Source: a virus. Taken from it: a stretch of 64,000 nt of DNA. The stretch is from the IMG/VR virus record IMGVR_UViG_3300024518_000034, positions 1 to 64,000 of that record, one strand, 5' to 3'. Of this stretch, positions 1-64,000 are shown in pieces (the first letter of the stretch is position 1; every line of letters begins with the position of its first letter). Both the position numbers and the translations under genes were made by a program. The notes under the pieces were generated by a model, which was not told the DNA's origin, did not search any database, and was given only the letters and a program-made list of their open reading frames with translations.

Positions 1-11
1 GTATTTTTTAG

Positions 12-40
12 TAGCAAAAGACAAGAGTTGTTGGTACTCT
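12..40 (+). promoter_or_regulatory. Promoter P1, TAGCAA-N17-TACTCT type
   Basis: Reads TAGCAA (12-17), a 17-base spacer ending TTGG, then TACTCT (35-40). It is the first of eight sites in the first 4.7 kb built to the same plan, and the constant spacing is what makes it credible. The -35 does not resemble TTGACA. It would transcribe the structured stretch after it and the small gene at 373. The polymerase or sigma that reads it is unknown. Confidence 0.65.
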
Positions 41-46
41 AAATAG

Positions 47-372
47 AACAAGCAGCGACACGGTGTTCAGGCATCGCATTCTCATAGCCTAAATCGGGTT
101 CATTGATGTGGGGATTGAAGAGGACGACTACGCCTCTTGGTGGGAAGCCACGCTGCAATAGGGGAGGTAGTTTAAACTACAAAATCTCGGTCACGAAGAT
201 GCAGGTGAAAACCCTGTCCTCTCCACCACCAAGATTACCGAGAGTATATAATCGGTCACTGCGTCTTGTAGCGCATCACAACGGAATCATTCTGCAAGCG
301 TTCGCATCGGGGCGCAGTCCAGCGGCTGGTACGATGCTAGTCCAGCAATCTTAAATAAGAAAGGCAAATGAA
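47..372 (+). ncRNA. Structured non-coding stretch behind P1
   Basis: No convincing coding frame is seen over about 325 bases. The stretch can fold strongly: AGAGGAC (119-125) pairs with GTCCTCT (216-222), TCTCGGT (185-191) pairs with ACCGAGA (237-243), and GTAGTTTAAACTAC (167-180) is a perfect palindrome. The first two helices interleave, so they are alternatives or a pseudoknot. The end of the stretch (about 340-352) carries CCAGCAATCTT, much like the arm at 6462-6474. It may be a small RNA or a long leader for the gene at 373. No known RNA family was recognised. Confidence 0.35.
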
Positions 373-528
373 ATGAAGATTCTGATCGGGTTGGTGCTGG
401 TGTTTACTCCCCTTAGCATAGTTGAATGTGAGGTTCTCTTTTGTCGGGAGCCTGCTAGGGTCATCGTTGAACATGGTGACCATACTCATGAATTGTGCTG
501 GAAGCACTTTCGAGAAAAAATAAGATAG
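373..528 (+). CDS. Small Cys/His-rich protein with hydrophobic N-terminus
   Basis: Encodes 51 residues starting at ATG 373, with AAAGG about ten bases upstream. Residues 3-18 are hydrophobic, and Cys and His residues follow, ending in a His-x-Leu-Cys-x-x-x-His arrangement that could bind metal. The gene ends just before promoter P2. It is too short for a family call; it could be a membrane-anchored peptide or a small zinc-binding protein. Confidence 0.5.
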   Translation: MKILIGLVLVFTPLSIVECEVLFCREPARVIVEHGDHTHELCWKHFREKIR

Positions 529-531
529 TAG

Positions 532-560
532 TAGCAAGAACAATACTTCACTGGTATTCT
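532..560 (+). promoter_or_regulatory. Promoter P2, TAGCAA-N17-TATTCT type
   Basis: TAGCAA at 532-537, TATTCT at 555-560, 17 bases between, with TGG directly before the -10 (extended -10). Downstream AAGTGAAGTAAG is shared with P3 and close to P4 and P8, so conservation reaches into the initial transcribed region. It lies just behind the stop of the gene at 373. Confidence 0.7.
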
Positions 561-571
561 AAGTGAAGTAA

Positions 572-790
572 GATGTCCTGGCTCGGTGCAGGATGTTGGA
601 TAGGCCATTGAAGAAGTCACGGGTCAAGCCCCTAAGCCGGGAGAGTCGTGAGCGTGAAACTATAACGTTAATGCTAGCCTAAGCGTTAGGAACCAATGCC
701 AACATTCAAAACGGTTCAATTCCGTTTGGGGACTGCTGAGAAGTCAAGGTGCGAAAACTTACGAAGCTCGCATTCTTTCCAGGGGTTTTA
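572..790 (+). ncRNA. Structured non-coding RNA with a tRNA-type T arm
   Basis: About 220 bases between P2 and a terminator contain no plausible gene. CCTAA (678-682) and TTAGG (686-690) form a hairpin. AAACGG-TTCAATT-CCGTTT (709-727) has the loop of a tRNA T arm, but I could not find a matching acceptor stem or anticodon arm. GACTGCTGA shortly downstream is also present in the tRNA-like element at 2958. It may be a small RNA or a decayed tRNA. Confidence 0.4.
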
Positions 791-825
791 GGGATGTACC
801 ATCGGCGTCAAACATCCCGTTCTTT
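791..825 (+). terminator. Probable rho-independent terminator
   Basis: GGGATGT (791-797) pairs with ACATCCC (812-818) around a 14-base loop and is followed by GTTCTTT. It would end the P2 non-coding transcript, or act as an attenuator before the gene at 846. The U tract is short, so read-through is likely. Confidence 0.5.
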
Positions 826-845
826 AACAAGTAGGAGAGAGAAGA

Positions 846-1046
846 ATGTCTCATACGTACATCGTTGCTATCAGAGAGGTTCACATAAATCTTGTAGAAG
901 TAACGTCAGAGGGTCCATTGAGTGAGGAAGACGCTAAAGAGATAGCAGCGCAGCATAGCTGTTCGGATTCTCTCGATATCGAGTTTAGTCACACTATGGA
1001 TAACGATACTTGGACGGTAGAAGAAATAAACAAACAGGAGAAGTAA
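846..1046 (+). CDS. Small acidic protein, unknown
   Basis: Encodes 66 residues starting at ATG 846 behind AGGAGAGAGAAG. It is acidic and soluble, with no recognised motif or membrane segment. It is the first of three tightly spaced small genes (846, 1049, 1203), which look like one transcript fed from P2 through a leaky terminator. Function unknown. Confidence 0.7.
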   Translation: MSHTYIVAIREVHINLVEVTSEGPLSEEDAKEIAAQHSCSDSLDIEFSHTMDNDTWTVEEINKQEK

Positions 1047-1048
1047 TC

Positions 1049-1210
1049 ATGGCACGAGGTAAGAACCGTAATCAGCCGAAGATCAAGGTGAAGTGCAAGA
1101 AGTGTCAGGACGTGGGTGTTCGCTCTGTTCTCGTGATTCGCTCTGGTCCGAAAGCAACTCGTGGTGGTGCGTATCGCTCGGTGGTCAAGGTGGACTGCTG
1201 CAATGTTTAG
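1049..1210 (+). CDS. Small basic protein with CxxC pair
   Basis: Encodes 53 residues from ATG 1049, preceded by AGGAG. It is very basic at the N-terminus, with a CKKC motif near residue 17 and a CC pair near the C-terminus, so it may be a small zinc ribbon able to bind nucleic acid. It starts two bases after the previous stop and overlaps the next gene by eight bases, suggesting translational coupling. Function unknown. Confidence 0.6.
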   Translation: MARGKNRNQPKIKVKCKKCQDVGVRSVLVIRSGPKATRGGAYRSVVKVDCCNV

Positions 1211-1367
1211 TACAATTGAGGCAGATCGTGCAGCTTGTGCAGCAAACAAAACAAAAGCAGTCCGCGATGGAAAATTCGCTGAAGCGAGGGAGTGGAGTAA
1301 AGCGGAACAACATTTGAGAGAGGCAAGCGCTGCAATTCGCAGGATCAAGTGGCTAATGAAAAAGTAG
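1203..1367 (+). CDS. Small helical protein, unknown
   Basis: Encodes 54 residues from ATG 1203, overlapping the preceding gene. The composition (Ala, Lys, Glu, Arg) predicts one or two charged helices. Its stop is immediately followed by promoter P3, so it closes the first cassette. No family recognised. Confidence 0.55.
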   Translation: MFSTIEADRAACAANKTKAVRDGKFAEAREWSKAEQHLREASAAIRRIKWLMKK

Positions 1368-1396
1368 TAGCAAGATCAGTAGTTTGTTGGTATTCT
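1368..1396 (+). promoter_or_regulatory. Promoter P3, TAGCAA-N17-TATTCT type
   Basis: TAGCAA 1368-1373, spacer of 17 ending GTTGG, TATTCT 1391-1396. The -35 element overlaps the end of the gene before it (stop within GTAGTAG). It drives the genes at 1432 and 1664. Confidence 0.72.
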
Positions 1397-1431
1397 AAGT
1401 GAAGTAAGGAAAACCACAAAAGGAGGGACAA

Positions 1432-1653
1432 ATGAAAGTGAAGATGAAAAACCCAAGTAGCTGCATGGCTCGGACATCTAAGATCAAGGCCATTGCAAAA
1501 CAATGCAAGGCGCTGGGATTTATAGTCAAGGCAGACTATAAAAGTGCTGGCACCGTCAAGATCAAGGATGGTGAGGAAGAGATGTACATGGCTATTCAAA
1601 AGGGTAAGAATGGCCCTTGGATCGTTCGCTACAGTCAAGATTATTTTGCATGA
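1432..1653 (+). CDS. Small basic protein, unknown (73 aa)
   Basis: ATG 1432 follows AAAGGAGGGACAA, one of the strongest ribosome sites here. The 73-residue product is Lys-rich, with a possible compact alpha/beta pattern and an aromatic C-terminus. No motif recognised. First gene of the P3 cassette. Confidence 0.7.
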   Translation: MKVKMKNPSSCMARTSKIKAIAKQCKALGFIVKADYKSAGTVKIKDGEEEMYMAIQKGKNGPWIVRYSQDYFA

Positions 1654-1663
1654 GGTAAGACCA

Positions 1664-1834
1664 ATGGAGACTGAGAGGATTTATATCTGGGGCGTTTACA
1701 AGGCGATAGGGCACCTTGTCACCGACAAGGTTGGGCAGTCTCCTACTGAGTTGGGCGCAAGACTGGTAGCTATCGAGTGTCGCAAGACTGGGTATCTTGG
1801 TAATCTCAAGAAGATTCGCCGCAGAATAAAATAA
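1664..1834 (+). CDS. Small protein, unknown (56 aa)
   Basis: Encodes 56 residues from ATG 1664, 10 bases after the previous stop, with GAGGTAAG upstream as a likely ribosome site. A basic C-terminal tail of alternating Lys and Arg follows a mixed domain. P4 begins directly behind it. The start is the first ATG after the preceding gene; the open frame itself extends further upstream inside that gene. Confidence 0.6.
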   Translation: METERIYIWGVYKAIGHLVTDKVGQSPTELGARLVAIECRKTGYLGNLKKIRRRIK

Positions 1835-1843
1835 ATAAAGTAG

Positions 1844-1872
1844 TAGCAAGAAGTAAGTTAGTTCGGTATTCT
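1844..1872 (+). promoter_or_regulatory. Promoter P4, TAGCAA-N17-TATTCT type
   Basis: TAGCAA 1844-1849 and TATTCT 1867-1872 with 17 bases between; the extended -10 here is CGG rather than TGG. It precedes the cassette 1907-2734. Confidence 0.7.
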
Positions 1873-1906
1873 AAGTGTAAGTAAGAGAAACCGAAAGGAG
1901 ATCAAG

Positions 1907-2134
1907 ATGCAAGTCGAGAAGATCAGAGCGGCATTTGAACAAGCGTTTGGTGAGGCTGAAGTAGTGAGAACTGTTCCGGTGATTAGCATTGCGACACCTA
2001 ATGATGAGTTTACTGTCGAGATCGTCAATGGCAGACTGATCTGGACCGATTTCAGTCACACAACTGACCTGGGGCCTGAAGACGGGTCAGAAATTATCAA
2101 GAAATTGGTAACAAAGTGGGTAACTGCCAGGTAA
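1907..2134 (+). CDS. Small acidic protein, unknown (75 aa)
   Basis: ATG 1907 lies behind AAAGGAGATCAAG. The 75 residues alternate a helix, beta-like stretches and a C-terminal helix. No metal or catalytic motif is seen. First gene of the P4 cassette. Function unknown. Confidence 0.7.
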   Translation: MQVEKIRAAFEQAFGEAEVVRTVPVISIATPNDEFTVEIVNGRLIWTDFSHTTDLGPEDGSEIIKKLVTKWVTAR

Positions 2135-2171
2135 TAGAGCGATCTGGGAAAACTACTAGGAGAATAAAATA

Positions 2172-2435
2172 ATGCGTAAGGCAGACGTGGAAGTGGGTAA
2201 GGTGTACAGTGCCAAGGTGAGCGGCAAACTTGTGATTGTGAGGCTAGATCGTGAGTCACGATATGGCGGTTGGGAAGGCACAAATCTATACACTGGCCGA
2301 AGTGTAAGGCTTAGGACTGCTGGACGATTGCGCCTGGAAGTACCGGAGTCTGTTGTTCAGAGAATGATTGACAGAGATAAGGTTCACAGAAAAAATGTCA
2401 AAAAGTGGCAAGAAGAGGAGTGGTCGATTTCTTAG
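2172..2435 (+). CDS. Small basic protein, possible SH3-like barrel
   Basis: Encodes 87 residues from ATG 2172 with AGGAGAA upstream. The first 55 residues are a series of short beta-like segments that resemble a small barrel, followed by a charged helix. This reading is by eye. Second gene of the P4 cassette. Confidence 0.65.
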   Translation: MRKADVEVGKVYSAKVSGKLVIVRLDRESRYGGWEGTNLYTGRSVRLRTAGRLRLEVPESVVQRMIDRDKVHRKNVKKWQEEEWSIS

Positions 2436-2452
2436 AAAAGGAGAAAAACCAA

Positions 2453-2734
2453 ATGGCATGGCAAGTGATTTTGAATGGCGCACCAATTATTGATTGTGAG
2501 TCTGAAACTGAAATGGCAGACAAATTGCTCGCACTGTTCAATTTGGGGGTTTTTGGAACATTCGACACCAGAGAAGTGAAGTGTAAAGATTGTGCTGACC
2601 ACCTGCTGGGTTGTCCTGTTTGCACTGACCAACCTGCGCCTGCCACCAAGCCGGTGCGCTGGATCGTCCCGTCGCTGGTCCGCAAGACCGGCGCTGGCAA
2701 GTGGGTCGCGGAGCAAGGGGCGCGGGACGACTGA
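2453..2734 (+). CDS. Small protein with four-Cys cluster
   Basis: Encodes 93 residues from ATG 2453 behind AAAAGGAG. The middle contains C-K-D-C followed about nine residues later by C-P-V-C, a likely zinc site. The C-terminal third is more GC-rich than its start, in line with the base drift toward the right of this block. It closes the P4 cassette. Confidence 0.65.
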   Translation: MAWQVILNGAPIIDCESETEMADKLLALFNLGVFGTFDTREVKCKDCADHLLGCPVCTDQPAPATKPVRWIVPSLVRKTGAGKWVAEQGARDD

Positions 2735-2758
2735 CCAAAAAGAAAATAAATAAAGTAG

Positions 2759-2787
2759 TAGCAAGAGTAGCAGTACGTTGGCAATCT
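2759..2787 (+). promoter_or_regulatory. Promoter P5, TAGCAA-N17-CAATCT variant
   Basis: TAGCAA 2759-2764, then 17 bases ending GTTGG, then CAATCT (2782-2787), the most divergent -10 of the set. What follows is a non-coding stretch ending in a tRNA-like element, so this variant may serve an RNA cassette. Confidence 0.6.
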
Positions 2788-2794
2788 AAATGTA

Positions 2795-2957
2795 GTAAGA
2801 AACAGTAAGATAAAGGGAGCCAACAATACTCCAGCGCAAAATCAGGCCGCGCTACACAAGAAAAGAGCAAACCGAGTGCTGAGAATCTAGGGGCGGTACG
2901 CAAGGGAAACGGTGGGTCGTGCGTGCAAAAAGCTCCGTTAAATTAAAAATCACCATG
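2795..2957 (+). ncRNA. Non-coding leader of the P5 transcript
   Basis: About 160 bases without a plausible reading frame between P5 and the tRNA-like element. The stretch has GC-rich, self-complementary pieces but no helix I could extend confidently. It may be the precursor 5' part of the tRNA-like RNA or a separate small RNA. Confidence 0.3.
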
Positions 2958-3032
2958 GATTCCGTCGCAGACTGCTGAAGGGTGCTAGGCTTGATAAATC
3001 CTAGTACCAGGGTTCAATTCCCTGCGGAATCT
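2958..3032 (+). tRNA. tRNA-like element with an abnormal anticodon loop
   Basis: A perfect 7-base acceptor stem joins GATTCCG (2958-2964) to CGGAATC (3025-3031). A perfect 5-base T stem CAGGG/CCCTG encloses TTCAATT (3013-3019), at exactly tRNA spacing from the acceptor. The anticodon stem CTAGG (2985-2989)/CCTAG (3000-3004) encloses ten bases rather than seven, and the D arm does not form a normal helix. The isotype cannot be assigned. It could be a degenerate tRNA, a tRNA with an altered decoding loop, or a tRNA-like RNA. CCA is not encoded. Confidence 0.5.
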
Positions 3033-3063
3033 AAGATAAGTAAACAAAAACAGGAGAAAGAAA

Positions 3064-3237
3064 ATGAAGAAAGGTAAGACCATGGAAAAGCTCTTAGGTG
3101 AAATTCTAACTGAGATAGATAATTTGTCTCTTTCGGAGGGTAGTGACGGTTGTGACTTTCCTTGGACCGTAGTGGATGTTCGCTCTGTGAACCGATTGAA
3201 AGAGCTTGCAAACGAAATCGCAAAAGAAACAAAATAA
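3064..3237 (+). CDS. Small protein, unknown (57 aa)
   Basis: ATG 3064 is preceded by AGGAGAAAGAAA and gives 57 residues with a basic N-terminus, an acidic middle and a helical C-terminus. It sits between the tRNA-like element and P6, so it belongs to the P5 transcript. No family recognised. Confidence 0.6.
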   Translation: MKKGKTMEKLLGEILTEIDNLSLSEGSDGCDFPWTVVDVRSVNRLKELANEIAKETK

Positions 3238-3241
3238 GTAG

Positions 3242-3270
3242 TAGCAAAAATAAAGTCACGTTGGTACACT
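3242..3270 (+). promoter_or_regulatory. Promoter P6, TAGCAA-N17-TACACT type
   Basis: TAGCAA 3242-3247 and TACACT 3265-3270, 17 apart, with GTTGG before the -10. It drives the single gene at 3306. Confidence 0.68.
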
Positions 3271-3305
3271 GAGTGGTAATAAACAAAACAAATCAGGAGA
3301 GAGCT

Positions 3306-3548
3306 ATGTCAGTGAATAAAAAGAACTTCCAGCGTCGTCATTATGTTGCAGTAGCTGAAGCGATCAACACGCTCTGGAGTGAGGCACGCGATGGGGAAAT
3401 GATGGTAGCGACTAAGAACGAAGAGTCGTACCGTGATGCGTTGACTGATACCATCAGCGAATTGTCTAAAACTTTCTTCTATGACAATCCCAACTTCGAC
3501 CAGACTCGATTCACTGAGGCGTGTCGAAAAAGAAATAAAAAAGAGTAG
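3306..3548 (+). CDS. Small helical protein, unknown (80 aa)
   Basis: ATG 3306 follows AGGAGAGAGCT; an upstream in-frame codon at 3273 falls inside the expected leader and is disfavoured. The 80 residues form charged helices ending in a Lys-rich tail. It is alone between two promoters, P6 and P7. Function unknown. Confidence 0.7.
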   Translation: MSVNKKNFQRRHYVAVAEAINTLWSEARDGEMMVATKNEESYRDALTDTISELSKTFFYDNPNFDQTRFTEACRKRNKKE

Positions 3549-3577
3549 TAGCAAACAAGTAGCGAGCTTGGTATTCT
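3549..3577 (+). promoter_or_regulatory. Promoter P7, TAGCAA-N17-TATTCT type
   Basis: TAGCAA 3549-3554 and TATTCT 3572-3577, spacer 17 ending CTTGG. It overlaps the end of the preceding gene and drives the ATPase half of the split helicase at 3616. Confidence 0.7.
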
Positions 3578-3615
3578 GTTTAGAAGGATAACAACGGAAA
3601 ACAGGAGAAGCGGAA

Positions 3616-4602
3616 ATGGCACATAAGATTAAGCTGGTTAAGGACAAGATTGAAGTCCTGACCGATGGCTGGCCTGGTAAGCCAGCACTCGCTAAGATCA
3701 AGGCATTGCCCGGTCGCAAGTGGGACGCGGATCGCAAGATCTGGTGGCTCCCCGCTTCGCCGGATGGCGTTGCCGCTGCCGTAGCGCTCGCCGCTGAACT
3801 GTGTTATGTGGTTGGCGACGATCTGCTCAAGCAGGCTTCCGATCAAGCTCGAAAAGAAGATGGTGTGTTTGCGGTACAGGACGCATTCATTGATGACGAC
3901 GTGGCAGCATGGGCATTTCAGCGTCAAGGCAGTAAGGCACTGGCGCGTAACGACCGTTACATTCTGGGCGATGACATGGGTCTGGGAAAGACTCGTCAGT
4001 ATCAGATGGCTCTGCCGAAGGCTAAGAAATGTGGACTGCTGGTGATCTGCCCAGCTTCGATCAAGGGTGTTCACGAGAAAGAGCTTCGCAAGTGGCGTAA
4101 GGATTTTAAGAAAATCACGATTATCTCAGGACGTGGGAACTTCAGGTATCCCAAGACCGGTGAGTGTGTCATCATCAATTTCGACATTCTCCCCAAGGTG
4201 GTTGAACTGGAGACTATGGACGTTCCGGCTGATCTCATCGTGGTGGTTGATGAAGCGCATAACTGCAAGAATTACAAGGCGCTACGCACCAAGCGAGTTA
4301 CTAAGATTATCGAACGTGCCTGGCTTGCATGGCTGTTGACTGGTACAGCGCTACAGAATCGACCCGGAGAACTCTGGACTATCCTTCAGGTTGGCGGTCT
4401 GATTGAAAAGGCTGGGCTGACGTTCGGACGCTTTTGCGCTCTGTTCGGTGCTAAGAAGGGTCAGTATGGAATGGTTTGGGGTGCGCCTCGACCAGAGATT
4501 GCGGAAATCCTCAAGCGAGTGATGCTTCGACGTGAGAAGGGCGAAGTGCTACAGGATCTGCCGGAAAAGGTGTACAGCAGTGTGCCGGTGGAAATCTTTT
4601 AA
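3616..4602 (+). CDS. SNF2-type helicase, N-terminal ATPase half (split gene)
   Basis: Encodes 328 residues carrying only the first RecA-like lobe of an SNF2/SMARCAL1-like DNA translocase. Residues 18-46 (GRKWD and a following Trp pair) resemble a HARP-like DNA-binding segment. Motif I is GDDMGLGKT (118-126), motif II DEAH (212-215), motif III LTGTALQNRP (241-250). Motifs V and VI are absent: the frame stops after VPVEIF, where intact relatives continue, and the rest is encoded at 4967. Start ATG 3616 follows AGGAGAAGCGGAA. Codon use is GC-richer than downstream phage genes. The two halves presumably associate into one enzyme that remodels DNA forks or displaces proteins; this is inference. 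Confidence 0.88.
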   Translation: MAHKIKLVKDKIEVLTDGWPGKPALAKIKALPGRKWDADRKIWWLPASPDGVAAAVALAAELCYVVGDDLLKQASDQARKEDGVFAVQDAFIDDDVAAWAFQRQGSKALARNDRYILGDDMGLGKTRQYQMALPKAKKCGLLVICPASIKGVHEKELRKWRKDFKKITIISGRGNFRYPKTGECVIINFDILPKVVELETMDVPADLIVVVDEAHNCKNYKALRTKRVTKIIERAWLAWLLTGTALQNRPGELWTILQVGGLIEKAGLTFGRFCALFGAKKGQYGMVWGAPRPEIAEILKRVMLRREKGEVLQDLPEKVYSSVPVEIF

Positions 4603-4610
4603 GAAAGTAG

Positions 4611-4639
4611 TAGCAGGATCAGTAGCATGTTGGTATTCT
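4611..4639 (+). promoter_or_regulatory. Promoter P8, TAGCAG-N17-TATTCT, inside the split helicase
   Basis: TAGCAG 4611-4616, 17 bases ending GTTGG, TATTCT 4634-4639. It begins eight bases after the stop of the ATPase half, and so separately expresses the small gene at 4690 and the second helicase half. Confidence 0.68.
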
Positions 4640-4689
4640 AAGTGTAGTAAGGAACAACGGAACGCAGGCAACGAAAAAAGGAGCGAGAC

Positions 4690-4953
4690 ATGGCACGACG
4701 CAAGACCACGAGCCCCGGCAAGATCCGCAGCACGACCCGCGAAGCGAACGAGTTGGCTGACATGCTGACGCGCCTTCTGGTTCCGGTTCTGGGCGAGGAC
4801 ATTGCCCGCAAGCTGGCGTTCAAGACGCTGATCAGCAAGAACCCGGCTCGTCGCCTGGACGGTGCCAAGGAGGTTCAGAAGTACCTGGGCCTCGCTGGCG
4901 CGAACAAGCTCCAGGCCCTGTGCGCCAAGACAAACTTCAAGAACGCCCGTTAA
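4690..4953 (+). CDS. Small basic protein inserted between helicase halves
   Basis: Encodes 87 residues from ATG 4690 behind AAAAAAGGAGCGAGAC. It has a very basic N-terminal 18 residues followed by Ala/Leu-rich helices, compatible with DNA binding or a protein-protein adaptor. It is among the most GC-rich genes in the window. It lies between the ATPase half and the helicase-C half, 13 bases before the latter, so it may have arrived with P8 or may bridge the two polypeptides. No family recognised. Confidence 0.72.
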   Translation: MARRKTTSPGKIRSTTREANELADMLTRLLVPVLGEDIARKLAFKTLISKNPARRLDGAKEVQKYLGLAGANKLQALCAKTNFKNAR

Positions 4954-4966
4954 GGAGATCAATCAA

Positions 4967-6073
4967 ATGACCAACGTCAAGACGCTACTCGACAGGGTGC
5001 AGCAAGATTGGGATGAGAACTACCCAGCCGACAAGCTGCCTCCCTTCGAGGAGCTTTCGGCTGCTCGCGCTGCTCTTGCGACTGCTAAGATCCCTGCCGC
5101 ACTGGAGTGGATCAAGCAGTATCAAGAGAACAGCGACAAGCCACTGATCGTGTTCAGCGCTCACCGTGCGCCGGTCGAAACGATCAGCGACCTTGAGGGG
5201 TTCGATTCGATTCTCGGGGGCACGCCTGTCGAGCGCAGGACACAGCTTGTCGAGGATTTCCAGGCTGGCAAACTCAAGGGTCTTGCCATCACGATCAAGG
5301 CCGGCGGTGAGGGTCTGACCTTGACCGCTGCGGATCACGCGCTATTTGTTGATCTGGAATGGAACCCGGCCAAGAATCGTCAGGCGGAAGATCGTATCCA
5401 CCGCATCGGCCAGCGTGATTCGGCTAGCATCGTAGTGCTTGAAGCAAACCATGAGATTGATCGCAGGCTCTGCGAGCTTCTCCAACACAAGCAGGATCTG
5501 TTCGACAAGGTGATCGGCGCAGCAAGCGTGGAAGAAAAGCTCACGCAGCAGGAAATCGTGGATAAGGTCAAGAATCAGGAAGTGCCGGAAGATGAGCCCA
5601 AGAAGAAAGAGCCGTTTATCAGGTATGCCAAACTGATTCAGCACATGGTTGACGCTAGGGCCAAGGGCTTGAAGTGGCCGAAAATCACGCTGCGTGCGAA
5701 CGGTCAGGTTGTCCAGCTTTCCCTCACGGGAGACAAGGCGAAACGACCAGGCACGATCAACCTCTCAAACGGTGAGAAGTTCGGCAGTCCCAAGAACAAG
5801 TACTACGGGGCGATTGGAAAAGACGGGAAATGGTTTCCAGCGAGAAACCTTGACGCCAAGACACGCTCCGCAGTCGTGGCTCTGCTCGACGCTTTCCAGC
5901 GTGACCCAAGCGAGATCGCTCTCAAACACTCGCACGATACTGGGTACTGTTGCTTCTGCGGCATCCTCATCGGCGCGACGGGAAAGAAGGAAAGTGTGCT
6001 TAGGGGATACGGTCCCAAGTGCGCCCAGAATTGGGGTCTGCCGTTCGACTTCGCCAAGTACGCAAAAGAGTAA
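4967..6073 (+). CDS. SNF2-type helicase, C-terminal half with zinc-binding tail
   Basis: Encodes 368 residues from ATG 4967 (TAAGGAGATCAATCAA upstream; the longer frame from 4862 runs through the previous gene and is rejected). It holds the second helicase lobe: FSAHRAPV near 63-70, motif V GGEGLTLT (113-120), motif VI QAEDRIHRIGQ (139-149). The C-terminal 45 residues contain CCFCG and a GYGPKCA segment like the DUF6011 zinc-binding tail of phage SNF2 proteins. It lacks Walker motifs and cannot hydrolyse ATP alone, so it must pair with the product at 3616. A strong terminator follows. Confidence 0.87.
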   Translation: MTNVKTLLDRVQQDWDENYPADKLPPFEELSAARAALATAKIPAALEWIKQYQENSDKPLIVFSAHRAPVETISDLEGFDSILGGTPVERRTQLVEDFQAGKLKGLAITIKAGGEGLTLTAADHALFVDLEWNPAKNRQAEDRIHRIGQRDSASIVVLEANHEIDRRLCELLQHKQDLFDKVIGAASVEEKLTQQEIVDKVKNQEVPEDEPKKKEPFIRYAKLIQHMVDARAKGLKWPKITLRANGQVVQLSLTGDKAKRPGTINLSNGEKFGSPKNKYYGAIGKDGKWFPARNLDAKTRSAVVALLDAFQRDPSEIALKHSHDTGYCCFCGILIGATGKKESVLRGYGPKCAQNWGLPFDFAKYAKE

Positions 6074-6089
6074 AGATGTTCATTTCTCC

Positions 6090-6142
6090 ACCGTCTAACG
6101 ATTCAAGCGATTAAGGATCGTTAGACGGTTCTCCTTTTCTTG
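6090..6142 (+). terminator. Strong rho-independent terminator
   Basis: A 13-base perfect inverted repeat, ACCGTCTAACGAT (6090-6102) and ATCGTTAGACGGT (6117-6129), is followed by TCTCCTTTTCTTG. It sits 16 bases after the helicase-C stop and ends the P8 transcript. Confidence 0.85.
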
Positions 6143-6163
6143 TGCAATTAAGGAATATTGGTC

Positions 6164-6343
6164 ATGAAAGCTACACTAGAGAATGTGGAAGTAAAGAGTG
6201 TCTTGGGTGTTTACAACTTGAAGGACAACAGCAACAAAAAGGAATATAGAAAGGTTCAAGTGTTTTTGGGATTTGATGATAAGAAGTATGTTTGGTTGAA
6301 TAAGAAATGGTACAGCATGGATTCGTTCGACGTTGTACTGTAG
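6164..6343 (+). CDS. Small protein, unknown (59 aa)
   Basis: ATG 6164 follows TAAGGAATATTGGTC; a TTG six bases upstream is in frame but less likely. The product is mixed charged with several Tyr and Trp residues and beta-like periodicity. It lies directly after the terminator with no promoter of the TAGCAA type before it. Function unknown. Confidence 0.6.
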   Translation: MKATLENVEVKSVLGVYNLKDNSNKKEYRKVQVFLGFDDKKYVWLNKKWYSMDSFDVVL

Positions 6344-6410
6344 TGTTTGACGAGTAATACAAACGAATACACAAGTAAACAAACGAGGATTACAAGAGTT
6401 TGAGGATGGT

Positions 6411-6474
6411 AAGGATTGCAGGGCGTCTAAAAGGGCTGAATAAGGGCGCGTCCCCGCGCCGTCCAGCAATCCTT
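6411..6474 (+). other. Large imperfect hairpin in a gene-free stretch
   Basis: AAGGATTGC (6411-6419) pairs with GCAATCCTT (6466-6474), and within it GGCGCG (6445-6450) pairs with CGCGCC (6455-6460) around TCCC. It lies in the 289-base gap 6344-6632, which has no gene. No long U tract follows, so it is more likely a structured RNA or a protein-binding site than a terminator. The 3' arm GTCCAGCAATC recurs near 340-350. Confidence 0.45.
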
Positions 6475-6632
6475 AACTTTACATAACGGCATAAACACAT
6501 AAAGCGTACAATACTCATATAAAAGAAAAATAAAGAAAGATAGGGGGGATTGCAGGTTTTTCGGTCATAGCTGGTAGGCAGTAAGTTACGAATTTGACAC
6601 TTTAGATAACATTTCAGTCGAGGGAAACAAAA

Positions 6633-6911
6633 ATGCAGAAGGTAGAAGTGGTCAACGCGCTACGGGCAATCTTGGAAGCTGCAAACCTGGCCGATGCAAC
6701 GGAACCGGTTAGAAACGATCTACCGGCTGGCGCGGCATTCGAGCGAGGCGGCTTGTACGGTCACATCAAGCAGGCGCTGATTTCGCTGGGCGAAGGAGAA
6801 GCGCAGGAACAGTGGACGATCACGGGTGAATGGCCCTCAGACGAGTTGAGTTGCATCAATTGCGACGGTCGCCCGTGTTGGGGCTGTCCGGTGGATCAGA
6901 TCGGTAGCTAA
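6633..6911 (+). CDS. Protein with C-terminal Cys cluster (92 aa)
   Basis: Encodes 92 residues from ATG 6633. The N-terminal 60 residues are helical and GC-rich in codon use. The last 25 contain C-I-N-C and C-W-G-C, a probable zinc site similar in layout to that of the gene at 2453. The start is the first ATG after the hairpin gap, with GAGGGAAAC upstream. It lies 94 bases before the sigma-like gene. Function unknown. Confidence 0.68.
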   Translation: MQKVEVVNALRAILEAANLADATEPVRNDLPAGAAFERGGLYGHIKQALISLGEGEAQEQWTITGEWPSDELSCINCDGRPCWGCPVDQIGS

Positions 6912-7005
6912 AGAAAAATAAAAGAATAAGTTGGCAATCGTTGGAAATCGTGATAAGCTTTATGTGTTCAGCAAGTAACTAACACTTTTCAAACGGAGCG
7001 CGAAA

Positions 7006-7572
7006 ATGACCAAAACGCAGCAGGCTTTCATCGTGCAGTACCTGGACCTGGCGATTCGCATCGCCTCGAAAATCCTGGGGGAGTGGATCGACCCGGATAG
7101 CGATAAGGGAGCCAGCGCGTATTTCGGGCTCGTTGAAGCGGCCCAAAAGTTCGACGCCGACAAGGGCACGCCGGAAAGCTGCGTTTGGCTTTACGTGAGA
7201 AAGCGTGTTCTGCGCGATCTGCAATCATTCACTCGCACCAGTAAGTCGAGAGCGTGCAACGCTTGCAAGGGCAAGATCAAGGTTGCAACGTGCGATGCTT
7301 GCGGTGGAACGGGTCGCCAGGTTGTAACGCTCGGGATCGCTGGACAGGTTGGGAAGTGGGATGCGAATAACGAGGACGCGGAACAGGTTGGCACGCTTCT
7401 TGACACGCTCGACTCACGAGCCCGCGACATCCTCACCCAGCGCTACCTCGGGAAGCGCACACAACAGCAGGTTGCCGACAAGCTCGGCATCAGTCGCCAG
7501 TACGTTACGAAGATCGAGAGGCAGGCTCTGGCATCGCTGAGAATCGCTGCTAAGGGGTCGCCAGTCCAATAA
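7006..7572 (+). CDS. Sigma-factor-like protein with inserted zinc motif
   Basis: Encodes 188 residues. Residues 1-75 resemble sigma70 region 2: an amphipathic first helix, then GLVEAAQKFDADKGTPES and a WLYVRKRVLRDLQ segment. Residues 84-102 insert CNAC and CDACGGTG, a DnaJ-type four-Cys zinc motif, where region 3 would stand. Residues 134-178 match region 4: LDSRARDIL, then a helix-turn-helix (QQQVADKLGISRQYVTKIE). It probably steers RNA polymerase to phage promoters; the TAGCAA-N17-TATTCT sites upstream are the obvious candidates, but that link is inference. Start ATG 7006 has GGAGCG before it. It is the last gene of the GC-rich block. Confidence 0.8.
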   Translation: MTKTQQAFIVQYLDLAIRIASKILGEWIDPDSDKGASAYFGLVEAAQKFDADKGTPESCVWLYVRKRVLRDLQSFTRTSKSRACNACKGKIKVATCDACGGTGRQVVTLGIAGQVGKWDANNEDAEQVGTLLDTLDSRARDILTQRYLGKRTQQQVADKLGISRQYVTKIERQALASLRIAAKGSPVQ

Positions 7573-7618
7573 GTATAGCGGCTGGTATGCTGGCGCGTTG
7601 GACACGTCCCAAACGCTC

Positions 7619-7674
7619 AGGCTGGCTCGCTCACATAGCGTGCCAGACCTGGGCTCTACGCTGATTTGTTTTTT
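7619..7674 (+). terminator. Hairpin and distal T tract after the sigma-like gene
   Basis: CTGGC (7622-7626) pairs with GCCAG (7642-7646), extended inward by CGCT/AGCG. TTGTTTTTT follows about 20 bases further on. The spacing to the T tract is longer than usual, so this is a probable rather than certain terminator. The surrounding gap 7573-7790 has no gene, contains G-rich and T/A-rich runs, and marks the junction between the + strand block and the following - strand genes. Confidence 0.45.
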
Positions 7675-7790
7675 ATATATTTTTAGAGGGGGTTGGTTAG
7701 CAAACTTATGGGACTCCTACCGGTGCGCGGGGTGGGGGGTGGTTACTTCTGTATATATATACCAAAAATTTTGAACTCTTAATAAGCGAT

Positions 7791-7973
7791 TTAGGAATAC
7801 TTGACGATGAGACTATTGAACTTCCTTGCCATAGCTCCGTAATGCCATTTAATTGACGAGTCAGTCTGCGCCTTTGCGTTGGCCTCGCATATCGCTGCTG
7901 CTTCCATCAAGCCAGCTTTGTATCCATCAGCATATGTTCTATTTTTATTACCTGCCTGCTGTCCTTTGTTCAT
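7791..7973 (-). CDS. Small phage protein, unknown (60 aa)
   Basis: Encodes 60 residues read leftward from 7973, Ala-rich and helical with conserved-looking Tyr-Ala-Asp-Gly-Tyr near residue 14. It is the last gene of the leftward cluster started by the promoter at 9124-9152 and abuts the compositional junction. No family recognised, though this type of short helical protein is common in phages. Confidence 0.6.
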   Translation of the reverse strand: MNKGQQAGNKNRTYADGYKAGLMEAAAICEANAKAQTDSSIKWHYGAMARKFNSLIVKYS

Positions 7974-7987
7974 CCTAATCTCCTTAA

Positions 7988-8473
7988 TTAGTATTGAATC
8001 CCATATCTAATTAACCACTTCAATCTACTCAAGTTATAATGCCTAACTCTATGGCAATTTGAACACAATAGAACACACTTCATAGCTTCTTTAAGAATAT
8101 CCTCCCATGATTTACTCATATTTTTAACAGTTAATCTGAAGGACATAGTTGCAGGATCTGTATGGTGAAAGTCATATATTGAATCAATAGAACTTATCAG
8201 CCCACAATCCTTACATTCTTGATCAAATATTTTAATTAATACAGATCTACGATGTCTTAATTTTTTCTGCACACATGTATGTTTTTTTCTTGCGCGAATT
8301 CTTGAACATAATATGCAAAAATGATGACTGGATGTATAAAATTCATCAGTGAACTTTATAATGCCACACATCTTACAACCCTTTATTCCATTCTTTGCTA
8401 GTTTAGTATTGTTAAAATAGTGAAATCCTGAGGAGATTGTCTTCTCCTTGCGTTGCAGTTCTCTCGTTCTCAT
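7988..8473 (-). CDS. HNH homing endonuclease
   Basis: Encodes 161 residues from ATG at 8473 (an upstream in-frame ATG at 8494 lies inside the preceding gene). An N-terminal Cys pair (C-K-M-C and C-I-L-C) forms a zinc site. The C-terminal half has C-K-D-C, then YDFHHTDP and LLCSNCHRVRH, the layout of HNH nucleases with a second zinc ribbon. Such free-standing genes are mobile and cut alleles lacking them. It follows the gene at 8479 by five bases. Confidence 0.85.
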   Translation of the reverse strand: MRTRELQRKEKTISSGFHYFNNTKLAKNGIKGCKMCGIIKFTDEFYTSSHHFCILCSRIRARKKHTCVQKKLRHRRSVLIKIFDQECKDCGLISSIDSIYDFHHTDPATMSFRLTVKNMSKSWEDILKEAMKCVLLCSNCHRVRHYNLSRLKWLIRYGIQY

Positions 8474-8478
8474 CTTCA

Positions 8479-8787
8479 CTAAACATCTCCACATATATCC
8501 AGCGCAGCATCATACCCTGTTAAGAATGCTCCTATTTTAAGGAAATCGTAAACATTCACAGGAGTAACGCTGAATATCTTTTCATCATTTCTATACAAAT
8601 TTATACTCGCAGAATTTAACTCAAGAGCAAGCTTTAGCCCTAACTGGTTAACCTCCTTGACCCATTCTTTCCAAAGATAGTTAAAGTCAATATCAGTAGT
8701 TATTCTTCTGTCTGCTGATTTTTTATATTTTAAATAAGCTGCACTATTGAATAAATCGTTAAAATCTAAATCTTTTAAATCGTTCAT
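8479..8787 (-). CDS. Unknown protein (102 aa)
   Basis: Start chosen at 8787, where ATG follows AGGGGAGAAGTA and overlaps the previous stop; the longer frame from 8811 is not needed. The 102 residues are Asp/Leu/Lys-rich, with helices and a hydrophobic C-terminal segment. No motif recognised. It is in the middle of the leftward operon. Confidence 0.65.
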   Translation of the reverse strand: MNDLKDLDFNDLFNSAAYLKYKKSADRRITTDIDFNYLWKEWVKEVNQLGLKLALELNSASINLYRNDEKIFSVTPVNVYDFLKIGAFLTGYDAALDICGDV

Positions 8788-9035
8788 TACTTCTTCTCCC
8801 CTAAAAGCCAAGGCCTTTTGATAAACTCATTCACCTTTTCCATATCTAATGTATATCCCATTCCGTCGTCTGCCAGTGGCCTATCTTCTACTTCGTGCCT
8901 CTCAATAAAAACTCTGTCGTAAGCTGCCTCATTGTTGTCCATGGTATGCTTCGCTAACTTCTCTGAGACACAGACTCGTATCACTTCGGTGTTGTCATAG
9001 TTCCAATGACCCAACACTATCCACACTTCTTTCAT
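8787..9035 (-). CDS. Unknown acidic protein (82 aa)
   Basis: Start taken as ATG 9035 behind AGGAGGGGGAGA; the frame extends to 9089 but that part would lie in the leader. It begins with a beta-like segment, then charged helices. It is the first gene after the consensus promoter at 9124-9152, so probably expressed early by host polymerase. Function unknown. Confidence 0.68.
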   Translation of the reverse strand: MKEVWIVLGHWNYDNTEVIRVCVSEKLAKHTMDNNEAAYDRVFIERHEVEDRPLADDGMGYTLDMEKVNEFIKRPWLLGEKK

Positions 9036-9123
9036 TCTCCCCCTCCTATTAATTAATAATAAATAAAAAGCCATATAATTGTATGTCAATTATATAGCTA
9101 TTAACTTTTCCACTTGTACACCT

Positions 9124-9152
9124 ATTATACCAAGTAGACTAGAAGGTGTCAA
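9124..9152 (-). promoter_or_regulatory. Consensus sigma70 promoter, leftward
   Basis: On the - strand TTGACA (9152-9147), 17 bases ending CTTGG, then TATAAT (9129-9124): a perfect match in both hexamers and spacing plus an extended -10. It drives the leftward genes 9035 to 7791. Its contrast with the TAGCAA sites to the left implies a different timing or polymerase. Confidence 0.92.
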
Positions 9153-9213
9153 TCCTGAGGGGAAATTATTTTGCGGTGAATAGGAGGGCTAATCGCTGCA
9201 AGAGTTGCGGTGG

Positions 9214-10890
9214 TTAGAGTGTTTCGGAGAATTGATCGGGGTTTTGTAGTTGTTGTGCTGCGAGGTCATACTGTTCGTCGGCCTGTTGTTCTGCCATTGC
9301 TGCTTCCCACTCGTCCGGTCTTTCTTTTTTAAATCTTTCCATATATTGTTCATGGGTTTCATTGGCTAAGTATTGTTTTAGTCTTTCAATTTCTTCTAAG
9401 GCAAACTTTAATGAAAACATATAGTCACCGTCAGGGTCAATGAGCTTTTCTATTGCAGGTATTCTTACGATATCATGGTCAGCCCTTTCTCCACCCCGAT
9501 AGCCACCAATTCTATCATCGATAGTTGCGTTTACGTCATGAATTTCTTTAAAAGTATACTCATTCATCTTCCACAAGTAATCTTCTATCTCTTCTGGCTC
9601 ATTCTCGCTTATGGCTTTTTCTATCATTGGAGAAGGAGCTTCGAATCTATTTCCCGCATAAGTAAGGGCAAGAAGTGAATCTTTTGCAATATATGGCTCA
9701 AGATGCGGTAATGGGTCTATTCCGGTATTATTTACTAATTTTTCTGTCAAAAGGTCGCTTTTGCCGACAGCATCGAACAATTCTTTAGGAAAATAGCTCC
9801 AGTCATATTTGCCACCATAGTTTGATGATCCTTGGTCCATTAGCCAATTAAATGCTGATTCTGGGTCTCTAGCGGCTGTATTGTTAAGGAATTGTCCAAT
9901 TTCTTTATAATCACCTTCATCGTTTATTTCTACGTCGTAAATATCCATAACCTGTATGTCTTCACCAAAATGCCATTGAAAGTAAGGTGCTTTATCTTTA
10001 AATAAAGTGTACATTTTACCGTCATCTAAGTAGCTTTGTGCCGTTGACCCATCAGTATCGTAGTCGCCTCTAGTACACCATCTTGTTCCATTACCTAAAG
10101 CGTTGAGACCTTTTGCAGAATTAGACTGAATTATATCATATTGTTCATCTTGATACACTAATTCGCCATCTTCTCCACCCTCCGATATGTCCAGACCCTC
10201 AATCCTCTTATCTAATGTCGCCCCTCTGTCTCTTTTGTAGTGTTTTGGGTAGTAATCTGATAAGTGTTTGTCAATTTCTTGAGGTGATCTGAACTCATCA
10301 AACCTTTTGTCAGCTTTATCGATAATTCCATTCTTATCTAAGTGATGATACAGTGCCATTATATTTTTAGTGTCTTCAGCATCTTCAGCGTGCCATGCAT
10401 ATTTTATATATGATTTTGCAAGCCAGTCAGAGTATTTAGCTGCATCCTGCCCAGTCGGATCTACATCGATGATCATTTCAACGGCATCAATAGCTCTTCT
10501 TATACCACCATAAGTATTCTCTCCATGTAGGACGCCTGAAAAAAAGTTTCCGCCAACTACCTCTCTGCCGTCCTGACCTGCACTAATCCAAGCATTTCCA
10601 TCTCTTATCGATTCTTGAATTGCTCTGCTTTTGAAAATATTGGGCCAATCTTTTTCTAAGTCTCTAGAGTATCTAACTTTATTAATTCCTTCTTGCCATG
10701 ACATGTCAAAGAAATTATATGAATTGAAAATTCCTTTCCATTCAAAGAAATCACCATCTGACTCTATCAGTGGATGGTCTCCAGATTCTTTAGCACATTT
10801 TTCATTCCACAAATATAGCTGCAATTGGTTCTTTTTCTTTTTAGAGATTGCCTCTATTCGTTTCCCGTGCCATAGTTCTAGAATGCTCAT
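9214..10890 (-). CDS. GxGTxWC-motif protein with shared N-terminal tag
   Basis: Encodes 558 residues from ATG 10890 (the frame runs to 11004 but that part overlaps the opposite gene's coding start). It opens with MSILELWHGKR, matching the tag on the proteins at 10937, 17687, 18016 and 18678. Mid-protein LGNGTRWCT is followed by a SYLDDGKMYTL segment, a pattern I associate with phage proteins of PcfJ-like or unknown function. The rest is acidic and helical, without membrane segments. It is exactly as long as its divergent neighbour, which shares the motif. It may be packaged in the virion and delivered with DNA (inference). No enzymatic activity is assigned. Confidence 0.75.
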   Translation of the reverse strand: MSILELWHGKRIEAISKKKKNQLQLYLWNEKCAKESGDHPLIESDGDFFEWKGIFNSYNFFDMSWQEGINKVRYSRDLEKDWPNIFKSRAIQESIRDGNAWISAGQDGREVVGGNFFSGVLHGENTYGGIRRAIDAVEMIIDVDPTGQDAAKYSDWLAKSYIKYAWHAEDAEDTKNIMALYHHLDKNGIIDKADKRFDEFRSPQEIDKHLSDYYPKHYKRDRGATLDKRIEGLDISEGGEDGELVYQDEQYDIIQSNSAKGLNALGNGTRWCTRGDYDTDGSTAQSYLDDGKMYTLFKDKAPYFQWHFGEDIQVMDIYDVEINDEGDYKEIGQFLNNTAARDPESAFNWLMDQGSSNYGGKYDWSYFPKELFDAVGKSDLLTEKLVNNTGIDPLPHLEPYIAKDSLLALTYAGNRFEAPSPMIEKAISENEPEEIEDYLWKMNEYTFKEIHDVNATIDDRIGGYRGGERADHDIVRIPAIEKLIDPDGDYMFSLKFALEEIERLKQYLANETHEQYMERFKKERPDEWEAAMAEQQADEQYDLAAQQLQNPDQFSETL

Positions 10891-10945
10891 ACTAATACTA
10901 TAGTTATAATCTCCAGGCTGGTATTGTATTAGTATAATGAGCATT
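10882..10945. repeat. Imperfect palindrome at the divergent start region
   Basis: AATGCTCATACTAATAC (10882-10898) is the reverse complement of the sequence at 10926-10945 except for three extra bases. The outer part encodes the shared Met-Ser-Ile start of both genes, while the inner GTATTAGTAT forms the leader of each. Neither gene has an obvious ribosome site close to its ATG, so the shared leader may be part of a promoter or translation signal. The 46 bases between the starts must hold both promoters. Confidence 0.6.
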
Positions 10946-12613
10946 TTAAATCTATTTAATAACCAAAGATCCGCTGCCAACGAGCGTAAGGATAAAGAAC
11001 TCATTAGAAAGACTCTTTACAAGGACACATCGTTTGTTGATGCTCAAGTCGATGGGATTTTGTACAGCCTTGATAGGCTAATAGGTGAATATGAGCGCCG
11101 TGACCGAAGAAGACCACCTCAAGCTATTAGAAATATGATAAAGTGGCAATCTGAATCAGTATTTGATCTTCTTGATATAGATTTGGAAATGGAAGCAGCT
11201 AATTTTGAAAATCAATTTAATCCAAGCAATGAGGAATTAATGTCTCATGTAAAGGACGCTTACCACAGTATTTCGCCATTTGTCAACTCTGAAAATCCTA
11301 TTGAAGATTTTCCAGAGTTAACAGGCAAAATAGTTGATGAAAAGGTAGATGATGTGTGGGCGAACCTAGTAAGTGATAAAACAGGTAAAAGATACTCTCA
11401 ACAAATACTCTTGTGGTGGTCAAGAGGATCTACAGCACAGAATCTAGGTGAAGACCTCCCTGCAATCGTTGACAGCATTAAATTATTTGAAAAGCATAAG
11501 AAGTCACTACCTAAAAATAATATTAGTCAGTACAAGCGTTGGGACCAGTTAAATGAAGTGTTAGAACCTATTCGTGTCGCTGAAGCCGCTGAAAACAGAG
11601 ATCTAAGATTGGAAAGTGGAGAGACAGTAGATGAATTAGTTGGTCTAACTGAAGAACAAAGAGAATTTATGGATCCAAAACAAATGAGGTTTCCCGGCAC
11701 AGAATATCCTCAAAGTTCTGGTAATGTAGTAGTAAAGCAAATAAAAACTTTCGAAGAAGCCAAAGCGCTGGGTGAAGGTACTACTTGGTGTTTTACTAAT
11801 AGTCCTAACTATTATAGTCAGTATTCTAACAGAGGACCGATATATATTGTATTAGATAACGGTGATCCCAAAGTTGGCATTGGGATAGATGGAGATTGGG
11901 ACATTGAGATAAAAAATTCCAATAATAGACATCTTACTGGAAAAGAAGAAGATTTGTATGGCCCCATCGTTGAAAGAATAACTCAACTAAACGATATGGT
12001 AGAGGCGCTAGAAAATCAAGCAAACGACGACGAGCAAAGAGTAATTGACGAGTGTGAATATTGTGGAGGCGACATATGGGGGTATGGCAACGATGACGAC
12101 GAATATTTTGCTTTTGAAAGTGGCACTGTGTGTGAAAGTTGTTATTCGGAGTATGGATGTCGAGCGGGATATTACGAGCATGGTTGGAAAAACTCAGATG
12201 ATACGTTTGAAGATCCAAGAGATGAAGAAGTGGGTGGCAAAATATCATCTTGTTGGAGTTGTGCCGAAAGTGATGAGCTAGTTACGCAGTGTGCGGCGTG
12301 TGAAGATATAATATTTAAAAATTATCCTTACAAACACGGTTATAGTCGCAATTTTGAAATTGATAATTATTTTATAAGTATGGAAGGTGACCTGTGCGAA
12401 GACTGTGGTGCAAAGTGCATAGTGTGCGAAGAAGGATTTTTAAATACAAGTAAAAACAAAGAGGAAGATTTCATCTGCAACGAATGTAGGCAAATGGATT
12501 TTCCAGAAGTAGAACAGCAGCCAGTCTATGAACAGCCAGTAGGAGATTGGGAAGGCGAATTTTTTCCTCAAGGAGATCCGAATATAATTCACTATAAGGC
12601 GTTAGGAGAATAA
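10937..12613 (+). CDS. GxGTxWC-motif protein with Cys-rich tail and N-terminal tag
   Basis: Encodes 558 residues from ATG 10937, starting MSILNLFNNQRSAA. The central motif is LGEGTTWCF followed by a GPIYIVLDNG strand, matching the layout of the divergent protein at 9214. The last 190 residues hold at least seven C-x-x-C pairs (CEYC, CESC, CWSC, CAAC, CEDC, CIVC, CNEC), an array of zinc knuckles the partner lacks. So a common core with different C-terminal modules is likely. A role as a virion-packaged internal protein is inferred from the tag. No catalytic site recognised. Confidence 0.77.
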   Translation: MSILNLFNNQRSAANERKDKELIRKTLYKDTSFVDAQVDGILYSLDRLIGEYERRDRRRPPQAIRNMIKWQSESVFDLLDIDLEMEAANFENQFNPSNEELMSHVKDAYHSISPFVNSENPIEDFPELTGKIVDEKVDDVWANLVSDKTGKRYSQQILLWWSRGSTAQNLGEDLPAIVDSIKLFEKHKKSLPKNNISQYKRWDQLNEVLEPIRVAEAAENRDLRLESGETVDELVGLTEEQREFMDPKQMRFPGTEYPQSSGNVVVKQIKTFEEAKALGEGTTWCFTNSPNYYSQYSNRGPIYIVLDNGDPKVGIGIDGDWDIEIKNSNNRHLTGKEEDLYGPIVERITQLNDMVEALENQANDDEQRVIDECEYCGGDIWGYGNDDDEYFAFESGTVCESCYSEYGCRAGYYEHGWKNSDDTFEDPRDEEVGGKISSCWSCAESDELVTQCAACEDIIFKNYPYKHGYSRNFEIDNYFISMEGDLCEDCGAKCIVCEEGFLNTSKNKEEDFICNECRQMDFPEVEQQPVYEQPVGDWEGEFFPQGDPNIIHYKALGE

Positions 12614-12618
12614 CTAAC

Positions 12619-12693
12619 ATGCTCGCAATAAAGATTTTTACTTTTTTAGCTGTATTGGTTATGTCAATCTTTATTATCTGTACATCAGATTAA
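12619..12693 (+). CDS. Possible small membrane peptide (24 aa)
   Basis: ATG 12619 opens a 24-residue frame that is one hydrophobic helix ending Cys-Thr-Ser-Asp. AGGAG lies about 12 bases upstream, inside the end of the preceding gene. It fits as a tiny transmembrane peptide but is too short to prove coding. It converges with the leftward gene at 12714. Confidence 0.35.
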   Translation: MLAIKIFTFLAVLVMSIFIICTSD

Positions 12694-12713
12694 CATCAAT
12701 TCAATCCATTTTG

Positions 12714-12896
12714 TTATCCTAACTTATATTTATCTATTGACTTTCCATCCGACGCCCACAGTTCAATTTCTTCACATTTCCAATCGCCTGTCGGCGTAGG
12801 ACCATCATATTCTCTAGATGTGCAATATGCTAATGTCGCGTGGGCTTTAAACTGCCTATGTCTATCTTCAATATTGATTCCTTCATTTTCTATCAC
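12714..12896 (-). CDS. Small protein, unknown (60 aa)
   Basis: The start is GTG at 12896, nine bases after the upstream stop, with GAGAAAG before it. The product is acidic with several His, Arg and Trp residues. It is the last gene of the long leftward operon 17049-12714. Function unknown. Confidence 0.55.
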   Translation of the reverse strand: MIENEGINIEDRHRQFKAHATLAYCTSREYDGPTPTGDWKCEEIELWASDGKSIDKYKLG

Positions 12897-12905
12897 TCGC
12901 TTTCT

Positions 12906-13514
12906 CTAGCTCCACCAAACATAAAGTATTGGCTTTAGTTCATCTATAATTGCTTCATCCTTAAACAAGTTAAAATATCTACATGTAAATTTTACGCAAT
13001 CTGGTACTTTTGGCTTTTCATATTTTGTTGGATCATAAAATTCTTTATTGCGAAAAACTTCATAAGGATATATTCCTTTAGAAATGTCTAAAACTCTAGG
13101 AATTAAATCTTTCTGTGTTTCTTTTTCTTCATGATAATCAATTAAATCATCATATCTCCGCCAATCTTTGAAATTTCCTGGCGGTATAATTAGACATACA
13201 TTGCTAAGACCGCCTTCAGTATCATGAATGATAGTATTATATGGACTCCACCGATAAGAATCTTGCCACTCCTTCAATCTTTCACATGCTTGATATTCTA
13301 TTAAAGCACTAAACGATTCTCCTTGAATTTTACCATCACATATTACCTTGCAAAACTCTATATATCCATCCAATGTAAACTTTTCTTCTTCATCTTCATC
13401 AAATCTTTGGTGCATATATCCTTTTGGATTAAATCTGTCATCTATAATCTCATGGTCTTTACATTTAACATCAGTTAAAGCATACCCCAAAGCTTTGTGT
13501 ATTCTAATTCCCAC
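12906..13514 (-). CDS. Phage protein of unknown function (202 aa)
   Basis: Encodes 202 residues, acidic and aromatic-rich, with short beta and helical segments and a C-terminal Tyr-Val-Trp-Trp-Ser. There are no Walker, metal or membrane motifs. It overlaps the YqeY-like gene upstream by 11 bases, so translation is probably coupled. Not recognised. Confidence 0.65.
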   Translation of the reverse strand: MGIRIHKALGYALTDVKCKDHEIIDDRFNPKGYMHQRFDEDEEEKFTLDGYIEFCKVICDGKIQGESFSALIEYQACERLKEWQDSYRWSPYNTIIHDTEGGLSNVCLIIPPGNFKDWRRYDDLIDYHEEKETQKDLIPRVLDISKGIYPYEVFRNKEFYDPTKYEKPKVPDCVKFTCRYFNLFKDEAIIDELKPILYVWWS

Positions 13515-13941
13515 TTTGTTTCTCTTTTATAAGGATTGCAGCTTTTTTCATGTCCGCTGAATCGCCAAAGTATTGCTTCACGCTTTTCATCATTGAGCCA
13601 AACTTGTGTTTGGCGGGAATATCACCTAAGTCCCCATATTCCCTATCGATAAAAGCTGACAATTCTTCGTCAGATGCGAGCGCGGGGAGATATCCTGAGA
13701 GGATATCTATTTCTTTATTTAAATTTTTAGAAGTATAGCTAGTCTCATCCCCTATTCTATTAATTGTTTCTGTTAAGCTCTTCACCGTACTCTTAATTGT
13801 TTTAATAACTGAGGGGTCGTCAGGGGTCTTATTTTGCCTTGTGGCGTCACCTATGAGAACACCAAGCAAACTAGACTTAGTCTTATCGTGATTCTTCATA
13901 GCTTCGCGCCTATCTCTTTCAATTATCTTTAAAATATTCAT
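13504..13941 (-). CDS. YqeY-like protein (GatB/YqeY domain)
   Basis: Encodes 145 residues, near the usual 148 of bacterial YqeY. Recognisable segments are LLGVLIGDATR, KEIDILSGYLPALASDEEL and FGSMMKSVKQYFGDSADMKKA, which match the two helical subdomains of the family. The domain also forms the tail of the GatB amidotransferase subunit and is thought to interact with tRNA; free-standing YqeY has no settled function. In a phage next to RNA-modifying genes it may act on tRNA (inference). Confidence 0.82.
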   Translation of the reverse strand: MNILKIIERDRREAMKNHDKTKSSLLGVLIGDATRQNKTPDDPSVIKTIKSTVKSLTETINRIGDETSYTSKNLNKEIDILSGYLPALASDEELSAFIDREYGDLGDIPAKHKFGSMMKSVKQYFGDSADMKKAAILIKEKQSGN

Positions 13942-14135
13942 TAATCTCTCCAGTGGTCCGAAAATTTCTTTTGTATGTCTTTTGGTAATGCTCTAAATAT
14001 TTGCCATTGTTGTTCTGTAGGTAGTTTTAGTAAATATTTTAAATCTACTTTGTCTTTGAATGGTGATCTATCATCTAGCACCACTTTAATTACTGCCGCG
14101 AGTTCCTGAATTTTTGCTTTGCTTAACTTTTTCAT
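13941..14135 (-). CDS. Small helical protein, unknown (64 aa)
   Basis: Encodes 64 residues from ATG 14135, rich in Lys, Leu and Asp, predicted mostly helical. It overlaps the upstream gene by 50 bases and abuts YqeY (the base at 13941 is shared). Could be a small DNA-binding or adaptor protein. Not recognised. Confidence 0.55.
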   Translation of the reverse strand: MKKLSKAKIQELAAVIKVVLDDRSPFKDKVDLKYLLKLPTEQQWQIFRALPKDIQKKFSDHWRD

Positions 14136-14496
14136 TTTCTATCACCATTTTAATTCCGTAATTCGCTCCACGCTTGCAGAAGGTCCACTTACCGTGGACC
14201 TTACCATTTTCAATTTTTGCAGTTTTAACAAGGTTTAACATATCTGTCACAAACATTTCATAACAGGTTCCTGAGTCGTCCTTTAAAATAAATTTTACTG
14301 AACTGCGACCTCTATGGTATGTGTCAATGGTCAGTATAGCTTCAAATTCATGATTTTCTATCCATTCATATTCTTCATCATATCGATTTTCTGGATAATC
14401 AACAAGATTTCCATTCATTTTATAAAATGCAACTCTCAAAGTATTATCCGCTGTATAAAATTTACACCCGCCGCCTGACCTTCTCTTTATACCCAT
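14086..14496 (-). CDS. Conserved-type phage protein (136 aa)
   Basis: Encodes 136 residues. It has a basic N-terminal Gly-Gly-Gly-Cys turn and an all-beta-looking middle including SSVKFILKDDSGTCYEMFVTDM, then a C-terminal GKWTFCKRGANYGI segment. I have seen this pattern in other phage proteins of unknown role. It is mildly reminiscent of single-strand binding folds, but no claim is made. Overlaps its neighbours. Confidence 0.65.
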   Translation of the reverse strand: MGIKRRSGGGCKFYTADNTLRVAFYKMNGNLVDYPENRYDEEYEWIENHEFEAILTIDTYHRGRSSVKFILKDDSGTCYEMFVTDMLNLVKTAKIENGKVHGKWTFCKRGANYGIKMVIENEKVKQSKNSGTRGSN

Positions 14497-14729
14497 TATT
14501 TCTTCACCCCTTTTGATTTTTCAACAATTGCAGCTTCTACTTTTGGAGCATGATTCTCAAATCTTCCATTATCATAACCCCAATTATATCCCATACCAAA
14601 AACAAAGATATACCAACCTATCTCGGCATATCTACCATAGCCTTTCATAGTCAGGCCAACAGTTAGAATGAAACCAGCGCCAACTGCAACGTGCCCGATC
14701 ATTGTTTTCCATGTAGCCTTTTTAGTCAT
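14496..14729 (-). CDS. Small membrane protein (77 aa)
   Basis: Two hydrophobic segments, at about residues 10-28 and 35-50, joined by a short charged turn, followed by a charged C-terminal tail. It is likely an inner-membrane protein. Start and stop overlap neighbours by one base. No family recognised. Confidence 0.7.
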   Translation of the reverse strand: MTKKATWKTMIGHVAVGAGFILTVGLTMKGYGRYAEIGWYIFVFGMGYNWGYDNGRFENHAPKVEAAIVEKSKGVKK

Positions 14730-14962
14730 TACTTTACCCTAACTTCGTTGTGTGTTTCAATCCAGACGTGTGCCCCGCAGCTTAATGGCTTGTCTGGGGA
14801 ATAGATAACTTTAGCTGCGACGTTTCCATTTTCATCCAAAATCTCTGCTTCGTGTCCATACCTGTTGTCTTTATATGTTTTAATAGAAAGCACAGGAATG
14901 TTTGTCCCGTGCTTTCTATTTTTCTTAATATTGTGTTGATTCACATGTATTCGCTTAATCAT
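14729..14962 (-). CDS. Basic protein, unknown (77 aa)
   Basis: Start set at ATG 14962, overlapping the adenylyltransferase stop; a start at 15022 would overlap it much more. The first 25 residues are strongly basic and His-rich, then a beta-like domain follows. An inverted repeat lies inside its first third (14884-14918). Function unknown. Confidence 0.6.
   Translation of the reverse strand: MIKRIHVNQHNIKKNRKHGTNIPVLSIKTYKDNRYGHEAEILDENGNVAAKVIYSPDKPLSCGAHVWIETHNEVRVK
14884..14918. other. Perfect inverted repeat inside a coding region
   Basis: TAGAAAGCAC (14884-14893) and GTGCTTTCTA (14909-14918) are perfect 10-base arms. Read on the + strand they are followed by TTTTTCTT, like a terminator, yet no + strand gene runs here. 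On the - strand the hairpin falls about 45 bases into the gene starting at 14962, where it could slow translation or protect the transcript. Confidence 0.5.
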
Positions 14963-15326
14963 TCTTTTTGTCTGCTTGTTCCTTCCTAATCTTAGACGCT
15001 GAGATATCTTCAGTCGCTTCATCTAACTTGATCTGCTCTATATTATACCCGACTTTCCTTCCGTAGTACACAGTCAAATCGCAGCCAGGGTCATCTAGCT
15101 GAATTATTTTTACCTTTGACAAGTCTGGATAGTGTTTTCTAATCAGATTATATCTTTCAAGAAAAGTCAAAGGATTGCTGTCGTCTCGTTGAGTTTCTCT
15201 TACATAAATTACGCAAGTATTACATTCTTCCAAAATCTTATCTATACACGCTTTGTGACCATCATGCAATCCAATCTCTGGAACCTGAAATCTTCCTATA
15301 AATACTCCTGTTTTAATTTTCGTCAT
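14955..15326 (-). CDS. Nucleotidyltransferase, NMN adenylyltransferase-like
   Basis: Encodes 123 residues. GRFQVPEIGLHDGH (11-24) is the HxGH phosphate-binding signature of the cytidylyltransferase-like superfamily, and ISASKIR (108-114) is the matching C-terminal motif. The GRFQ form is typical of NadM/NadR-type NMN adenylyltransferases, which make NAD from NMN and ATP. It is shorter than cellular NadM and ends soon after ISASKIR, so substrate choice is uncertain. NAD made here could feed the ADP-ribosyltransferase-like protein at 17687 or counter NAD-depleting defence (inference). Confidence 0.8.
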   Translation of the reverse strand: MTKIKTGVFIGRFQVPEIGLHDGHKACIDKILEECNTCVIYVRETQRDDSNPLTFLERYNLIRKHYPDLSKVKIIQLDDPGCDLTVYYGRKVGYNIEQIKLDEATEDISASKIRKEQADKKND

Positions 15327-15693
15327 TTGTTTTCTCCCTTAAATATTTTTGATGAGGACATTCTTTATAAAAACCTTTGGCCATATTGCAATTATGACAC
15401 AACACTTGATATCCTTCTGGAAACTCTTGCTGAATTAGCCAGCTATAAATGTATTTTGAACCCAATTCCTTCCTGTGCTGAGTTCCACCTCCATCAATAT
15501 GATCTATGGACAAAAACTCATAAGTCACTTCTCCGCAACATGCACAAGACAGAGATTTATTACTATAATGAGATGGTACTTTTAATCGTTGATTTTTCCA
15601 ATAAGTTCGTTTCTTTTGTAAGAGACTGTCTCTATTTTTCTCTCTGTACCATTTACTATATGCAGCACGCGCTTTTTTATCTTTCAGTGGCAT
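15313..15693 (-). CDS. HNH endonuclease
   Basis: Encodes 126 residues. A basic helical N-terminus is followed by C-A-C-C-G-E, then FLSIDHIDGGG and a C-terminal VLCHNCNMAKGF: the zinc-ribbon plus HNH layout seen in many phage homing enzymes. It overlaps the adenylyltransferase by 14 bases and sits one base from the RNA ligase, so it probably inserted between them without disturbing expression. Confidence 0.88.
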   Translation of the reverse strand: MPLKDKKARAAYSKWYREKNRDSLLQKKRTYWKNQRLKVPSHYSNKSLSCACCGEVTYEFLSIDHIDGGGTQHRKELGSKYIYSWLIQQEFPEGYQVLCHNCNMAKGFYKECPHQKYLREKTNDEN

Positions 15694-16650
15694 TTATTCA
15701 CTATTCTCCTCTTTTTTAAATTGTTCTTTTAATAAAATATCTTTATACCACTGTGGTAACCCAGCAGCAACACGCCTCTTGATTTTTGGCCAGAAGTATT
15801 TGAACAATTCGTTCTTGATCAAATCTTCGCACTCGTCTTTTACATCATCCTGAACCATTCCCATTAATTTACCAATATCTTTTGGCTCACCAGTGTGTTC
15901 GCCAAGCTCCTTCAGTCTTTGCACAGCCTTGTCCCAGCGAGCTTCACTTCTGTACTTTTGACACAACACTGTTTCGATGTCACCTTGAGATGGATTTCTC
16001 TGTCTAAAATCAGTTTTGTTAATTTCCTTAAATCTTTCGCTGACGTGTTTGCCCATTAGAGTCTTTCCATCACGACCCCACTGATTGTAGTTTTTGATTA
16101 CCACGCCTTCGATGTCTGATCCGCCAAGAACTGAAAGATTATCCATAAATTCCATAATCTGATCTACAGTTTTGATCTCACCAACGAACAGAGTTGGAAC
16201 TACTTCCAATCCCATATTAAGCGCTTCTGCTTTTAGATCTTCTGGCATCATTCTCTTTTCAAGACCAATGTCTACATCGTACAAAATGAATCCGCCCTTA
16301 GGCATTCTCTCATACGCAAGCGTATTGTGTTTTGGACTATGAAATGCTTCACCTCTGTAGATCCAACCTTCAGTTAGTAATCCTTTATCAAATAAGTCCT
16401 GCGCGGTATCCATTGCAGGCTTGAAAAGATTGTTAGGAATATAGATACCTTCATCGAAATCCATAACCATTTGTCCCTTTGAACGAGCGAACAATTTTCC
16501 ATCAGCCATGCCGAAGCTGAATTGCGACCCGTCTACCTTTTCTTGTACAACTACTTCACCGTCTAGTAGATTTTCAACACTTGGGTGTCCGAGATTCCAG
16601 ACTTTTACGTAACTTCTTAACTTCTTTGGTTTTATAATATTTTGTTCCAT
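15694..16650 (-). CDS. RNA ligase (nucleotidyltransferase ligase family)
   Basis: Encodes 318 residues. Motif I EKVDGS (37-42) holds the adenylated Lys38; motif III is YRGEAF (99-104), motif IV IEGVVIKNY (180-188) and motif V MGKHVSERFKE (199-209). The spacing fits T4 Rnl2-type RNA ligases better than DNA ligases, and no BRCT, OB or HhH domain is evident. Reaction: ATP-dependent sealing of 3'-OH/5'-phosphate RNA ends, as in repair of nicked tRNA. Start ATG 16650 follows GGAGAAGTACA. The RlaP-type enzyme at 32218 could work in the same repair pathway. Confidence 0.88.
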   Translation of the reverse strand: MEQNIIKPKKLRSYVKVWNLGHPSVENLLDGEVVVQEKVDGSQFSFGMADGKLFARSKGQMVMDFDEGIYIPNNLFKPAMDTAQDLFDKGLLTEGWIYRGEAFHSPKHNTLAYERMPKGGFILYDVDIGLEKRMMPEDLKAEALNMGLEVVPTLFVGEIKTVDQIMEFMDNLSVLGGSDIEGVVIKNYNQWGRDGKTLMGKHVSERFKEINKTDFRQRNPSQGDIETVLCQKYRSEARWDKAVQRLKELGEHTGEPKDIGKLMGMVQDDVKDECEDLIKNELFKYFWPKIKRRVAAGLPQWYKDILLKEQFKKEENSE

Positions 16651-16662
16651 TGTACTTCTCCG

Positions 16663-17049
16663 TTAAATGTGGCAAATCTCTAGTTCGCCTTCTCTATTCG
16701 AATAAAAAACTCGATCTATATTGTACTGCCTAATGAAATTGATGCAACAGTTACATGGCTTTGACATGCGAATTTCTCCCTGGTTGTTTAACCTTATGAC
16801 CAGCAAGGACTTATTGTCAATCCTAACGTCTGGGAAGAGATTCTTAAATCGGTTAAGCGCATCAAATTCAGCGTGTTTAGCTTTATAGAAGGTGTTGCTC
16901 TTCGGGTGCGTAGTAGAACTATTAATGCCTACCACGAATATCTTAGTGCCCTTACAAATGAAGCAAAAGTGCCTGTATTGTACCTTCTTAATCTCCGTAA
17001 GTTTTTTCTGTGCTACTCTGACGCATCTGTTAAATTGTTTAATCGTCAT
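16663..17049 (-). CDS. Cytidine/dCMP deaminase-like protein
   Basis: Encodes 128 residues with the zinc-dependent deaminase signature: HAE (59-61) and PCNCC (98-102), so His59, Cys99 and Cys102 would bind zinc and Glu61 act as proton shuttle. The protein is smaller than usual dCMP deaminases. The substrate may be a free nucleotide or a nucleic acid base. It is the first gene of the leftward operon, behind the promoter at 17101-17129. Confidence 0.75.
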   Translation of the reverse strand: MTIKQFNRCVRVAQKKLTEIKKVQYRHFCFICKGTKIFVVGINSSTTHPKSNTFYKAKHAEFDALNRFKNLFPDVRIDNKSLLVIRLNNQGEIRMSKPCNCCINFIRQYNIDRVFYSNREGELEICHI

Positions 17050-17100
17050 TTATCTTCCTTTATGCCAAAAATGGGATTCATCTTGCCTCTTCCTAGCTAC

Positions 17101-17129
17101 AGTATATATGAGGAGAACGTAAAAAGCAA
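17101..17129 (-). promoter_or_regulatory. Probable leftward promoter
   Basis: On the - strand TTGCTT (17129-17124), 17 bases, then TATACT (17106-17101). The -35 is weak but spacing and position upstream of the deaminase fit. The rightward gene begins within the same bases, so the two directions share this 79-base region. Confidence 0.5.
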
Positions 17130-17347
17130 TGGAGAAAGAAATTATGATCAGGATAGGGTTGTCAAACTTGCTAGTGATGTTTGGCATTTGTATGGTTCCG
17201 TTTATTGCGTCAGCGATAGCCAACGTTATTTTTTTATACGAAGAGTCTAAACGTATTGCCGCATTTAAAAGAATAATTCAAGAGCCCGACAGGGCTTCAG
17301 AAATAGCCATGAAGATGATACCAGGAAAGCACAATGATCGAACCTAA
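17129..17347 (+). CDS. Small membrane protein (72 aa)
   Basis: One strong hydrophobic helix at about residues 9-35, then a basic amphipathic tail. The likely orientation is N-terminus out or a simple membrane anchor. GAGGAG lies 14 bases before the ATG. It is the first gene of the long rightward block, overlapping the nuclease gene by 14 bases. Confidence 0.65.
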   Translation: MEKEIMIRIGLSNLLVMFGICMVPFIASAIANVIFLYEESKRIAAFKRIIQEPDRASEIAMKMIPGKHNDRT

Positions 17348-17699
17348 TTATATCTACAGAGCAACGCTAGATAGAATTAAAGACGGTGACACCTTTGTCT
17401 TATTGGTTGACGTAGGGTTTGAAGCCTATAGAAAGATAACAGTTAGGCTGGCTGAAGTTGACACCCCAGAAATTTGGGGTGTTAAGCATTCTAGTGAAGA
17501 ATATAAGATGGGTAAAAAGGCTAGTACTTTTGTAAGTAAATGGTTTGAGGAAAATTCCAATGTAGTTATTCGTTCTATTGTAGACAAAAAAAAGAGAAAT
17601 AAAAAAGGATCGTTGAAAAGATATTTGGTCTATGTATACAGTGGCGATAAGTGTCTTAACGATGAGCTTATTGAGAAGGGCTGGAAATGGCAATCGTAG
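17334..17699 (+). CDS. Staphylococcal nuclease-like (thermonuclease) protein
   Basis: Encodes 121 residues. RIKDGDTF near 14-21 and VRLAEVDTPE near 37-46 are the two hallmark segments of the SNase fold, carrying the calcium-binding Asp and one catalytic Arg. A basic KKKRNKKGS loop and LNDELIEKGW at the end match the family's C-terminal motif. There is no signal peptide, so it would act in the cytoplasm or inside the particle. It overlaps the next gene by 13 bases. It may degrade host DNA or RNA. Confidence 0.85.
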   Translation: MIEPNYIYRATLDRIKDGDTFVLLVDVGFEAYRKITVRLAEVDTPEIWGVKHSSEEYKMGKKASTFVSKWFEENSNVVIRSIVDKKKRNKKGSLKRYLVYVYSGDKCLNDELIEKGWKWQS

Positions 17700-18019
17700 A
17701 TCTGTTCAGTAAGAGAACAGCGCAAGCGACATATTACCATGGAACTAGTACCGCTGTCGTTCCTCTTGATGAATTTAGACTTTTGCCTCCAGACGAAACA
17801 GGAAATCTGAGCGAGGCTGGACGAATAAAAAACTTAGATATGGTTTTCTTTACTGAAGATTATAATTATGCCAACATATATGCCCAAAGAGCAGTAAATC
17901 AGTTTGGTGGAGATCCTGTAATTTTTAGAGTCATTCCCATGGGAGACGTTAGAACTATAAACGATAAACCTGGCGCTACTGTTTATTCAACAATAGGCGC
18001 TTTTATGGAGTTAACATGA
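17687..18019 (+). CDS. ADP-ribosyltransferase-like protein with N-terminal tag
   Basis: Encodes 110 residues. Residues 1-14 are the tag MAIVDLFSKRTAQA; the domain starts directly after it with YYHGTS (16-21), then MVFFTEDYNYANIYAQRAV (52-70) and PVIFRVIP (77-84). This His...Phe-Thr...Tyr-Ala order is that of the H-Y-E clade of ADP-ribosyltransferases (Tpt1/KptA-like and PARP-like); a Glu near the C-terminus (107) could complete the triad. Such enzymes move ADP-ribose from NAD to protein or nucleic acid, or process RNA 2'-phosphate. T4 packages its transferase Alt with a comparable N-terminal peptide, so injection with DNA is plausible (inference). Confidence 0.68.
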   Translation: MAIVDLFSKRTAQATYYHGTSTAVVPLDEFRLLPPDETGNLSEAGRIKNLDMVFFTEDYNYANIYAQRAVNQFGGDPVIFRVIPMGDVRTINDKPGATVYSTIGAFMELT

Positions 18020-18678
18020 GTATAGTAGATTTATATAATAAGAGAATGGCACAGCCATGGACTGGTGGATATGTTAAAAAATTTATTGAGATGTTAGATA
18101 ATGATATTCAATATTTACAAAACGATGCATATGAGCTTGTAAAAGTTGAACAACTTAACAAGGATGCAAATAGTTATCTTTCAATGTTTAAAGATATTCC
18201 TGAAGCGATAAAAACCAGACTTAAAACAATGAGAACTTTAACAACTCAGACATTACAGAAACGAGGAGAAGGTTCTACATCTAAAGAACCTGTTTATCGT
18301 CAAATGGTTTCTAATTATTCTGAAACGGCAATGAATTTAATAAGTGAGGTAGATAGTTTGCTTGCGCAGAACGACATTGAACAGTTAAAAAATAAATTGC
18401 CAGAATTGACAGAGCTTATGAACAAGGGAACTTCTCTAATCGATGCTGTTTCTAATATTGGTCAAGATATGAAATATTACAGTCAAATGAGAACCGACAT
18501 GGGTTTCTTAAAGATTAGATATAATAAAATTTTAAAACTAACCAAAGCAGCGCCAGAACAACAACCAATGCCTTTGCCACCAAATTTAGAAGATCCAAAC
18601 TGGCCATGGCAGGGGCAAAATCAGCAATCTGTACCTCCTAGAGCAGAATGGGGCGCTAACGAAACAGGTGTTATGTAG
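18016..18678 (+). CDS. Tagged helical internal-type protein, unknown
   Basis: Encodes 220 residues from ATG 18016. The start MSIVDLYNKRMAQP is nearly identical to the tags on its neighbours. After it come long charged helices with coiled-coil character (about 20-180), then a Pro/Gln-rich flexible tail. No enzyme motif. It overlaps the ART-like gene by 4 bases and the kinase-like gene by one. A structural internal head protein or an effector of unknown action are both possible. Confidence 0.68.
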   Translation: MSIVDLYNKRMAQPWTGGYVKKFIEMLDNDIQYLQNDAYELVKVEQLNKDANSYLSMFKDIPEAIKTRLKTMRTLTTQTLQKRGEGSTSKEPVYRQMVSNYSETAMNLISEVDSLLAQNDIEQLKNKLPELTELMNKGTSLIDAVSNIGQDMKYYSQMRTDMGFLKIRYNKILKLTKAAPEQQPMPLPPNLEDPNWPWQGQNQQSVPPRAEWGANETGVM

Positions 18679-19934
18679 TGAGCATAGTTGATTTGTTTTT
18701 TAAACGTACCGCTGTAGATTTTCTTGACCACGCAACGGAAAGAGTTAGAGAATATGGTCTTACCGATTGGAGCGATATAAATCCTAGCCATAGGCCATGG
18801 GAGGAAGAATCACGAGAATTTTATACTGATATGGATCTGACAAGCGACGACCAACAAGCGTTTGCTTTGTCTCATTTCTTAGAAAATTTAGGAGGCGGTG
18901 ATCCAGACGCAGGACTAGATCTTTTTAAACAACTAGAACTATCGCCAGATGTATCTATAGTTGGTCATGGTTCTGGAATATATGGACAAGTATATATTTT
19001 GTCAGATAATTCTGTAGTTAAAGTGGCTCCTTCAAAAGAAGAGCCCTATATTAAGGATTTAAACGAGATGTCACTCACTGGTATGCCTGAGATATATAAT
19101 ATTATTGACATACCATCTTCCGAAATAGCACACCAAGAGGAATTAAAAGCAAGGCCGTACAATACTCCGATAACAAATCCTGGCAGAACTGATGTCGCAA
19201 TTCATATGGCAAACGCAGGAAGAACAATGGAAGATTTGTTTGAAGAAAAACAGCAATTGTTTGAAGCCTACGATAAATTCGTTAGTAGTGTAGGAAGTAA
19301 CAAAGAATATTTTGAAAATTTTAGTGGACCAAAAGAGTGGATTGATAAAACACACTTTAGTCTCTCTGAAGAAGACATGAATCTGTTCGAACAACTTTGG
19401 AATAACTGGGCTCTTTGGCAATCGTTAGGAATAGATATTGCTAACGACAGACATTGGAATAATGTAATGGTTGATGAAAGTACAAATCAATTTTACTTTA
19501 TTGATTTTGGTCGTACTAGTACTAAGAAGTTTCACAAAGAGCAAGAAGGATTAGGGAGAATAATGGATGCGCCAGCTACTATAGGTGACGCCTTAAAAAC
19601 TTTAACAGAAGATCTGCAAGAAGGAGAGGAATCTTCTGAAGAATATCAATGGAACGATGAAGCATTGTTTAATTATGTATATTCTAAATTGAACGAAGCA
19701 TTTAATTTTGCATATGGCCCTACACAACTAACTAAGCAAACTAATAGATTTTTGAAAGAACATAAAGGTCTTAGTCCAGAATTTATTGATAGTAAGTTGG
19801 CTGAATTTGAAAGTCGTTTTAAAGATATTCGTCCGATGCCAAGTGCTGATATGGCATGGACAATGAGGCCAAAAGAATATGAGCCAGTTGAAGAAGAGAT
19901 GCCTGAATTTTTTCCGGGGATGACAAGTGATTAA
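18678..19934 (+). CDS. Protein-kinase-like protein with N-terminal tag
   Basis: Encodes 418 residues from GTG 18678 (one base shared with the previous stop). The tag is MSIVDLFFKRTAVDF. Kinase features: glycine loop GHGSGIYGQVY (96-106), Lys115 in SVVKVAP, catalytic loop NDRHWNNV with Asp257 and Asn262 at HRDxxxxN spacing, and FIDFG (275-279) with the metal-binding Asp276. About 140 further residues are acidic and end in a Pro/Glu-rich tail. The usual HRD His-Arg is replaced, so activity needs proof, but all core residues remain. A packaged kinase acting on host proteins at infection is the likely role (inference). Confidence 0.78.
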   Translation: MSIVDLFFKRTAVDFLDHATERVREYGLTDWSDINPSHRPWEEESREFYTDMDLTSDDQQAFALSHFLENLGGGDPDAGLDLFKQLELSPDVSIVGHGSGIYGQVYILSDNSVVKVAPSKEEPYIKDLNEMSLTGMPEIYNIIDIPSSEIAHQEELKARPYNTPITNPGRTDVAIHMANAGRTMEDLFEEKQQLFEAYDKFVSSVGSNKEYFENFSGPKEWIDKTHFSLSEEDMNLFEQLWNNWALWQSLGIDIANDRHWNNVMVDESTNQFYFIDFGRTSTKKFHKEQEGLGRIMDAPATIGDALKTLTEDLQEGEESSEEYQWNDEALFNYVYSKLNEAFNFAYGPTQLTKQTNRFLKEHKGLSPEFIDSKLAEFESRFKDIRPMPSADMAWTMRPKEYEPVEEEMPEFFPGMTSD

Positions 19935-20283
19935 GAAACTAATTATAGTACTTCTATTGATCTTAATGGTTGGTTGTTCTACGACTACGACGCTTCCAGA
20001 TCCAAGAAGAGATCATAAGGCAGAGGTTAGGTCTGATTGTAGAAGTTGGATAACAGTTTGGGTGAGAGATAGAGGCAAGATTAAAACGATTTCATTATAT
20101 AAAGTAAATGAAATCAAGGACTTAAACAAATTACAACTAAAGTTAAATAAAATTGGGGTAGATGGGTCGTTAAAATCACTAAGGTATATAAGGATAGCTA
20201 AGCGCAGAAGGGAATTGCCTTTAAGTGAATATCAGGTAATAGAACAATTTATTCTAGCTGGGAAAGAAATAATAAAGGAATAA
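19927..20283 (+). CDS. Small lipoprotein
   Basis: Encodes 118 residues starting with GTG 19927 inside the kinase-like gene's end. Lys-Lys, a hydrophobic stretch and LMVGC (13-17) form a lipobox, so Cys17 should be lipidated and the chain exported. The mature part is basic and has no known domain. It could alter the envelope (for example superinfection exclusion) or help lysis; no partner i-spanin is adjacent. Its last 45 residues are duplicated at 23021-23172. Confidence 0.78.
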   Translation: MIKKLIIVLLLILMVGCSTTTTLPDPRRDHKAEVRSDCRSWITVWVRDRGKIKTISLYKVNEIKDLNKLQLKLNKIGVDGSLKSLRYIRIAKRRRELPLSEYQVIEQFILAGKEIIKE

Positions 20284-20286
20284 CAA

Positions 20287-20481
20287 ATGGGAAAATCACC
20301 AACAATTAAAAGTAAATTGTTAAATGTAACATCTATACACAGTGATGGAAAATTACAGCTAAACAATGTTATATCTAAGATTCCACTTCATAAGGAATCT
20401 AGAAGCTTGAGGCAGTTAGTTAGACTTTTGATGCACGGCGATAGTAAAGAGACATTGCATAGAGGAATAATATGGCAGTAA
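20287..20481 (+). CDS. Truncated paralogue of the proteins at 21716 and 23173
   Basis: Encodes 64 residues, ending ten bases into the next gene. It aligns with the first 65 or so residues of the two longer proteins (short leader, Asn-rich turn, then SRSLRQLVRLLMHGDSKETLHRG versus similar segments). The conserved SG motif and both repeat units that follow in the relatives are missing, so it is a remnant or a minimal version. ATG 20287 sits three bases after the lipoprotein stop. Confidence 0.55.
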   Translation: MGKSPTIKSKLLNVTSIHSDGKLQLNNVISKIPLHKESRSLRQLVRLLMHGDSKETLHRGIIWQ

Positions 20482-21680
20482 CAATAAATCTTTTAGATCC
20501 CAGCGGATCATTGACCGCTTCAACAGGGAACCCTGCGTTGGCAGGAATAGAAGTGGCCAATGGTGTCGGTGACCCTATTATAAATGCTGTAGATGTAACT
20601 GTAACAGATTCGCAAAATAATGAAATTGTTAATTTTCCTAATTTCATTGTAAATTTGGGCGCGGGCGACACCGCATCTAATGAATATTCAGTTGATGAGC
20701 CAGACATTCATGAGATAAAAGTAGACGTGGACGGCAACATAACTACTTTTAGTGATTATGTTGTAAGGCATACTGCCGCCAAAGATAAAACTGAAAATGA
20801 AAAGGCCCAAAATTTTAAAGGAACTTGCAGTAAGAAAAAAACATCAACTCCTATTACAAGTCCAAGTGGAACGTTTGTAGCTGCCAGTGGCGACGGTGGA
20901 TCGCACACCGAACCCATAATAGTTAATTTTTTTCAACCAACAATTAAAACAGCTAACGAACAAACGGGGGCGACAAAAAGCATTATTCATGAAGTGGATA
21001 TGCCGTTTCAATATGAATTTACTCTTGATTTTAGTGATGAAGATAATTTCATTGCTGTAAATAGAAAAAAGGGATGTAGCATTTGTTGTGCTTTGGCCTT
21101 TAGAGGAAGATTAAAAATTGATGGAAAATTAGTACGTGGTCTAAATGGCACCGACGTGTTGCCAGGAAGCCAGTTCTATCTCAACGATTTTTGGAGAAAT
21201 AAATGGTTGAAATGCTCTCCTATAAAAAGTAATTTCTTATTTGTCAACAAGAAAAATTTTACTATAAAAGATTTTTTAAAAAATATAAACTTCTTTACTA
21301 GAGTTCAAAGTGGAAAAGTTTTTGGAACTACAAATGAAGAAGCTATCAAAAAATTTGTTTTATCTCTTGAAATAAGGTTATATATTTTTCTTGCTTGTCC
21401 TGGAAAAAGCTTGCAGCCTATCAAAAAGGTTGATTTTACATTATATTATTATAAAAAAGAGGAATGGAAATCACCAAGAGCTAGAATTGCTGGTCCAAAT
21501 GGTGCCCGGTTGGTGGGGCCGGATGGCCTTGAGCCAAAAATTAGTTCGTTTACAATAGAAGAGTTTGATACGGTTACTAGTAATACATCGGTAGTACTGG
21601 AAGCTGAGAGTAAAAAACCAATAGGCTCATCAATTTTTGCTCCTGATCCTAGATTTAATTTCTATATTACCCATAATTAG
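20472..21680 (+). CDS. Unknown protein with Ig-like N-terminus (402 aa)
   Basis: ATG 20472 is preceded by AGAGGAATAAT. Residues 1-110 look like a bacterial Ig-like beta domain (alternating hydrophobics, VTVTDSQNNEIVNF). The middle has a CSICC cluster and basic segments, and the C-terminal part contains a Gly/Pro-rich NGARLVGPDGLE loop like structural proteins. It is probably a virion surface or appendage protein. No enzymatic motif. It lies in the rearranged block between the lipoprotein and patatin remnants. Confidence 0.62.
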   Translation: MAVTINLLDPSGSLTASTGNPALAGIEVANGVGDPIINAVDVTVTDSQNNEIVNFPNFIVNLGAGDTASNEYSVDEPDIHEIKVDVDGNITTFSDYVVRHTAAKDKTENEKAQNFKGTCSKKKTSTPITSPSGTFVAASGDGGSHTEPIIVNFFQPTIKTANEQTGATKSIIHEVDMPFQYEFTLDFSDEDNFIAVNRKKGCSICCALAFRGRLKIDGKLVRGLNGTDVLPGSQFYLNDFWRNKWLKCSPIKSNFLFVNKKNFTIKDFLKNINFFTRVQSGKVFGTTNEEAIKKFVLSLEIRLYIFLACPGKSLQPIKKVDFTLYYYKKEEWKSPRARIAGPNGARLVGPDGLEPKISSFTIEEFDTVTSNTSVVLEAESKKPIGSSIFAPDPRFNFYITHN

Positions 21681-21715
21681 TAAATAATAATAAAGAAAAG
21701 AAATAGTTTAAATAA

Positions 21716-22597
21716 ATGTCAAGAATAAATAAAAAAACCATAATCAGCGAAGCTATTAAATTATCAGATGATGGAAAATCTAATTTAGACAATGTTGGCT
21801 CGCTTACTGTTTCTAATAAGCCTTCATCTAGTATTAGACGAACTTTTAGAAAATTAATCCAAGGAAGTAGTAGGGGGCGATTACATTTGAGGACTGTATC
21901 TGGAATTGCTATTGCATCAGTGCTTGATATTTCTTCTTCTTCAACTACGCTTGAAATTATTGACAATATGGAAAGTGCTATTACAAATTCATTAACTGCA
22001 ATTACAGAAATAGAGCCATCTAAATTTGTACCATCTAATTCGCTAATTAAAATTTTGAATTCTGTTACTGTGACAGATAAAGATGGTTTTTTTGCGATAG
22101 ACGACATAGGTAAGTCACCGTCTATGAAAAGGGTTAAGCCTGCTAGAAGTTTAATTGAAACAGTCAGAAGATTGATCAAAACTGAAAGCGATGGAGTTAA
22201 TAAAATAAATACCCTATCGGGGCAAGTAATAAGCGCTTGGGCAGATTTATCTGACCCCATTGTGGGAAGTGATTTAATTTCTTCTACTTCTAGTGTTTTA
22301 GAAGTAGACACTAGTAGTTTGTCACCCGCAGCATTAAACTCTGGAATCAAATCTTCTAAATTGTTAGAAATTATTAAAGATTTTATATATACTTTTTCTG
22401 CATCGTTTCAAATAGACGATGTAGGAGTTGTAAGAGATGTCGAAGAAAAAAAACCAAATCAAAAGAAATTTTTTGATTTATATAATGACGTTGTGGACAA
22501 AGATTTATTAATTATTAATACAGCAGGTGCGAGCGTTATTTCGTCTGTAATTTTAGACGCAATGGAAATAGGCGATGCGCTAGATGATCTTTTTTAG
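21716..22597 (+). CDS. Two-repeat protein, paralogue of 23173
   Basis: Encodes 293 residues built from two similar units of about 115 residues. Each has a basic helix (RKLIQG, RRLIKT), then L-x-x-x-T-x-SG, a Ser/Thr-rich stretch, and an IDDIGKSP or IDDVGV turn. The same order occurs in the 23173 protein. No known domain recognised; the Ser/Thr richness suits a virion or surface protein. No ribosome site is evident close to the ATG. Confidence 0.65.
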   Translation: MSRINKKTIISEAIKLSDDGKSNLDNVGSLTVSNKPSSSIRRTFRKLIQGSSRGRLHLRTVSGIAIASVLDISSSSTTLEIIDNMESAITNSLTAITEIEPSKFVPSNSLIKILNSVTVTDKDGFFAIDDIGKSPSMKRVKPARSLIETVRRLIKTESDGVNKINTLSGQVISAWADLSDPIVGSDLISSTSSVLEVDTSSLSPAALNSGIKSSKLLEIIKDFIYTFSASFQIDDVGVVRDVEEKKPNQKKFFDLYNDVVDKDLLIINTAGASVISSVILDAMEIGDALDDLF

Positions 22598-22600
22598 CAA

Positions 22601-23028
22601 ATGAATAAAATCGGACTAGTTCTTGGGGGAGGCGGTGGAAGAAATGGTGCTTTTGCAGTGGGCGCTATCTATAGGCTTACTTCACAGTATAACATCTCGT
22701 TCGATTACATCTCTGGCACGTCAAAACTGGCGCTCTAATGGCTACTTTTGTTCTATTAGACGAGATAGAAGATCTTAACGATGTGTATCGTGGAGGCATA
22801 TCAAGCGATGACATATTGAACTCCAGAGGACTCATTAGTGGTTTCTTCAATGGCTCTCTTGCCAGTACCGACCCTCTTAAAAATCTTATTAATAGATATA
22901 TGGACAAGGATGCTGTCAAAAGAGCATGGGAAAGTGATAAAAAGGCTGTTGTTACTTGTGTAAATATTAGAACTGGTAGTACAGTTAGACGTTGGTCGAA
23001 TCCAGACGATTTGGACGATTGCAACTAA
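22601..23028 (+). pseudogene. Patatin-like phospholipase, N-terminal part, frameshifted
   Basis: Begins MNKIGLVLGGGGGRNGAF, the oxyanion-hole loop of patatin-like lipases, and reaches ISGTS. Two extra A bases compared with the copy at 25652 destroy the GTSTG nucleophile motif and cause a stop at 22736-22738. Reading resumes in another frame as MATFVLLDEIEDL to 23028. The catalytic Asp-Gly-Gly region is missing: at 23018-23030 the sequence switches to a copy of the lipoprotein gene. So this is the first half of a broken gene whose second half is at 25799-26199. Confidence 0.8.
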
Positions 23029-23172
23029 AGTTAAAAAAAATTGGTAGATGGGTCGCTAAAATCGCTAAGGTATATAAGGATAGCTAAACGAAGAAGAGAA
23101 CTACCTTTGAGTGAATATCAGGTAATAGAACAATTTATTCTAGCTGGGAAAGAAACAATAGAGGATCAATAA
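23021..23172 (+). pseudogene. Duplicated 3' fragment of the lipoprotein gene
   Basis: Nearly identical to 20130-20283: the same residues from VDGSLKSLRYIRIAK to the end, with scattered silent changes and a two-base deletion at its start. There is no signal peptide or good start codon (a TTG at 23041 is in frame). It shares CAACTAAAGTTAAA with the parent at the junction, suggesting recombination at short homology. It is immediately followed by the gene at 23173, just as the parent is followed by 20287. Confidence 0.82.
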
Positions 23173-24057
23173 ATGTCAAACAAAGCTTTAAATATTAGAA
23201 GTCAAATAAATAACTTTCTAACAGTTAATGCAGAAAGCAAGCACCAAATTAATAATACAGAGTTGAAAGCTCCTTCGGTGAAAGTAAAAAACAGTCAAAG
23301 AAATTTGGTAAGAGGGATCGCACAGGGTGCTAGTAAAGATACTTTGCACATTAGAACTATATCAGGTGCTATGGTTGCTGCAATCGCAGATTTAGATGCA
23401 AGCACAGTTACTAGTGATATCTTTTCTGCTGCAATTGCTGCCGTAAAGGATAGTGAAGGAACTACGCTGTTAGCTGGCTCTAGTTTTGCACCATCTACGT
23501 CTTTGAGAAAATCACTTTCATCAGTAATGGTGGTTTTACCAGACGGAACTCTTGCAGTTGATGATGTGGGAAAGTCTCCAGGGTTTTCTAGACCCATAGG
23601 GATAACTTCAATTAAGCAAGGGTTACGCCAATTGGTAAGATCTACAGATGCTGGACTATTGCATTTTAGCAGTGTTTCTGGGGCCGTTTTAAGACTTGTA
23701 GACGGTCTTTTGCCGGGAACTACTTTGGGAGATTTAGTTTTGACTATTCAATCATTTTTAGGAGAATCTACTTCTGTTGTTTTCACAACTGTGCCAAGTT
23801 CTGTTCCATCTGCAAATATTCTAGATGTAATAAATAGTGTAATAAAAGAAGATGTAGATGGATCTTTTATAATTGACGACGTAGGAGTTTTTGACGTTGC
23901 TACAAAAAACAAATCTAAAAAAATCTATGACATTGTAGACAGTGTAGTAGAAAGCAGTGGAGAATTGTTTTTTCTAAAGACAGTAGGAGGAGATGTAATG
24001 GACGATTTAAGTTTGGTATCTGGCCCCACGGCGCTAGATTTTATAGGATTGATATAA
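23173..24057 (+). CDS. Two-repeat protein, paralogue of 21716
   Basis: Encodes 294 residues, nearly the same length as its relative at 21716 (293), with the same two-unit plan: RNLVRGIAQGASKDTLHIRT, then SG, then VDDVGKSPGF, repeated, and a final IIDDVGVFD. The sequence has diverged well beyond the flanking duplicated fragments. Its position after the lipoprotein fragment shows it belonged to a tandem unit. Function unknown, possibly a virion component. Confidence 0.65.
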   Translation: MSNKALNIRSQINNFLTVNAESKHQINNTELKAPSVKVKNSQRNLVRGIAQGASKDTLHIRTISGAMVAAIADLDASTVTSDIFSAAIAAVKDSEGTTLLAGSSFAPSTSLRKSLSSVMVVLPDGTLAVDDVGKSPGFSRPIGITSIKQGLRQLVRSTDAGLLHFSSVSGAVLRLVDGLLPGTTLGDLVLTIQSFLGESTSVVFTTVPSSVPSANILDVINSVIKEDVDGSFIIDDVGVFDVATKNKSKKIYDIVDSVVESSGELFFLKTVGGDVMDDLSLVSGPTALDFIGLI

Positions 24058-24059
24058 TT

Positions 24060-24650
24060 ATGGCTATTTTAACGCTTGACCAGTTGGAGGTGACATCTGC
24101 TAGTGAATTAGATTTAACATCTCCTGGTTCAGATGCCCAATACTCTGCTTCGCAAGTAGAGCAAATGACAAATTGGATAAATAAACGAATGCTGACCATA
24201 TCTCAAAACTCTCTTTGTAGGAGAGGAGACTCTGATTTGCCAAGCATTCCAGGTTCAGTTTATCTAGGATCTCTTGGAGTAAATTTTGGAAAGCTTGTCA
24301 ACTTGTTTGACTTTCTAGATTCAATTGTAGATGCCGACTATAAAAGAGCAATAGCATTTTTGTTAACTTGTTCTATGTTTCCTGCATTTTGCAAAACAAC
24401 TCTTCAACCTTTAGATTCTGTATTGTCAAATCCGAAAACCGATTTACTTTATGATTCTTTTTGTGCCAACATGGATGATAATGCTAGAGTGACGATCATT
24501 TATGAATTAATGGAAATTATTATGGACATAGAGCCCACTCAGGGAGCTACGGCAGATAAGGTTGTTATTGCGGGAACAAATGACGCATTAACTTTTTTAA
24601 ATTTAACTGATGGAACTAATGAGACAGTTTCCATAACTAATAGGACATAA
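24060..24650 (+). CDS. Unknown helical protein (196 aa)
   Basis: Encodes 196 residues, two bases after the preceding stop. It has several helices, three or four Cys residues in the middle, and a beta-like C-terminal tail. No recognised domain. It belongs to the second unit of the duplicated block, without a counterpart in the first. Confidence 0.6.
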   Translation: MAILTLDQLEVTSASELDLTSPGSDAQYSASQVEQMTNWINKRMLTISQNSLCRRGDSDLPSIPGSVYLGSLGVNFGKLVNLFDFLDSIVDADYKRAIAFLLTCSMFPAFCKTTLQPLDSVLSNPKTDLLYDSFCANMDDNARVTIIYELMEIIMDIEPTQGATADKVVIAGTNDALTFLNLTDGTNETVSITNRT

Positions 24651-24655
24651 ATATA

Positions 24656-25651
24656 ATGGGTGATGTAAAAATAGAAATACTTGGTATTCCAGGCGCTATA
24701 GTGAGTCAAAATGCAAAGGCTGCAAAAGCAGCAGCGGTACATATAGATTGGGCAGCAGCTATCGCCGCTATGGTAGAAAGATCTGGGCGCGAAAGCGGAA
24801 GTGTTGATCCTTTAGATGGTTTGGAACAAGGTCTTAAAGGCGGAACGTTTGGGCCAGAATTTGGAGGAGACAATAAACGAGGATTTATTAAGAATGCTCC
24901 TAGAGGAAAAGTTAATGTGCCTCAAGTTAAAATTAATGCCTGCCCATGTCTGAAGGATTTGAATTGTTGCAAATATAATGTAAGAGTTAAAAACTCAATT
25001 GCCTTTTTTGCAACTTTCAGTGCTGCTACTGGCATAGACACAGTTACTCCAGCTTACAGCGTATCAGTTGTTTTTGATTGCAGAGTAAAAAAAAGGTGCT
25101 GCGATTTGTCAATAAAACAAAAAGACAGATCTGTTATTGCGGCTCTAACATATGAAGATGCGGCTGGAGACAAAGTTGGAACAGTTAAAACAAGTACGGG
25201 AAAAGCTGTACAGGAAACGCACAAAGACACAGCAGGCACAGGAACTGACCTTCAGGGGAATCCTACTTCTAACTTAACTTATGGAACTAGCAATCAAGCT
25301 GGAGGAAAATTAGGAGTTAAAGTTGGAGTAAGTCCAACTACAAGAGGTAGTACAAAGAATGAAATAACTATAAAAAGCCCTTCATTCGAACTTCCAATTT
25401 TTGAGCTTGGATCTAACATTACTGATGTAATTCCAAAACCAACAAGGATTACAGGGATAATTACAGATATTCAAACAGTAACTCTATGGTTAGAATGTTG
25501 CAGAAAAAGTAATGGTAGTTTTACGAAGTGTCCTCTTGGAACTTACAATATAATGTCAACTATGGATGTAGATATTGACTTGTCTACTGGCATAGGTGTA
25601 GTAGATGTAAGGGTGCCAGAAGTGTCTGTTGCTCTTACAGAGTTAAGATAA
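24656..25651 (+). CDS. Cys-rich beta protein, probable structural (331 aa)
   Basis: Residues 1-75 are Ala/Gly-rich. Then come Cys clusters (CPCLKDLNCC, CRVKKRCC, LECCRK) set in beta-rich segments with a Thr/Gly-rich linker around 180-215. The Cys clusters recall, but do not clearly align with, those of the 20472 protein. Probably a surface or appendage protein stabilised by metal or disulfides. Its stop is followed at once by the second patatin copy. Confidence 0.6.
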   Translation: MGDVKIEILGIPGAIVSQNAKAAKAAAVHIDWAAAIAAMVERSGRESGSVDPLDGLEQGLKGGTFGPEFGGDNKRGFIKNAPRGKVNVPQVKINACPCLKDLNCCKYNVRVKNSIAFFATFSAATGIDTVTPAYSVSVVFDCRVKKRCCDLSIKQKDRSVIAALTYEDAAGDKVGTVKTSTGKAVQETHKDTAGTGTDLQGNPTSNLTYGTSNQAGGKLGVKVGVSPTTRGSTKNEITIKSPSFELPIFELGSNITDVIPKPTRITGIITDIQTVTLWLECCRKSNGSFTKCPLGTYNIMSTMDVDIDLSTGIGVVDVRVPEVSVALTELR

Positions 25652-26199
25652 ATGAATAAAATCGGACTAGTTCTTGGGGGAGGCGGTTTTAGTGATACTT
25701 TTTCAGTGGGTGCAATCTATAGGCTCACTTCGCAGTATAACCTCTCATTCGATTACATCTCTGGTACATCAACTGGTGCCCTAATGGCTACGTTCTAGCC
25801 TCTGCATCTATCCCAGTACTCATGGACCCTGTAGAAATTGACGACGATCTGTATGTTGATGGTGGGCTGGTAGAGAACATCCCAGTTAACCCCCTACTAG
25901 ATAAGGACTTAGATACCATCATCGTTATTACCAATAACCCTTTGGAAACGGCTCATTTGGAAGAAAATCCCTCTGGCGTGAAGGATATTCTTCTAAGAAC
26001 GATAGACGTAATGCTTAGCGAAATTACGCGAAATGACGTTCCAGACAAGTGCGCAATGGCTGGTAAAAAATTAATTACAATATCTCCAGACGAATATCTT
26101 GGAGATTCGCTAGATTTTGATTCCGAGAAAATGGAAAAGATTTGGCTTGCAGGATTCGACAAGTGTGGTATAGTAATGGGTAATGAAGAAGACAACTGA
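25652..26199 (+). pseudogene. Patatin-like phospholipase, internally deleted copy
   Basis: The first 48 codons repeat the start of the copy at 22601, here with an intact GTSTG nucleophile motif. After ATF a stop occurs (25796-25798), and the sequence continues in another frame with ASASIPVLMDPVEIDDD, then YVDGGLVENIPV, the family's Asp-Gly-Gly catalytic block, through to 26199. So about 90 central codons were lost. The 3' part has an ATG at 25822 and could still make a 125-residue fragment. Neither copy can encode a full enzyme. Confidence 0.82.
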
Positions 26200-26227
26200 A
26201 GAAAGATTTATACAGAAAGGAAACACA

Positions 26228-26452
26228 ATGACTGATAATGACGAAGCTGAGTTTATTCTTAATTGGATTCTCAGCAATAAGGGAAAGGTCGAGAAGCGTA
26301 TCAATGGTGCCCTGAAAGATGCCATCCACGCGCACAGCGACATAACCAAGAAGAATCTTTGCTCAGCTAGCAAAAGAGTGTGGGGCGCTTTTAAGAGTTT
26401 AATCAAAGAACTACAAGCAGAATGCCGAAAACAACAACAAGTCAATAGTTAA
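26228..26452 (+). CDS. Small helical protein, unknown (74 aa)
   Basis: ATG 26228 follows AGAAAGGAAACACA; an earlier in-frame ATG at 26183 overlaps the patatin remnant and is less likely. The product is charged and helical, ending in a Gln-rich tail. It is the first gene of the accessory block. Function unknown. Confidence 0.6.
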   Translation: MTDNDEAEFILNWILSNKGKVEKRINGALKDAIHAHSDITKKNLCSASKRVWGAFKSLIKELQAECRKQQQVNS

Positions 26453-26463
26453 GGAGTTTAACC

Positions 26464-26790
26464 ATGTCATACGACCAGAAGTGCTATTGGTGTATTGGAC
26501 ATTCGGGAAGCAACCAGGAAGACGACGTATATTTGTGGGTCTTCACTGAAGGACAATTGATAGTTAAAAAATCAAGAAATCTAGACTATGACAACCACGG
26601 AACAATGTTTGAAGGACATGATTGGGACTTTAGAGGCAGATATGATTCTTTTAAAAAGAAATCTAGCTTATCAGCATGCAATCGCATGAAACATCTCGCT
26701 CGTAGAGAACGCGCTAAAGAGTTTGTAACAAAAAAGCTTTACAGACGATTCCCAGAACTAATTGAAGTAGTAGATTTCTGCTACTGGTAA
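26464..26790 (+). CDS. Small protein, paralogue of 26805 (108 aa)
   Basis: Encodes 108 residues behind AAGGAGTTTAACC. Shared with its neighbour are a LW-hydrophobic-F segment, TMFEGHDWDFRGRYD against TIFNEDDGKWEVSGRYD, and KKLYRRFPE against KKLWKRFPE. The order suggests a small domain of strands followed by a basic helix. No known family. Confidence 0.7.
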   Translation: MSYDQKCYWCIGHSGSNQEDDVYLWVFTEGQLIVKKSRNLDYDNHGTMFEGHDWDFRGRYDSFKKKSSLSACNRMKHLARRERAKEFVTKKLYRRFPELIEVVDFCYW

Positions 26791-26804
26791 AAATATTACA
26801 CTTT

Positions 26805-27116
26805 ATGAGTAAGGATAAATATAGTATGTATACCGACATTGGGCACGATCTAGGCGAAATATCTACTTTGTGGATATTTAGAGATGGAAAAATAGAAGCA
26901 TCTTCCATTATCAACAGCGATTGGGTAGCTCACGACACGATTTTCAATGAGGATGATGGTAAGTGGGAAGTTTCAGGGAGATATGATCCTAAAAAATTGA
27001 TTATTTCTATGGCTGGCGCATTTGCTTTTGGCTGGTCAACAAGAAGAGCAGACTATGTAAAGAAAAAACTCTGGAAGAGGTTTCCAGAGGCACTTAAAAT
27101 TGAAGAATTCAAATAG
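26805..27116 (+). CDS. Small protein, paralogue of 26464 (103 aa)
   Basis: Begins 14 bases after its paralogue, from ATG 26805 with no strong ribosome site. The conserved GRYD and KKLWKRFPE blocks are kept but the N-terminal Cys residues of the neighbour are lost. A tandem duplication with divergence. Function unknown. Confidence 0.68.
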   Translation: MSKDKYSMYTDIGHDLGEISTLWIFRDGKIEASSIINSDWVAHDTIFNEDDGKWEVSGRYDPKKLIISMAGAFAFGWSTRRADYVKKKLWKRFPEALKIEEFK

Positions 27117-27124
27117 GGGGAAGT

Positions 27125-27352
27125 ATGGAAGACGTAACAATTTATGAAGCAGCACAAGACGCATCTAAAAATCCTAAAAAAGTAGAGGCGGCAATTAAGC
27201 AATATAATAGGTACTACGAAGAATTAGAAAATATGGAAGAAGACGAACGCGAAGGGGTAAAGGCAAAGAAACTTGAAGAGATCATGGATATTTGCTGGTT
27301 CGTAGTCACATATGCCGAAAAGGGTAGTCAGCTTCGCGGCGATAGAAAATAA
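27125..27352 (+). CDS. Small acidic helical protein (75 aa)
   Basis: ATG 27125 lies behind AGGGGGAAGT. Glu/Lys-rich helices, probably a short coiled coil. It is the last gene before the tRNA pair. No family recognised. Confidence 0.62.
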   Translation: MEDVTIYEAAQDASKNPKKVEAAIKQYNRYYEELENMEEDEREGVKAKKLEEIMDICWFVVTYAEKGSQLRGDRK

Positions 27353-27359
27353 TAAAATA

Positions 27360-27444
27360 GGAAGCACAATCCGATTGGCGATGGAAACGTCCTGCTAAGG
27401 CGTCGAGAGTAACATCCTTGGGGGTTCGACTCCCCCTGCTTCCG
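27360..27444 (+). tRNA. tRNA-Ser (GCU)
   Basis: Acceptor GGAAGCA pairs with TGCTTCC (27437-27443). The anticodon loop CTGCTAA gives GCT, decoding AGC/AGU. A long variable arm, as in serine tRNAs, and a T loop TTCGACT enclosed by GGGGG/CCCCC complete it. The CCA end is not encoded. In an AT-rich phage with many AGT and AGC codons this tRNA would help late translation. Confidence 0.9.
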
Positions 27445-27449
27445 TTATC

Positions 27450-27524
27450 TTATCTGTAGCTCAATGGTAGAGCGTCGGCCTGTTAAGTCGATGGTCACCG
27501 GTTCGATTCCGGTCGGGTAAGCCA
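27450..27524 (+). tRNA. tRNA-Asn (GUU)
   Basis: Acceptor TTATCTG pairs with CGGGTAA, partly by G-T. The D arm AGCTCAATGGTAGAGC is canonical, and the anticodon loop CTGTTAA gives GTT. The T arm ACCGG-TTCGATT-CCGGT is perfect, and CCA is encoded (27522-27524). It lies five bases after the serine tRNA, so the two form one small array. Confidence 0.93.
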
Positions 27525-27554
27525 CACACAAATCACAAAAGAAAGGGTAATAAA

Positions 27555-27737
27555 ATGAAAAAACGATTTTGTTCAAGTGTAACCTGCGGAAACAGGCGAA
27601 TTCATTACGAAGGTGATACTCTCAGAGGAACACCAAGAGTTATAGAGGTGCCTGATGACTTCAAAAAAGATAGAGTAGTATATTGTTCAATAGAATGCTT
27701 TAATTATGATAAGGTAGAAAGCAAGCAAGATGAATAG
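27555..27737 (+). CDS. Small Cys-containing protein (60 aa)
   Basis: ATG 27555 follows AAAGGGTAATAAA. C-S-S-V-T-C near the N-terminus and C-S-I-E-C near the C-terminus suggest a four-Cys zinc site. Basic at the start, acidic at the end. It overlaps the next gene by eight bases. Function unknown. Confidence 0.65.
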   Translation: MKKRFCSSVTCGNRRIHYEGDTLRGTPRVIEVPDDFKKDRVVYCSIECFNYDKVESKQDE

Positions 27738-27999
27738 TTATGAAAGAGTAGAAATCATTAGAGACGGCAGAGCGTGGATGTGGAACGATTCTCAGCGCCC
27801 TATGTTGTTAGGAATTAAAAATAAAGAAGGCGATAGAATAAAAGTTTGGTGTCCTTATTGTGTTAAATGGAATTATCATGGGTGGAACCCAGGAGTTACT
27901 AAAGATTTAATGTGGTATCGCACTGCTCATTGTGATAGTTCTTGTCCTTTTTCTAAAAGCGGATATTTTATTGCTTTCGAGGAGAGTTATGATTTCTAA
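27730..27999 (+). CDS. Small protein with C-P-Y-C zinc-type site (89 aa)
   Basis: Encodes 89 residues rich in Trp and Tyr. VWCPYCVKWNYHGW and a later C-D-S-S-C give a CxxC plus CxxxC pair. Aromatic-rich zinc proteins of this sort are frequent in phages, with unknown roles. It overlaps the genes on both sides. Confidence 0.65.
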   Translation: MNSYERVEIIRDGRAWMWNDSQRPMLLGIKNKEGDRIKVWCPYCVKWNYHGWNPGVTKDLMWYRTAHCDSSCPFSKSGYFIAFEESYDF

Positions 28000-28177
28000 A
28001 AAAGAACTTGTTGCAATCTTGGAGCAGAAGTGCTATTGTCCTACTGACATCAAAGATTGGTTGAGCCGTTCAAACCCTTTTTTTAAGGACAGAACACCGC
28101 TTCAAATGATAAAAGACAAAGACACTGGTGACATTGAGCAGTTCATTAAAAAATTAAAGGACGGGCCGTACAAATAA
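27989..28177 (+). CDS. Small protein resembling an antitoxin C-terminal domain
   Basis: Encodes 62 residues from ATG 27989 (GAGGAGAGTT upstream), overlapping the previous gene by 11 bases. The stretch DWLSRSNPFFKDRTPLQMI has the W-L...N-P...R/K-T-P-L pattern of the Xre/MbcA/ParS (DUF2384) toxin-binding domain. No RES toxin is next to it. It might be an orphan antitoxin that blocks host toxin-antitoxin defence, or a chance likeness. Confidence 0.5.
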   Translation: MISKKELVAILEQKCYCPTDIKDWLSRSNPFFKDRTPLQMIKDKDTGDIEQFIKKLKDGPYK

Positions 28178-28187
28178 GGAAGTGGGA

Positions 28188-28340
28188 ATGGGAAGAACAG
28201 CAAATACTAAATGCGATGTATGTGAAACACCAATATGGGTGATATATCAACCAGGATATCTTTACATTCATAGTTGGTTAATAGGTGTCATCTGGCAGTT
28301 TATCACAGAGTATAAAAACGATAAACATTTAGTAGGTTAA
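28188..28340 (+). CDS. Small protein, unknown (50 aa)
   Basis: ATG 28188 lies behind AAGGAAGTGGGA. Fifty residues with one C-x-x-C and an aromatic, moderately hydrophobic C-terminal half. The gene ends six bases before the arginine tRNA. Function unknown. Confidence 0.55.
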   Translation: MGRTANTKCDVCETPIWVIYQPGYLYIHSWLIGVIWQFITEYKNDKHLVG

Positions 28341-28345
28341 AATTT

Positions 28346-28415
28346 ACACCACTCTGTGGATTCAGGGTTTACCCCTACGAAGGGTATAAGCTAGGTTCGA
28401 TTCCTAGGTGGTGTA
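28346..28415 (+). tRNA. tRNA-Arg (ACG), short D arm
   Basis: Acceptor ACACCAC pairs with GTGGTGT (28408-28414). Anticodon stem TACCC/GGGTA encloses CTACGAA, giving ACG. The T arm CTAGG-TTCGATT-CCTAG is perfect. The D arm is reduced (CTG/CAG around TGGATT), making the RNA 70 bases long. CCA is not encoded. Decodes CGN codons if A34 becomes inosine. Confidence 0.78.
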
Positions 28416-28425
28416 TTAGGCAACG

Positions 28426-28505
28426 TGAATCGTAAGCGAAGCGCACGACGCTGGGACAGTAAGACTGATGCGGTCTGGTAACTGGTTCGAATCCAGGCGA
28501 TTCAT
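28426..28505 (+). tRNA. tRNA-like element, isotype undetermined
   Basis: Acceptor TGAATCG (28426-28432) pairs perfectly with CGATTCA (28498-28504), and CTGG-TTCGAAT-CCAG forms a T arm at the right distance. The interior does not fold as a normal D plus anticodon arm: AGCG/CGCT (28435-28452) makes one helix without the GG of a D loop. The next candidate loops (GTAAGAC, or TGATGCG in AGAC/GTCT) each break a rule. It may be degenerate or a structural mimic. It lies ten bases after the arginine tRNA. Confidence 0.5.
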
Positions 28506-28520
28506 TAGATAGACGTGGCA

Positions 28521-28632
28521 GTACGGCGATATGACGTACCATTCCCCACCTCTCAATGAGAGTGAAGCCGTCAGGGGTTAAAGCACGAGGGAAGACGGAA
28601 ATCCTATCGTGTAGTCGGGGCAGGGCCGGCCC
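28521..28632 (+). ncRNA. Possible pseudoknotted non-coding RNA
   Basis: GTACG/CGTAC (28521-28539) and CTCTC/GAGAG (28550-28562) form hairpins. CCCC (28544-28547) can pair with GGGG (28574-28577). CCGTC (28568-28572) pairs with GACGG (28594-28598), while CACGA (28584-28588) pairs with TCGTG (28607-28611), an interleaved H-type pseudoknot. GGGCCGGCCC closes the region. It has no reading frame and sits directly after the tRNA cluster. No family recognised. Confidence 0.45.
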
Positions 28633-28734
28633 ATGTTATCACTTGGACAGTTGTAGTAATAGCACTGTTCATTTTATCCTTCCTATGGAGAAGGTATGCA
28701 AAAGACGGCTTGTATGAACTACAGCAATCGTTGT

Positions 28735-28779
28735 AATCGTTAAAAGCGTTGTAATCGTAGAAGAATCGTTAAAAGCGTT
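28735..28779 (+). repeat. Two direct repeats with extra ATCG half-sites
   Basis: AATCGTTAAAAGCGTT occurs at 28735-28750 and again at 28764-28779, start to start 29 bases. Further ATCGT elements flank both copies. They lie about 90 bases upstream of a consensus promoter in a gene-free stretch, so they are likely binding sites for a regulator or replication protein. Confidence 0.6.
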
Positions 28780-28870
28780 AAGAATCGTACATATCGCACA
28801 ACTCTTCTCTATCCTTCCTATATTCTCTATCATCTGTATTACAGATAGTACAATAGTTGTATCTTCCTTC

Positions 28871-28899
28871 TTGACAAATCGTATAAGACATACTAGAAT
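28871..28899 (+). promoter_or_regulatory. Sigma70-type promoter
   Basis: TTGACA (28871-28876), 17 bases, TAGAAT (28894-28899). The -35 is perfect and the -10 has one mismatch to TATAAT. It feeds the long run of small genes from 28951 or 28990. Confidence 0.85.
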
Positions 28900-28921
28900 T
28901 GGAGTATTAGAGTATACAAAT

Positions 28922-28939
28922 CGATTAACTTCTTAATCG
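28922..28939. promoter_or_regulatory. Operator-like inverted repeat
   Basis: CGATTAA and TTAATCG are perfect 7-base arms around CTTC, centred about 25 bases downstream of the predicted start of the 28871 promoter. The arm contains the ATCG core of the upstream direct repeats, so the same protein may bind both. Confidence 0.45.
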
Positions 28940-28950
28940 TCTTAAGTTTT

Positions 28951-29235
28951 ATGTCCAATGATTTAGAGATTTCAGAAAAGAGAAAAGCTATGAAATATAA
29001 AGTAAGAACAACGTGTTTGAAATTGAGAGGATGGTATTCGCGCCCGCTGCTTTTTAAGTGGGGAAATAGTAGCCTTGTAGAAGCCGAAGCGAAAGAAGAT
29101 TGCTACGATTCTGTAGAAGAAGCTAAAGATGAAGTGATTCAGATGAGAAAAGAGGGAGACTGTCAGGATCTTGTGATTGTGGGAGTCGAAGATGGGATAG
29201 TGAAAAGTTACTATCCAGATAAGTGGAGATTATAA
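28951..29235 (+). CDS. Small protein, unknown (94 or 81 aa)
   Basis: Two starts are possible: ATG 28951, near the predicted transcript start with no ribosome site, or ATG 28990 after GAGAAAAGCT, which I slightly prefer. The protein is basic then acidic, with beta-like segments. Its stop overlaps the next ATG. Function unknown. Confidence 0.62.
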   Translation: MSNDLEISEKRKAMKYKVRTTCLKLRGWYSRPLLFKWGNSSLVEAEAKEDCYDSVEEAKDEVIQMRKEGDCQDLVIVGVEDGIVKSYYPDKWRL

Positions 29236-29483
29236 TGAAAAGCGAAGAAGAACTAACTTGGATAGAATTTGATGCGAGGGAAATATTGAGTAGGCAATCG
29301 TCAAGAAATGCTAATACAATTGTTGAACTCGTTGAAGAAATTAGGCGACTGAAGAATGAGAGTAAAGTGGGCGAGGCTCGTAAATTGCTTGAATGGGTTG
29401 ACGCTGATTCTAGAGATAGAGAGTTCACTGCTGGTGAGTGGCAAGATAGAGTTATGAAATGGCTGAATAGTAATGATTTCTAA
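29235..29483 (+). CDS. Small acidic helical protein (82 aa)
   Basis: Start taken as ATG 29235, overlapping the previous stop; the in-frame ATG at 29223 is inside that gene. The 82 residues are mostly charged helix. It overlaps the next small gene by 11 bases. Not recognised. Confidence 0.62.
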   Translation: MKSEEELTWIEFDAREILSRQSSRNANTIVELVEEIRRLKNESKVGEARKLLEWVDADSRDREFTAGEWQDRVMKWLNSNDF

Positions 29484-29649
29484 ACTAATTAAGTGGTGGA
29501 ACGATCCGTGTCGAAGGAGTAACCACTATTGGAAGACCTATGCCGCTGTACATATGAAGCCTATGGATTGGATTAATTCTCCTTATGGGTTTTATAGAAT
29601 CTGCAATAATTGCAATAAATCGGAAGGAATTGGAGAAAGGTATAAATAA
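29473..29649 (+). CDS. Small Cys/Trp-containing protein (58 aa)
   Basis: ATG 29473 overlaps the end of the previous gene. Fifty-eight residues, basic and aromatic, with C-N-N-C near the C-terminus and another Cys near residue 13. It ends in TAATG, sharing a base with the next start, so it is probably translated by coupling. Confidence 0.55.
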   Translation: MISKLIKWWNDPCRRSNHYWKTYAAVHMKPMDWINSPYGFYRICNNCNKSEGIGERYK

Positions 29650-29846
29650 TGTATAGAATATGTCAACTAATTTGGGCGATCTTCATGGTCGGAATTATGA
29701 GCTATTTGGTAGGATGGAAGGACTGGAGTCTCTGGACGTTCTTCTTCTACGGAATTATCTGGTTTGCTGCTGCCGCAGTCATGTATGGAGGCGGCGAGTT
29801 GGATCTTACAAAAATTAAAACAGTTAGAAGGGAGGTAGTAGAATGA
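29649..29846 (+). CDS. Small membrane protein (65 aa)
   Basis: Two hydrophobic helices, about residues 4-21 and 28-46, with a short KDWS turn between and a basic tail. An inner-membrane protein of unknown role. Starts in the stop of the previous gene. Confidence 0.7.
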   Translation: MYRICQLIWAIFMVGIMSYLVGWKDWSLWTFFFYGIIWFAAAAVMYGGGELDLTKIKTVRREVVE

Positions 29847-30226
29847 AAAAGAAACCTGGATGTCCAGAGTGCTATGGCGTGGGAGAAGAATTTTGCCAGT
29901 GTGGATATGGCCCAGACGCACTTTCACTAACTGAGGAAGATTTGGATAAAATGAAAGTTGAAGCCATTAGAGGTGCAAGTGGTGTAATAGGTCATTTCAT
30001 GAATGAATTTCCGGTGTCTCAACAATATATGTTAATTACTCAAGCTCGCCAAGCGATTAGGTTGGCTCAGCACATTAAGAAACTTGAAGAATCAAGAGAT
30101 AAAGCTTATACTATTGGAAGACATGATGGTATGAGAACAGCAGCAAGACTTGTATTTGTTCCATTTGAACACGCAAAGGTTCAGTGTGATAAAATAATTG
30201 AAGTTTTTAGAAAGGCTGGAGAATAA
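29843..30226 (+). CDS. Protein with N-terminal Cys cluster (127 aa)
   Basis: C-P-E-C and C-Q-C-G in the first 25 residues form a probable zinc knuckle, followed by about 95 residues of helices. AGGGAGGTAG precedes the ATG. No family recognised. Confidence 0.65.
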   Translation: MKKKPGCPECYGVGEEFCQCGYGPDALSLTEEDLDKMKVEAIRGASGVIGHFMNEFPVSQQYMLITQARQAIRLAQHIKKLEESRDKAYTIGRHDGMRTAARLVFVPFEHAKVQCDKIIEVFRKAGE

Positions 30227-30228
30227 CA

Positions 30229-30300
30229 ATGTTAGAATTCTTTTTGATAGTTGGTGCATATCTTATTTTTAGAGCTATTTGTGTATTGGGAAACAAATGA
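30229..30300 (+). CDS. Tiny membrane peptide (23 aa)
   Basis: ATG 30229 to TGA 30300 encodes one hydrophobic helix with a basic end. It fits exactly between its neighbours, overlapping the next start by four bases, which supports it despite its size. Confidence 0.45.
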   Translation: MLEFFLIVGAYLIFRAICVLGNK

Positions 30301-30503
30301 AAGGGGTAAAGAAGAAATGCCTCTGTAGAGGTTGCAAGTTTTGGGAAGAGATGAATAAGAACAATATTACCGTCTGGCCATGGGGCTCTAACAACAGTTG
30401 GATCGCAGCCACCCCTGGACCAGACCCAAAAGCTAGAGGAAATGGATCAACTCCTATGAAAGCTGTGATTGATTGCTTAAAGAAAGTGAAGGAAAATGAC
30501 TAA
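30297..30503 (+). CDS. Small basic Cys-containing protein (68 aa)
   Basis: Start chosen at ATG 30297 in the ATGA overlap. The sequence has C-L-C-R-G-C early, then a Trp/Pro/Gly-rich middle. Possible zinc knuckle. Function unknown. Confidence 0.6.
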   Translation: MKGVKKKCLCRGCKFWEEMNKNNITVWPWGSNNSWIAATPGPDPKARGNGSTPMKAVIDCLKKVKEND

Positions 30504-30789
30504 ACCTATTAGTCCAGATGAAGTAGACGATGAAAAGCTCAAGAATATACCAGATGAAGTTATAGAAACCATTAATGGTTTTATCGCCCAAGACTGGGAT
30601 GGAAGGATGGCAAAAATAAGCAATAGTACTTTGACGAGAGTACTTAAAGATAAATTGGGAAGTAGATTCCGCCATGATTGGTTAAAGTTTGAGACAATTT
30701 ATAGACAGGCAGGGTGGAAAGTAGTATGCGACAGGCCGGGATATAATGAATGTTACGATATGAACTGGACCTTTACAAAGGAGAAATAA
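30496..30789 (+). CDS. Conserved-type phage protein (97 aa)
   Basis: Encodes 97 residues: an acidic start, then VIETINGFIAQDWDGR and a C-terminal IYRQAGWKVVCDRPGYNE segment. I recall this layout (an N-terminal 'I-x-x-x-W-D/N-G' helix and a 'Y-R-x-A-G-W-x-V' strand) from many T4-type phage proteins of unknown function. Overlaps the previous gene by eight bases. Confidence 0.68.
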   Translation: MTKPISPDEVDDEKLKNIPDEVIETINGFIAQDWDGRMAKISNSTLTRVLKDKLGSRFRHDWLKFETIYRQAGWKVVCDRPGYNECYDMNWTFTKEK

Positions 30790-30790
30790 A

Positions 30791-30952
30791 GTGAAAGATA
30801 AGAAGAAGTGTACGAGTAAGAAGATTGTTAAATCTTTTTTTATTAAAAGAGAAGTTCAGTGTGAAAAAGAAGAGAATCATGATGGGGAACACTATAAGGT
30901 AACGTTGTGCGGAGAACATAAGTGGACAACGGAGGTGGAAAGTGATAACTAA
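30791..30952 (+). CDS. Small basic protein (53 aa)
   Basis: GTG 30791 starts two bases after the previous stop, behind AAGGAGAAATAAA. Lys-rich N-terminus, then C-x-x...C and His residues. Overlaps the next gene by 11 bases. Unknown. Confidence 0.5.
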   Translation: MKDKKKCTSKKIVKSFFIKREVQCEKEENHDGEHYKVTLCGEHKWTTEVESDN

Positions 30953-31250
30953 AGAAATGATAGAAACCATAGATGAGTATGGCGGAACGATGACGATTTC
31001 AAATATTGAAATAGCGGACGGAGATTTGTTAGCTGACGACGTGAGAGTTTATGCTGGAGATTCCGGTTGTCCTCACAAACACCCATATATAAAAGAAACA
31101 GGACATGGACTTACAGATGTTAATGTTTGTGTAACTGAAGACGAATTTGATACTTTGGAAAAGCAAGTTGAAGAAGCGGTTAGAAGATTTCTAGAAGAAC
31201 AGATGAAACCAGTTAACAGTCCAGTTAGTTGTTGTCCACCTTCAAAATAG
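30942..31250 (+). CDS. Unknown acidic protein (102 aa)
   Basis: GTG 30942 with GGAGGTGGAAA upstream. The 102 residues combine beta-like segments with an acidic C-terminal helix and a tail with adjacent Cys residues (S-C-C-P-P). Last gene before the promoter at 31254. Not recognised. Confidence 0.6.
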   Translation: MITKEMIETIDEYGGTMTISNIEIADGDLLADDVRVYAGDSGCPHKHPYIKETGHGLTDVNVCVTEDEFDTLEKQVEEAVRRFLEEQMKPVNSPVSCCPPSK

Positions 31251-31253
31251 CCC

Positions 31254-31281
31254 TTGACAAGGGCTGTACTCGTGGTATACT
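31254..31281 (+). promoter_or_regulatory. Sigma70-type promoter with extended -10
   Basis: TTGACA (31254-31259), 16 bases ending GTGG, TATACT (31276-31281). The -35 sits inside CCCTTGACAAGGG, a small palindrome that could hide it or serve as an operator. Drives the gene at 31321 onward. Confidence 0.85.
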
Positions 31282-31320
31282 AGTAGTTGATAAGTGAACA
31301 GTTTTCTTAAGGGGTTTAAC

Positions 31321-31674
31321 ATGTACGAACACAGAGAATATGCACCTACGTTGGAAGCATTGCAGGAAGGTGTTGAAGCTGCAATGGTTTATGAAGAAGG
31401 ACACGGGCACAGGTGGTCAGATGGAGCAAACCCATGTCCAGCGCTTAGAATGGCTGTAGTGGACAAGTTGATTTCTGAGGAAGATTGCCAAAAGATCATC
31501 GACCATGGAAGAGAAGGTCTTCCAATGGAGTTTTGTAGGGCACCTTCAACTGTGTCCTGGTATTTGATTGATGTAATGGAATATTTGGACAGAGTATTTG
31601 AGTGTGAAAAGTATCCATTTATCTTAAATAAGACTCCAGTAGAAGTCGCAGAGATTTTGACGAGAGAAATTTAG
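31321..31674 (+). CDS. Unknown acidic protein (117 aa)
   Basis: ATG 31321 follows TTAAGGGGTTTAAC, better than the GTG at 31294. The 117 residues contain His-rich GHGHRW near residue 30 and Cys residues spaced through the chain. It is the first gene after a strong promoter, so likely early. No family recognised. Confidence 0.65.
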   Translation: MYEHREYAPTLEALQEGVEAAMVYEEGHGHRWSDGANPCPALRMAVVDKLISEEDCQKIIDHGREGLPMEFCRAPSTVSWYLIDVMEYLDRVFECEKYPFILNKTPVEVAEILTREI

Positions 31675-31811
31675 TGAATAAGAACACATTTTCTAGTGAT
31701 AACTATTTGGATGGATATATTGTGGGCTGTATTGTGGGGGTTTTGGCAGTCTGGGTATCTATCATAGCGTTAATTTTAACGGGGACAATATGGAAGGTAT
31801 TTATAAGATGA
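31674..31811 (+). CDS. Small membrane protein (45 aa)
   Basis: GTG 31674 shares its first base with the previous stop (TAGTG). One hydrophobic helix covers about residues 14-40. Overlaps the next ATG by four bases. A single-pass membrane peptide. Confidence 0.55.
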   Translation: MNKNTFSSDNYLDGYIVGCIVGVLAVWVSIIALILTGTIWKVFIR

Positions 31812-32218
31812 CAATTACAGAGAAAAGAGAGAGAGTCGATAATTTATGGAAGTGGGTAATTGCTCTTAAGTCTGGAAAATATAAGCACATTAAAGATTTC
31901 CTAAGAACAAGTGAAGGATACGACTGTTTTGGTGTGGCTTGCGAAGTCTTCAAAGAAGAGGGAGACGAGTGGACTCTTGAGGAAGGTGAAATTGATTACC
32001 TTTTCGTTCCAAATGGCACAAAAGTCGGACTTGCATTTGGACCGCCAAGGAAAATAATGGAAAAATTGGGACTTTCTTTGGAAGATGAACAGTTCATAGT
32101 GGAAGTTAACGATAAGAATGATGATTTTATTGAAGTTGCAAAAACCATTGTCCATTTTTATGTTAAACCAGTTGAGATGTCAATTGGTGTATTTAATATG
32201 CAGTGCGAGGCGATATAG
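31808..32218 (+). CDS. Conserved-type phage protein (136 aa)
   Basis: Start set at ATG 31808, overlapping the previous TGA. Early KWVIALKSGKYKHIKDFLRT and GYDCFGVACEVFKE resemble a common phage family with an 'L-x-S-G-x-Y-x-Q...C-C-L-G-V-L-C-D/E' signature, here with two Cys. The family's function is unknown to me. An alternative ATG at 31790 is inside the upstream gene. Confidence 0.65.
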   Translation: MTITEKRERVDNLWKWVIALKSGKYKHIKDFLRTSEGYDCFGVACEVFKEEGDEWTLEEGEIDYLFVPNGTKVGLAFGPPRKIMEKLGLSLEDEQFIVEVNDKNDDFIEVAKTIVHFYVKPVEMSIGVFNMQCEAI

Positions 32219-33213
32219 TGATAAATAATAAAGCTAAAGAAATTCTGGACGAGATGGATCTGTCAGGGTGTCCGTGGGTGAAAGATAATCTTATCTTTTT
32301 GACGCTCGCAGGATCCAGATCTTACGGGACGCACACGGAAACAAGCGATTACGACTATCGCGGAATCTGCATTCCTCCAACTGACTACTTTATCGGACTA
32401 AAATCTTTTGAACAAGCAGAGTGTCGCAGAACAGATACTACGATTTTTGGTATTAAGAAGTTTATCAAGCTTTTGATAGACTGCAATCCTAATATTGTTG
32501 AACTATTGTTCACAGATGAGGAAAACATTGTCTATAAACATCCAATTATGGATGTATTACTGAGAGATAAGGAGTTCTGGCTTTCTAAGAGAGCAAAAAA
32601 TACGTTTCTAGGGTACGCTACGTCTCAATTGAAGAGAATTGAGGGACATAAAAAGTGGATCGACAATCCTGTCGAAAAGCCCAAGCGTGGGACTTGGGGT
32701 ATTGCTATGGATAAGAGTAAAATAAACGCCCTAAGAATTTTTGCAAATCATGAATTGATAAACATGGGATTAACTGAACACTATGTAGAGGTATTGAGAG
32801 AAGAACAAAAATACCACACAGATCTGCAAAACTATAAAAATTATAAACAGTGGATGGACAATAGGAATGAGCATCGCGCCAAACTAGAAGCAAATGCGGG
32901 ATATGACACAAAACACGCTATGCATTTAGTAAGATTACTAAAGATGGCAAGGGAAATAGCTGATTGGAAAATTGTATTTGTAAAAAGACCAGATGTAGAT
33001 TTTTTAAACAACATAAGAAAAGGTATTTATTCTTATGAGTGGATAATAGAGTACGCTGAAGAGTTTGAAGATTTTGTAAAGAAGGCATTTGAAGAGTCGA
33101 ATCTTAAAGACAGAGTGGATGTAAACAAGGCTAGTAACATATTGTGGAATATGGTGATGAATTTTCACAGTATGAGTGTGGGGTTAGAGCCAGAGGGGGT
33201 CGTGGTCGTGTAG
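32218..33213 (+). CDS. RlaP-type nucleotidyltransferase (Pol beta superfamily)
   Basis: Encodes 331 residues from GTG 32218 (GAGG seven bases upstream; shares a base with the prior stop). GSRSYG (32-37) followed by DYDYRG (44-49) is the Pol beta-type G-S-x(n)-D-x-D catalytic motif, in the form typical of RlaP proteins, which occur with RNA ligases. The remaining 280 residues are helical. It probably adds nucleotides to RNA ends during tRNA repair, with the ligase at 15694 doing the sealing; pairing is inferred. It is a full-length member. Confidence 0.85.
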   Translation: MINNKAKEILDEMDLSGCPWVKDNLIFLTLAGSRSYGTHTETSDYDYRGICIPPTDYFIGLKSFEQAECRRTDTTIFGIKKFIKLLIDCNPNIVELLFTDEENIVYKHPIMDVLLRDKEFWLSKRAKNTFLGYATSQLKRIEGHKKWIDNPVEKPKRGTWGIAMDKSKINALRIFANHELINMGLTEHYVEVLREEQKYHTDLQNYKNYKQWMDNRNEHRAKLEANAGYDTKHAMHLVRLLKMAREIADWKIVFVKRPDVDFLNNIRKGIYSYEWIIEYAEEFEDFVKKAFEESNLKDRVDVNKASNILWNMVMNFHSMSVGLEPEGVVVV

Positions 33214-33570
33214 GTGGATAGAATAGAGTTGACAATGACAGATCATATTTGTGATTTAGGAAGTAAATTTTTTGTGGTAGCTTGCGATGATGAGAGAAGA
33301 GGACATTGGTATCTTGAGGATTTAGATGGAGAGAACATGATAAATCCAATCACGTTTTGTCCTTTTTGCGGAAAGAATTTACATGATATGAATAAAATAG
33401 AATGTGAGATATGCGAAGGAAAGATAGAATTGAATGGAAAAGAGTGTGTCGCCTGTCAAGGAACAGGTTGGGAACAAGCTCCCGATCCTGAGGACGGAAT
33501 AGACGCACCAATCGTTCTTGGTTTTATGGAAAAACAAAAAGAAAGACAATTGGAGAAAAAAAATGAATGA
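33214..33570 (+). CDS. Small protein with two zinc-type Cys pairs (118 aa)
   Basis: Starts at GTG 33214 or ATG 33235; neither has a clear ribosome site. CPFCG in the middle and C-E-I-C ... C-V-A-C-Q-G-T-G form two pairs, the latter like a DnaJ zinc repeat. Acidic end. Function unknown. Confidence 0.62.
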   Translation: MDRIELTMTDHICDLGSKFFVVACDDERRGHWYLEDLDGENMINPITFCPFCGKNLHDMNKIECEICEGKIELNGKECVACQGTGWEQAPDPEDGIDAPIVLGFMEKQKERQLEKKNE

Positions 33571-33706
33571 AAATACTAAAGAAAATTTAATCGGGGGTTC
33601 GATGATGGCAGGAATGGGAATACTATATTTAACACTTGTAGGTGTATCTATAGCTGTTCCAGTAATGATAGTAGTTTTGACACTTAGGTTTATGGGAGTA
33701 CTCTAA
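33563..33706 (+). CDS. Small membrane protein (47 aa)
   Basis: ATG 33563 follows TGGAGAAAAAA and overlaps the preceding stop. One long hydrophobic helix (about 11-42). It ends in TAATG, sharing a base with the next start. Confidence 0.62.
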   Translation: MNENTKENLIGGSMMAGMGILYLTLVGVSIAVPVMIVVLTLRFMGVL

Positions 33707-33948
33707 TGTTTGAGCAGGACCGAAAGGTAATGTTCGAACATCAAGGTAAAAAAAGATTTGGTATAGTTGCGGGAGTTTTTAGAAGAAACAACAATCACTT
33801 GTATATCGTTAAATTAGATAAAAAAATTAAAGATTACCCATACGAATGCGTAGGAGTATATGGACATGCTATTGTCCCAATGGAAGATGAAGATGCCAAA
33901 CTTGAGAGTTATGAAGTTGAAACTAGAAGAGGTGGATGTATTTCGTAA
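33706..33948 (+). CDS. Small barrel-like protein (80 aa)
   Basis: Encodes 80 residues. The first 60 have the pattern of short strands typical of small SH3- or KOW-like barrels (VMFEHQGKKRFGIVAGVF, HLYIVKLD), then an acidic helix. Unknown role. Confidence 0.6.
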   Translation: MFEQDRKVMFEHQGKKRFGIVAGVFRRNNNHLYIVKLDKKIKDYPYECVGVYGHAIVPMEDEDAKLESYEVETRRGGCIS

Positions 33949-34261
33949 CGTTTACATTTTAGCACTACTGATGTTGATGTTTAACGTGGCTGATTGGCAC
34001 TTAACGATGGCAGGCGTTGAGGCAGGGCTTTTGTATGAGAAAAACAAGTGGCTAGAAGAGACAATAGTAAAACACAGAAATTGGTTTCAACTTCTGGGTC
34101 TGAAAACTTTCATTTGTGGACTTATCATCGGTGGATTGATTTTTAGCCAAAAAGCTAGAGAAAGTATGTGGGTAAAAAGAGGATTGTTTATAGGGTGCGC
34201 GATTTATTTGTTGGTGGTTTCATGGAGTTTGCTGATATATAATATAGGAAAGTATATGTAG
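33911..34261 (+). CDS. Membrane protein, DUF5658-like
   Basis: Start chosen at ATG 33911 (GAGAG upstream), overlapping the previous gene. It has three hydrophobic segments (about 13-30, 55-73, 85-110) with DWHLT in the first loop and a 'N-K-W-L' after it, resembling small phage and bacterial membrane proteins of DUF5658. Function unknown. Confidence 0.62.
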   Translation: MKLKLEEVDVFRNVYILALLMLMFNVADWHLTMAGVEAGLLYEKNKWLEETIVKHRNWFQLLGLKTFICGLIIGGLIFSQKARESMWVKRGLFIGCAIYLLVVSWSLLIYNIGKYM

Positions 34262-34270
34262 ATAGTGTAA

Positions 34271-34372
34271 ATGGGTCGAAAAAAATATAAAATAAATGAA
34301 GATGTATTTGCTTTCATTGATAATGAAGAAAAAGCTTATTGGTTAGGGTTAAGGATGCTACAATATTTTTAG
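34271..34372 (+). pseudogene. Remnant of a homing endonuclease
   Basis: ATG 34271 opens 33 codons. The product ends EEKAYWLGL, the start of the 'E-K-A-Y-W-L-G-x-x-x-A-D-G' motif common at the N-terminus of free-standing homing endonucleases. The usual continuation is absent; a stop follows within ten codons, then DRKKELFDSLK in the next frame looks like a C-terminal scrap. So nearly the whole nuclease has been deleted. Confidence 0.6.
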
Positions 34373-34420
34373 ATAGAAAAAAAGAATTGTTTGATTCTTT
34401 AAAATAGAAAGAAAGTATCT

Positions 34421-34786
34421 ATGAAAACATGTACAGATTGTGGCTTTGACTGGCTTCCAGATCTTGAATCACTAAAATCAGATGATTGTCCAAGATGTAA
34501 GTGGAAAGAAAACATGGACTTACTTGATCAAAGTGAATGGGAAGGCGGCATGGAATTGGTCATTCAAAACAATATACAACTGCAAGCGCAGATAAATCAG
34601 ATCAGAAGAAATAATGAAGCAGCTATGGACATTCTGCAAACCTATGGTAACATAGAGGGTAGTGATCATAGGATGTGGGTGATAGATCAGACGTTAAGGG
34701 CCTTAATGGGCGACGATAAATATAAAAACTTTAGAGAAGAATTGTCCGAAGTTGGATATTCTTGGGAAGAAGGTATTGCACCGTGA
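34421..34786 (+). CDS. Zinc-ribbon plus helix protein (121 aa)
   Basis: C-T-D-C and C-P-R-C in the first 27 residues form a rubredoxin-like zinc ribbon. Residues 45-75 are a Gln/Ile-rich coiled coil, so it may dimerise. GAAAGAAAG precedes the ATG. Function unknown. Confidence 0.66.
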   Translation: MKTCTDCGFDWLPDLESLKSDDCPRCKWKENMDLLDQSEWEGGMELVIQNNIQLQAQINQIRRNNEAAMDILQTYGNIEGSDHRMWVIDQTLRALMGDDKYKNFREELSEVGYSWEEGIAP

Positions 34787-35583
34787 TAGAACTAATTCAA
34801 GCATTGATGGCAATTCTAATTTTGAATCTTGGAAATCCATCGTGGAACACTAGGCATGATATTCACGTAGCTATTGAAAAGGATAAAAATCCTGTATGGA
34901 TTAACCTTCTACATGAACAGAGAAAGTCAAAAGACTTAGAGATAAGATTTAGAATAAGAAGATTACTAAAGGTAAAAATACGTGAGACTCCACTAGTGTG
35001 GTTCGCAGAGAAGAAAAATAGACATTTTTTTTACTTGAAAGAAAATCAAGTTATGACAATGTTCAATACAAAACAAGAAATACCAAATTGGTTCAAAGAT
35101 AAACACTTTGGGCCTTTAAATGTTAAAGATAAAAGACTGGGAGTTAAATTGCTTGAAAAGGCAATTAGAGTGAAAGGTCTGTCCTACACAGATGAGACAT
35201 GGTGCATAGATCAGCTTATTAAAGTGAATACTCCAGGTGGAGTGGCTGTGTTATTGGGGTGGCTGAAAACTGATCCGACAGACACTAGAACAATCGGAGC
35301 TTTGTATAAGTATAAATCTATGACATCTTTGCAGGCTCTATTTTGGGCATATACAACGCTAGTCTATCCGGTTCGCCATCAAATGGCCAAAAGAATTTTT
35401 TGGTCGTGGGACGAGGGAAAACATAGGGGGTGGAAGAGCATTCCGCAGATTTACGAAGAGGCGGTAGGTTTATTTCCTAAAAGAATGATTAAGGCTCTCG
35501 CAAAAGAGGTAAGGATTTCTAAAAACAAAGAAAGCATGGAAGCGTTCGCATACATGGTCACTCAAGGATTGAGAGCAAAATGA
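34783..35583 (+). CDS. Unknown protein, possible HEAT-like repeats (266 aa)
   Basis: GTG 34783 overlaps the previous stop (GTGA). It begins with a hydrophobic helix that could be a signal or anchor, then helical pairs with a C-terminal half that looks like repeats (GGVAVLLGWLKTDPTDTRT). By eye this suggests an alpha-solenoid of HEAT type. No catalytic motif. Confidence 0.6.
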   Translation: MIELIQALMAILILNLGNPSWNTRHDIHVAIEKDKNPVWINLLHEQRKSKDLEIRFRIRRLLKVKIRETPLVWFAEKKNRHFFYLKENQVMTMFNTKQEIPNWFKDKHFGPLNVKDKRLGVKLLEKAIRVKGLSYTDETWCIDQLIKVNTPGGVAVLLGWLKTDPTDTRTIGALYKYKSMTSLQALFWAYTTLVYPVRHQMAKRIFWSWDEGKHRGWKSIPQIYEEAVGLFPKRMIKALAKEVRISKNKESMEAFAYMVTQGLRAK

Positions 35584-35750
35584 AAGAGTTGATGAATGAA
35601 CTCAGAAAAATTGATTGGTACGTATTCACTGTCGGGTTATTGGTCGGGTTATGTATTAGCCTCATCTTTGCCAATTGCCAACTTAACAGAAAGGCGAGTC
35701 TGCCGAAGAAAATCACTAAAGGAATTGAGAAGATTAAACAAGGTAATTGA
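35580..35750 (+). CDS. Small single-pass membrane protein (56 aa)
   Basis: ATG 35580 overlaps the preceding stop. A charged N-terminus, a hydrophobic helix (about 13-32) and a basic tail. This frame is preferred over a competing frame from 35596 because it starts in the stop overlap and shows a clean membrane segment. It might be a small inner-membrane spanin-like protein, but that is speculative. Confidence 0.58.
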   Translation: MKELMNELRKIDWYVFTVGLLVGLCISLIFANCQLNRKASLPKKITKGIEKIKQGN

Positions 35751-35787
35751 GATAGATAAGGGAAATTTGCTAGATAGGTATATTTAA

Positions 35788-36012
35788 ATGGAAAGTAAAA
35801 AACGAAGTATAGTGAAGTCTGTTACTTGGAGGATATTTAGTTTTATAGTAATTACAACTATTATCTTAGTAGCAACTGGAAATCCCCGCCTGGCTTTAGG
35901 TGTAGGAGTAGCTGAAGCAGCAGGAAAAACTATAATTTACTACATGCACGAAAGATGGTGGAATAATATAGAGTGGGGTAGAACAAAACAAGATGCTACT
36001 ATACAAAATTAA
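35788..36012 (+). CDS. DUF2061-like membrane protein
   Basis: Encodes 74 residues. RSIVKSVTWRIFSFIVITTII and GNPRLALGVGVAEAAGKTII, followed by YYMHERWWNNI, match the two-helix DUF2061 family with its conserved 'R-S-x-x-K-x-x-T-W-R' start and 'H-E-R-x-W' end. The family is found in bacteria and phages; its role is unknown. Confidence 0.85.
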   Translation: MESKKRSIVKSVTWRIFSFIVITTIILVATGNPRLALGVGVAEAAGKTIIYYMHERWWNNIEWGRTKQDATIQN

Positions 36013-36235
36013 GAGAACTGATGGTAAATTTTCGGGCGGTGGAGCATATCCAATGTTCGTTGAAAAAGGTAAAGAGTGGAAAACGATTGGGCATTTAAAA
36101 AGCCATTTGAGGTTAGTTAAAGATCAACGTACTATTGAAAGATATGACAATTGTGAAATAGTAGTTGTGAAGATGGTTGAAGAATCGTCACACGTCGTTA
36201 ATATGAAAGATTTAATTAAAGGGATGAAAAAATGA
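35993..36235 (+). CDS. Conserved-type small phage protein (80 aa)
   Basis: Encodes 80 residues with a strand-rich layout: YKIKRTDGKFSGGG, GKEWKTIGHLKSHLRL and CEIVVVKM. I recognise this pattern from many phage proteins of unknown function. Overlaps the DUF2061-like gene by 20 bases and the phosphoesterase gene by four. Confidence 0.68.
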   Translation: MLLYKIKRTDGKFSGGGAYPMFVEKGKEWKTIGHLKSHLRLVKDQRTIERYDNCEIVVVKMVEESSHVVNMKDLIKGMKK

Positions 36236-36801
36236 GTGGCGATACATATGTTTTTAGTGATCCGCATTTCAATCATGCGAATATTATCAAATATTGTAAT
36301 AGACCATTTTCCTGCGTAGAGGAAATGAATACTACAATGATTGATAATATAAATGCGGTGGTTGGACCAGGAGACATTCTTTGGTGCCTAGGCGATTGGG
36401 TATTCGGAAGAAATAAGGCTGAAAATGCTAAGAAATTTCTTGACAGAATAACTTGCGGAACGGTTAATCTGATTTGGGGAAATCACGATAAAAAGAGAGA
36501 CATGAGAGGTCTGTTCAATCAAGAACACGATATGTATACTATCCGTGTTCAGGATAGAGGGGAAAAGCAGTCTATTGTTCTGTGTCATTACGCTATGAGA
36601 ATCTGGAATAAGTCTCACCATGGCGTGTGGCATCTATATGGACACTCTCATGGTACGCTACCCGACGATCCAAATTCAATGTCATTTGATGTTGGTGTTG
36701 ATTGTCACGATTTCAAACCGCTAAGCTTCGATGACATAAAGAGGATTATGGCTCAAAAGCAGTTTCAACCAATTGATCATCACAATGCGAGTACGACATG
36801 A
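36232..36801 (+). CDS. Metallophosphoesterase
   Basis: Encodes 189 residues with the calcineurin-like order: SDPHFNH (9-15), GDILWCLGDW with the second Asp, GNHDKK, then LCHYAM and GHSHG. These supply the two-metal site. The phage members of this size are usually annotated as phosphoesterases of unknown substrate. No signal peptide. Starts in the overlap with the prior stop. Confidence 0.9.
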   Translation: MSGDTYVFSDPHFNHANIIKYCNRPFSCVEEMNTTMIDNINAVVGPGDILWCLGDWVFGRNKAENAKKFLDRITCGTVNLIWGNHDKKRDMRGLFNQEHDMYTIRVQDRGEKQSIVLCHYAMRIWNKSHHGVWHLYGHSHGTLPDDPNSMSFDVGVDCHDFKPLSFDDIKRIMAQKQFQPIDHHNASTT

Positions 36802-36995
36802 TAGGTCGTGATGATTATAGACAATTAACAAGATCTATTTTAAAGGTAACAGATAGTATGTCTGATAAAGAGATAGATTTACTAATTAGTTCAATAAGAG
36901 TACAAAGATTTAAGAAGTTCATTTCTATGAGAAGTATAGATCCCGGCGATGACCAGGAGTTTTGCGACAATCAGGAGAAAAAGCATGCATTATAG
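36798..36995 (+). CDS. Small protein, unknown (65 aa)
   Basis: ATG 36798 overlaps the phosphoesterase stop. Charged, mostly helical, acidic C-terminus. Overlaps the SEC-C gene by 11 bases. Not recognised. Confidence 0.58.
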   Translation: MIGRDDYRQLTRSILKVTDSMSDKEIDLLISSIRVQRFKKFISMRSIDPGDDQEFCDNQEKKHAL

Positions 36996-37212
36996 GCTGA
37001 CAAAAGTAAAGGGAATTGTGTATCCCTACACAGAGGGAACTATACAATATGATAGACCAAAAATAGGAAGAAATGTGAAGTGTCCTTGCGAGTCTGGTTT
37101 AAAGTACAAAAGGTGTTGTCAGAAGGGCAGTGAAATCTTATTAGAGAAAACTAAGGAGGCGAGAAATGCAGTCGAAGAAGCTGAAAAAAACCAAAGCGAA
37201 AAAGAAGATTAA
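36985..37212 (+). CDS. SEC-C motif protein (75 aa)
   Basis: ATG 36985 follows CAGGAGAAAAAGC. GRNVKCPCESGLKYKRCC (about 29-46) is a SEC-C zinc motif, as at the tail of SecA and in many free-standing proteins. A charged helix follows. Likely metal binding; partner unknown. Confidence 0.82.
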   Translation: MHYRLTKVKGIVYPYTEGTIQYDRPKIGRNVKCPCESGLKYKRCCQKGSEILLEKTKEARNAVEEAEKNQSEKED

Positions 37213-37789
37213 GGTTTACGTTAGTGGTCAGATGACTGGAATGCCTGACTTAAATCGAGCCGCCTTCAATGAGGCTGAAGAAAAACTAATCAAAAGAGGC
37301 TTTGCGGTTTACAATCCGGTTAATTTTGGAAACGAGAAAACAGATTCGCGAGAAGAGTTGATGAAAAAAGATTTTGAATTAATACTTGGATCTGATATGG
37401 TAGTTGTACTCCCCGATTGGGAGAACTCGTGGGGCGCGGTACTTGAAGTTACATTTGCTAGAGAGATTGGACTGCCCGTTGAAGATGTAGACGGTAACGC
37501 TGTGACGTACACACCGCCCCTTGTAGAGGCCCAGAAGATAATAAATGCGGATCGTCAATGGGATTATGGTCATCCAATTGACGATTATTCTAGGACAGCT
37601 AGCATGTGGGGAGAAATTATGGGCAAAGAGGGACTTTCAGCGTACCAGGCTGTTTTGGGAATGATAGCTGTGAAGATCTCACGAGAAGTACACAAACCAA
37701 AGAGAGATAATAGATTAGATATTGCTGGATATGCAGGATGCTTAGAAAAGATAGCTTTGGAGGAAGAAAGGCGAAGTAAACTATCATGA
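37166..37789 (+). CDS. DUF4406 / DUF6378-like two-domain protein
   Basis: Encodes 207 residues. Residues 15-110 match the DUF4406 group related to nucleoside deoxyribosyltransferases: VYVSGQMTGMPDLNRAAFNE, YNPVNFG and DMVVVLPDWENSWGAVLE, with a catalytic-type Glu in the last. Residues 120-200 match a phage C-terminal module with DYGHP and RDNRLDIAGYAGC (DUF6378-like). It may trim or remodel nucleotides in the phage precursor pool. The overlap of 47 bases with the SEC-C gene is notable; a start later than 37166 is possible. Confidence 0.8.
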   Translation: MQSKKLKKTKAKKKIKVYVSGQMTGMPDLNRAAFNEAEEKLIKRGFAVYNPVNFGNEKTDSREELMKKDFELILGSDMVVVLPDWENSWGAVLEVTFAREIGLPVEDVDGNAVTYTPPLVEAQKIINADRQWDYGHPIDDYSRTASMWGEIMGKEGLSAYQAVLGMIAVKISREVHKPKRDNRLDIAGYAGCLEKIALEEERRSKLS

Positions 37790-38112
37790 ATAAGGGCGGC
37801 TGCGAAAGATGTAAAAATAAAGGCAAGATTAAAAAAGTAGAGCAGTCGGGGCGAAAGAAACTAAAAATATGTCCTGACTGCCAAGGCATTGGTAAGATAA
37901 AGTGGAATAAAAGAGATGCCAAGAGGTTTGCCTGTAGGATGGTTGCAGAAATGGTAGACGGTGTACTAGATTGTGGTTTTCCTTTAGATAAAATACATGG
38001 GGATAATGTAGACATAGTGTATGACGCTTTAGGCGACATCTTGATGGAAATGCACAAAAGGGGTGGAGAGATTGGTGGCATTAGAAATGCGAAGAAAGTA
38101 TCAAGGAGATAG
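37786..38112 (+). CDS. DnaJ-type zinc-finger protein (108 aa)
   Basis: C-E-R-C-K-N-K-G-K and C-P-D-C-Q-G-I-G-K in the first 40 residues are two CxxCxGxG-like repeats, making one zinc site, followed by a helical domain. It overlaps the previous gene by four bases. Function unknown. Confidence 0.68.
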   Translation: MNKGGCERCKNKGKIKKVEQSGRKKLKICPDCQGIGKIKWNKRDAKRFACRMVAEMVDGVLDCGFPLDKIHGDNVDIVYDALGDILMEMHKRGGEIGGIRNAKKVSRR

Positions 38113-38778
38113 ATGGATAAAACAGTAGAGCAGCAAATAAATGAAAATAATAGGGAACAGCAATTAAAGCCGAAAATTCAAGTAGCTGTTAGACCTAATA
38201 TTAGTAAATATAGGGTGAATTCAGATGATAGGATAGATGTAGACATTTGGATAGATGTAGAGGAGGATAACTTTAGAGTGTTATCCTCTAATTGCATTTT
38301 TACCCAGGGAAAGAACCCATGTATAGGCGACCCCACCCAGCCGTGCAGAAAAAGCTATTCAAGGTGCAACAATCACAAAAAAGACTTATGTACTGATGAA
38401 ATTGGAAGACTAAAATTCTTTGCAAAAAAACAAGAGACGAAACTTCCAGAGAATCTTAAGAAAGAATGGGCTAAATTTGGAAGAGAAACCTGGGCCGTCA
38501 GGTCTTACATAGAAGCTCATTCGTTTAAAATAGATAGAGATACGCAAGAGAGGGTCTTTGACGCACATAGACAACAGTTTCTGATAATACAGTGTCTATT
38601 GAAAGAGTGGTCATTGGGTGAGGAAGATGGAGAGCTAGTAATACAGCACTGTGCTATGCCAGGACTTCCATTTACGATGATTCAAGAAGACCAGATGAAG
38701 AGGATATCTGAGATAAACGGAGAAGTAATGAGGGCTTTCATAGAAGGATTCATAAAAAAGTCTAGGACGATAGAATAA
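38113..38778 (+). CDS. Unknown protein before the tail genes (221 aa)
   Basis: ATG 38113 directly follows the prior stop, behind CAAGGAGATAG. The N-terminal half is strand-rich with four Cys, and the C-terminal 110 residues are helical. Its position two genes before the tape measure suggests a tail-assembly or chaperone role, but no motif proves it. Confidence 0.6.
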   Translation: MDKTVEQQINENNREQQLKPKIQVAVRPNISKYRVNSDDRIDVDIWIDVEEDNFRVLSSNCIFTQGKNPCIGDPTQPCRKSYSRCNNHKKDLCTDEIGRLKFFAKKQETKLPENLKKEWAKFGRETWAVRSYIEAHSFKIDRDTQERVFDAHRQQFLIIQCLLKEWSLGEEDGELVIQHCAMPGLPFTMIQEDQMKRISEINGEVMRAFIEGFIKKSRTIE

Positions 38779-38827
38779 ACTACAGAATGTGTAAGCAATT
38801 TAAAATAAAACCAGATATTGTACTTAT

Positions 38828-39181
38828 ATGAGAATAGACGAGGAAATGATAGAAAGGTGTATTTTTCCTTGGTGTAGGAGCGAGGGGAAAGCCGGTTCTA
38901 CGGCTGCACAGAGAAAGATACAGCTATTTAGTAGGATAAAAAATAGTTCAATTGTGGAAAGGGCTTCTTTCTATTTTAGAACACCCCCAGAAGACTACAT
39001 AGCCAGAAGAAATCTATCCATGGCAATGATAGAAGAATATGAAATTTGTTCTACAATGTGGGACAAATTTGGAATAAGTGCCCCAGAGTTAGAAAATTTA
39101 GATGCAACTTGGGTGACAAACATGTTAATGATGCTAAGTGAGGACAATAAAGCGACAAATGAAAGGATGAGTAGAGCATGA
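38828..39181 (+). CDS. Probable tail assembly protein (117 aa)
   Basis: Encodes 117 residues, helical, acidic at both ends. It lies in the position where tail-assembly chaperones precede the tape measure, and its stop overlaps the next gene's start (ATGA). No slippery sequence for programmed frameshift was obvious at its end. The call rests on context. Confidence 0.5.
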   Translation: MRIDEEMIERCIFPWCRSEGKAGSTAAQRKIQLFSRIKNSSIVERASFYFRTPPEDYIARRNLSMAMIEEYEICSTMWDKFGISAPELENLDATWVTNMLMMLSEDNKATNERMSRA

Positions 39182-39645
39182 GTGAAGAAACAGTAGTGGT
39201 AGAGGAAAAAGTAAAAGAAAGAAAGAACATTTATATAAATAAGTCTTCTTCTACAAAGAAGAACATTTATTTAAAACTAAATGAAAGTGATTTGTGGGAA
39301 GTAGTAGACAAGGAAGATAAAGAAGATAAGGATGGAGAGGGAATAAAGACGGAAGAGTTAGAATTTACAAAAGTATGGTGGAAGCTTAGTGTTAGAGTAG
39401 ATAGTTTTTCAACTAAGCTGAACGAGTTAGGACTTAGGGTGCAGGATCCAACGCTGATGGTTGAAATGACTATCAGATACTACCTAAAGAAGTGTTCTTT
39501 CTACGATTTGGAATTTGAAAAAGACGAAGAAGGTTTTGAGAGAATTTCAGAGAGTTGTTGGGAAGAAATGGTAGGAAAAGATGGACTGTCACCTGAAATA
39601 ATATTGGGAATATTTAAGACCTACAGGGAGATTAGTGAGCTATAA
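39178..39645 (+). CDS. Probable tail assembly protein (155 aa)
   Basis: Encodes 155 residues: a very charged, low-complexity first 65 residues, then a compact helical domain (VWWKLSVRVDSFSTKLNEL onward). It sits four bases before the tape-measure gene. This is consistent with the second of two assembly chaperones; inferred from position only. Confidence 0.52.
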   Translation: MSEETVVVEEKVKERKNIYINKSSSTKKNIYLKLNESDLWEVVDKEDKEDKDGEGIKTEELEFTKVWWKLSVRVDSFSTKLNELGLRVQDPTLMVEMTIRYYLKKCSFYDLEFEKDEEGFERISESCWEEMVGKDGLSPEIILGIFKTYREISEL

Positions 39646-39649
39646 ATAA

Positions 39650-42600
39650 ATGGGTTTAGAAACTGCAATTAAAGCTGTCGGAGCAGCGGCGGAAGGAAGC
39701 GGCAAGGCTTTTGGTGGATTTGAAAAAGCTATAAGTGCAACTGCTAGTACTGCAAAGAGTCTAGATGGTGTTATGGCTAGCCTGATGAAGAGTTTTCTTG
39801 AGGTTGGACCAGTAGTTAAATATGAAAAATCTCTGTTGGAGATTCAAAGAACTACTGGAAAAACTGTTAAGGAGATTAAAAAACTAGAAACGGTTTTCAA
39901 GAGGGTCGCAAAAGGGTCTAGATATTCTAGGGACGCATTAGCTAAGTTAACTAGTGGAATGAGTAATCATATTTCTATGATTACCATGACTAACAAATCG
40001 ACTGAAAGATTCCTAAAAACGATGAGCAGTAAATTCGTCGTAGGAATGGAACAGGCGATAAAAGTTCTTGCCGCACTAGGAGATGAATATTCAGAATTTG
40101 GAGCCTCTTTAGCTAAGGGCGACGTGGAGTGGGATTCTGCAGTTTCACAACTTACATCTTTCAATGTATTAATGGAAAAAGGTCCGATGGCTGTAATTCA
40201 AATGAATAAAGCCATGACTGGGCACGCTAAAGGGCTTGGAGATTTAACTGATGCCCAACAGCGACAGGAAGCTGCACAAAAAGATGCAAAACTAGCCTTT
40301 GGTGAAAGTATGAAAGAAGTGTCAAAGGGTGTAATGCAAATGCAAACATTCCTTGCTTCGATTTTGCCAGTAACTAAAGCATTATCAGCTTTAGCGGCTG
40401 CGATGGGTGCAGTCAGCGCAGCAAAAGCAGGTATGAGGTTTGCTGCGGGTGGTGGTTTTGGAGGACGAGGAGGAAAAGGTGGCGCTGGAGGCGGCGCAGC
40501 AGCGGGAGGATATGGCAGTCCAACAATGGCGGGCAGGATATGGGGCATGAGGACTAAAGAAGGCAGAAAAGGAATGTGGCGCAAGGACAAGCCGTCCGTT
40601 GGCCAACATGCGGCAGCTATTAGGGAGAACAGAAGTAGAGATTTTAAGAAAAGAATGTATATGGGTCATATGCCAGGGCAAGTTATTCCTGGTACAGGGG
40701 GAATGATGGGGCCTGGCAAGACTGATCCTAAATATTTTAAATTTAAAGGGAAGTCGCCAATACCACAAAGGGCAGGGTTCGCTCGAAAAGCAATTGGTAC
40801 AGTGGGTGGGGGAAAAGTAGGAATGGGATTGAAAAAAGCCATGGGCGGGTTGACTTCGGCAATACTTCCTATGGCAGGAATGCTGCTTAAATTATTAGGA
40901 CCATTGGCACTCATAGGAACCTTAGTTGGTGTTATAATGCTATTGAATAAGAGGTTTAAGTCAGTTAGTGGATTTTTTACAAGAATAAAAAGAGTTGTTG
41001 AAAAAGTAGTTAGGGCACTTGACACGGCTTTTATGAAGATAGCTGAACCTTTAATGGAAGCAATGGAACCGTTGATAGAGTTGATGGGAAGCTTTGCAGA
41101 AGTTTTTGGAGATGCCACAATAAGTTTAATTAAAACAATGGCAGACCTTTTGGTGCCAGTCATAAAGGACTTTTTGATTCCAGTATTAAATAACCTTATA
41201 GATGCAGCTTACGCAGTTGCAAATAAGGCAGTAGATGCTTCAAATGTAGCAACTCCTTGGCAGAAGCCAGCAGGACATTTTAAGAGAGATGATGGAAGTT
41301 ATAGGGGTAAAAGAACGAAAAAAGAAAAAGGACTTGATAGGGAAGCATTTGCAGAAAATCAGAAGAAAAAGGGGCTCACTAGAAAAGATTTTGCCAAAAG
41401 ACAGAAGGAATATTTTAAAGCGGGAGACGATGAAGAAAAACAAGCAGCTAGAGTGGGAGATAAGAAAGCACTTGCTGCCATTAAGGCAAGAAAAGCAACT
41501 AAGGCTGCTGCAGAGGCAGCTAAACAAGCCGCCCAAGCAGCACTGCGGGCAGAAATGCAAAGAATACATAATCTGTTTCAAATACTTGATATAGAAATGA
41601 AAATAGCAGATCTAAAACAAAGTGCTTTGCAGTTAGAGTTGTCTTTAGCAGAAAAGACTGGTGCCACTTGGAGAATTATAGGGGAGCTTAAAAGAAAAGA
41701 TATTGATGAACAAATTGCTAAGTTAGAAGTTCAGAGAAAAAGAGTAGCGGAGGTGGAAGCTCAAAGAGCAAAGGGTATTAAGAAGGCTGCAGAAGAGAAA
41801 GCTGAAATCGTCATGAGAAGAAAAATGCTTGGAAAAAATTCTTGGTTTGTAAATGAAGAAGAGGATGAGGCAACTTTAAAGGGCCATAAGACAGCCGCAA
41901 AAAGAGCGGACAAAAATGTAAGGGAGGAGCGAATAAAAGAACAACAAATGGCAATAGATTTAAAGAAGAAAATGTTAGATCTAATCGATACAGAATATAA
42001 CATTAAGAAGAAGTTGATAGGTTTGGATCAACAAAACTTAGCTAACTTGGAAAGAATAGCGATGGCAACTAGAAAGGGAGATCCGGCTTTTGTAATAAAA
42101 ATCAAAAAGGAATCTATAAAACTTGATATGCAAGACTTGCACAATGTACAAGTTAAAATAAAGAAGACGGAATTGGCAAGAAAGAAGGCTATAGAGGCAG
42201 CAAGAATTGTGGGCGGTCGTGCAGGTGCAGAAAAAGAATCAGCAAAGTGGGTCGGCATAAGGAAGAAATTGCAAACAGAGGAAACTGGAATATTGGCAAC
42301 GATTTCGGAAAAGGCAGACTACATTCGTAGAACATGGCTTGAACAATATGCAGAAATGGCAATAGGAGCGCAGAGTGGAACATATCTTGTACCAGGAGCG
42401 TCCGACTTGTCTGGAATGCAAACTAAAGGCGCAGCGTTCAGACCGTGGGCACCAACTCAATCAGGCGGTGGAGCAGGAACATACAAAGACATCTATGGAA
42501 AACAATTAGATCCAGCATTAGAAACGGGTAGAAGTAAATTGGAGAGTCAATTGAAGAGGCACCAGGCCGACGCAAATAATGCGGTTAAGAGATTGTCTGA

Positions 42601-42667
42601 CGTTCAAATTAAAATGTTTAAGGAAGTAGAAGATAGAATTCGCAAGGCGATGACGGGTAGAAAATAA
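39650..42667 (+). CDS. Tail tape-measure protein
   Basis: Encodes 1005 residues. An Ala/Gly/Ser-rich N-terminal helical part is followed by a Gly-rich linker (about 265-290), a region with hydrophobic segments (about 400-440), then long Lys/Glu/Ala coiled coils (about 600-900). This is the usual pattern of proteins that set tail length and pass with DNA into the cell. The size would fit a tail of roughly 150 nm if about 1.5 angstrom per residue holds. It starts the large tail block. Confidence 0.82.
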   Translation: MGLETAIKAVGAAAEGSGKAFGGFEKAISATASTAKSLDGVMASLMKSFLEVGPVVKYEKSLLEIQRTTGKTVKEIKKLETVFKRVAKGSRYSRDALAKLTSGMSNHISMITMTNKSTERFLKTMSSKFVVGMEQAIKVLAALGDEYSEFGASLAKGDVEWDSAVSQLTSFNVLMEKGPMAVIQMNKAMTGHAKGLGDLTDAQQRQEAAQKDAKLAFGESMKEVSKGVMQMQTFLASILPVTKALSALAAAMGAVSAAKAGMRFAAGGGFGGRGGKGGAGGGAAAGGYGSPTMAGRIWGMRTKEGRKGMWRKDKPSVGQHAAAIRENRSRDFKKRMYMGHMPGQVIPGTGGMMGPGKTDPKYFKFKGKSPIPQRAGFARKAIGTVGGGKVGMGLKKAMGGLTSAILPMAGMLLKLLGPLALIGTLVGVIMLLNKRFKSVSGFFTRIKRVVEKVVRALDTAFMKIAEPLMEAMEPLIELMGSFAEVFGDATISLIKTMADLLVPVIKDFLIPVLNNLIDAAYAVANKAVDASNVATPWQKPAGHFKRDDGSYRGKRTKKEKGLDREAFAENQKKKGLTRKDFAKRQKEYFKAGDDEEKQAARVGDKKALAAIKARKATKAAAEAAKQAAQAALRAEMQRIHNLFQILDIEMKIADLKQSALQLELSLAEKTGATWRIIGELKRKDIDEQIAKLEVQRKRVAEVEAQRAKGIKKAAEEKAEIVMRRKMLGKNSWFVNEEEDEATLKGHKTAAKRADKNVREERIKEQQMAIDLKKKMLDLIDTEYNIKKKLIGLDQQNLANLERIAMATRKGDPAFVIKIKKESIKLDMQDLHNVQVKIKKTELARKKAIEAARIVGGRAGAEKESAKWVGIRKKLQTEETGILATISEKADYIRRTWLEQYAEMAIGAQSGTYLVPGASDLSGMQTKGAAFRPWAPTQSGGGAGTYKDIYGKQLDPALETGRSKLESQLKRHQADANNAVKRLSDVQIKMFKEVEDRIRKAMTGRK

Positions 42668-45600
42668 TGGGGAACACAGCAGCAGCGGGGTCAGTAGAGA
42701 CAGTAAATGCAAATGTAAGTGGTAGGTCAGTAGAACCGCCAACAAAAACGCCACCAACCGAAGGTCCACCCACAGAAGAGACAACTAGATTTTTGTGCGG
42801 TGATCAAAGAGGACAAATTAAATGGAGCGTAAGCTCTTCACAGAGAAGTCAGGTATTTTTAGATAATACTGTAGAACACAGCATTATTTATACCGATATG
42901 GTCAGTGAGACAATTCCTGAGTTTACGTTGACAGATAGCGATAAAGAATCGGTTGCAAAAATTAAGGCACTTACAGCGTCACCAGAAACTCCAGTGGCAA
43001 TATTCAGATATAACAGAACACACACATCTGGAGCTTTTGACAGTGATTTTTCTATTCCAATCTTCATAAGAAAGAAATCTAAAATAACTGGAAAAGTAGA
43101 ATATGAACCATTAACAGATGTATATTCCCCAGAAATATCTTATAATAAGTTCGATGATGAACTAATACTTTCATTCTGGCAAAATATAGACCCATCGGCA
43201 GGCGTTACAATATCTTCTATAGAGGGATATGGAAATGACGAGACTAAGGATTGCAGTAATAAGGTCGCCTCTACGGGAAGCGTATCAACGGTAGAAAATA
43301 AGAGCGGATCAGTATCATCAGTTTATAAGAATAAAAATAAAGACATACAAAGAGCATTGATGCATACACAGGGTAGTCCTGTAGCTGTAGCTTTTATAGA
43401 TGGAAAAGGTTTGCCTTATGATATAGTGTACATTTTTAATGAGCCTGCCGAGGTGATGAGAAAAAAAGGACCGATTAATGATATTAATCTAAACGTTGCC
43501 GTAACGTTAATTGCTGACAATGAAGATTGTGTGAATAGGCCAGATAGATCTTCTGTTAATAATTCTACATGGGTGTACGATGGTGACCATTGCAAGTACG
43601 GAGATCTAGATGATCTCTTTAAAGTTGACACTTGGTGTGGTAGTAAGTCTACAAGAGGATCTATTGAAATAACTAATGGGACGCAAGGAAGACAGAAAAG
43701 ACAGTTTGTATTAAGAAGTACAGCGTCTAATTTGGAATCTGAAGGTGAATATTGGGTTGAGACTAAATACGTAGATGACCCTTCGACTCCAGGTAGAAAA
43801 ATCCAAGTCAGTGTTAGAGTTTCGGCAGCAGAAGTCGCAGCAGCAAAAGCATTAGAGGCAGAAAATTCAAACTTAATAAGAGGTGGAAAAAAGTTTGACA
43901 AAATTAACAATGAAGGTGGGGCAGATAGTTCAGACAGTAGATTATTCATATGGATAAATGAAAATAAAAATTATTCTCCACAGGAAACTATAAAAGGTGG
44001 GTTGGTCTTCAGGAGAAGTAAGGACGTAACACAAAAAATTGTTGGGCACAATATAACATCAGACTTAAAAGGATTCAATAGGTTTGTAAAGGGATACCAA
44101 AATGGTACGCAGAATATCGGCGCAGTCATTATGGGCGACACTGGTTTTGAAAATACGGGAACTACAAATGGAAGCGTTACGCCAACGGGTACTCCAAAAC
44201 CATCATTAGATGAAATAAAATGTGGAATGTTTAGAGATGTTTTACATATTGCAGACGATGATCATTTGGAAGTCAGAACTAGTTCTCACTTCATATATCA
44301 AGATAGACAGCAAGGTCTTCCGGCTGAAAATTTGTCTGGCCCAGTAGTATTTTTTCCAGTAGAGAGATTTAATTTATGTAATGAATTCAGCGGAGCATTA
44401 ACTGGCGTATCTACTGTAGGCGGAAGTACAACGGGGACGTTCACTAAAAAATGTGAACCATATTCTGGATTCTTTTTCTTTAAGAAGTTTCCATTCGATG
44501 ATAAAGATCCTACAAAGTCTAACAAGTGTAAAAACAATATGGTGACAAATGTAGATGGGACAAGAGAATGGGAAGTTCCAGGCGTTTGGCATATAACTAC
44601 AGATGTCCCAGTATTTAATTGGACATTTGAACCGCCTCCTCCGCACAGAGGGGTTACCAGAGTTGGGTCGTTCAGTGGTGGAGGGTCTGCTGGGTCAAGT
44701 GGCTCGTCGGGCTCAAGTGCAGGCGGATCAGGTGGTTCCGGTGGCGGGCCAGCAGGGGGAGCAGGAGGAGCCGGTGGCGCTGCTGCTTCTTTTATAGTTC
44801 CACATAAGTTTGGCCAAGTTAATGCATCAATTGTAGAAAGTTATAATTCAAGACATATTGGTACGGGTGATAATCCGACAGCAATTGACGCATATGAGCC
44901 ATCACCCAATTTAGACTTAAGTGACGACACAAATATTCAATATGGGGGAGATGTTGCGGGACTAAGTGTGGGCATGGTTATTGCTATCTCTAGGAGGTTA
45001 AATGATCCAAACACTTCACCGAAAGCAAAAGCAAAATTGCTTGCTCTGCTAAACGATGCAAAAGAAAAAAGACCGAAAAAACCAGCAAAAATTAAAAAAA
45101 GCCCAAATGGAAAAGGGGTGGGAACAGATAAAAAATTAAATCCGAGTCAGATTGCTAACAAGGTTGCTCTACATAAGATGATATATGATGTTACACCGGG
45201 TGCAGCTATAGCGATGGCAAATGCAGCAAACACTATAAGAGATATACAGTATAAGTTTCCAAAAGGAAAGTTGCCAGATCAAGAAATTACTGATTATAAT
45301 TCAGACGGCGAAATTACAGGAGTAAGAGTTAATTCTGAATTTGGATTTAACCAAGATGGCGAAATAGTTGAAATTAAATCAGGAAAAATAAACGTAGAAG
45401 ATAAAGATTTTGATAAGACTTTAGAGGAAGTGCAGGAAAATGCAAAAAGTACTTACTTGGAGAAACTTGTACAATTTCCTACGGGCAGAAAACATGGTCC
45501 TGGGGCTTTTGAGGGTCAACCAGAATATGAGGGTGTTAACGTATATGTAGATAAAGATGGAAATTATTTAGATAAAAAGACATTGAAACCAGTAAATAAA

Positions 45601-48087
45601 AATGGTTTTTCAGACAACGATAAAAAACCAGGAAAACCCGTTAGAGCAGGAAGAATAAAACCAATAGTAGACGCGGGCGGAAATGTAACTTTTGTAATAG
45701 TGAGCAATGAGAGAAAATTGGGAGAAATAGTAGGTGAAAAAAGAGCAGATGGTACAATAGTAGGTGGAATAGTAGGGGAAGTGGGAGTTAAAAAGGCAGT
45801 CTATGAAGCAATTAATGGTAAAGGAACCTTGCATGAAAGTTGGTCAACTATAGAAGGTATGCATCACATTGGTTATGGTTTAGATCAGGCTAGTTTTGTA
45901 AAAGGCGATTCGGCAAATGATCAATTTTGGGCAGATGCAGAACAGACGCTTAGGGATTTGGATGCGGGAAATGCAACAGAAACAACTGCAACGGTAATTA
46001 ATTCGAATGCTGCAGGATTAATAACAAGTAGTAATGCTAACTATCCATTGGATCCGATTCCAAGTGAAGAGGAAATATTGTATAGTTTAAATAAGGACGA
46101 TGGAGTTATAAAATATACAGATGGTACGCCAGTTATGGCAAAAATATTGCTTACTAATTGGGTCGCCCCAGAGTTTTCAACAAAAACGGGAATATGTAGG
46201 GCTTTTAGTCATGCATTTGTTGGGTCGGAAATGAATGTAGATTACAGTGGGGCAGAACCGTCATTTGTCTATAGTACTGGCTTTGACGCAGGACCGCTTG
46301 GAACCGGAATGATAATAACATGTTCAGCGGCACTACAGGGCGATGTTCCAATGAGTGTGGGAGCCGGTGTTACCCCAGGAAATACGGACTTGACTGGAAC
46401 AATTACGGAAGAAGAGAAGAGTGTATTGCCAGAAGGAGTTTTGTGGGTAGGGGATGACATTATAAGGGAAAGTCAGTTTGGAGGAATGTTTAGATTTTTT
46501 GACCCATCGGCTGCTAGCTTATTGTTGACTGAAATAGATTTAAATATGTCAGCTATAGGATATAAGGACACAAGTGCGAATATTGAAAATGCTGCCAAAA
46601 TTAGAAAAATAATGCAAGAGTATTTAAACAACGCTGTAGAACTGTTTAAAAACATGCTTAATTTCTATTTTAGAATGGTAGTACTTGATTGGTGGGATAA
46701 TCAAACAATACCGATTGGAACACAAGAATTGGTAGCTACAACTAGTTTGGCAGCAAAGTGGTTCAGAGACGATGTAGAGGTAGTGCCAGTGGGAGTGTCA
46801 ATTATAGGAGATATTTATAGAAAAGCTATTATACCGCCATCCTATAGGCAGTTTTTTAACACGATAGATGATTTGAGATTTTGGATAGATTTAACAACTG
46901 GCAAACCTGTAAATCAAGGATTTAAGACAGAACTGATACCGCAGACCGAAATGATTGTTTTTTCTGAATTGCCAGGAAGTAGCTTGCTTGGTAATACTGA
47001 TATAAACGGAAAAATTACAGATATGTATAGCAATGTGAATAGAAACTATTCACAAACTAAAGTTCATAATAGGATAGGTGCAATTTTAGTTGAGGTAGGT
47101 GCCGCTGATATGGTGGTAAAGGATATGCATATAGATCACGTTCCGGTAGGAGATGGAAGTATACTGCCGACGAGAATTGGTTTGGAGGAAGGTTTTGATA
47201 TCATCAATACCGCACTCAAGACTTCAATTTCTAGAATCGCACATTTGGAACAAAAGCCTAATGGCGTGTTTTTGGCAACAGTAGAGGAAGTGCTTAGTGA
47301 TGGAAAATTAAGCTGTTCGATAGATAATACAGACGTAGTATTTTTAGACGTAGTGGCGAATGATACTTCAGACTTCAAAGAGGGCGACAAAGTTTGGATT
47401 GTTAGAGCGATGAATGATGATAAATATGTGGCTTACAAGGAGCCACAAGCAGAATCACCAGCAGAATATGTAAGCACCACTGGAATCGTTCCACCTAGAG
47501 TGGATACGCCAGATGGAACGTATCCAGTTGAAATAGTTGCAGGAGATGTAGACAATAATCAACAGGAGTTTAACTTAAAGATCTTAAACTGCTTAAATGG
47601 ACTAATTGCTGCTGTAGTTGCTGAGAAGCAAGTGTTTAGTCCGAGATTTGGAGTAGTTTCAACAGTTCAACCAAACAATACTGCAAACAATGCAGTGTCT
47701 ATAGAAGAAGGATCATTTTTAGGAACGAACAGATTTAGAGCAACAACTACTAGACCGACACTTCAAAATGTATCAATAGTGTTGGAAGTGGTATTGCCAG
47801 ACAGATTTAGAGGGTGGGATCCGACAACTCCGATGCAAGTTTTAAATGTGTCAACTGGAGTAGCCTTTATACAAGTTAGAGTAACAGATTGTAATGGAGT
47901 GGTAGATGTGGGAGCGCATAATTTAGCAAATGCATCATTAACTGATAGTGTTCTTGGTGGCGTAGGAGAACCTACAGAGTTTACAGGGACTTATGTAAAA
48001 AATGGTTTTGTAAGAATAGATTTTACATTTTTTGTAGTGTCAGGCGACACGGCAGATTTAGGAAGAGTAGAACTTAACTACTTATAG
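42667..48087 (+). CDS. Giant tail or baseplate protein (1806 aa)
   Basis: The ATG overlaps the last base of the tape-measure stop. The first 60 residues are Thr/Pro-rich; strand-rich domains follow, and a Gly/Ser linker at about residues 665-706 separates an N-terminal third from the rest. The final 400 residues include beta domains ending in FVRIDFTFFVVSGD, like appendage modules. No peptidase or glycosidase motif was seen. From position it is a baseplate, hub or fibre-attachment protein. Confidence 0.65.
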   Translation: MGNTAAAGSVETVNANVSGRSVEPPTKTPPTEGPPTEETTRFLCGDQRGQIKWSVSSSQRSQVFLDNTVEHSIIYTDMVSETIPEFTLTDSDKESVAKIKALTASPETPVAIFRYNRTHTSGAFDSDFSIPIFIRKKSKITGKVEYEPLTDVYSPEISYNKFDDELILSFWQNIDPSAGVTISSIEGYGNDETKDCSNKVASTGSVSTVENKSGSVSSVYKNKNKDIQRALMHTQGSPVAVAFIDGKGLPYDIVYIFNEPAEVMRKKGPINDINLNVAVTLIADNEDCVNRPDRSSVNNSTWVYDGDHCKYGDLDDLFKVDTWCGSKSTRGSIEITNGTQGRQKRQFVLRSTASNLESEGEYWVETKYVDDPSTPGRKIQVSVRVSAAEVAAAKALEAENSNLIRGGKKFDKINNEGGADSSDSRLFIWINENKNYSPQETIKGGLVFRRSKDVTQKIVGHNITSDLKGFNRFVKGYQNGTQNIGAVIMGDTGFENTGTTNGSVTPTGTPKPSLDEIKCGMFRDVLHIADDDHLEVRTSSHFIYQDRQQGLPAENLSGPVVFFPVERFNLCNEFSGALTGVSTVGGSTTGTFTKKCEPYSGFFFFKKFPFDDKDPTKSNKCKNNMVTNVDGTREWEVPGVWHITTDVPVFNWTFEPPPPHRGVTRVGSFSGGGSAGSSGSSGSSAGGSGGSGGGPAGGAGGAGGAAASFIVPHKFGQVNASIVESYNSRHIGTGDNPTAIDAYEPSPNLDLSDDTNIQYGGDVAGLSVGMVIAISRRLNDPNTSPKAKAKLLALLNDAKEKRPKKPAKIKKSPNGKGVGTDKKLNPSQIANKVALHKMIYDVTPGAAIAMANAANTIRDIQYKFPKGKLPDQEITDYNSDGEITGVRVNSEFGFNQDGEIVEIKSGKINVEDKDFDKTLEEVQENAKSTYLEKLVQFPTGRKHGPGAFEGQPEYEGVNVYVDKDGNYLDKKTLKPVNKNGFSDNDKKPGKPVRAGRIKPIVDAGGNVTFVIVSNERKLGEIVGEKRADGTIVGGIVGEVGVKKAVYEAINGKGTLHESWSTIEGMHHIGYGLDQASFVKGDSANDQFWADAEQTLRDLDAGNATETTATVINSNAAGLITSSNANYPLDPIPSEEEILYSLNKDDGVIKYTDGTPVMAKILLTNWVAPEFSTKTGICRAFSHAFVGSEMNVDYSGAEPSFVYSTGFDAGPLGTGMIITCSAALQGDVPMSVGAGVTPGNTDLTGTITEEEKSVLPEGVLWVGDDIIRESQFGGMFRFFDPSAASLLLTEIDLNMSAIGYKDTSANIENAAKIRKIMQEYLNNAVELFKNMLNFYFRMVVLDWWDNQTIPIGTQELVATTSLAAKWFRDDVEVVPVGVSIIGDIYRKAIIPPSYRQFFNTIDDLRFWIDLTTGKPVNQGFKTELIPQTEMIVFSELPGSSLLGNTDINGKITDMYSNVNRNYSQTKVHNRIGAILVEVGAADMVVKDMHIDHVPVGDGSILPTRIGLEEGFDIINTALKTSISRIAHLEQKPNGVFLATVEEVLSDGKLSCSIDNTDVVFLDVVANDTSDFKEGDKVWIVRAMNDDKYVAYKEPQAESPAEYVSTTGIVPPRVDTPDGTYPVEIVAGDVDNNQQEFNLKILNCLNGLIAAVVAEKQVFSPRFGVVSTVQPNNTANNAVSIEEGSFLGTNRFRATTTRPTLQNVSIVLEVVLPDRFRGWDPTTPMQVLNVSTGVAFIQVRVTDCNGVVDVGAHNLANASLTDSVLGGVGEPTEFTGTYVKNGFVRIDFTFFVVSGDTADLGRVELNYL

Positions 48088-48099
48088 GAAAGAATAAAA

Positions 48100-51000
48100 A
48101 TGACCGACAAATTATTAAGAAAAATACCAGCAGTAGATGTAAAATTAGATGATTCTATGTGTGTGCCGATACATCACTCATACAACTCTAAAGATTTTAT
48201 GCCAAGAGTGTTTGGTAGAGAGCAAACTTTGACAACTCATTCGTCAGAATATCAAAAAGGAGTTGATAATTATGATTCGCCTAGCTCTAAGAAAAACTCA
48301 GAGCGGCCAGCGCCAAAATATCTAATACAAGGAGTAGAGGAAATTACTACTCCAATAGCGATCACTGGAACGGGATCAAGTAAAGTAAAAAAAAGAACAG
48401 GATCGGTGTCATCCTTCTCAACTACTGGAGGTAAGTCTTCTGCGTTACCTTCTTTAATATTATTACATAATGCTATGATATTGAGACCTAAAAGATTTAA
48501 AATGAGAAACGCGATGACGGTGGGAGGCGTGGTGTTAAGTGGAGGGAGTAAAACAGCAGCTTTCGATGCAGGTATAGCAGGTGTGCCCCTCCAAGGGTCA
48601 TATACTACTGATACATTGGCTGACAATAAGTCAATATATGAATACATCGTTGCAGGATTTGAAGATAAAACATCTAAAACATCTGGCACGGAAATTTTTA
48701 TAGAACAAAATAAACGCAATAGGACTGAAAGTTGGATCGTCAAGAATAAATTGCCAGGGAAGCCAGGAAGCGTTAAAGGGGCTGATCTCATGAGAGATCT
48801 AACATCTGTATTTAAATTAAGAAAAAATCAGCCATTTTTTATAAAGTGCAGACTTCATAGAATGCCAGAAAAGTTTAGAGCATTTGCTAGAAGTAGCCCT
48901 GAGTGGAAGAAGAATACACAATATTCTGCTTTTCTTCCAGACGATGGAGGAGAATACACGTCTTTACTTTTAGAATTTGGTACAAAAGAAGGTGGAGCGG
49001 CAGGAAGTACTCTGCAAGACGGAAGTGATTCGTTTAAATTAGTTATAAAAGGTGGAGGATCGACAAGTTTAGCTCTATTTAAGTGGGCAGCCGCAGATGG
49101 CTGGAAACAATATGGGCAAGTAATGTCCCTCCCTATGGAATCAGGAAAAAAAGAAAGCCATGAAAGTGATATTTCAAATCTTACAATATACCCTATGGGA
49201 AGATTTTTAATAGTGTCGTCTGGATTGCCAAGCACTGAAAACACTATGAAACAGAGATACGTTGTTTGGGAATTTGACAGATTAATAAGTATACCGGAAG
49301 GTAAATTAAAAGTAGGTTTTTATGGAGGAAAAGCAGAGTTTTCTTTCAATCCAATTATCCACGTAAAGGAAGGAAAGCTTATTTCTCCACCAGTTGGAAT
49401 AGGATTTGATCCAGAATTCTTTTTTATGAAGGTTGACTATGAGGGAAAGTTTAGAAGTGATTACGTTGGAGAAAAAAATTCTACATCTAAAATAAAACTT
49501 CCAATACCGACGCCCGAAGACATTGCAGGCGCAGCACAAAGTAAAGATAAAAAAAAGGGAGATAGTGGGTCAGCTAAAACAAAGAAGACACCATATTTTC
49601 AATACTTAAAAGACTTTGTATTTTTAGAAAAACAATTTTTAACAGAAAAGGGCGGTGCAGACGCTGACGAAAAAAAGTTCTTTAAAAACAATCAAAACAA
49701 AAGTAAAAAAAATCAAATTAAGTACGTATTGACTTTAAAATCTCACGATACTGAGGTTAGAAGAATATATTCACCAATAGTATATAAGGTAGAAATGCAT
49801 TGTTTACCTAGAGTGGCTGTAGTTAAGTTGAGCCCAAATCCACAAATTGATAATGCTGATGTTAAGTTGATTGAAATAAGCCAGGGAGTACAGGAAATAT
49901 CAGCAAGCGTTACTTTGTGGAATAGATTTGATTGTGAAAAATCTAGAAAAGAAAAAAGTGGACCTTATACTTTTGGATTACAAAAACCAAAAGGGAATTT
50001 TACTGGAGTAAAGCCGATAACTATTAGAGGAGGAATAAGTAGTGGAAATAGAAAACCAGGTGCAGGTAATGCACCGCCAGGATTAGGAAACGTAGATCTT
50101 GGAGAGATACCTGATAAAAGTCAGCCTATACAGATGAGAGGATTTATATCTCAAAGAAACTATTCTAGACCATCTAGCGCTGAAAGTTATTGTGAATTGA
50201 CCATAGAGGACGTATCTAAACAAGCAAAAGAACAGTTTGCTGTGAATCTACCTATTTATGATGGGTGGTGCAACTTGGCTGTCATTTATAGTTTAGCTAA
50301 GGAGGCAGGATACAAAGATGATCAAATATTGTTTTATCAAGATCCTAGAAATGAAAATGATAAGATAACTATAAAAGAAATGATGGAGGCGGCAGGGACG
50401 GACGTTGACGGAAGGAAAAATGGATGCTTCGCTGGACACGTTCCTAAGTTTCCTCAAAATATAGGACCAGCACAAAGAGTTAGTAGTTTGCCACCATCAA
50501 CTGTTCATGCATTAATGCCGTTAAATGCTTATAGAGAGCAGCCAGCATACATGTTTCAAATGGGAAGAAGTTTATGGGAATGTATGCAAGAAATTAGAGA
50601 ATTTACAGGATTCTTTATGTTTCCAAACATATTTGGAAACATAGTCTATGCACCTGCAGAGGTAGCATTGGGAGTTAAGAGTAAGAAGACGCCTAAGGCT
50701 CAGTGGAATTATTATGAAATATCTGGAGGATCACCAGGAGGGGCTACAGATTACAGTCAGTACCAGGGAGCTTTAAGTGTTCCATTTGGAACTGACCATG
50801 TAAGAAACGCTGTGATGACGTTTGCGTTGATACCGGCAAGTACAAAACCAAAGTTCCCTATGGTAGATTATGCACCAGTTGTAATTATTAAAAAGCAACC
50901 TAAGTGGCCTTTTAATACAAGCGATCCGTCATACGTGCCGTGGCTAAAGTGGTTAATAGTAAGATCTCCGCACTGGAACGATTTAGGAAGAGCAAAAGCA

Positions 51001-51291
51001 AACACGGAACAGAGATTTTTAAGAGGAATAATGCCAAGAACTACTCCATCGTTTGGATCTTGGGGACATGCTTTAGTATATCCATATGATATAATAAAAC
51101 TAGATGAAAGTGAGGCTGGAGAGACTGGAATTGATCAGACGAGTGTAATCGTGCAGTCAGTAACAAAAACTTTTGACGCAGAACGAAAATCATTTGGAAT
51201 GGAATTGGCTTGTGAATATGTTGATTTCACAAAATTTGAGTGGAGTCCTCACGAGAATCAAGCGGGACCAGTACACTGGATACAAAGATAG
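48100..51291 (+). CDS. Tail hub or baseplate-like protein (1063 aa)
   Basis: ATG 48100 follows TAGGAAAGAATAAAA. The C-terminal third contains SLWECMQEIREFTGFFMFPNI-type sequence and GNIVYAP, reminiscent of the hub fold (gp27-like) where 'an early helix, then T-G...G-x-L/I-x-Y' recurs, with a long strand-rich part before it. The N-terminal third has a KKKGDS-type low-complexity link. Hub assignment is an inference from position and this pattern. Confidence 0.6.
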   Translation: MTDKLLRKIPAVDVKLDDSMCVPIHHSYNSKDFMPRVFGREQTLTTHSSEYQKGVDNYDSPSSKKNSERPAPKYLIQGVEEITTPIAITGTGSSKVKKRTGSVSSFSTTGGKSSALPSLILLHNAMILRPKRFKMRNAMTVGGVVLSGGSKTAAFDAGIAGVPLQGSYTTDTLADNKSIYEYIVAGFEDKTSKTSGTEIFIEQNKRNRTESWIVKNKLPGKPGSVKGADLMRDLTSVFKLRKNQPFFIKCRLHRMPEKFRAFARSSPEWKKNTQYSAFLPDDGGEYTSLLLEFGTKEGGAAGSTLQDGSDSFKLVIKGGGSTSLALFKWAAADGWKQYGQVMSLPMESGKKESHESDISNLTIYPMGRFLIVSSGLPSTENTMKQRYVVWEFDRLISIPEGKLKVGFYGGKAEFSFNPIIHVKEGKLISPPVGIGFDPEFFFMKVDYEGKFRSDYVGEKNSTSKIKLPIPTPEDIAGAAQSKDKKKGDSGSAKTKKTPYFQYLKDFVFLEKQFLTEKGGADADEKKFFKNNQNKSKKNQIKYVLTLKSHDTEVRRIYSPIVYKVEMHCLPRVAVVKLSPNPQIDNADVKLIEISQGVQEISASVTLWNRFDCEKSRKEKSGPYTFGLQKPKGNFTGVKPITIRGGISSGNRKPGAGNAPPGLGNVDLGEIPDKSQPIQMRGFISQRNYSRPSSAESYCELTIEDVSKQAKEQFAVNLPIYDGWCNLAVIYSLAKEAGYKDDQILFYQDPRNENDKITIKEMMEAAGTDVDGRKNGCFAGHVPKFPQNIGPAQRVSSLPPSTVHALMPLNAYREQPAYMFQMGRSLWECMQEIREFTGFFMFPNIFGNIVYAPAEVALGVKSKKTPKAQWNYYEISGGSPGGATDYSQYQGALSVPFGTDHVRNAVMTFALIPASTKPKFPMVDYAPVVIIKKQPKWPFNTSDPSYVPWLKWLIVRSPHWNDLGRAKANTEQRFLRGIMPRTTPSFGSWGHALVYPYDIIKLDESEAGETGIDQTSVIVQSVTKTFDAERKSFGMELACEYVDFTKFEWSPHENQAGPVHWIQR

Positions 51292-51307
51292 AAATTGGAG
51301 AAAAACA

Positions 51308-51523
51308 ATGTTTGAAAATACAAGTGCTAGCGAGCCATATTTTGCACAAATTAGAAAACTTATTTCTAAAATTATAACTGGATCTGACAAAAGTAGATTC
51401 GCTACTACGCAGGAAAGAAATGGAGCGTGGATGGTGCCAGGCGCAGTTATGGAAAACGTTATTGTAAATGGTAGCGAAGGAGGAACCTCTTTTCAAGAGG
51501 GCGCTGGCCAAGCAGGGCCATAA
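51308..51523 (+). CDS. Small tail-associated protein (71 aa)
   Basis: ATG 51308 follows TTGGAGAAAAACA. Seventy-one residues, basic helix first, Gly/Ser-rich end. It sits between the hub-like protein and the fibre-like genes, so it may be a connector or chaperone. Unknown family. Confidence 0.58.
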   Translation: MFENTSASEPYFAQIRKLISKIITGSDKSRFATTQERNGAWMVPGAVMENVIVNGSEGGTSFQEGAGQAGP

Positions 51524-51537
51524 AAGTAAGGTTATAA

Positions 51538-53154
51538 ATGGGATACGCAAATAGAACAGACTTTTACAAAATAGAATCAATTGGCGCTGGACAATTTGTT
51601 TCTGAATCTTCTGAAGAAAGATCAGCACAAATAATCGAACAGCAATTGATGGGAGCTATTTCTGCACACTCAGGAGGACATGGAGTGTTTAAATCTGGAG
51701 TGCTTTCAGCAATTGGAGATGCTACAGGATTCATTGTTTCACTTAATCCAGATGGTGGCACACCAGCCGCTGAAGGTTTTATAAACCTATTATATTTCAG
51801 AATAACTGAAACTATAAGTTGGGCATTATTTGGAGACGGAACTCACAAATTATATCTAAAAGTGATAGAGAGTGATGAAGGTTCTACTAGACAATTTGGA
51901 GATGTAATTGTTGATAGTATATTAAATGGAGATGTGCCAGAAAACGGATTGTTAATTGCAGAAGCAACTGTGGCTGGAAATACGATTACTGTAGATGACC
52001 AGCCGATAACTAGGTTAAATATATCTACAATAGATCAACACTTGGCTGATAGTGTCAATCCTCACACAACTCTTCTAAATCAAGACCAGATGATTATTTC
52101 TGGATTAACAGTTGAACAGATAAAGACTCAAACTCTAGAGGTGATAGGAGAGCTTAGATTGTCAGGAACGGCAATATTTCAAGACGATGTTATCTTAGAG
52201 CAAGATTTAACAGTTGGGGGAAACGTAGTAGTAAGTGGAAATGCAATATTTAATGATGGCGCGAGATTTACAGGGTTAGCAATTTTTGATGAGATTGTTG
52301 CGGCAACAGTCGATATTACTAGCGGATTGGATCTAAGAAGTAGAATTAGATTTTTCGAAGATGTGGAAGTTGATTCTGGAATAACTATTGATGGTCGAGA
52401 TGTAGGACAAGATGGCTTAGTGCTAGACGATCATGTATCTGGATTGGCTGCATTTAGTAATCCGCACGCAGTAACGGCAGAACAGGTTGGCGGAATTCCG
52501 ATAATGGGAAGTGCTGGAGGAGGTCCAGCGCTGGAAGGAAGTTTAGGACTTTTGTCTGGAATATCGATTGACGGAATTGACCCGTCCACATTGACGCCTT
52601 TAATTGATGGGTCAAATGTAGACAGCTTGCACTCTCACAATATGTCGGGAATACCAAGTAAATTTATAGCGTTATCACCAGAATATGCAAACTCTGTGCT
52701 TTCAGGATTTGGGTCAGCCACAGTGACTGCAGGATATATAGAGGCGTTTGATAAATCAATCTATGTGGTTGATGCAACGGCAGCAGGCCAACAAGTGTTT
52801 GCGGTGGTAGCAAGAATTGGAGTACCAGCAGATTTTAGAAGTTGGCCCCTTTCTGGAATATCTTTAGTTAGTTCAGTGGAATCACCAGCAACTGCGGGAA
52901 ATTTTGTAAGCTTAAGAATTAGAGATACTGCGGGTGTAAATTTTGACACTTTGACAAATTCACAACAGATACAAAATCCCTTGCCACCAGTGGCTACATC
53001 AATTAACACAAGTACGTTAAATTCAGGAACATTTACTCCAGGTGAGGTGTTCACGGCGATTGTAGAATTGTCATCGGTGAGTGGAACTACAGTTGCAAAT
53101 GCTGCTGTCGGGGATTTGGTTTTTACATATAATACAATTTTTGGTGGCGCATAA
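51538..53154 (+). CDS. Fibre- or appendage-like protein, paralogue of 53158
   Basis: Encodes 538 residues. It shares with the next gene an N-terminal SEERSAQIIEQQLMGAI-type segment, a central repeat region of regularly spaced V-x-G-N/D-x-x-V strands, DDHVSGLAAFSNPHAVTA, and SGISIDGIDPSTLTPLIDGS. The NPH-A/R-x-T-A block is typical of phage tail fibre proteins. A receptor-binding or collar role is likely. The C-terminal 150 residues are unique. Confidence 0.68.
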   Translation: MGYANRTDFYKIESIGAGQFVSESSEERSAQIIEQQLMGAISAHSGGHGVFKSGVLSAIGDATGFIVSLNPDGGTPAAEGFINLLYFRITETISWALFGDGTHKLYLKVIESDEGSTRQFGDVIVDSILNGDVPENGLLIAEATVAGNTITVDDQPITRLNISTIDQHLADSVNPHTTLLNQDQMIISGLTVEQIKTQTLEVIGELRLSGTAIFQDDVILEQDLTVGGNVVVSGNAIFNDGARFTGLAIFDEIVAATVDITSGLDLRSRIRFFEDVEVDSGITIDGRDVGQDGLVLDDHVSGLAAFSNPHAVTAEQVGGIPIMGSAGGGPALEGSLGLLSGISIDGIDPSTLTPLIDGSNVDSLHSHNMSGIPSKFIALSPEYANSVLSGFGSATVTAGYIEAFDKSIYVVDATAAGQQVFAVVARIGVPADFRSWPLSGISLVSSVESPATAGNFVSLRIRDTAGVNFDTLTNSQQIQNPLPPVATSINTSTLNSGTFTPGEVFTAIVELSSVSGTTVANAAVGDLVFTYNTIFGGA

Positions 53155-53157
53155 TAA

Positions 53158-54852
53158 ATGGCAACAAGTGGAACACCTATAATATCTCACACTAAAAGAC
53201 CAGTACCACAGTGTACTAGTTATTTAGCAAAGACGGCTAAGTATGACTTGCCTATATTGAGTGGGCTAGGAGTAGAAAATGGCCCAGCCGGTTTGTCAGA
53301 AATATGTGAAAGAAGATTTGCTGACATAGTTGATAACCAACTTAGGGGGGCTATTGGTACGCACGGTGAGGGAATTTATGAAATAGGAGAATTCTCAACA
53401 GATGATTCTGTCGAAGAAGTAAGACTTTCTGAATTTAGAGGCTTTGTTGGTCGAGTATTTGTAGAAAATCTGGCCGAAGTGGATGTTGTTTGGACGGATC
53501 TAGATTTAACAAAAGATCAATATTTGTTTATAGGTTTAGTAGAAACAGGAGATAGTGGAAGAGATGACTACCTGTCTAGCAGGCAATTTGGTGAATTTGT
53601 AACTAGAGTTGGAGACACTTCTGTAGTAGGACAAGACGAAGTTATATTGGGAAAGAGATCGTCAGGAGTGGGAGCGACAGTTGATGTAAATGTTCCAAAT
53701 AAGGTAGAGTTTAAGACAGTTCAAACTCACATTTATGATGATAGCCCACATGGAGGATTGTGGACTCAAACAGACGCTGTAGTAAGTGGAATTGAAGTTA
53801 GAGAAGAATTAGATATAATAGATATAGGGACTGTAATTATATCTGGAGTGTTTGACAATGTAGATAGACCGCCTGGAACATTTATTACTAATGACGATGT
53901 GATAGTGGAAAATGACTTAACGGCAGAAAAGATTTTGATGGACTCTGATGCCATTTTTGAAAGTTTATCTCAATTTGAAGAGAGATTTTTCATAGAAGAA
54001 AACATCATAGTAGAAAGTGGAGTCAATGTATTTAGTATAACTAGAGTACATGATCATTGGGAGTTTAATGATCAAAGGTCTATGTCTGGTGTAGGAATCA
54101 GATCTATTAGCGGAGATGCTTTTGGGGTGTTAAGAGGTAATGGAGAGGAATATAAAGTTTTTGATCCTAGCGACTATGGGTCAAACCTTGACGACCACTT
54201 GAGTGCTATAAATCCACATAGGTTAACAGCTAGTGGTGTAGCACCATTTGCAGTTAGTCCAAATGTGTTGTCTATTTTTGGTGATACTTTACAAGGAAAT
54301 TTAGAAGTTGATTCGGGAATATCAATTGATGGAATTGATTTTTCAACCTTAAAACCATTAATCAATGGTTCGAATGCAGACGACCTTCATAAACACTTAT
54401 TATTGAGAGATTTTGAATATCAATTCTTGTCTCCAGAATATCCAAACTCAACTACATCAGGCGTTCAGCCAGGTTGGTTGGAAGCAACTTATGATGCAGT
54501 AAACAATAAAACGCAGCAATCGTGGTTTGCTTTGCAAGACTTGGCTAAATCTAAAATCATTATTAGGCCATACGTGCCAATGGGGCATGTAGAGATAAGT
54601 AATGTAACCGCTTATAGTAGAGTGTCTAGTGGTGCAAGTGATACAAATGTAAACATTAAGGTTTATGACACGGACGGTGATAAAGTGGGAGAAGCACATC
54701 ACGTTAGAAACTTTGTACTAGATAAGACAGTAATTAGCGGAATACAGGGGACTTTTGCAGAAAAGGAACCATATAGAATTGAAGTGGAAATGTTAAGCGA
54801 GTTAGGCATTGGCGCACACGTATCTGATATAATAGTAACATGGAGAACATAA
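53158..54852 (+). CDS. Fibre- or appendage-like protein, paralogue of 51538
   Basis: Encodes 564 residues, three bases after its paralogue. Aligning blocks: RRFADIVDNQLRGAI, LDDHLSAINPHRLTASGV and SGISIDGIDFSTLKPLINGS, each placed in the same order. The C-terminal domains differ less than the middle. Two linked related fibre proteins may form a hetero-oligomer or give two host specificities. Confidence 0.68.
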   Translation: MATSGTPIISHTKRPVPQCTSYLAKTAKYDLPILSGLGVENGPAGLSEICERRFADIVDNQLRGAIGTHGEGIYEIGEFSTDDSVEEVRLSEFRGFVGRVFVENLAEVDVVWTDLDLTKDQYLFIGLVETGDSGRDDYLSSRQFGEFVTRVGDTSVVGQDEVILGKRSSGVGATVDVNVPNKVEFKTVQTHIYDDSPHGGLWTQTDAVVSGIEVREELDIIDIGTVIISGVFDNVDRPPGTFITNDDVIVENDLTAEKILMDSDAIFESLSQFEERFFIEENIIVESGVNVFSITRVHDHWEFNDQRSMSGVGIRSISGDAFGVLRGNGEEYKVFDPSDYGSNLDDHLSAINPHRLTASGVAPFAVSPNVLSIFGDTLQGNLEVDSGISIDGIDFSTLKPLINGSNADDLHKHLLLRDFEYQFLSPEYPNSTTSGVQPGWLEATYDAVNNKTQQSWFALQDLAKSKIIIRPYVPMGHVEISNVTAYSRVSSGASDTNVNIKVYDTDGDKVGEAHHVRNFVLDKTVISGIQGTFAEKEPYRIEVEMLSELGIGAHVSDIIVTWRT

Positions 54853-55938
54853 ATGGCATCATCATTTAGTAACGCTATAAATTTTGAACACGTTGGAGAA
54901 GATTTCAAAAAACAAAATTTGGGTTGTAGTGAAGTAGAATTTAACGATTCGAACAATGCGATATTGGGATTTTTAAAAGACTTAAATGGGTTAATTATTA
55001 ATAATAGATTTCCGTTAGAAGGATCTATCGAAAGCGTTCCGCTATTTATAAATTCACTTTCTTTTCCTACACAGTTGCCAGACTCATTTGTAGAGAGCGT
55101 TTTGGATGCGGGAACAAATGTCGCTATAGAATTCAGAACGGCTGAACAAGAAGACATGAGTGACGCCACAGAGTGGAAGTCTACTTCGGTGGATGGAGCG
55201 ATCAGCAATACAGAAAGTTTTGCATTTGGAGATTACACAGGACCAACTTCATCAGAGTCAAGTTCCTTAATCGTTACTACCATACAAGAAGGAGGATCGA
55301 CTATTGGAATTAATATGGTTGGAACAATACCAAATGTATCTGAGGAGTTTGTATATTTTGTATCTGAAGAAATAGTGTCTTCGTCGCTGACAACGCAAGC
55401 GAAATATTTATCGTTCGAAGTAGAATCTGATAGGGCTGGAATGTTCTTAGAACTACACGTAATGCATGGGTTGGCGTACCCAATTGAAGAGCCGTTTAAC
55501 GCAGCTTTGCCGCCATTTAAATTAGTGACAAAGATATGTAAGATAGGTACGCCGCAAACAATTTACTGGGATATAACTGATTGGCCTGAGGGGCAAAGAA
55601 ATTGGGATTACATTAGAACTTTGGCGTTTAAAGTAAGTGAGGCGAGTGAGGGTTTCAATTTGTCAATAAAGAATATTAGACTTTTTGAAATAAATGATTC
55701 GGCGGTGCCAGCACCAGGACCAGCAGTTCCTCCGATGGAGCTTTCAAGGTTCGTTCAATACAGGGTGGTTTTTTCAACCACGACAGCAGGAATTACACCA
55801 GAAGTTAAAAAGGTTAAGTTTGATTTCACACACAGAGAGGCTATGTTGCCGTCAGACATGATGAGACATCAAAAGTTTTTTGGACCGGGTGGACTAGAGT
55901 ATCCGGCAAGGAATGGTCTGGATATAGTTTTCCCTTGA
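54853..55938 (+). CDS. Tail appendage protein, unknown (361 aa)
   Basis: Starts immediately after the previous stop. Strand-rich, with jelly-roll-like spacing (LSFEVESDRAGMFLELHV) and a Pro-rich stretch near 290; the C-terminal part KKVKFDFTHREAMLP is charged. Probably the last virion gene of this block, as a promoter overlaps its stop. No enzyme motif. Confidence 0.6.
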   Translation: MASSFSNAINFEHVGEDFKKQNLGCSEVEFNDSNNAILGFLKDLNGLIINNRFPLEGSIESVPLFINSLSFPTQLPDSFVESVLDAGTNVAIEFRTAEQEDMSDATEWKSTSVDGAISNTESFAFGDYTGPTSSESSSLIVTTIQEGGSTIGINMVGTIPNVSEEFVYFVSEEIVSSSLTTQAKYLSFEVESDRAGMFLELHVMHGLAYPIEEPFNAALPPFKLVTKICKIGTPQTIYWDITDWPEGQRNWDYIRTLAFKVSEASEGFNLSIKNIRLFEINDSAVPAPGPAVPPMELSRFVQYRVVFSTTTAGITPEVKKVKFDFTHREAMLPSDMMRHQKFFGPGGLEYPARNGLDIVFP

Positions 55939-55962
55939 TTTTAAGGAAATATGAAGTATAAT
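55935..55962 (+). promoter_or_regulatory. Promoter before the replication block
   Basis: TTGATT (55935-55940, overlapping the previous stop), 16 bases, TATAAT (55957-55962). AAGGAGAAGGACA and ATG 55983 follow. It separates the tail genes from the replication genes. Confidence 0.75.
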
Positions 55963-55982
55963 AGAAAATAAGGAGAAGGACA

Positions 55983-56570
55983 ATGGATTATTTAAATATT
56001 TGGCTATACACATGTGCTACTTTAGTGACGCTCGCAGCAACATGGAAGACGATTAGATTTTTGGGTTGGAAGAAAAAGCTAATGTTCTATACAGTGAGAG
56101 AAATGGCAAAGGGGAAGGGAGCCATACAGGGAACGTTGATGTGGCCAGCACTTATTGTAGACACTGTTTTGATGCCAGTATATGCTTTTGCTGCACTGTT
56201 GCAGGGAACTATAGATAAGCAGTTAGAGTTGGTAGATTTGAAAGCCATAGAAACAGGAAAAGCCTATTGGAATGACAAGGCGTTTACTTGGTTACAAGAG
56301 GATTTCAATAAGACCAAAAATGATCTTAGAGATTTAATCGACGTGTGGGTTTCAGACGAAAGCGTGATTGATCTTGAAGCTAAAGTTAAAGAGTTGCAAG
56401 AGGAGATAACTAGGTTGGAGAAAAATTTTGAGGATAGAATAAATTATCCAACAAAAATAAATTACCCAAAAAATATGGGTTTGGCGAAAAAAGAAATAGA
56501 CGAGATGTATGGTTTTCATGAGGAATGTCGTCGCAATAGCATTAGACAACTCACCTTGCCATACTGCTAA
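55983..56570 (+). CDS. Membrane-anchored coiled-coil protein (195 aa)
   Basis: Two hydrophobic segments (about 5-24 and 52-75) are followed by a long heptad-patterned stretch (about 115-155) with VKELQEEITRLEKNFEDRI, then a basic tail. Strong ribosome site. As the first gene of the unit it could tether replication proteins to the membrane, but nothing in the sequence proves it. Confidence 0.62.
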   Translation: MDYLNIWLYTCATLVTLAATWKTIRFLGWKKKLMFYTVREMAKGKGAIQGTLMWPALIVDTVLMPVYAFAALLQGTIDKQLELVDLKAIETGKAYWNDKAFTWLQEDFNKTKNDLRDLIDVWVSDESVIDLEAKVKELQEEITRLEKNFEDRINYPTKINYPKNMGLAKKEIDEMYGFHEECRRNSIRQLTLPYC

Positions 56571-56579
56571 AAAAAATAA

Positions 56580-58259
56580 ATGATCTGCGCGGACATACAT
56601 AAGCAGGAAAGCAGAATAGTAGTTTGGACAGACGAAAGTAAAGAGTCGATAGCACTGAGAAGAGTTATCGACTCTTTGCCTTACTATTTAGAGTTTGATA
56701 ACAAATACATAATTTCTATCTACGATTTTTGTTTATTGAAAAATGGACTGGACAAAGAAAATTTAAAAAGTAGAAGAATGAGTGGACCACTAAGAGATAA
56801 AATTTCTTTATTGAATAGTGAGGGAGAAGAGTTACCAGACTTGAACCTAAAAAGACCATTGCTTCCTTTTCACGAAGGCGGGGTTAAATTCTTAGCTTCA
56901 AGAAATTCCTTACTCGCTGATCAAATGGGGTTGGGAAAGACAGGACAAGCTTTAGCGGCAGCAAGCCTTTTGATAAAACAAGGTAAGGCGAATCATGCAA
57001 TATTTTTGGTAACTAAGAGTGGGATGGAACATTGGTGTGATCAAATAAAGACTATGTTCCACGATGAAGATATTGACTACGTTGTAGTTAGAGGAAAAGC
57101 TAATAAAAGATTACCCTTGTACAAAGAAGATCACAAGTTTTATTTGGTGTCTTTGGATACATTTAAGAAAGACATAGAAAAGTTATTTCCGAATAGAAAT
57201 AAGAAGTTAAGAGAGATGTGGTCTAAGTCTATAGTGGTGGTGGACGAGATTCATCGAATTAAGCATTCCAGAACCATAAGCGCCAAGGCTTGCTATAAAA
57301 TAGGAAGGTATGCTGCTTACAGGTGGGGCATGACGGGGACACCGTTAGATGGAAGAGTCGAGAATCTGTATGGAGTGATGAACTTTATAGATAGAGATTT
57401 TTTTGTAAACAAAGGTCATTGTTTAAGTTACCACACTATTACTGATTTCTGGGGTGGAATTACTGAATACAGAAATATGGAGAGCTTGAGGGAAAAACTC
57501 AAAACAGTAATGATACGCAGACTGAAAAAGGACGTTTGGAAAGAATTACCAGATAAAGCCTATTTAGATCATTACATAGATTTAAGCACCGAAGAAAAAA
57601 AATTATATAAGCAAATCAAGAGACAGCAACTAGATATGGTGTCTCCAGAAATAAATGAAAAAATCAATATTTGCTTGCCAATTGGGCTGCTATCGTATGG
57701 GCAGATGTGTGTCAACACACCTACCTTAATAGATCGTAAATGGACAAAACCATCGACAAAAATGAAAGAACTGTATGAATTGTTAGAAGAATTAACAGTT
57801 ATTTCCAAAGTGGTAGTTTTTACTAAATTCGCTAAGATGTGTCACATCTTACATCAGTGGTTGCCCTGGAAGAGCGTAGTGTTCACAGGAGAGCTAACTA
57901 CCAAGGAGAGAAGAAAAAGGCAGGTGGACTTCTTGACAAACGAAGAGATTCGTGTTTTCATAATGGATACAGCAGGAGCGCAAGCTATCGATTTACATGG
58001 AATTGAAATCGATGGAGTTTGGCACCAAGGTGCAGAGTATTTAATTAGATATGACAACCTTTGGAATCCAGCTATGAATGAACAAGTTGAAGACCGCATC
58101 CACAGAGTTGGACAAAAAGAGAAGGTGACAATTATTGACTTAATTGCACGAGACACGATAGAAGAGAAGATTAAAAGTTTATTGGTAGCCAAGAAGGAAA
58201 TAACGAAGAGGATAATAGATAAAAATCTAACAGAAAAAGAATGTATGATACTCATGTAA
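56580..58259 (+). CDS. SNF2-family helicase, intact
   Basis: Encodes 559 residues with both lobes. Motif I DQMGLGKT (114-121), motif II DEIH (222-225), motif III MTGTP (251-255), and toward the end QVEDRIHRVGQ (motif VI). Unlike the split enzyme at 3616/4967 it lacks the DUF6011-like zinc tail and the HARP-like start. It is placed directly before the loader and helicase, so a role in fork handling, recombination or transcription clearance is likely. It overlaps the next gene by 19 bases. Confidence 0.9.
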   Translation: MICADIHKQESRIVVWTDESKESIALRRVIDSLPYYLEFDNKYIISIYDFCLLKNGLDKENLKSRRMSGPLRDKISLLNSEGEELPDLNLKRPLLPFHEGGVKFLASRNSLLADQMGLGKTGQALAAASLLIKQGKANHAIFLVTKSGMEHWCDQIKTMFHDEDIDYVVVRGKANKRLPLYKEDHKFYLVSLDTFKKDIEKLFPNRNKKLREMWSKSIVVVDEIHRIKHSRTISAKACYKIGRYAAYRWGMTGTPLDGRVENLYGVMNFIDRDFFVNKGHCLSYHTITDFWGGITEYRNMESLREKLKTVMIRRLKKDVWKELPDKAYLDHYIDLSTEEKKLYKQIKRQQLDMVSPEINEKINICLPIGLLSYGQMCVNTPTLIDRKWTKPSTKMKELYELLEELTVISKVVVFTKFAKMCHILHQWLPWKSVVFTGELTTKERRKRQVDFLTNEEIRVFIMDTAGAQAIDLHGIEIDGVWHQGAEYLIRYDNLWNPAMNEQVEDRIHRVGQKEKVTIIDLIARDTIEEKIKSLLVAKKEITKRIIDKNLTEKECMILM

Positions 58260-59179
58260 ACCAAACAAAATTTGATATTTATCTATTAGGCTCATACGGG
58301 TATGCTATCAGAGACATAATTAAAAAACTAAACATAGCTCTAAACGAGAAAGCAAAGGAAGCGTTACGAAATCAAGTGAGGCTTCCTAAAATTTTTTATG
58401 AGCAGGGTTGGAAAAGATTTTTAATCTATAGGGAAGTAGAAAAGAAAACAAAAGATATTCATGTGCTATTGGAAATGTTGATTGAGGGGTTTGATAATGG
58501 CAGTTGGATAAAGGAAGAGTTGGCCGCATACGATTGGCAATTCATTTTTGAGTTTTGTGACTACGGCGAAACCATAGAAATAGGGAATGTAGGAGTTGAC
58601 ACCATACATATAGCAATTGCTGGCTCTAGGCCTTTTATTGTTTTAAATGGTGAGTACATCATGACTTCCAAGGATAGGGTGAAAAAAGCCAAACCAAGTC
58701 TTTCACTTAGGACCATTTTCGAGTATAGTTTAGAGATGGGTACGAGAGAAATAGTCAAGACTGAGAAGAACCGAGAGATCATTTTGAAGCCGGTGGTGAG
58801 ATATCAGGACAAGTATATAGATGATTGGAGGTTGGATGATTTTGCAAACTACATATATGACAGTGTTACTGTGAGATTTGGTCCGACATATATTTCCATT
58901 ACGGAACTTAAAAAGAGAAGCATAGTGAAGAACGGTGTCCAAGGGTTGGGTAGAATGATGAAGATAAGCGACCTAAAGGAACAGAAGGAAAGATATAAAG
59001 AATTTATAGACTGGCTGTTAGAGAAGTTTATTTATAGTAAAACTGTTACGGTAGGCAACTTTGTTTCAAAGGCCACCTTTAGAAATTTCATTATGGACAG
59101 AGAAAGTAAAAAACAGTCAGGTACAGTTTTGGGTAACGAGGGAGCAGATTATAGTAAGGATGTTGAGGTGTCGTTCTAA
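58241..59179 (+). CDS. Unknown protein in the replication block (312 aa)
   Basis: Encodes 312 residues, mixed alpha/beta, with many Lys and Tyr. No Walker, zinc or nuclease motif is visible. Its tight setting (19-base overlap before, one-base after) between helicase genes suggests a replication or recombination accessory protein. Confidence 0.65.
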   Translation: MYDTHVNQTKFDIYLLGSYGYAIRDIIKKLNIALNEKAKEALRNQVRLPKIFYEQGWKRFLIYREVEKKTKDIHVLLEMLIEGFDNGSWIKEELAAYDWQFIFEFCDYGETIEIGNVGVDTIHIAIAGSRPFIVLNGEYIMTSKDRVKKAKPSLSLRTIFEYSLEMGTREIVKTEKNREIILKPVVRYQDKYIDDWRLDDFANYIYDSVTVRFGPTYISITELKKRSIVKNGVQGLGRMMKISDLKEQKERYKEFIDWLLEKFIYSKTVTVGNFVSKATFRNFIMDRESKKQSGTVLGNEGADYSKDVEVSF

Positions 59180-59973
59180 TGTTGACAAACGAGGAGAGAG
59201 TGAAGGCCATAAATGCTTTAAAAGAGAGAATGACAAGGGAATGTAAATGTCCTAAGGCTGATGGATACAGGCAACAATTGCCATGCAAGTGTGATTCATC
59301 TTTTAGAAATAAATCAATAGCCATTGCAGCAGGCGTTCCAAGTGAGTATGTAGAGTACACCTTGAAGTCTTATCCGGGTAGTGAAGAGTTAAAGAAAGAT
59401 CCAAGAGTTAAGCAGGTTAAAACTTGGATGAACAAATATTTGAAGAATATGGATAAGAACCTAGATCATAATGTAGGACTAATGATAGTTGGTCCATATG
59501 GGGCAGGGAAGACGGCGCTTTTGTCTTTGTGTTTGAGAAAAGCTTTGAACATAGTATTCCCTTCTGGAGGAATCTATAGTACGGCATCAGACATGATACT
59601 CGCCGCAGGAGCGGGTAGATATGATAAGAGAGAAGTAGTGTACAGTTTGAATGATTTTAGAAGTAAACAGGTCGCTTTTATAGATGATTTAGGTAAAGAA
59701 TTTATAATAGGATCCACGGGGATAATTACTGATAGATCAAAGTTTGGCATGATCTTGGATGATATTTTGAGGGTCAGAGCGGCTAAGGGACTGATCACAT
59801 TCATGTCCACAAACTATTCAGTAGAACAGATAGGGGAAGAGTACGGTAAGTCGTGTTTAGAAGCCGTCAAGCAGTGCATGAAGGTAATAGCATTTAAGAA
59901 AGACTACCCGAACCTTAGGGACGTTTCATTTAATAGTGCGGAGGCTAGAGCGAGGAGAATTTACGGGGAATGA
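59179..59973 (+). CDS. AAA+ helicase loader (DnaC-like)
   Basis: Encodes 264 residues. The first 40 contain C-K-C-P and P-C-K-C, a four-Cys zinc site in the place of DnaC/phage loader N-domains. Walker A is GPYGAGKT (105-112), Walker B VAFIDDLGKE (165-174), and a sensor-like FMSTNYS follows. The arginine finger region is near RARR at the end. It would load the DnaB-like helicase encoded next. Confidence 0.85.
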   Translation: MLTNEERVKAINALKERMTRECKCPKADGYRQQLPCKCDSSFRNKSIAIAAGVPSEYVEYTLKSYPGSEELKKDPRVKQVKTWMNKYLKNMDKNLDHNVGLMIVGPYGAGKTALLSLCLRKALNIVFPSGGIYSTASDMILAAGAGRYDKREVVYSLNDFRSKQVAFIDDLGKEFIIGSTGIITDRSKFGMILDDILRVRAAKGLITFMSTNYSVEQIGEEYGKSCLEAVKQCMKVIAFKKDYPNLRDVSFNSAEARARRIYGE

Positions 59974-61328
59974 GAACAGCAGACGTTGAACTGGAAGAAG
60001 AAATTTTAGCAATGATGATGAAGGACAAAGGATTGGCGGTGTTTGGTTTGAAAGAACTAAATGAGACTGACTTTGTTACGGTGCATAAATCAATTTCTCC
60101 TTCAAGATATACAAACTTTATCTTCAGTAAGATAAAAGATGATATTGATTCAGGAAGCGACGGAAGTTCCACGATGATAATAAGTGGATTCAAAAGCGAT
60201 CCATTTGTTTCAGAAAAAAATCAGAAGTCATATGTAACATTAATTAAGAGACTGTCATCTATGAAGATTAAAAAGATGAATCATTCTTACTTTAAAAAGA
60301 AGTGTGACATGTTAGTGTTGGTAACTAGAAAAAGAGGAATGGATCTTCTAATTAGAGACGTGGTTATGTTTTTAAAGGAAGATAACGTTGTCAAAGCTGA
60401 AGACTCTTTTAAGAAGTATTTGAAAGATTTAAATAGAAGAGCTATGAGAACGGAGTCGGTGATTATCGACTGGAAAGAAAACTTCCCAGATCGAAAGATA
60501 AAAGTACAAGAAGCTATTCCAGATACAAACATCATTACTGGATTTCCGCCTATCGATGACAATTTTGGATCTATTACAAGAGGTGAGTTACATGTGATAG
60601 TGGGAAGAACTGGAGGTGGTAAGAGTGTATTGAAGCAACACGTAACTGCGAATGTTGTGAAGATGGGATATCCAGTTCTGTATATAACCAAAGAAGACAC
60701 CGAAGAAGAAGTCGCCCTAAGATTTGATGCACACTTCAGTAATATTGACCATCCGAAGTTCCACATGCATATGCTCAAACAAGAAGAGATAGAGGATTGG
60801 GAATCGAGTGTAAATAGAATTCCAGACAATCTTTTGAAAATCGTTTGCATGGGACAGTCGTTCAATATCGGTGACGTTAAGGCGATTATGAACAATCAGA
60901 TAAATGGAGGATTCAATCCGGCATTGGTTGTAGTTGATTATATTGGTTTGATGGAGCCAGTAGATAGAAGACTGCAAGATTATAAAGCTGTGGACAAGGT
61001 CGTGCAGGATTTGAAAGAGTTTGCTATAGAATATAATATTGGTGTGGTATCTAGCGCACAGTTAAGACCAGATGCATATGAGAAGGAAACAGTGGAGGTT
61101 GGAGATATCGCTGCATCTAAGTTAGGTATTTCAACAAACGTGAACGGACTGTACGCTTTCATAAATACGAGTTTGATGAAGGCACAGGGAGGGGCGACAG
61201 TGCAAGTGATGAAGGTAAGGTCTACGGGAATTAAAACAGAATTTTACACAGTGAATCCTAATTTTCACAGAATAACTATACATGAAGGCTGGAGAGCATT
61301 GAGGAATAAATACGAAAATGAACAATAA
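59970..61328 (+). CDS. Replicative DNA helicase (DnaB-like)
   Basis: Encodes 452 residues with a helical N-terminal domain (1-155), then the RecA-like core: Walker A GRTGGGKS (212-219), YITKEDTEEEVALR, Walker B ALVVVDYIGLMEP and SSAQLRP, as in DnaB/gp41-type helicases. Start overlaps the loader stop by four bases. It unwinds DNA 5' to 3' at the fork and works with the primase downstream. Confidence 0.9.
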   Translation: MRTADVELEEEILAMMMKDKGLAVFGLKELNETDFVTVHKSISPSRYTNFIFSKIKDDIDSGSDGSSTMIISGFKSDPFVSEKNQKSYVTLIKRLSSMKIKKMNHSYFKKKCDMLVLVTRKRGMDLLIRDVVMFLKEDNVVKAEDSFKKYLKDLNRRAMRTESVIIDWKENFPDRKIKVQEAIPDTNIITGFPPIDDNFGSITRGELHVIVGRTGGGKSVLKQHVTANVVKMGYPVLYITKEDTEEEVALRFDAHFSNIDHPKFHMHMLKQEEIEDWESSVNRIPDNLLKIVCMGQSFNIGDVKAIMNNQINGGFNPALVVVDYIGLMEPVDRRLQDYKAVDKVVQDLKEFAIEYNIGVVSSAQLRPDAYEKETVEVGDIAASKLGISTNVNGLYAFINTSLMKAQGGATVQVMKVRSTGIKTEFYTVNPNFHRITIHEGWRALRNKYENEQ

Positions 61329-62349
61329 CATTTTAATATGTGGAGGAATTACAGAATTAGAAAAGTCAATCGCCAAGGTTGATATATTAGAGATACTTAA
61401 AAAGTATGCTCCAAGTTTGAGAAAGAGGAATGGAAAAGAATTTTTTGGACGATGCCCTTTTTCTTTTCACGAAGATAGAATTCCTAGTTTTGGTATCCAC
61501 GTTGGAGAAGGATCGAAAAAGGGAGTTTGGAATTGTGGTTGCGGTTCTGGCAACATAATTCGCTTTATGAAGAACGTTACCGGTGTGAATGACGAAGGGC
61601 AGATTGCAAAAATTTTAAAATTAAATCAATTAGCTAAAGGATCGTTTACTAATGAGACAGTACATCAATTAGAGAGCTTAATTGATGGGTGGGACAAGAC
61701 TAGCAATGATGACGTAACAAAAGAGGTCTTGCCAAAAATGAAACAAATAAAGCCTTTGATTGCAAAATATCTGATTGAGAAGAGGAAAAGGTATTCGGTG
61801 GAGGAAGCGTTGGAGGTGACGAGAGAATTTAGTTTAGGAGTGTCTATTGACTACGAAAATAATCCAGTGTATAATTGGATTGTAGTACCCGTTAAGGACA
61901 AGCGAGGGAAACTCATTATGTGGATTGCGCAACATCCCACTTCTAGAAGAAAATATAATGGAGGGAGAACTACGGGGCTATTGTTTAACATCAATAATGC
62001 CATAAAGAAGAACTGGGTGATTGTAGTAGAATCAATGTGGTGTGCGATAAGATTGAACATGTGGGGATATCCAGCGATTTCTACGTTTGGGGCTAGAATG
62101 GACGATATACAAGCAAAAACGATTAAAAAACACTGGAAAATGGTCTGTCTGTGTTATGACATGTATGACAAGGATTCGGCAGGCGCAAGGGCACAAAAGA
62201 AGGCGATCAAGCTTCTTACGCCGCAGTTGAAGGTAAAGACAGTGTTGTTGCCAAAAGGAAAAGATCCAGACAAGTGTACCAAGAAAGAAATGCAGGTAGC
62301 TTTAGATAACTCTTCTAGAGTGGGGATGATCAAAAACAGATGGACTTAA
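61318..62349 (+). CDS. DNA primase (CHC2 zinc finger and Toprim)
   Basis: Encodes 343 residues. C46, H51, C73 and C75 (RCPFSFHED, WNCGCGSGN) form the CHC2-type zinc domain. The Toprim core has VVES with the catalytic Glu and a CYDMYDKDSAG block with the Asp-x-Asp-type metal site. It is shorter than DnaG and lacks the C-terminal helicase-binding domain. It overlaps the helicase gene by 11 bases, and makes RNA primers. Confidence 0.87.
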   Translation: MNNNILICGGITELEKSIAKVDILEILKKYAPSLRKRNGKEFFGRCPFSFHEDRIPSFGIHVGEGSKKGVWNCGCGSGNIIRFMKNVTGVNDEGQIAKILKLNQLAKGSFTNETVHQLESLIDGWDKTSNDDVTKEVLPKMKQIKPLIAKYLIEKRKRYSVEEALEVTREFSLGVSIDYENNPVYNWIVVPVKDKRGKLIMWIAQHPTSRRKYNGGRTTGLLFNINNAIKKNWVIVVESMWCAIRLNMWGYPAISTFGARMDDIQAKTIKKHWKMVCLCYDMYDKDSAGARAQKKAIKLLTPQLKVKTVLLPKGKDPDKCTKKEMQVALDNSSRVGMIKNRWT

Positions 62350-62353
62350 AAAG

Positions 62354-62968
62354 ATGAAGATAAAAAACAAACATGGGTATGTGGTAGCTACCAAAGGACA
62401 AGAGGCTAGAACGGCATTACTTTATTCTCATAAGGCAATTAATTATTTGGAGTGTTTTGCCAATATTACTCTATTTTTAAGAAATAGATTAGCAACGGTA
62501 AACATGATTCCAGAAGATAGCGACATGCCAGACAAGTTTGGATTTTCAGTAAACATGGTGGACAAGTATTGGCATTTAGCTAAGTCAGATGAAGGCGAGA
62601 GTGCTTTTCTAATTGACTATTTTGTAATAGAGAGAGACAGAAGGCCTAAAGGCAAGCCAATAATAAAGGGAAGAAAGCGCGGAGGGGTTGATGAATTAAT
62701 GTTGTGGTCTACCCAGGTGAATAGAATATTAGTAGATTGCGCTGTAGGGTGTTTTACTGACTATATGGTTGGAGATAGAAATTTTTCAGGAGCTTTGTGG
62801 TGGTCACATAAAGTTAAAGCTGTGGCTAGTAGGTATGCATATGAATTGGATTGTTATAGACAGATGTTGTGCCTTAGGCCTAGCGAAAATAGAATAAAAA
62901 CTTTGAAGGAATCTTATGGGTTAAGAATTTATAAGGAATTTGATAGAAATTTTTTGGAAGGAATATAA
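62354..62968 (+). CDS. Unknown protein in the replication block (204 aa)
   Basis: Encodes 204 residues, mixed helix and strand, with a strongly basic loop (KGKPIIKGRKRGG) and a Cys-containing middle. No recognised motif. It follows the primase by four bases and precedes two small genes. Possibly a DNA-binding accessory. Confidence 0.63.
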   Translation: MKIKNKHGYVVATKGQEARTALLYSHKAINYLECFANITLFLRNRLATVNMIPEDSDMPDKFGFSVNMVDKYWHLAKSDEGESAFLIDYFVIERDRRPKGKPIIKGRKRGGVDELMLWSTQVNRILVDCAVGCFTDYMVGDRNFSGALWWSHKVKAVASRYAYELDCYRQMLCLRPSENRIKTLKESYGLRIYKEFDRNFLEGI

Positions 62969-62971
62969 AAT

Positions 62972-63262
62972 ATGACAGAGTATGCACCAATCTTCGATGA
63001 CTATTTTGATGGCAAAGATGAAGTGAAAACAGATCTAACTGGGTTAGACAGAAATAGTGCATTCCTGTTAGGAAAAGAATTAGGAAAAGCAGAGGAGCAT
63101 TTGAGCTTTACTCTGTCTGGATCTCCTCTAGAATCATTAGTAATTAGTGCAAGAAATGCAGAAACGTTGATGAAGTGGGCTAGAGAAAGAGGTGCGATGA
63201 GTCAAATAAGTAGACAGATCAGTGACGACTTATATATCATTGATTTTAAATTAAATAGATAG
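62972..63262 (+). CDS. Small protein, unknown (96 aa)
   Basis: ATG 62972 follows TGGAAGGAATATAAAAT. Ninety-six residues, acidic N-terminus, helical middle, mixed C-terminus. No motif recognised. Confidence 0.6.
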   Translation: MTEYAPIFDDYFDGKDEVKTDLTGLDRNSAFLLGKELGKAEEHLSFTLSGSPLESLVISARNAETLMKWARERGAMSQISRQISDDLYIIDFKLNR

Positions 63263-63271
63263 GAGAGGGTT

Positions 63272-63916
63272 ATGGCAAATGAATATGTAGTTGAGTACAA
63301 TGAAAAATGTCCTGAATGTAATGGAAAAATTTTAATAACGGAAGATTATAGTGAGGCTCAGTGTGAAGAGTGTCTAGAAGAGTGGACCTTGAAAGACGAA
63401 GAGGAAATCACAGATACTGATCTTAAAGAAGGTTATGTAGAGATAGGTGAAGAAGAAAATGTGGAACCAGATTACGATTTTGAAGAGGACGAAGAAGATG
63501 AAGTAATTGAGGGAGATTTTGTTGAGGTGCATGATTCGTCAGCACCAACTCCAATAGCACAGCGTACAGTTGACGAACATTTGGAAGAACATCTAAATAT
63601 AGATGAGTTGGCAGCGAAAGTGTTAGCTAAAGCGCTAGCGATGGCTGTGACGGTAATCGCAACGCCCCAAGAGCCAGTGATAGCAGAACCAACAAATCCT
63701 TTCTTAGATGGAACAAGAGAAAGCCAACTAATGGAAACTCTATTGACTGGTCCACAAAACTTAGAAGACATTAAGAAGGCTTTGCCTAAAACTAGAGGTA
63801 AGCCGCCAACTGCAAAGACAATTAAGAGTTGGGTAATGGCTTTGGATAATTTAAGAGATTGGAAGGTCATAGAAGAGGATGATAAGTTTTCTGTTGAAAG
63901 GAGAAGGGATGAGTAA
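63272..63916 (+). CDS. Zinc-ribbon protein with acidic linker (214 aa)
   Basis: C-P-E-C and C-E-E-C within residues 10-35 form a zinc ribbon; residues 45-90 are extremely Glu/Asp-rich. The C-terminal 80 residues contain two helical parts with TRGKPPTAKTIKSWVMALDN, which looks like a helix-turn-helix. It may bind DNA or RNA polymerase. AGGAGAGGGTT precedes the ATG. Confidence 0.68.
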   Translation: MANEYVVEYNEKCPECNGKILITEDYSEAQCEECLEEWTLKDEEEITDTDLKEGYVEIGEEENVEPDYDFEEDEEDEVIEGDFVEVHDSSAPTPIAQRTVDEHLEEHLNIDELAAKVLAKALAMAVTVIATPQEPVIAEPTNPFLDGTRESQLMETLLTGPQNLEDIKKALPKTRGKPPTAKTIKSWVMALDNLRDWKVIEEDDKFSVERRRDE

Positions 63917-64000
63917 AGTAAAATTGCTAGAAAAACAATCGACACATAGAGAAGAGTGGACAAAGGATGATTACGTTGATAGAATACAAGCACAGATGAC
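63909..64000 (+). CDS. Partial gene cut by the window edge
   Basis: ATG 63909 overlaps the previous stop by eight bases and GAGAAGGG lies upstream. Thirty codons are visible, charged and helical, with no stop before the end. Nothing more can be said from the fragment. Confidence 0.55.
   Translation, partial: MSKVKLLEKQSTHREEWTKDDYVDRIQAQM

Follow-up and report, generated by a model that had tools for sequence, protein, structure and literature searches.

Sites and cassettes at the start of the window

The window analysed is a stretch of 64,000 nucleotides (positions 1 to 64,000 of virus record IMGVR_UViG_3300024518_000034), and the features described in this section all lie on its + strand. 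Eight promoter-like sites with an exact 17-nt spacing had been predicted here, and all of them are present, with TAGCA(A/G) followed by a -10-like hexamer, which is TATTCT at five of the eight. The bit scores given for these sites are those of the softer PWM.

Site 12 (3..52; TAGCAA / TACTCT, 34.7 bits) is followed by a non-coding structured stretch; owing to the overlap between the contig ends, it is seen a second time at 192023 of the record. Site 532 (523..572; TAGCAA / TATTCT, 39.7 bits) leads into about 280 nt without a clear gene. Site 1368 (1359..1408; TAGCAA / TATTCT, 42.8 bits), whose -35 block includes the TAG that ends the reading frame upstream, has a predicted leader of 29 nt to the ATG at 1432 of a small cassette ORF of 73 aa (1432..1653). 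In the same way, site 1844 (1835..1884; TAGCAA / TATTCT, 39.2 bits) has a predicted leader of 28 nt to the ATG at 1907 of a 75-aa ORF (1907..2134), and site 3242 (3233..3282; TAGCAA / TACACT, 34.9 bits) one of 29 nt to the ATG at 3306 of an 80-aa ORF (3306..3548); family matches were found for none of these three small proteins. Site 2759 (2750..2799; TAGCAA / CAATCT, 33.6 bits) presents the weakest -10 of the eight and precedes a non-coding stretch with a tRNA-like RNA (2958..3032), which matches RF00005 at 29.7 bits, just over the gathering score, and is not called by ARAGORN.

The last two sites flank the first half of a split helicase gene. Site 3549 (3540..3589; TAGCAA / TATTCT, 33.8 bits), whose -35 block holds the TAG stop of gene 3306-3548, precedes the N-terminal half of an SNF2-type helicase (3616..4602; PF00176 7.7e-20, phrog_62 2.9e-39). 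Site 4611 (4602..4651; TAGCAG / TATTCT, 40.2 bits) lies between the helicase halves and precedes an 87-aa ORF without a family match found (4690..4953), the cassette that separates this half from the C-terminal one (4967..6073; PF00271 6.7e-15, phrog_62 1.3e-34). An inverted repeat with a T-rich tail at 6090..6140 is a possible terminator of the array, terminator-like matches in this region being not commoner than in shuffles.

In most of the protein cassettes the SD-ATG is found 12-71 nt downstream of the site. The overlap of sites with the stop codon of the upstream gene, which had been noticed before, was borne out, the -35 box often being the source of the TAG stop. The description of the sites as lying between cassettes needs one amendment, as the cassettes are not all protein genes and several sites lead into tRNAs or structured RNAs.

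Extent and conservation of the probable promoter family

The motif search over the full genome, a check that the original prediction had named, returned a family larger than reported, with 18 strong sites in the 192-kb phage genome, all intergenic, all on the + strand and with the consensus AAAAAGTAGTAGCAA-N15-TTGGTATTCTAAGTGnAGTAAG. Ten of them lie outside the window, at 177759-191535 of the record. The arc holding all strong sites is 19 kb long, spans the contig ends and makes up 9.8% of the genome, and the motif is absent from 4.7-158 kb, which carries the replication and structural genes. The softer PWM added three to five weaker forward sites (165739, 166773, 185468, 185211 and 158809), of which 185211 (18.8) and 158809 (15.6) are near or inside the noise, and two reverse-strand sites (185145 and 177722). 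The family thus totals about 18 to 23 sites fronting small gene cassettes.

In leave-one-out scoring with the PWM of the 18 strong sites, values ran from 13 to 55 bits, a single one falling below 28, and five order-3 Markov genomes contained no site of 8 bits or more. With the softer PWM, the strong sites scored 28-44 bits in comparison with a maximum of 16.9 in six Markov genomes. The + strand of the record has 17 copies of the pattern GTAGCA-N16-GGTA, while every other gap in the range 10 to 23 gives 0-2 occurrences. A de novo pentamer-dyad count placed GTAGC-N17-GGTAT among the top motifs of the arc. An expectation-maximisation search of intergenic DNA yielded tRNA T-arms and AT-rich noise, and no further promoter class.

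The boxes show 84-90% identity between sites and the upstream A-tract 0.68, whereas the spacer, at 0.29, is close to the 0.27 expected by chance and the flanks are not shared. The AAGTG-AGTAAG sequence said to follow the sites often is reflected in a pairwise identity of 61% in the discriminator and 43.5% in the initial transcribed region, compared to 27% by chance. Conserved boxes with a near-chance spacer and flanks point to factor-binding sites and not to duplicated repeats. It is therefore very improbable that the sites are recombination repeats aiding cassette movement, or RNA processing sites, instead of promoters: they do stand between cassettes, and one promoter-plus-ORF cassette splits the helicase gene (3616-6073), but homologous repeats would share more than the boxes, and a two-box geometry with -10-type conservation is hard to read as a processing site.

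GTAGCA is invariant in the 18 strong sites, and so is the 17-nt spacer, which is within the 16-18 nt expected of a primary-sigma promoter. In the -10 element, A-11 and T-7 are conserved in 18/18 sites and T-12 in 17/18, with C at -8 in all 18. This element is extended by G-14 (18/18), T-15 (12/18) and a G-13 that is also conserved; (N)GGTAT is present in 15/18 sites and GGGTA(T/C) in four. The base six positions past the -10, taken as +1, is an A in 14/18. We infer promoter activity and the start site, and there is little doubt in our view that the sites are promoters.

Candidate readers of the family

All 18 strong sites match TTGACA/TATAAT at 5-7 of 12 positions, which falls short of near-consensus, and a sigma-70 promoter scan picks up 0/8 of the window sites. 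Such a match makes a reader with another preference likely, and we consider it probable that the reader is other than the ordinary host primary sigma. The idea of a second, distinct promoter class is upheld by these matches together with the conserved boxes, near-random spacer, fixed spacing, intergenic and mostly co-directional placement and sigma-70-type geometry; that of a dedicated specificity factor remains a reasonable inference, given that 18 sites converge on a non-sigma-70 sequence. The accompanying claim that the rest of the window uses TTGACA/TATAAT stood only for a handful of good canonical sites, most genes having no recognisable promoter. In the whole genome the canonical TTGACA promoters form a small set (28871, 31254, near 9078 on the - strand, 108-117 kb and 170 kb).

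The sites might nevertheless be early promoters for the host primary-sigma holoenzyme, in which a poor -35 is offset by an A-tract upstream and by the extension of the -10 (TGG ahead of TATTCT), and the uniformity reflects tuning of strength. The conservation of T-15 and G-14 and of the A-tract would fit, as would the dense arc of small ORFs with one promoter per cassette, like known phage early regions, and three weaker members carry TTGCA, nearer to TTGACA. However, GTAGCA and C at -8 in every strong site lead away from the primary-sigma optimum, TTGACA promoters exist in the same genome, and the sigma-70 scan missed the window sites. We regard this explanation as unlikely.

The gene of one candidate for the other reader lies downstream of the array, 2.4 kb from its last site. 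The gene at 7006..7572 (+ strand) encodes a full-length sigma-70/ECF-type factor of 188 aa, with region 2, a zinc-ribbon-like CxxCxG...CxxCxGxG linker and region 4. It scores 58.3 bits against TIGR02937, above the cut-off of this superfamily model, and 2.2e-14 against PF04545, and no other PF04545 match or recognisable sigma was found in the record. Region 4 of this protein comes closest to SigB/SigF models and a SigF structure, and its likeness to Bacillus phage sigma factors is only local. The curated SigB/F/G cut-offs lie far above its scores (TIGR02980, 53.6 bits against a cut-off of 234), and the predicted fold is unusable (mean pLDDT 43.7). Upstream of this gene the promoter motif does not occur.

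From the sequence, the 7006 product may be the reader of the family. Our preferred but tentative reading is that the sites are promoters of sigma-70 architecture in one phage-specific regulon, for which this phage sigma is the leading candidate. Host core RNA polymerase, joined by the non-housekeeping sigma as a holoenzyme, would contact GTAGCA at -36 to -31 and the extended -10 GGTATTCT at -14 to -7. Transcription would begin about six bases beyond the -10, in most cases with an A. The small cassette that follows each promoter, be it a tRNA-like RNA or a short ORF that carries a Shine-Dalgarno of its own, would be transcribed from it, and owing to the tight packing the -35 block often supplies the TAG stop of the preceding gene. 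The sigma, made from a different promoter, would switch the whole arc on together. The data suggest that about 18 to 23 cassettes share this family and a common switch by a special recognition protein, perhaps a phage-encoded sigma.

Several observations bear on the reading by the phage sigma. The separate small TTGACA set is in line with it, and a cellular-type RNA polymerase beta was not found. The placing of region 4 nearest to SigB/SigF is also in its favour, as the (N)GGTAT of the sites is compatible with the -10 elements of that group. Against it, the array resembles an early region, which would be transcribed before the phage sigma is made unless the sigma is packaged; the motif is missing both at the sigma's own gene and at the genes for replication and structure; and the likeness to SigB/SigF is incomplete. 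With somewhat greater reserve, we propose that a sigma with region 2, a DnaJ-like zinc ribbon linker and region 4 defines a class of its own, GTAGCA-N18-TATTCT, limited to about 20 tiny-gene or tRNA-like cassettes and with a -35 doubling as stop. Under this proposal, promoter and ORF would form a plug-in module, since the -35 block is the stop codon of the preceding gene.

Another non-primary factor could take the place of the phage sigma: a host SigB/SigF-like sigma, or a phage activator on the -35 block with host sigma on the -10. MotA of phage T4 is an activator of this kind. A protein might bind the long upstream block AAAAAGTAGTAGCAA, which is conserved. The GGTAT of the -10 resembles the GGGTAT of the SigB group, whose promoters, shared with SigF, read GTTTAA-N12-14-GGG(A/T)A(A/T) (PMC8346170). 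Common to both families are the G opening the -35 and a G-rich extended -10 with A at the fifth position; in contrast, the phage sites have GTAGCA and not GTTT, 15 nt to the -10 instead of 12-14 (about one base longer) and an invariant TCT end. Moreover, in the bacterial genomes of the species set the motif at full consensus never occurs more than once per genome, and MotA- or AsiA-like families were not found among the matches listed for the arc proteins (first 25 of 55 PHROGs). These points make such a factor a rather unlikely reader.

It is improbable that the reader is an RNA polymerase of the phage, whether single-subunit or very divergent multi-subunit, that enters with the injected DNA or is produced early. 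The early promoters of AR9, a few dozen near-identical sites recognisable by over-representation, are served by its own virion RNA polymerase through one AT-rich motif (PMC5312081), and the strict consensus in an early-looking region is comparable; the present phage also encodes several very large proteins without known family. However, a virion-type RNA polymerase was not found: the record gives 0 matches to PF00562 where 14/14 control genomes match (very divergent subunits could escape), and DxDGD was not found in any plausible polymerase ORF. Both the -10 pattern and the arrangement of two boxes 17 nt apart resemble those of sigma-dependent promoters. The search for a single-subunit enzyme (PF00940) carries no weight, the controls being also silent.

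Relatives and comparable phage systems

No DNA similarity to annotated phages was found, nor were relatives of the sigma or of the terminase in viral contigs. The ribonucleotide reductase gave three relatives, one at 89% (L029, 9 kb) and the others at 54-56%; all three are fragments, in which family promoters were not found. The metallophosphoesterase has relatives at 20 large-phage loci (37-41% identity), and the motif was found neither at these 20 loci nor in the eleven whole records behind the metallophosphoesterase and reductase loci. Pattern scans of IMG/VR contigs and of bacterial and archaeal genomes turned up no array, only isolated matches of one per contig; the highest score among them was 29 bits with the softer PWM, as expected of matches selected for the boxes. 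A literature search for the motif gave no relevant report. The arc is a testable phage regulon of about 20 sites and one candidate factor, and the annotated phages searched include no close relative of its lineage. Should the 7006 product turn out to read these sites, a compact sigma whose zinc-ribbon linker is unusual would be known together with its promoter; the two could serve as an orthogonal promoter pair and help to learn how short sigmas select -35 sequences.

The sigma motif of phiEco32 and phage 7-11 is a single extended -10-like element, TAATGTATA, with a TGATGT core, that fronts middle and late genes (PMC4331800). The likeness lies in a phage-encoded sigma distant from the primary sigma and a motif over-represented in intergenic DNA, whereas the present family has two boxes with a fixed 17-nt spacer and is confined to an arc of small cassettes. 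SPO1 gp28 is a phage sigma that redirects host core polymerase to two-box middle promoters (AGGAGA and a T-rich -10); the box sequences differ from those described here, and the likeness is that of non-consensus two-box promoters. The PeSL cassettes of T4-type phages are units of promoter, stem-loop and small ORF that are apparently mobile as modules, and they resemble the present cassettes as promoter-plus-small-ORF units between genes. Unlike in PeSL, a stem-loop was not found between the cassettes inspected, and the promoter overlaps the stop of the preceding gene, an economical way of chaining small phage genes, with one gene's stop embedded in the promoter of its successor.

Size and position of the predicted promoter family

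The eight sites of the original prediction (12, 532, 1368, 1844, 2759, 3242, 3549 and 4611) were all found in the window as described, and a motif search over the full virus record (192,308 bases, of which the window is bases 1-64000) confirmed the family and extended it to 18 strong sites. With one mismatch allowed, TAGCAR-N17-TATTCT gave 19 forward and 1 reverse matches in the whole record, compared to 0 forward and 1 reverse for the reversed control pattern. Alignment of the strong sites yielded the consensus AAAAAGTAGTAGCAA-N15-TTGGTATTCTAAGTGnAGTAAG, with every GTAGCA position conserved in 18/18; of the positions in the second block, G, G, A, C and T are each conserved in 18/18 and two T's in 17/18. 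Leave-one-out scores were 13-55 bits, and five order-3 Markov genomes contained no match of 8 bits or more with the strict matrix. With a softer matrix, the strong sites scored 28-44 bits, followed by the forward members 166773, 185468 and 165739 (24-28 bits), 185211 (18.8 bits) and 158809 (15.6 bits); the membership of these last two is uncertain, since six Markov genomes reached up to 16.9 bits. On the minus strand, 185145 (26.5 bits) and 177722 (24.0 bits) stand back to back with the forward sites 185211 and 177759, and aim antisense into the preceding plus strand genes.

A circular map of 192,011 bases was used because the contig ends overlap, bases 1-107 recurring exactly near the end of the record. 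On this map, the strong sites all fall within 18.9 kb, or 9.8% of the genome; this arc starts at 177.8 kb, crosses the contig ends and stops at 4.6 kb. All 18 have the plus orientation, which alone says little, as about 89% of the called genes share it.

Mean pairwise identity is 0.84 in the TAG/-35 block, 0.90 in the GG plus -10 and 0.61 in the discriminator, with 0.29 in the first part of the spacer, 0.39 in its last six bases and 0.26-0.27 in the DNA 5' of the A-tract, the chance level being 0.27. GTAGCA-N16-GGTA occurs 17 times, while other gaps from 10 to 23 yield 0-2 occurrences each, and a pentamer-pair count made without prior knowledge ranked the family motif among the top dyads of the arc. 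Considering that the boxes are conserved, the spacer and flanks are near chance, the spacing is unique and the de novo dyad agrees, the family is best read as a set of factor-binding sites and not as duplicated DNA.

In the phage genome, 10 sites match the full consensus GTAGCA-N16-GGTATTCTAA; a search of IMG/VR and 257 billion bases of prokaryote genomes gave single matches per contig only. A near relative (89% over the reductase) is represented by a 9-kb fragment in which the arc is not included.

Predicted promoter architecture and cassettes

When the first T of TATTCT is numbered -12, the conserved T-12, A-11 and T-7 fall at the positions of a sigma-70-family -10, and the G's at -14/-13, often with T at -15, form an extended -10. 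The predicted start base is A in 14/18 strong sites, and most protein cassettes present a Shine-Dalgarno and ATG 12-71 nt downstream of the site. These features together support the reading of the sites as promoters, and the proposal of a distinct second class is well supported by the family statistics and geometry. Prediction of this kind has precedents: in phage AR9, 33 of 34 early promoters predicted by motif over-representation alone were confirmed (PMC5312081), and a comparable approach predicted the sigma-dependent promoters of phage 7-11 (PMC4331800).

The overlap with stop codons was also borne out, the upstream frame ending at the TAG of the -35 block in many cassettes (e.g. 1368, 3549, 178505, 185468, 186877, 187470, 190215 and 190562). 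Some sites open onto non-coding stretches, including tRNA-like genes. In the window, a SNF2-type helicase (3616-6073) is split over two ORFs matching adjacent parts of phrog_62 (691-931 and 980-1150); between them lie a family promoter and a short ORF (87 aa), as though a promoter-plus-ORF unit had been inserted into the helicase gene.

The candidate reader of the family

Each strong site matches TTGACA/TATAAT at 5-7 of 12 positions, and a sigma-70 scan of the window picked up none of the eight sites noted there. The invariant GTAGCA and C-8 would be unexpected if the primary sigma were the reader; a dedicated specificity factor is likely, judging from the sites themselves. The claim of consensus promoters in the rest of the window stood in part: good TTGACA promoters exist elsewhere in the genome, e.g. 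31254 and 108932, which have TTGACAAGGG and GTGGTATA in common, so that an ordinary class also exists, but they are few.

The ORF 7006-7572 encodes a 188-aa sigma-70-superfamily protein (TIGR02937, 58.3 bits, above cut-off, residues 6-179), whose region 4 matches PF04545 (2e-14), as does no other protein of the record. The linker between regions 2 and 4 reads CNACKGK...CDACGGTG, which is zinc-ribbon-like. The aligned recognition helix is SRQYVTKIE versus TRERIRQIE in a housekeeping sigma; the changed residues probably include DNA-contacting ones, which would fit an altered -35. The next-best models are SigB/SigF/SigG, with scores far under their cut-offs, and, among solved structures, a SigF region 4 matches best. 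As SigB/SigF-group promoters have G-rich -10 elements, GGG(A/T)A(A/T), together with GTTT-type -35 boxes (PMC8346170), the (N)GGTAT found here is consistent with a factor of this type, a resemblance and not membership.

The matrix scan of the whole record found no family motif in 4.7-158 kb, which holds the terminase, DnaB-like helicase, primase and ribonucleotide reductase genes. No family promoter was found upstream of the sigma gene itself, and a possible terminator separates this gene from the promoter array. The arc resembles an early region; if this is right, the reader must be the host polymerase or something injected, and no cellular-type RNA polymerase beta subunit was found in the phage. 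The 7006 sigma is the leading candidate for the predicted reader.

RNA genes and the contig ends

Three tRNA-like genes were missed by ARAGORN. Those at window 2958-3032 and, after site 178505, at L014:14552-14627 (L014 and L015 being record stretches outside the window) are above the Rfam tRNA gathering score, the latter with 32.3 bits, a T-loop TGCAAGT and, read by eye, an apparent anticodon GTG; the one at L015:4100-4182 gave only a weak tRNA-Sec-like match. A tmRNA (RF00023, 86.7 bits) at 166241-166624 of the record (L014:2241-2624), whose predicted tag, DNNNVISLSDRRKGRKTRAFARLAA, is unusually long, is flanked by the weak family promoters 165739 and 166773. Downstream of 166773 lies a GroES-like co-chaperonin gene (L014:3001-3312; Pfam Cpn10 among the arc proteins, the ORF being assigned from its sequence). 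A TROVE/Ro60-type RNA-binding protein (L014:3355-4902; phrog_850, 6e-33) is encoded near the tRNA and tmRNA genes.

Beyond the exact overlap, one substitution and then, after about 170 bases, an indel of about 27 bases distinguish the two contig ends; the assembly therefore seems to combine two variants of this locus. Both differences (window 47-215 versus L015:8058-8200) lie inside an RNA-like stretch, which terminates in a T-arm-like hairpin followed by ACCA.
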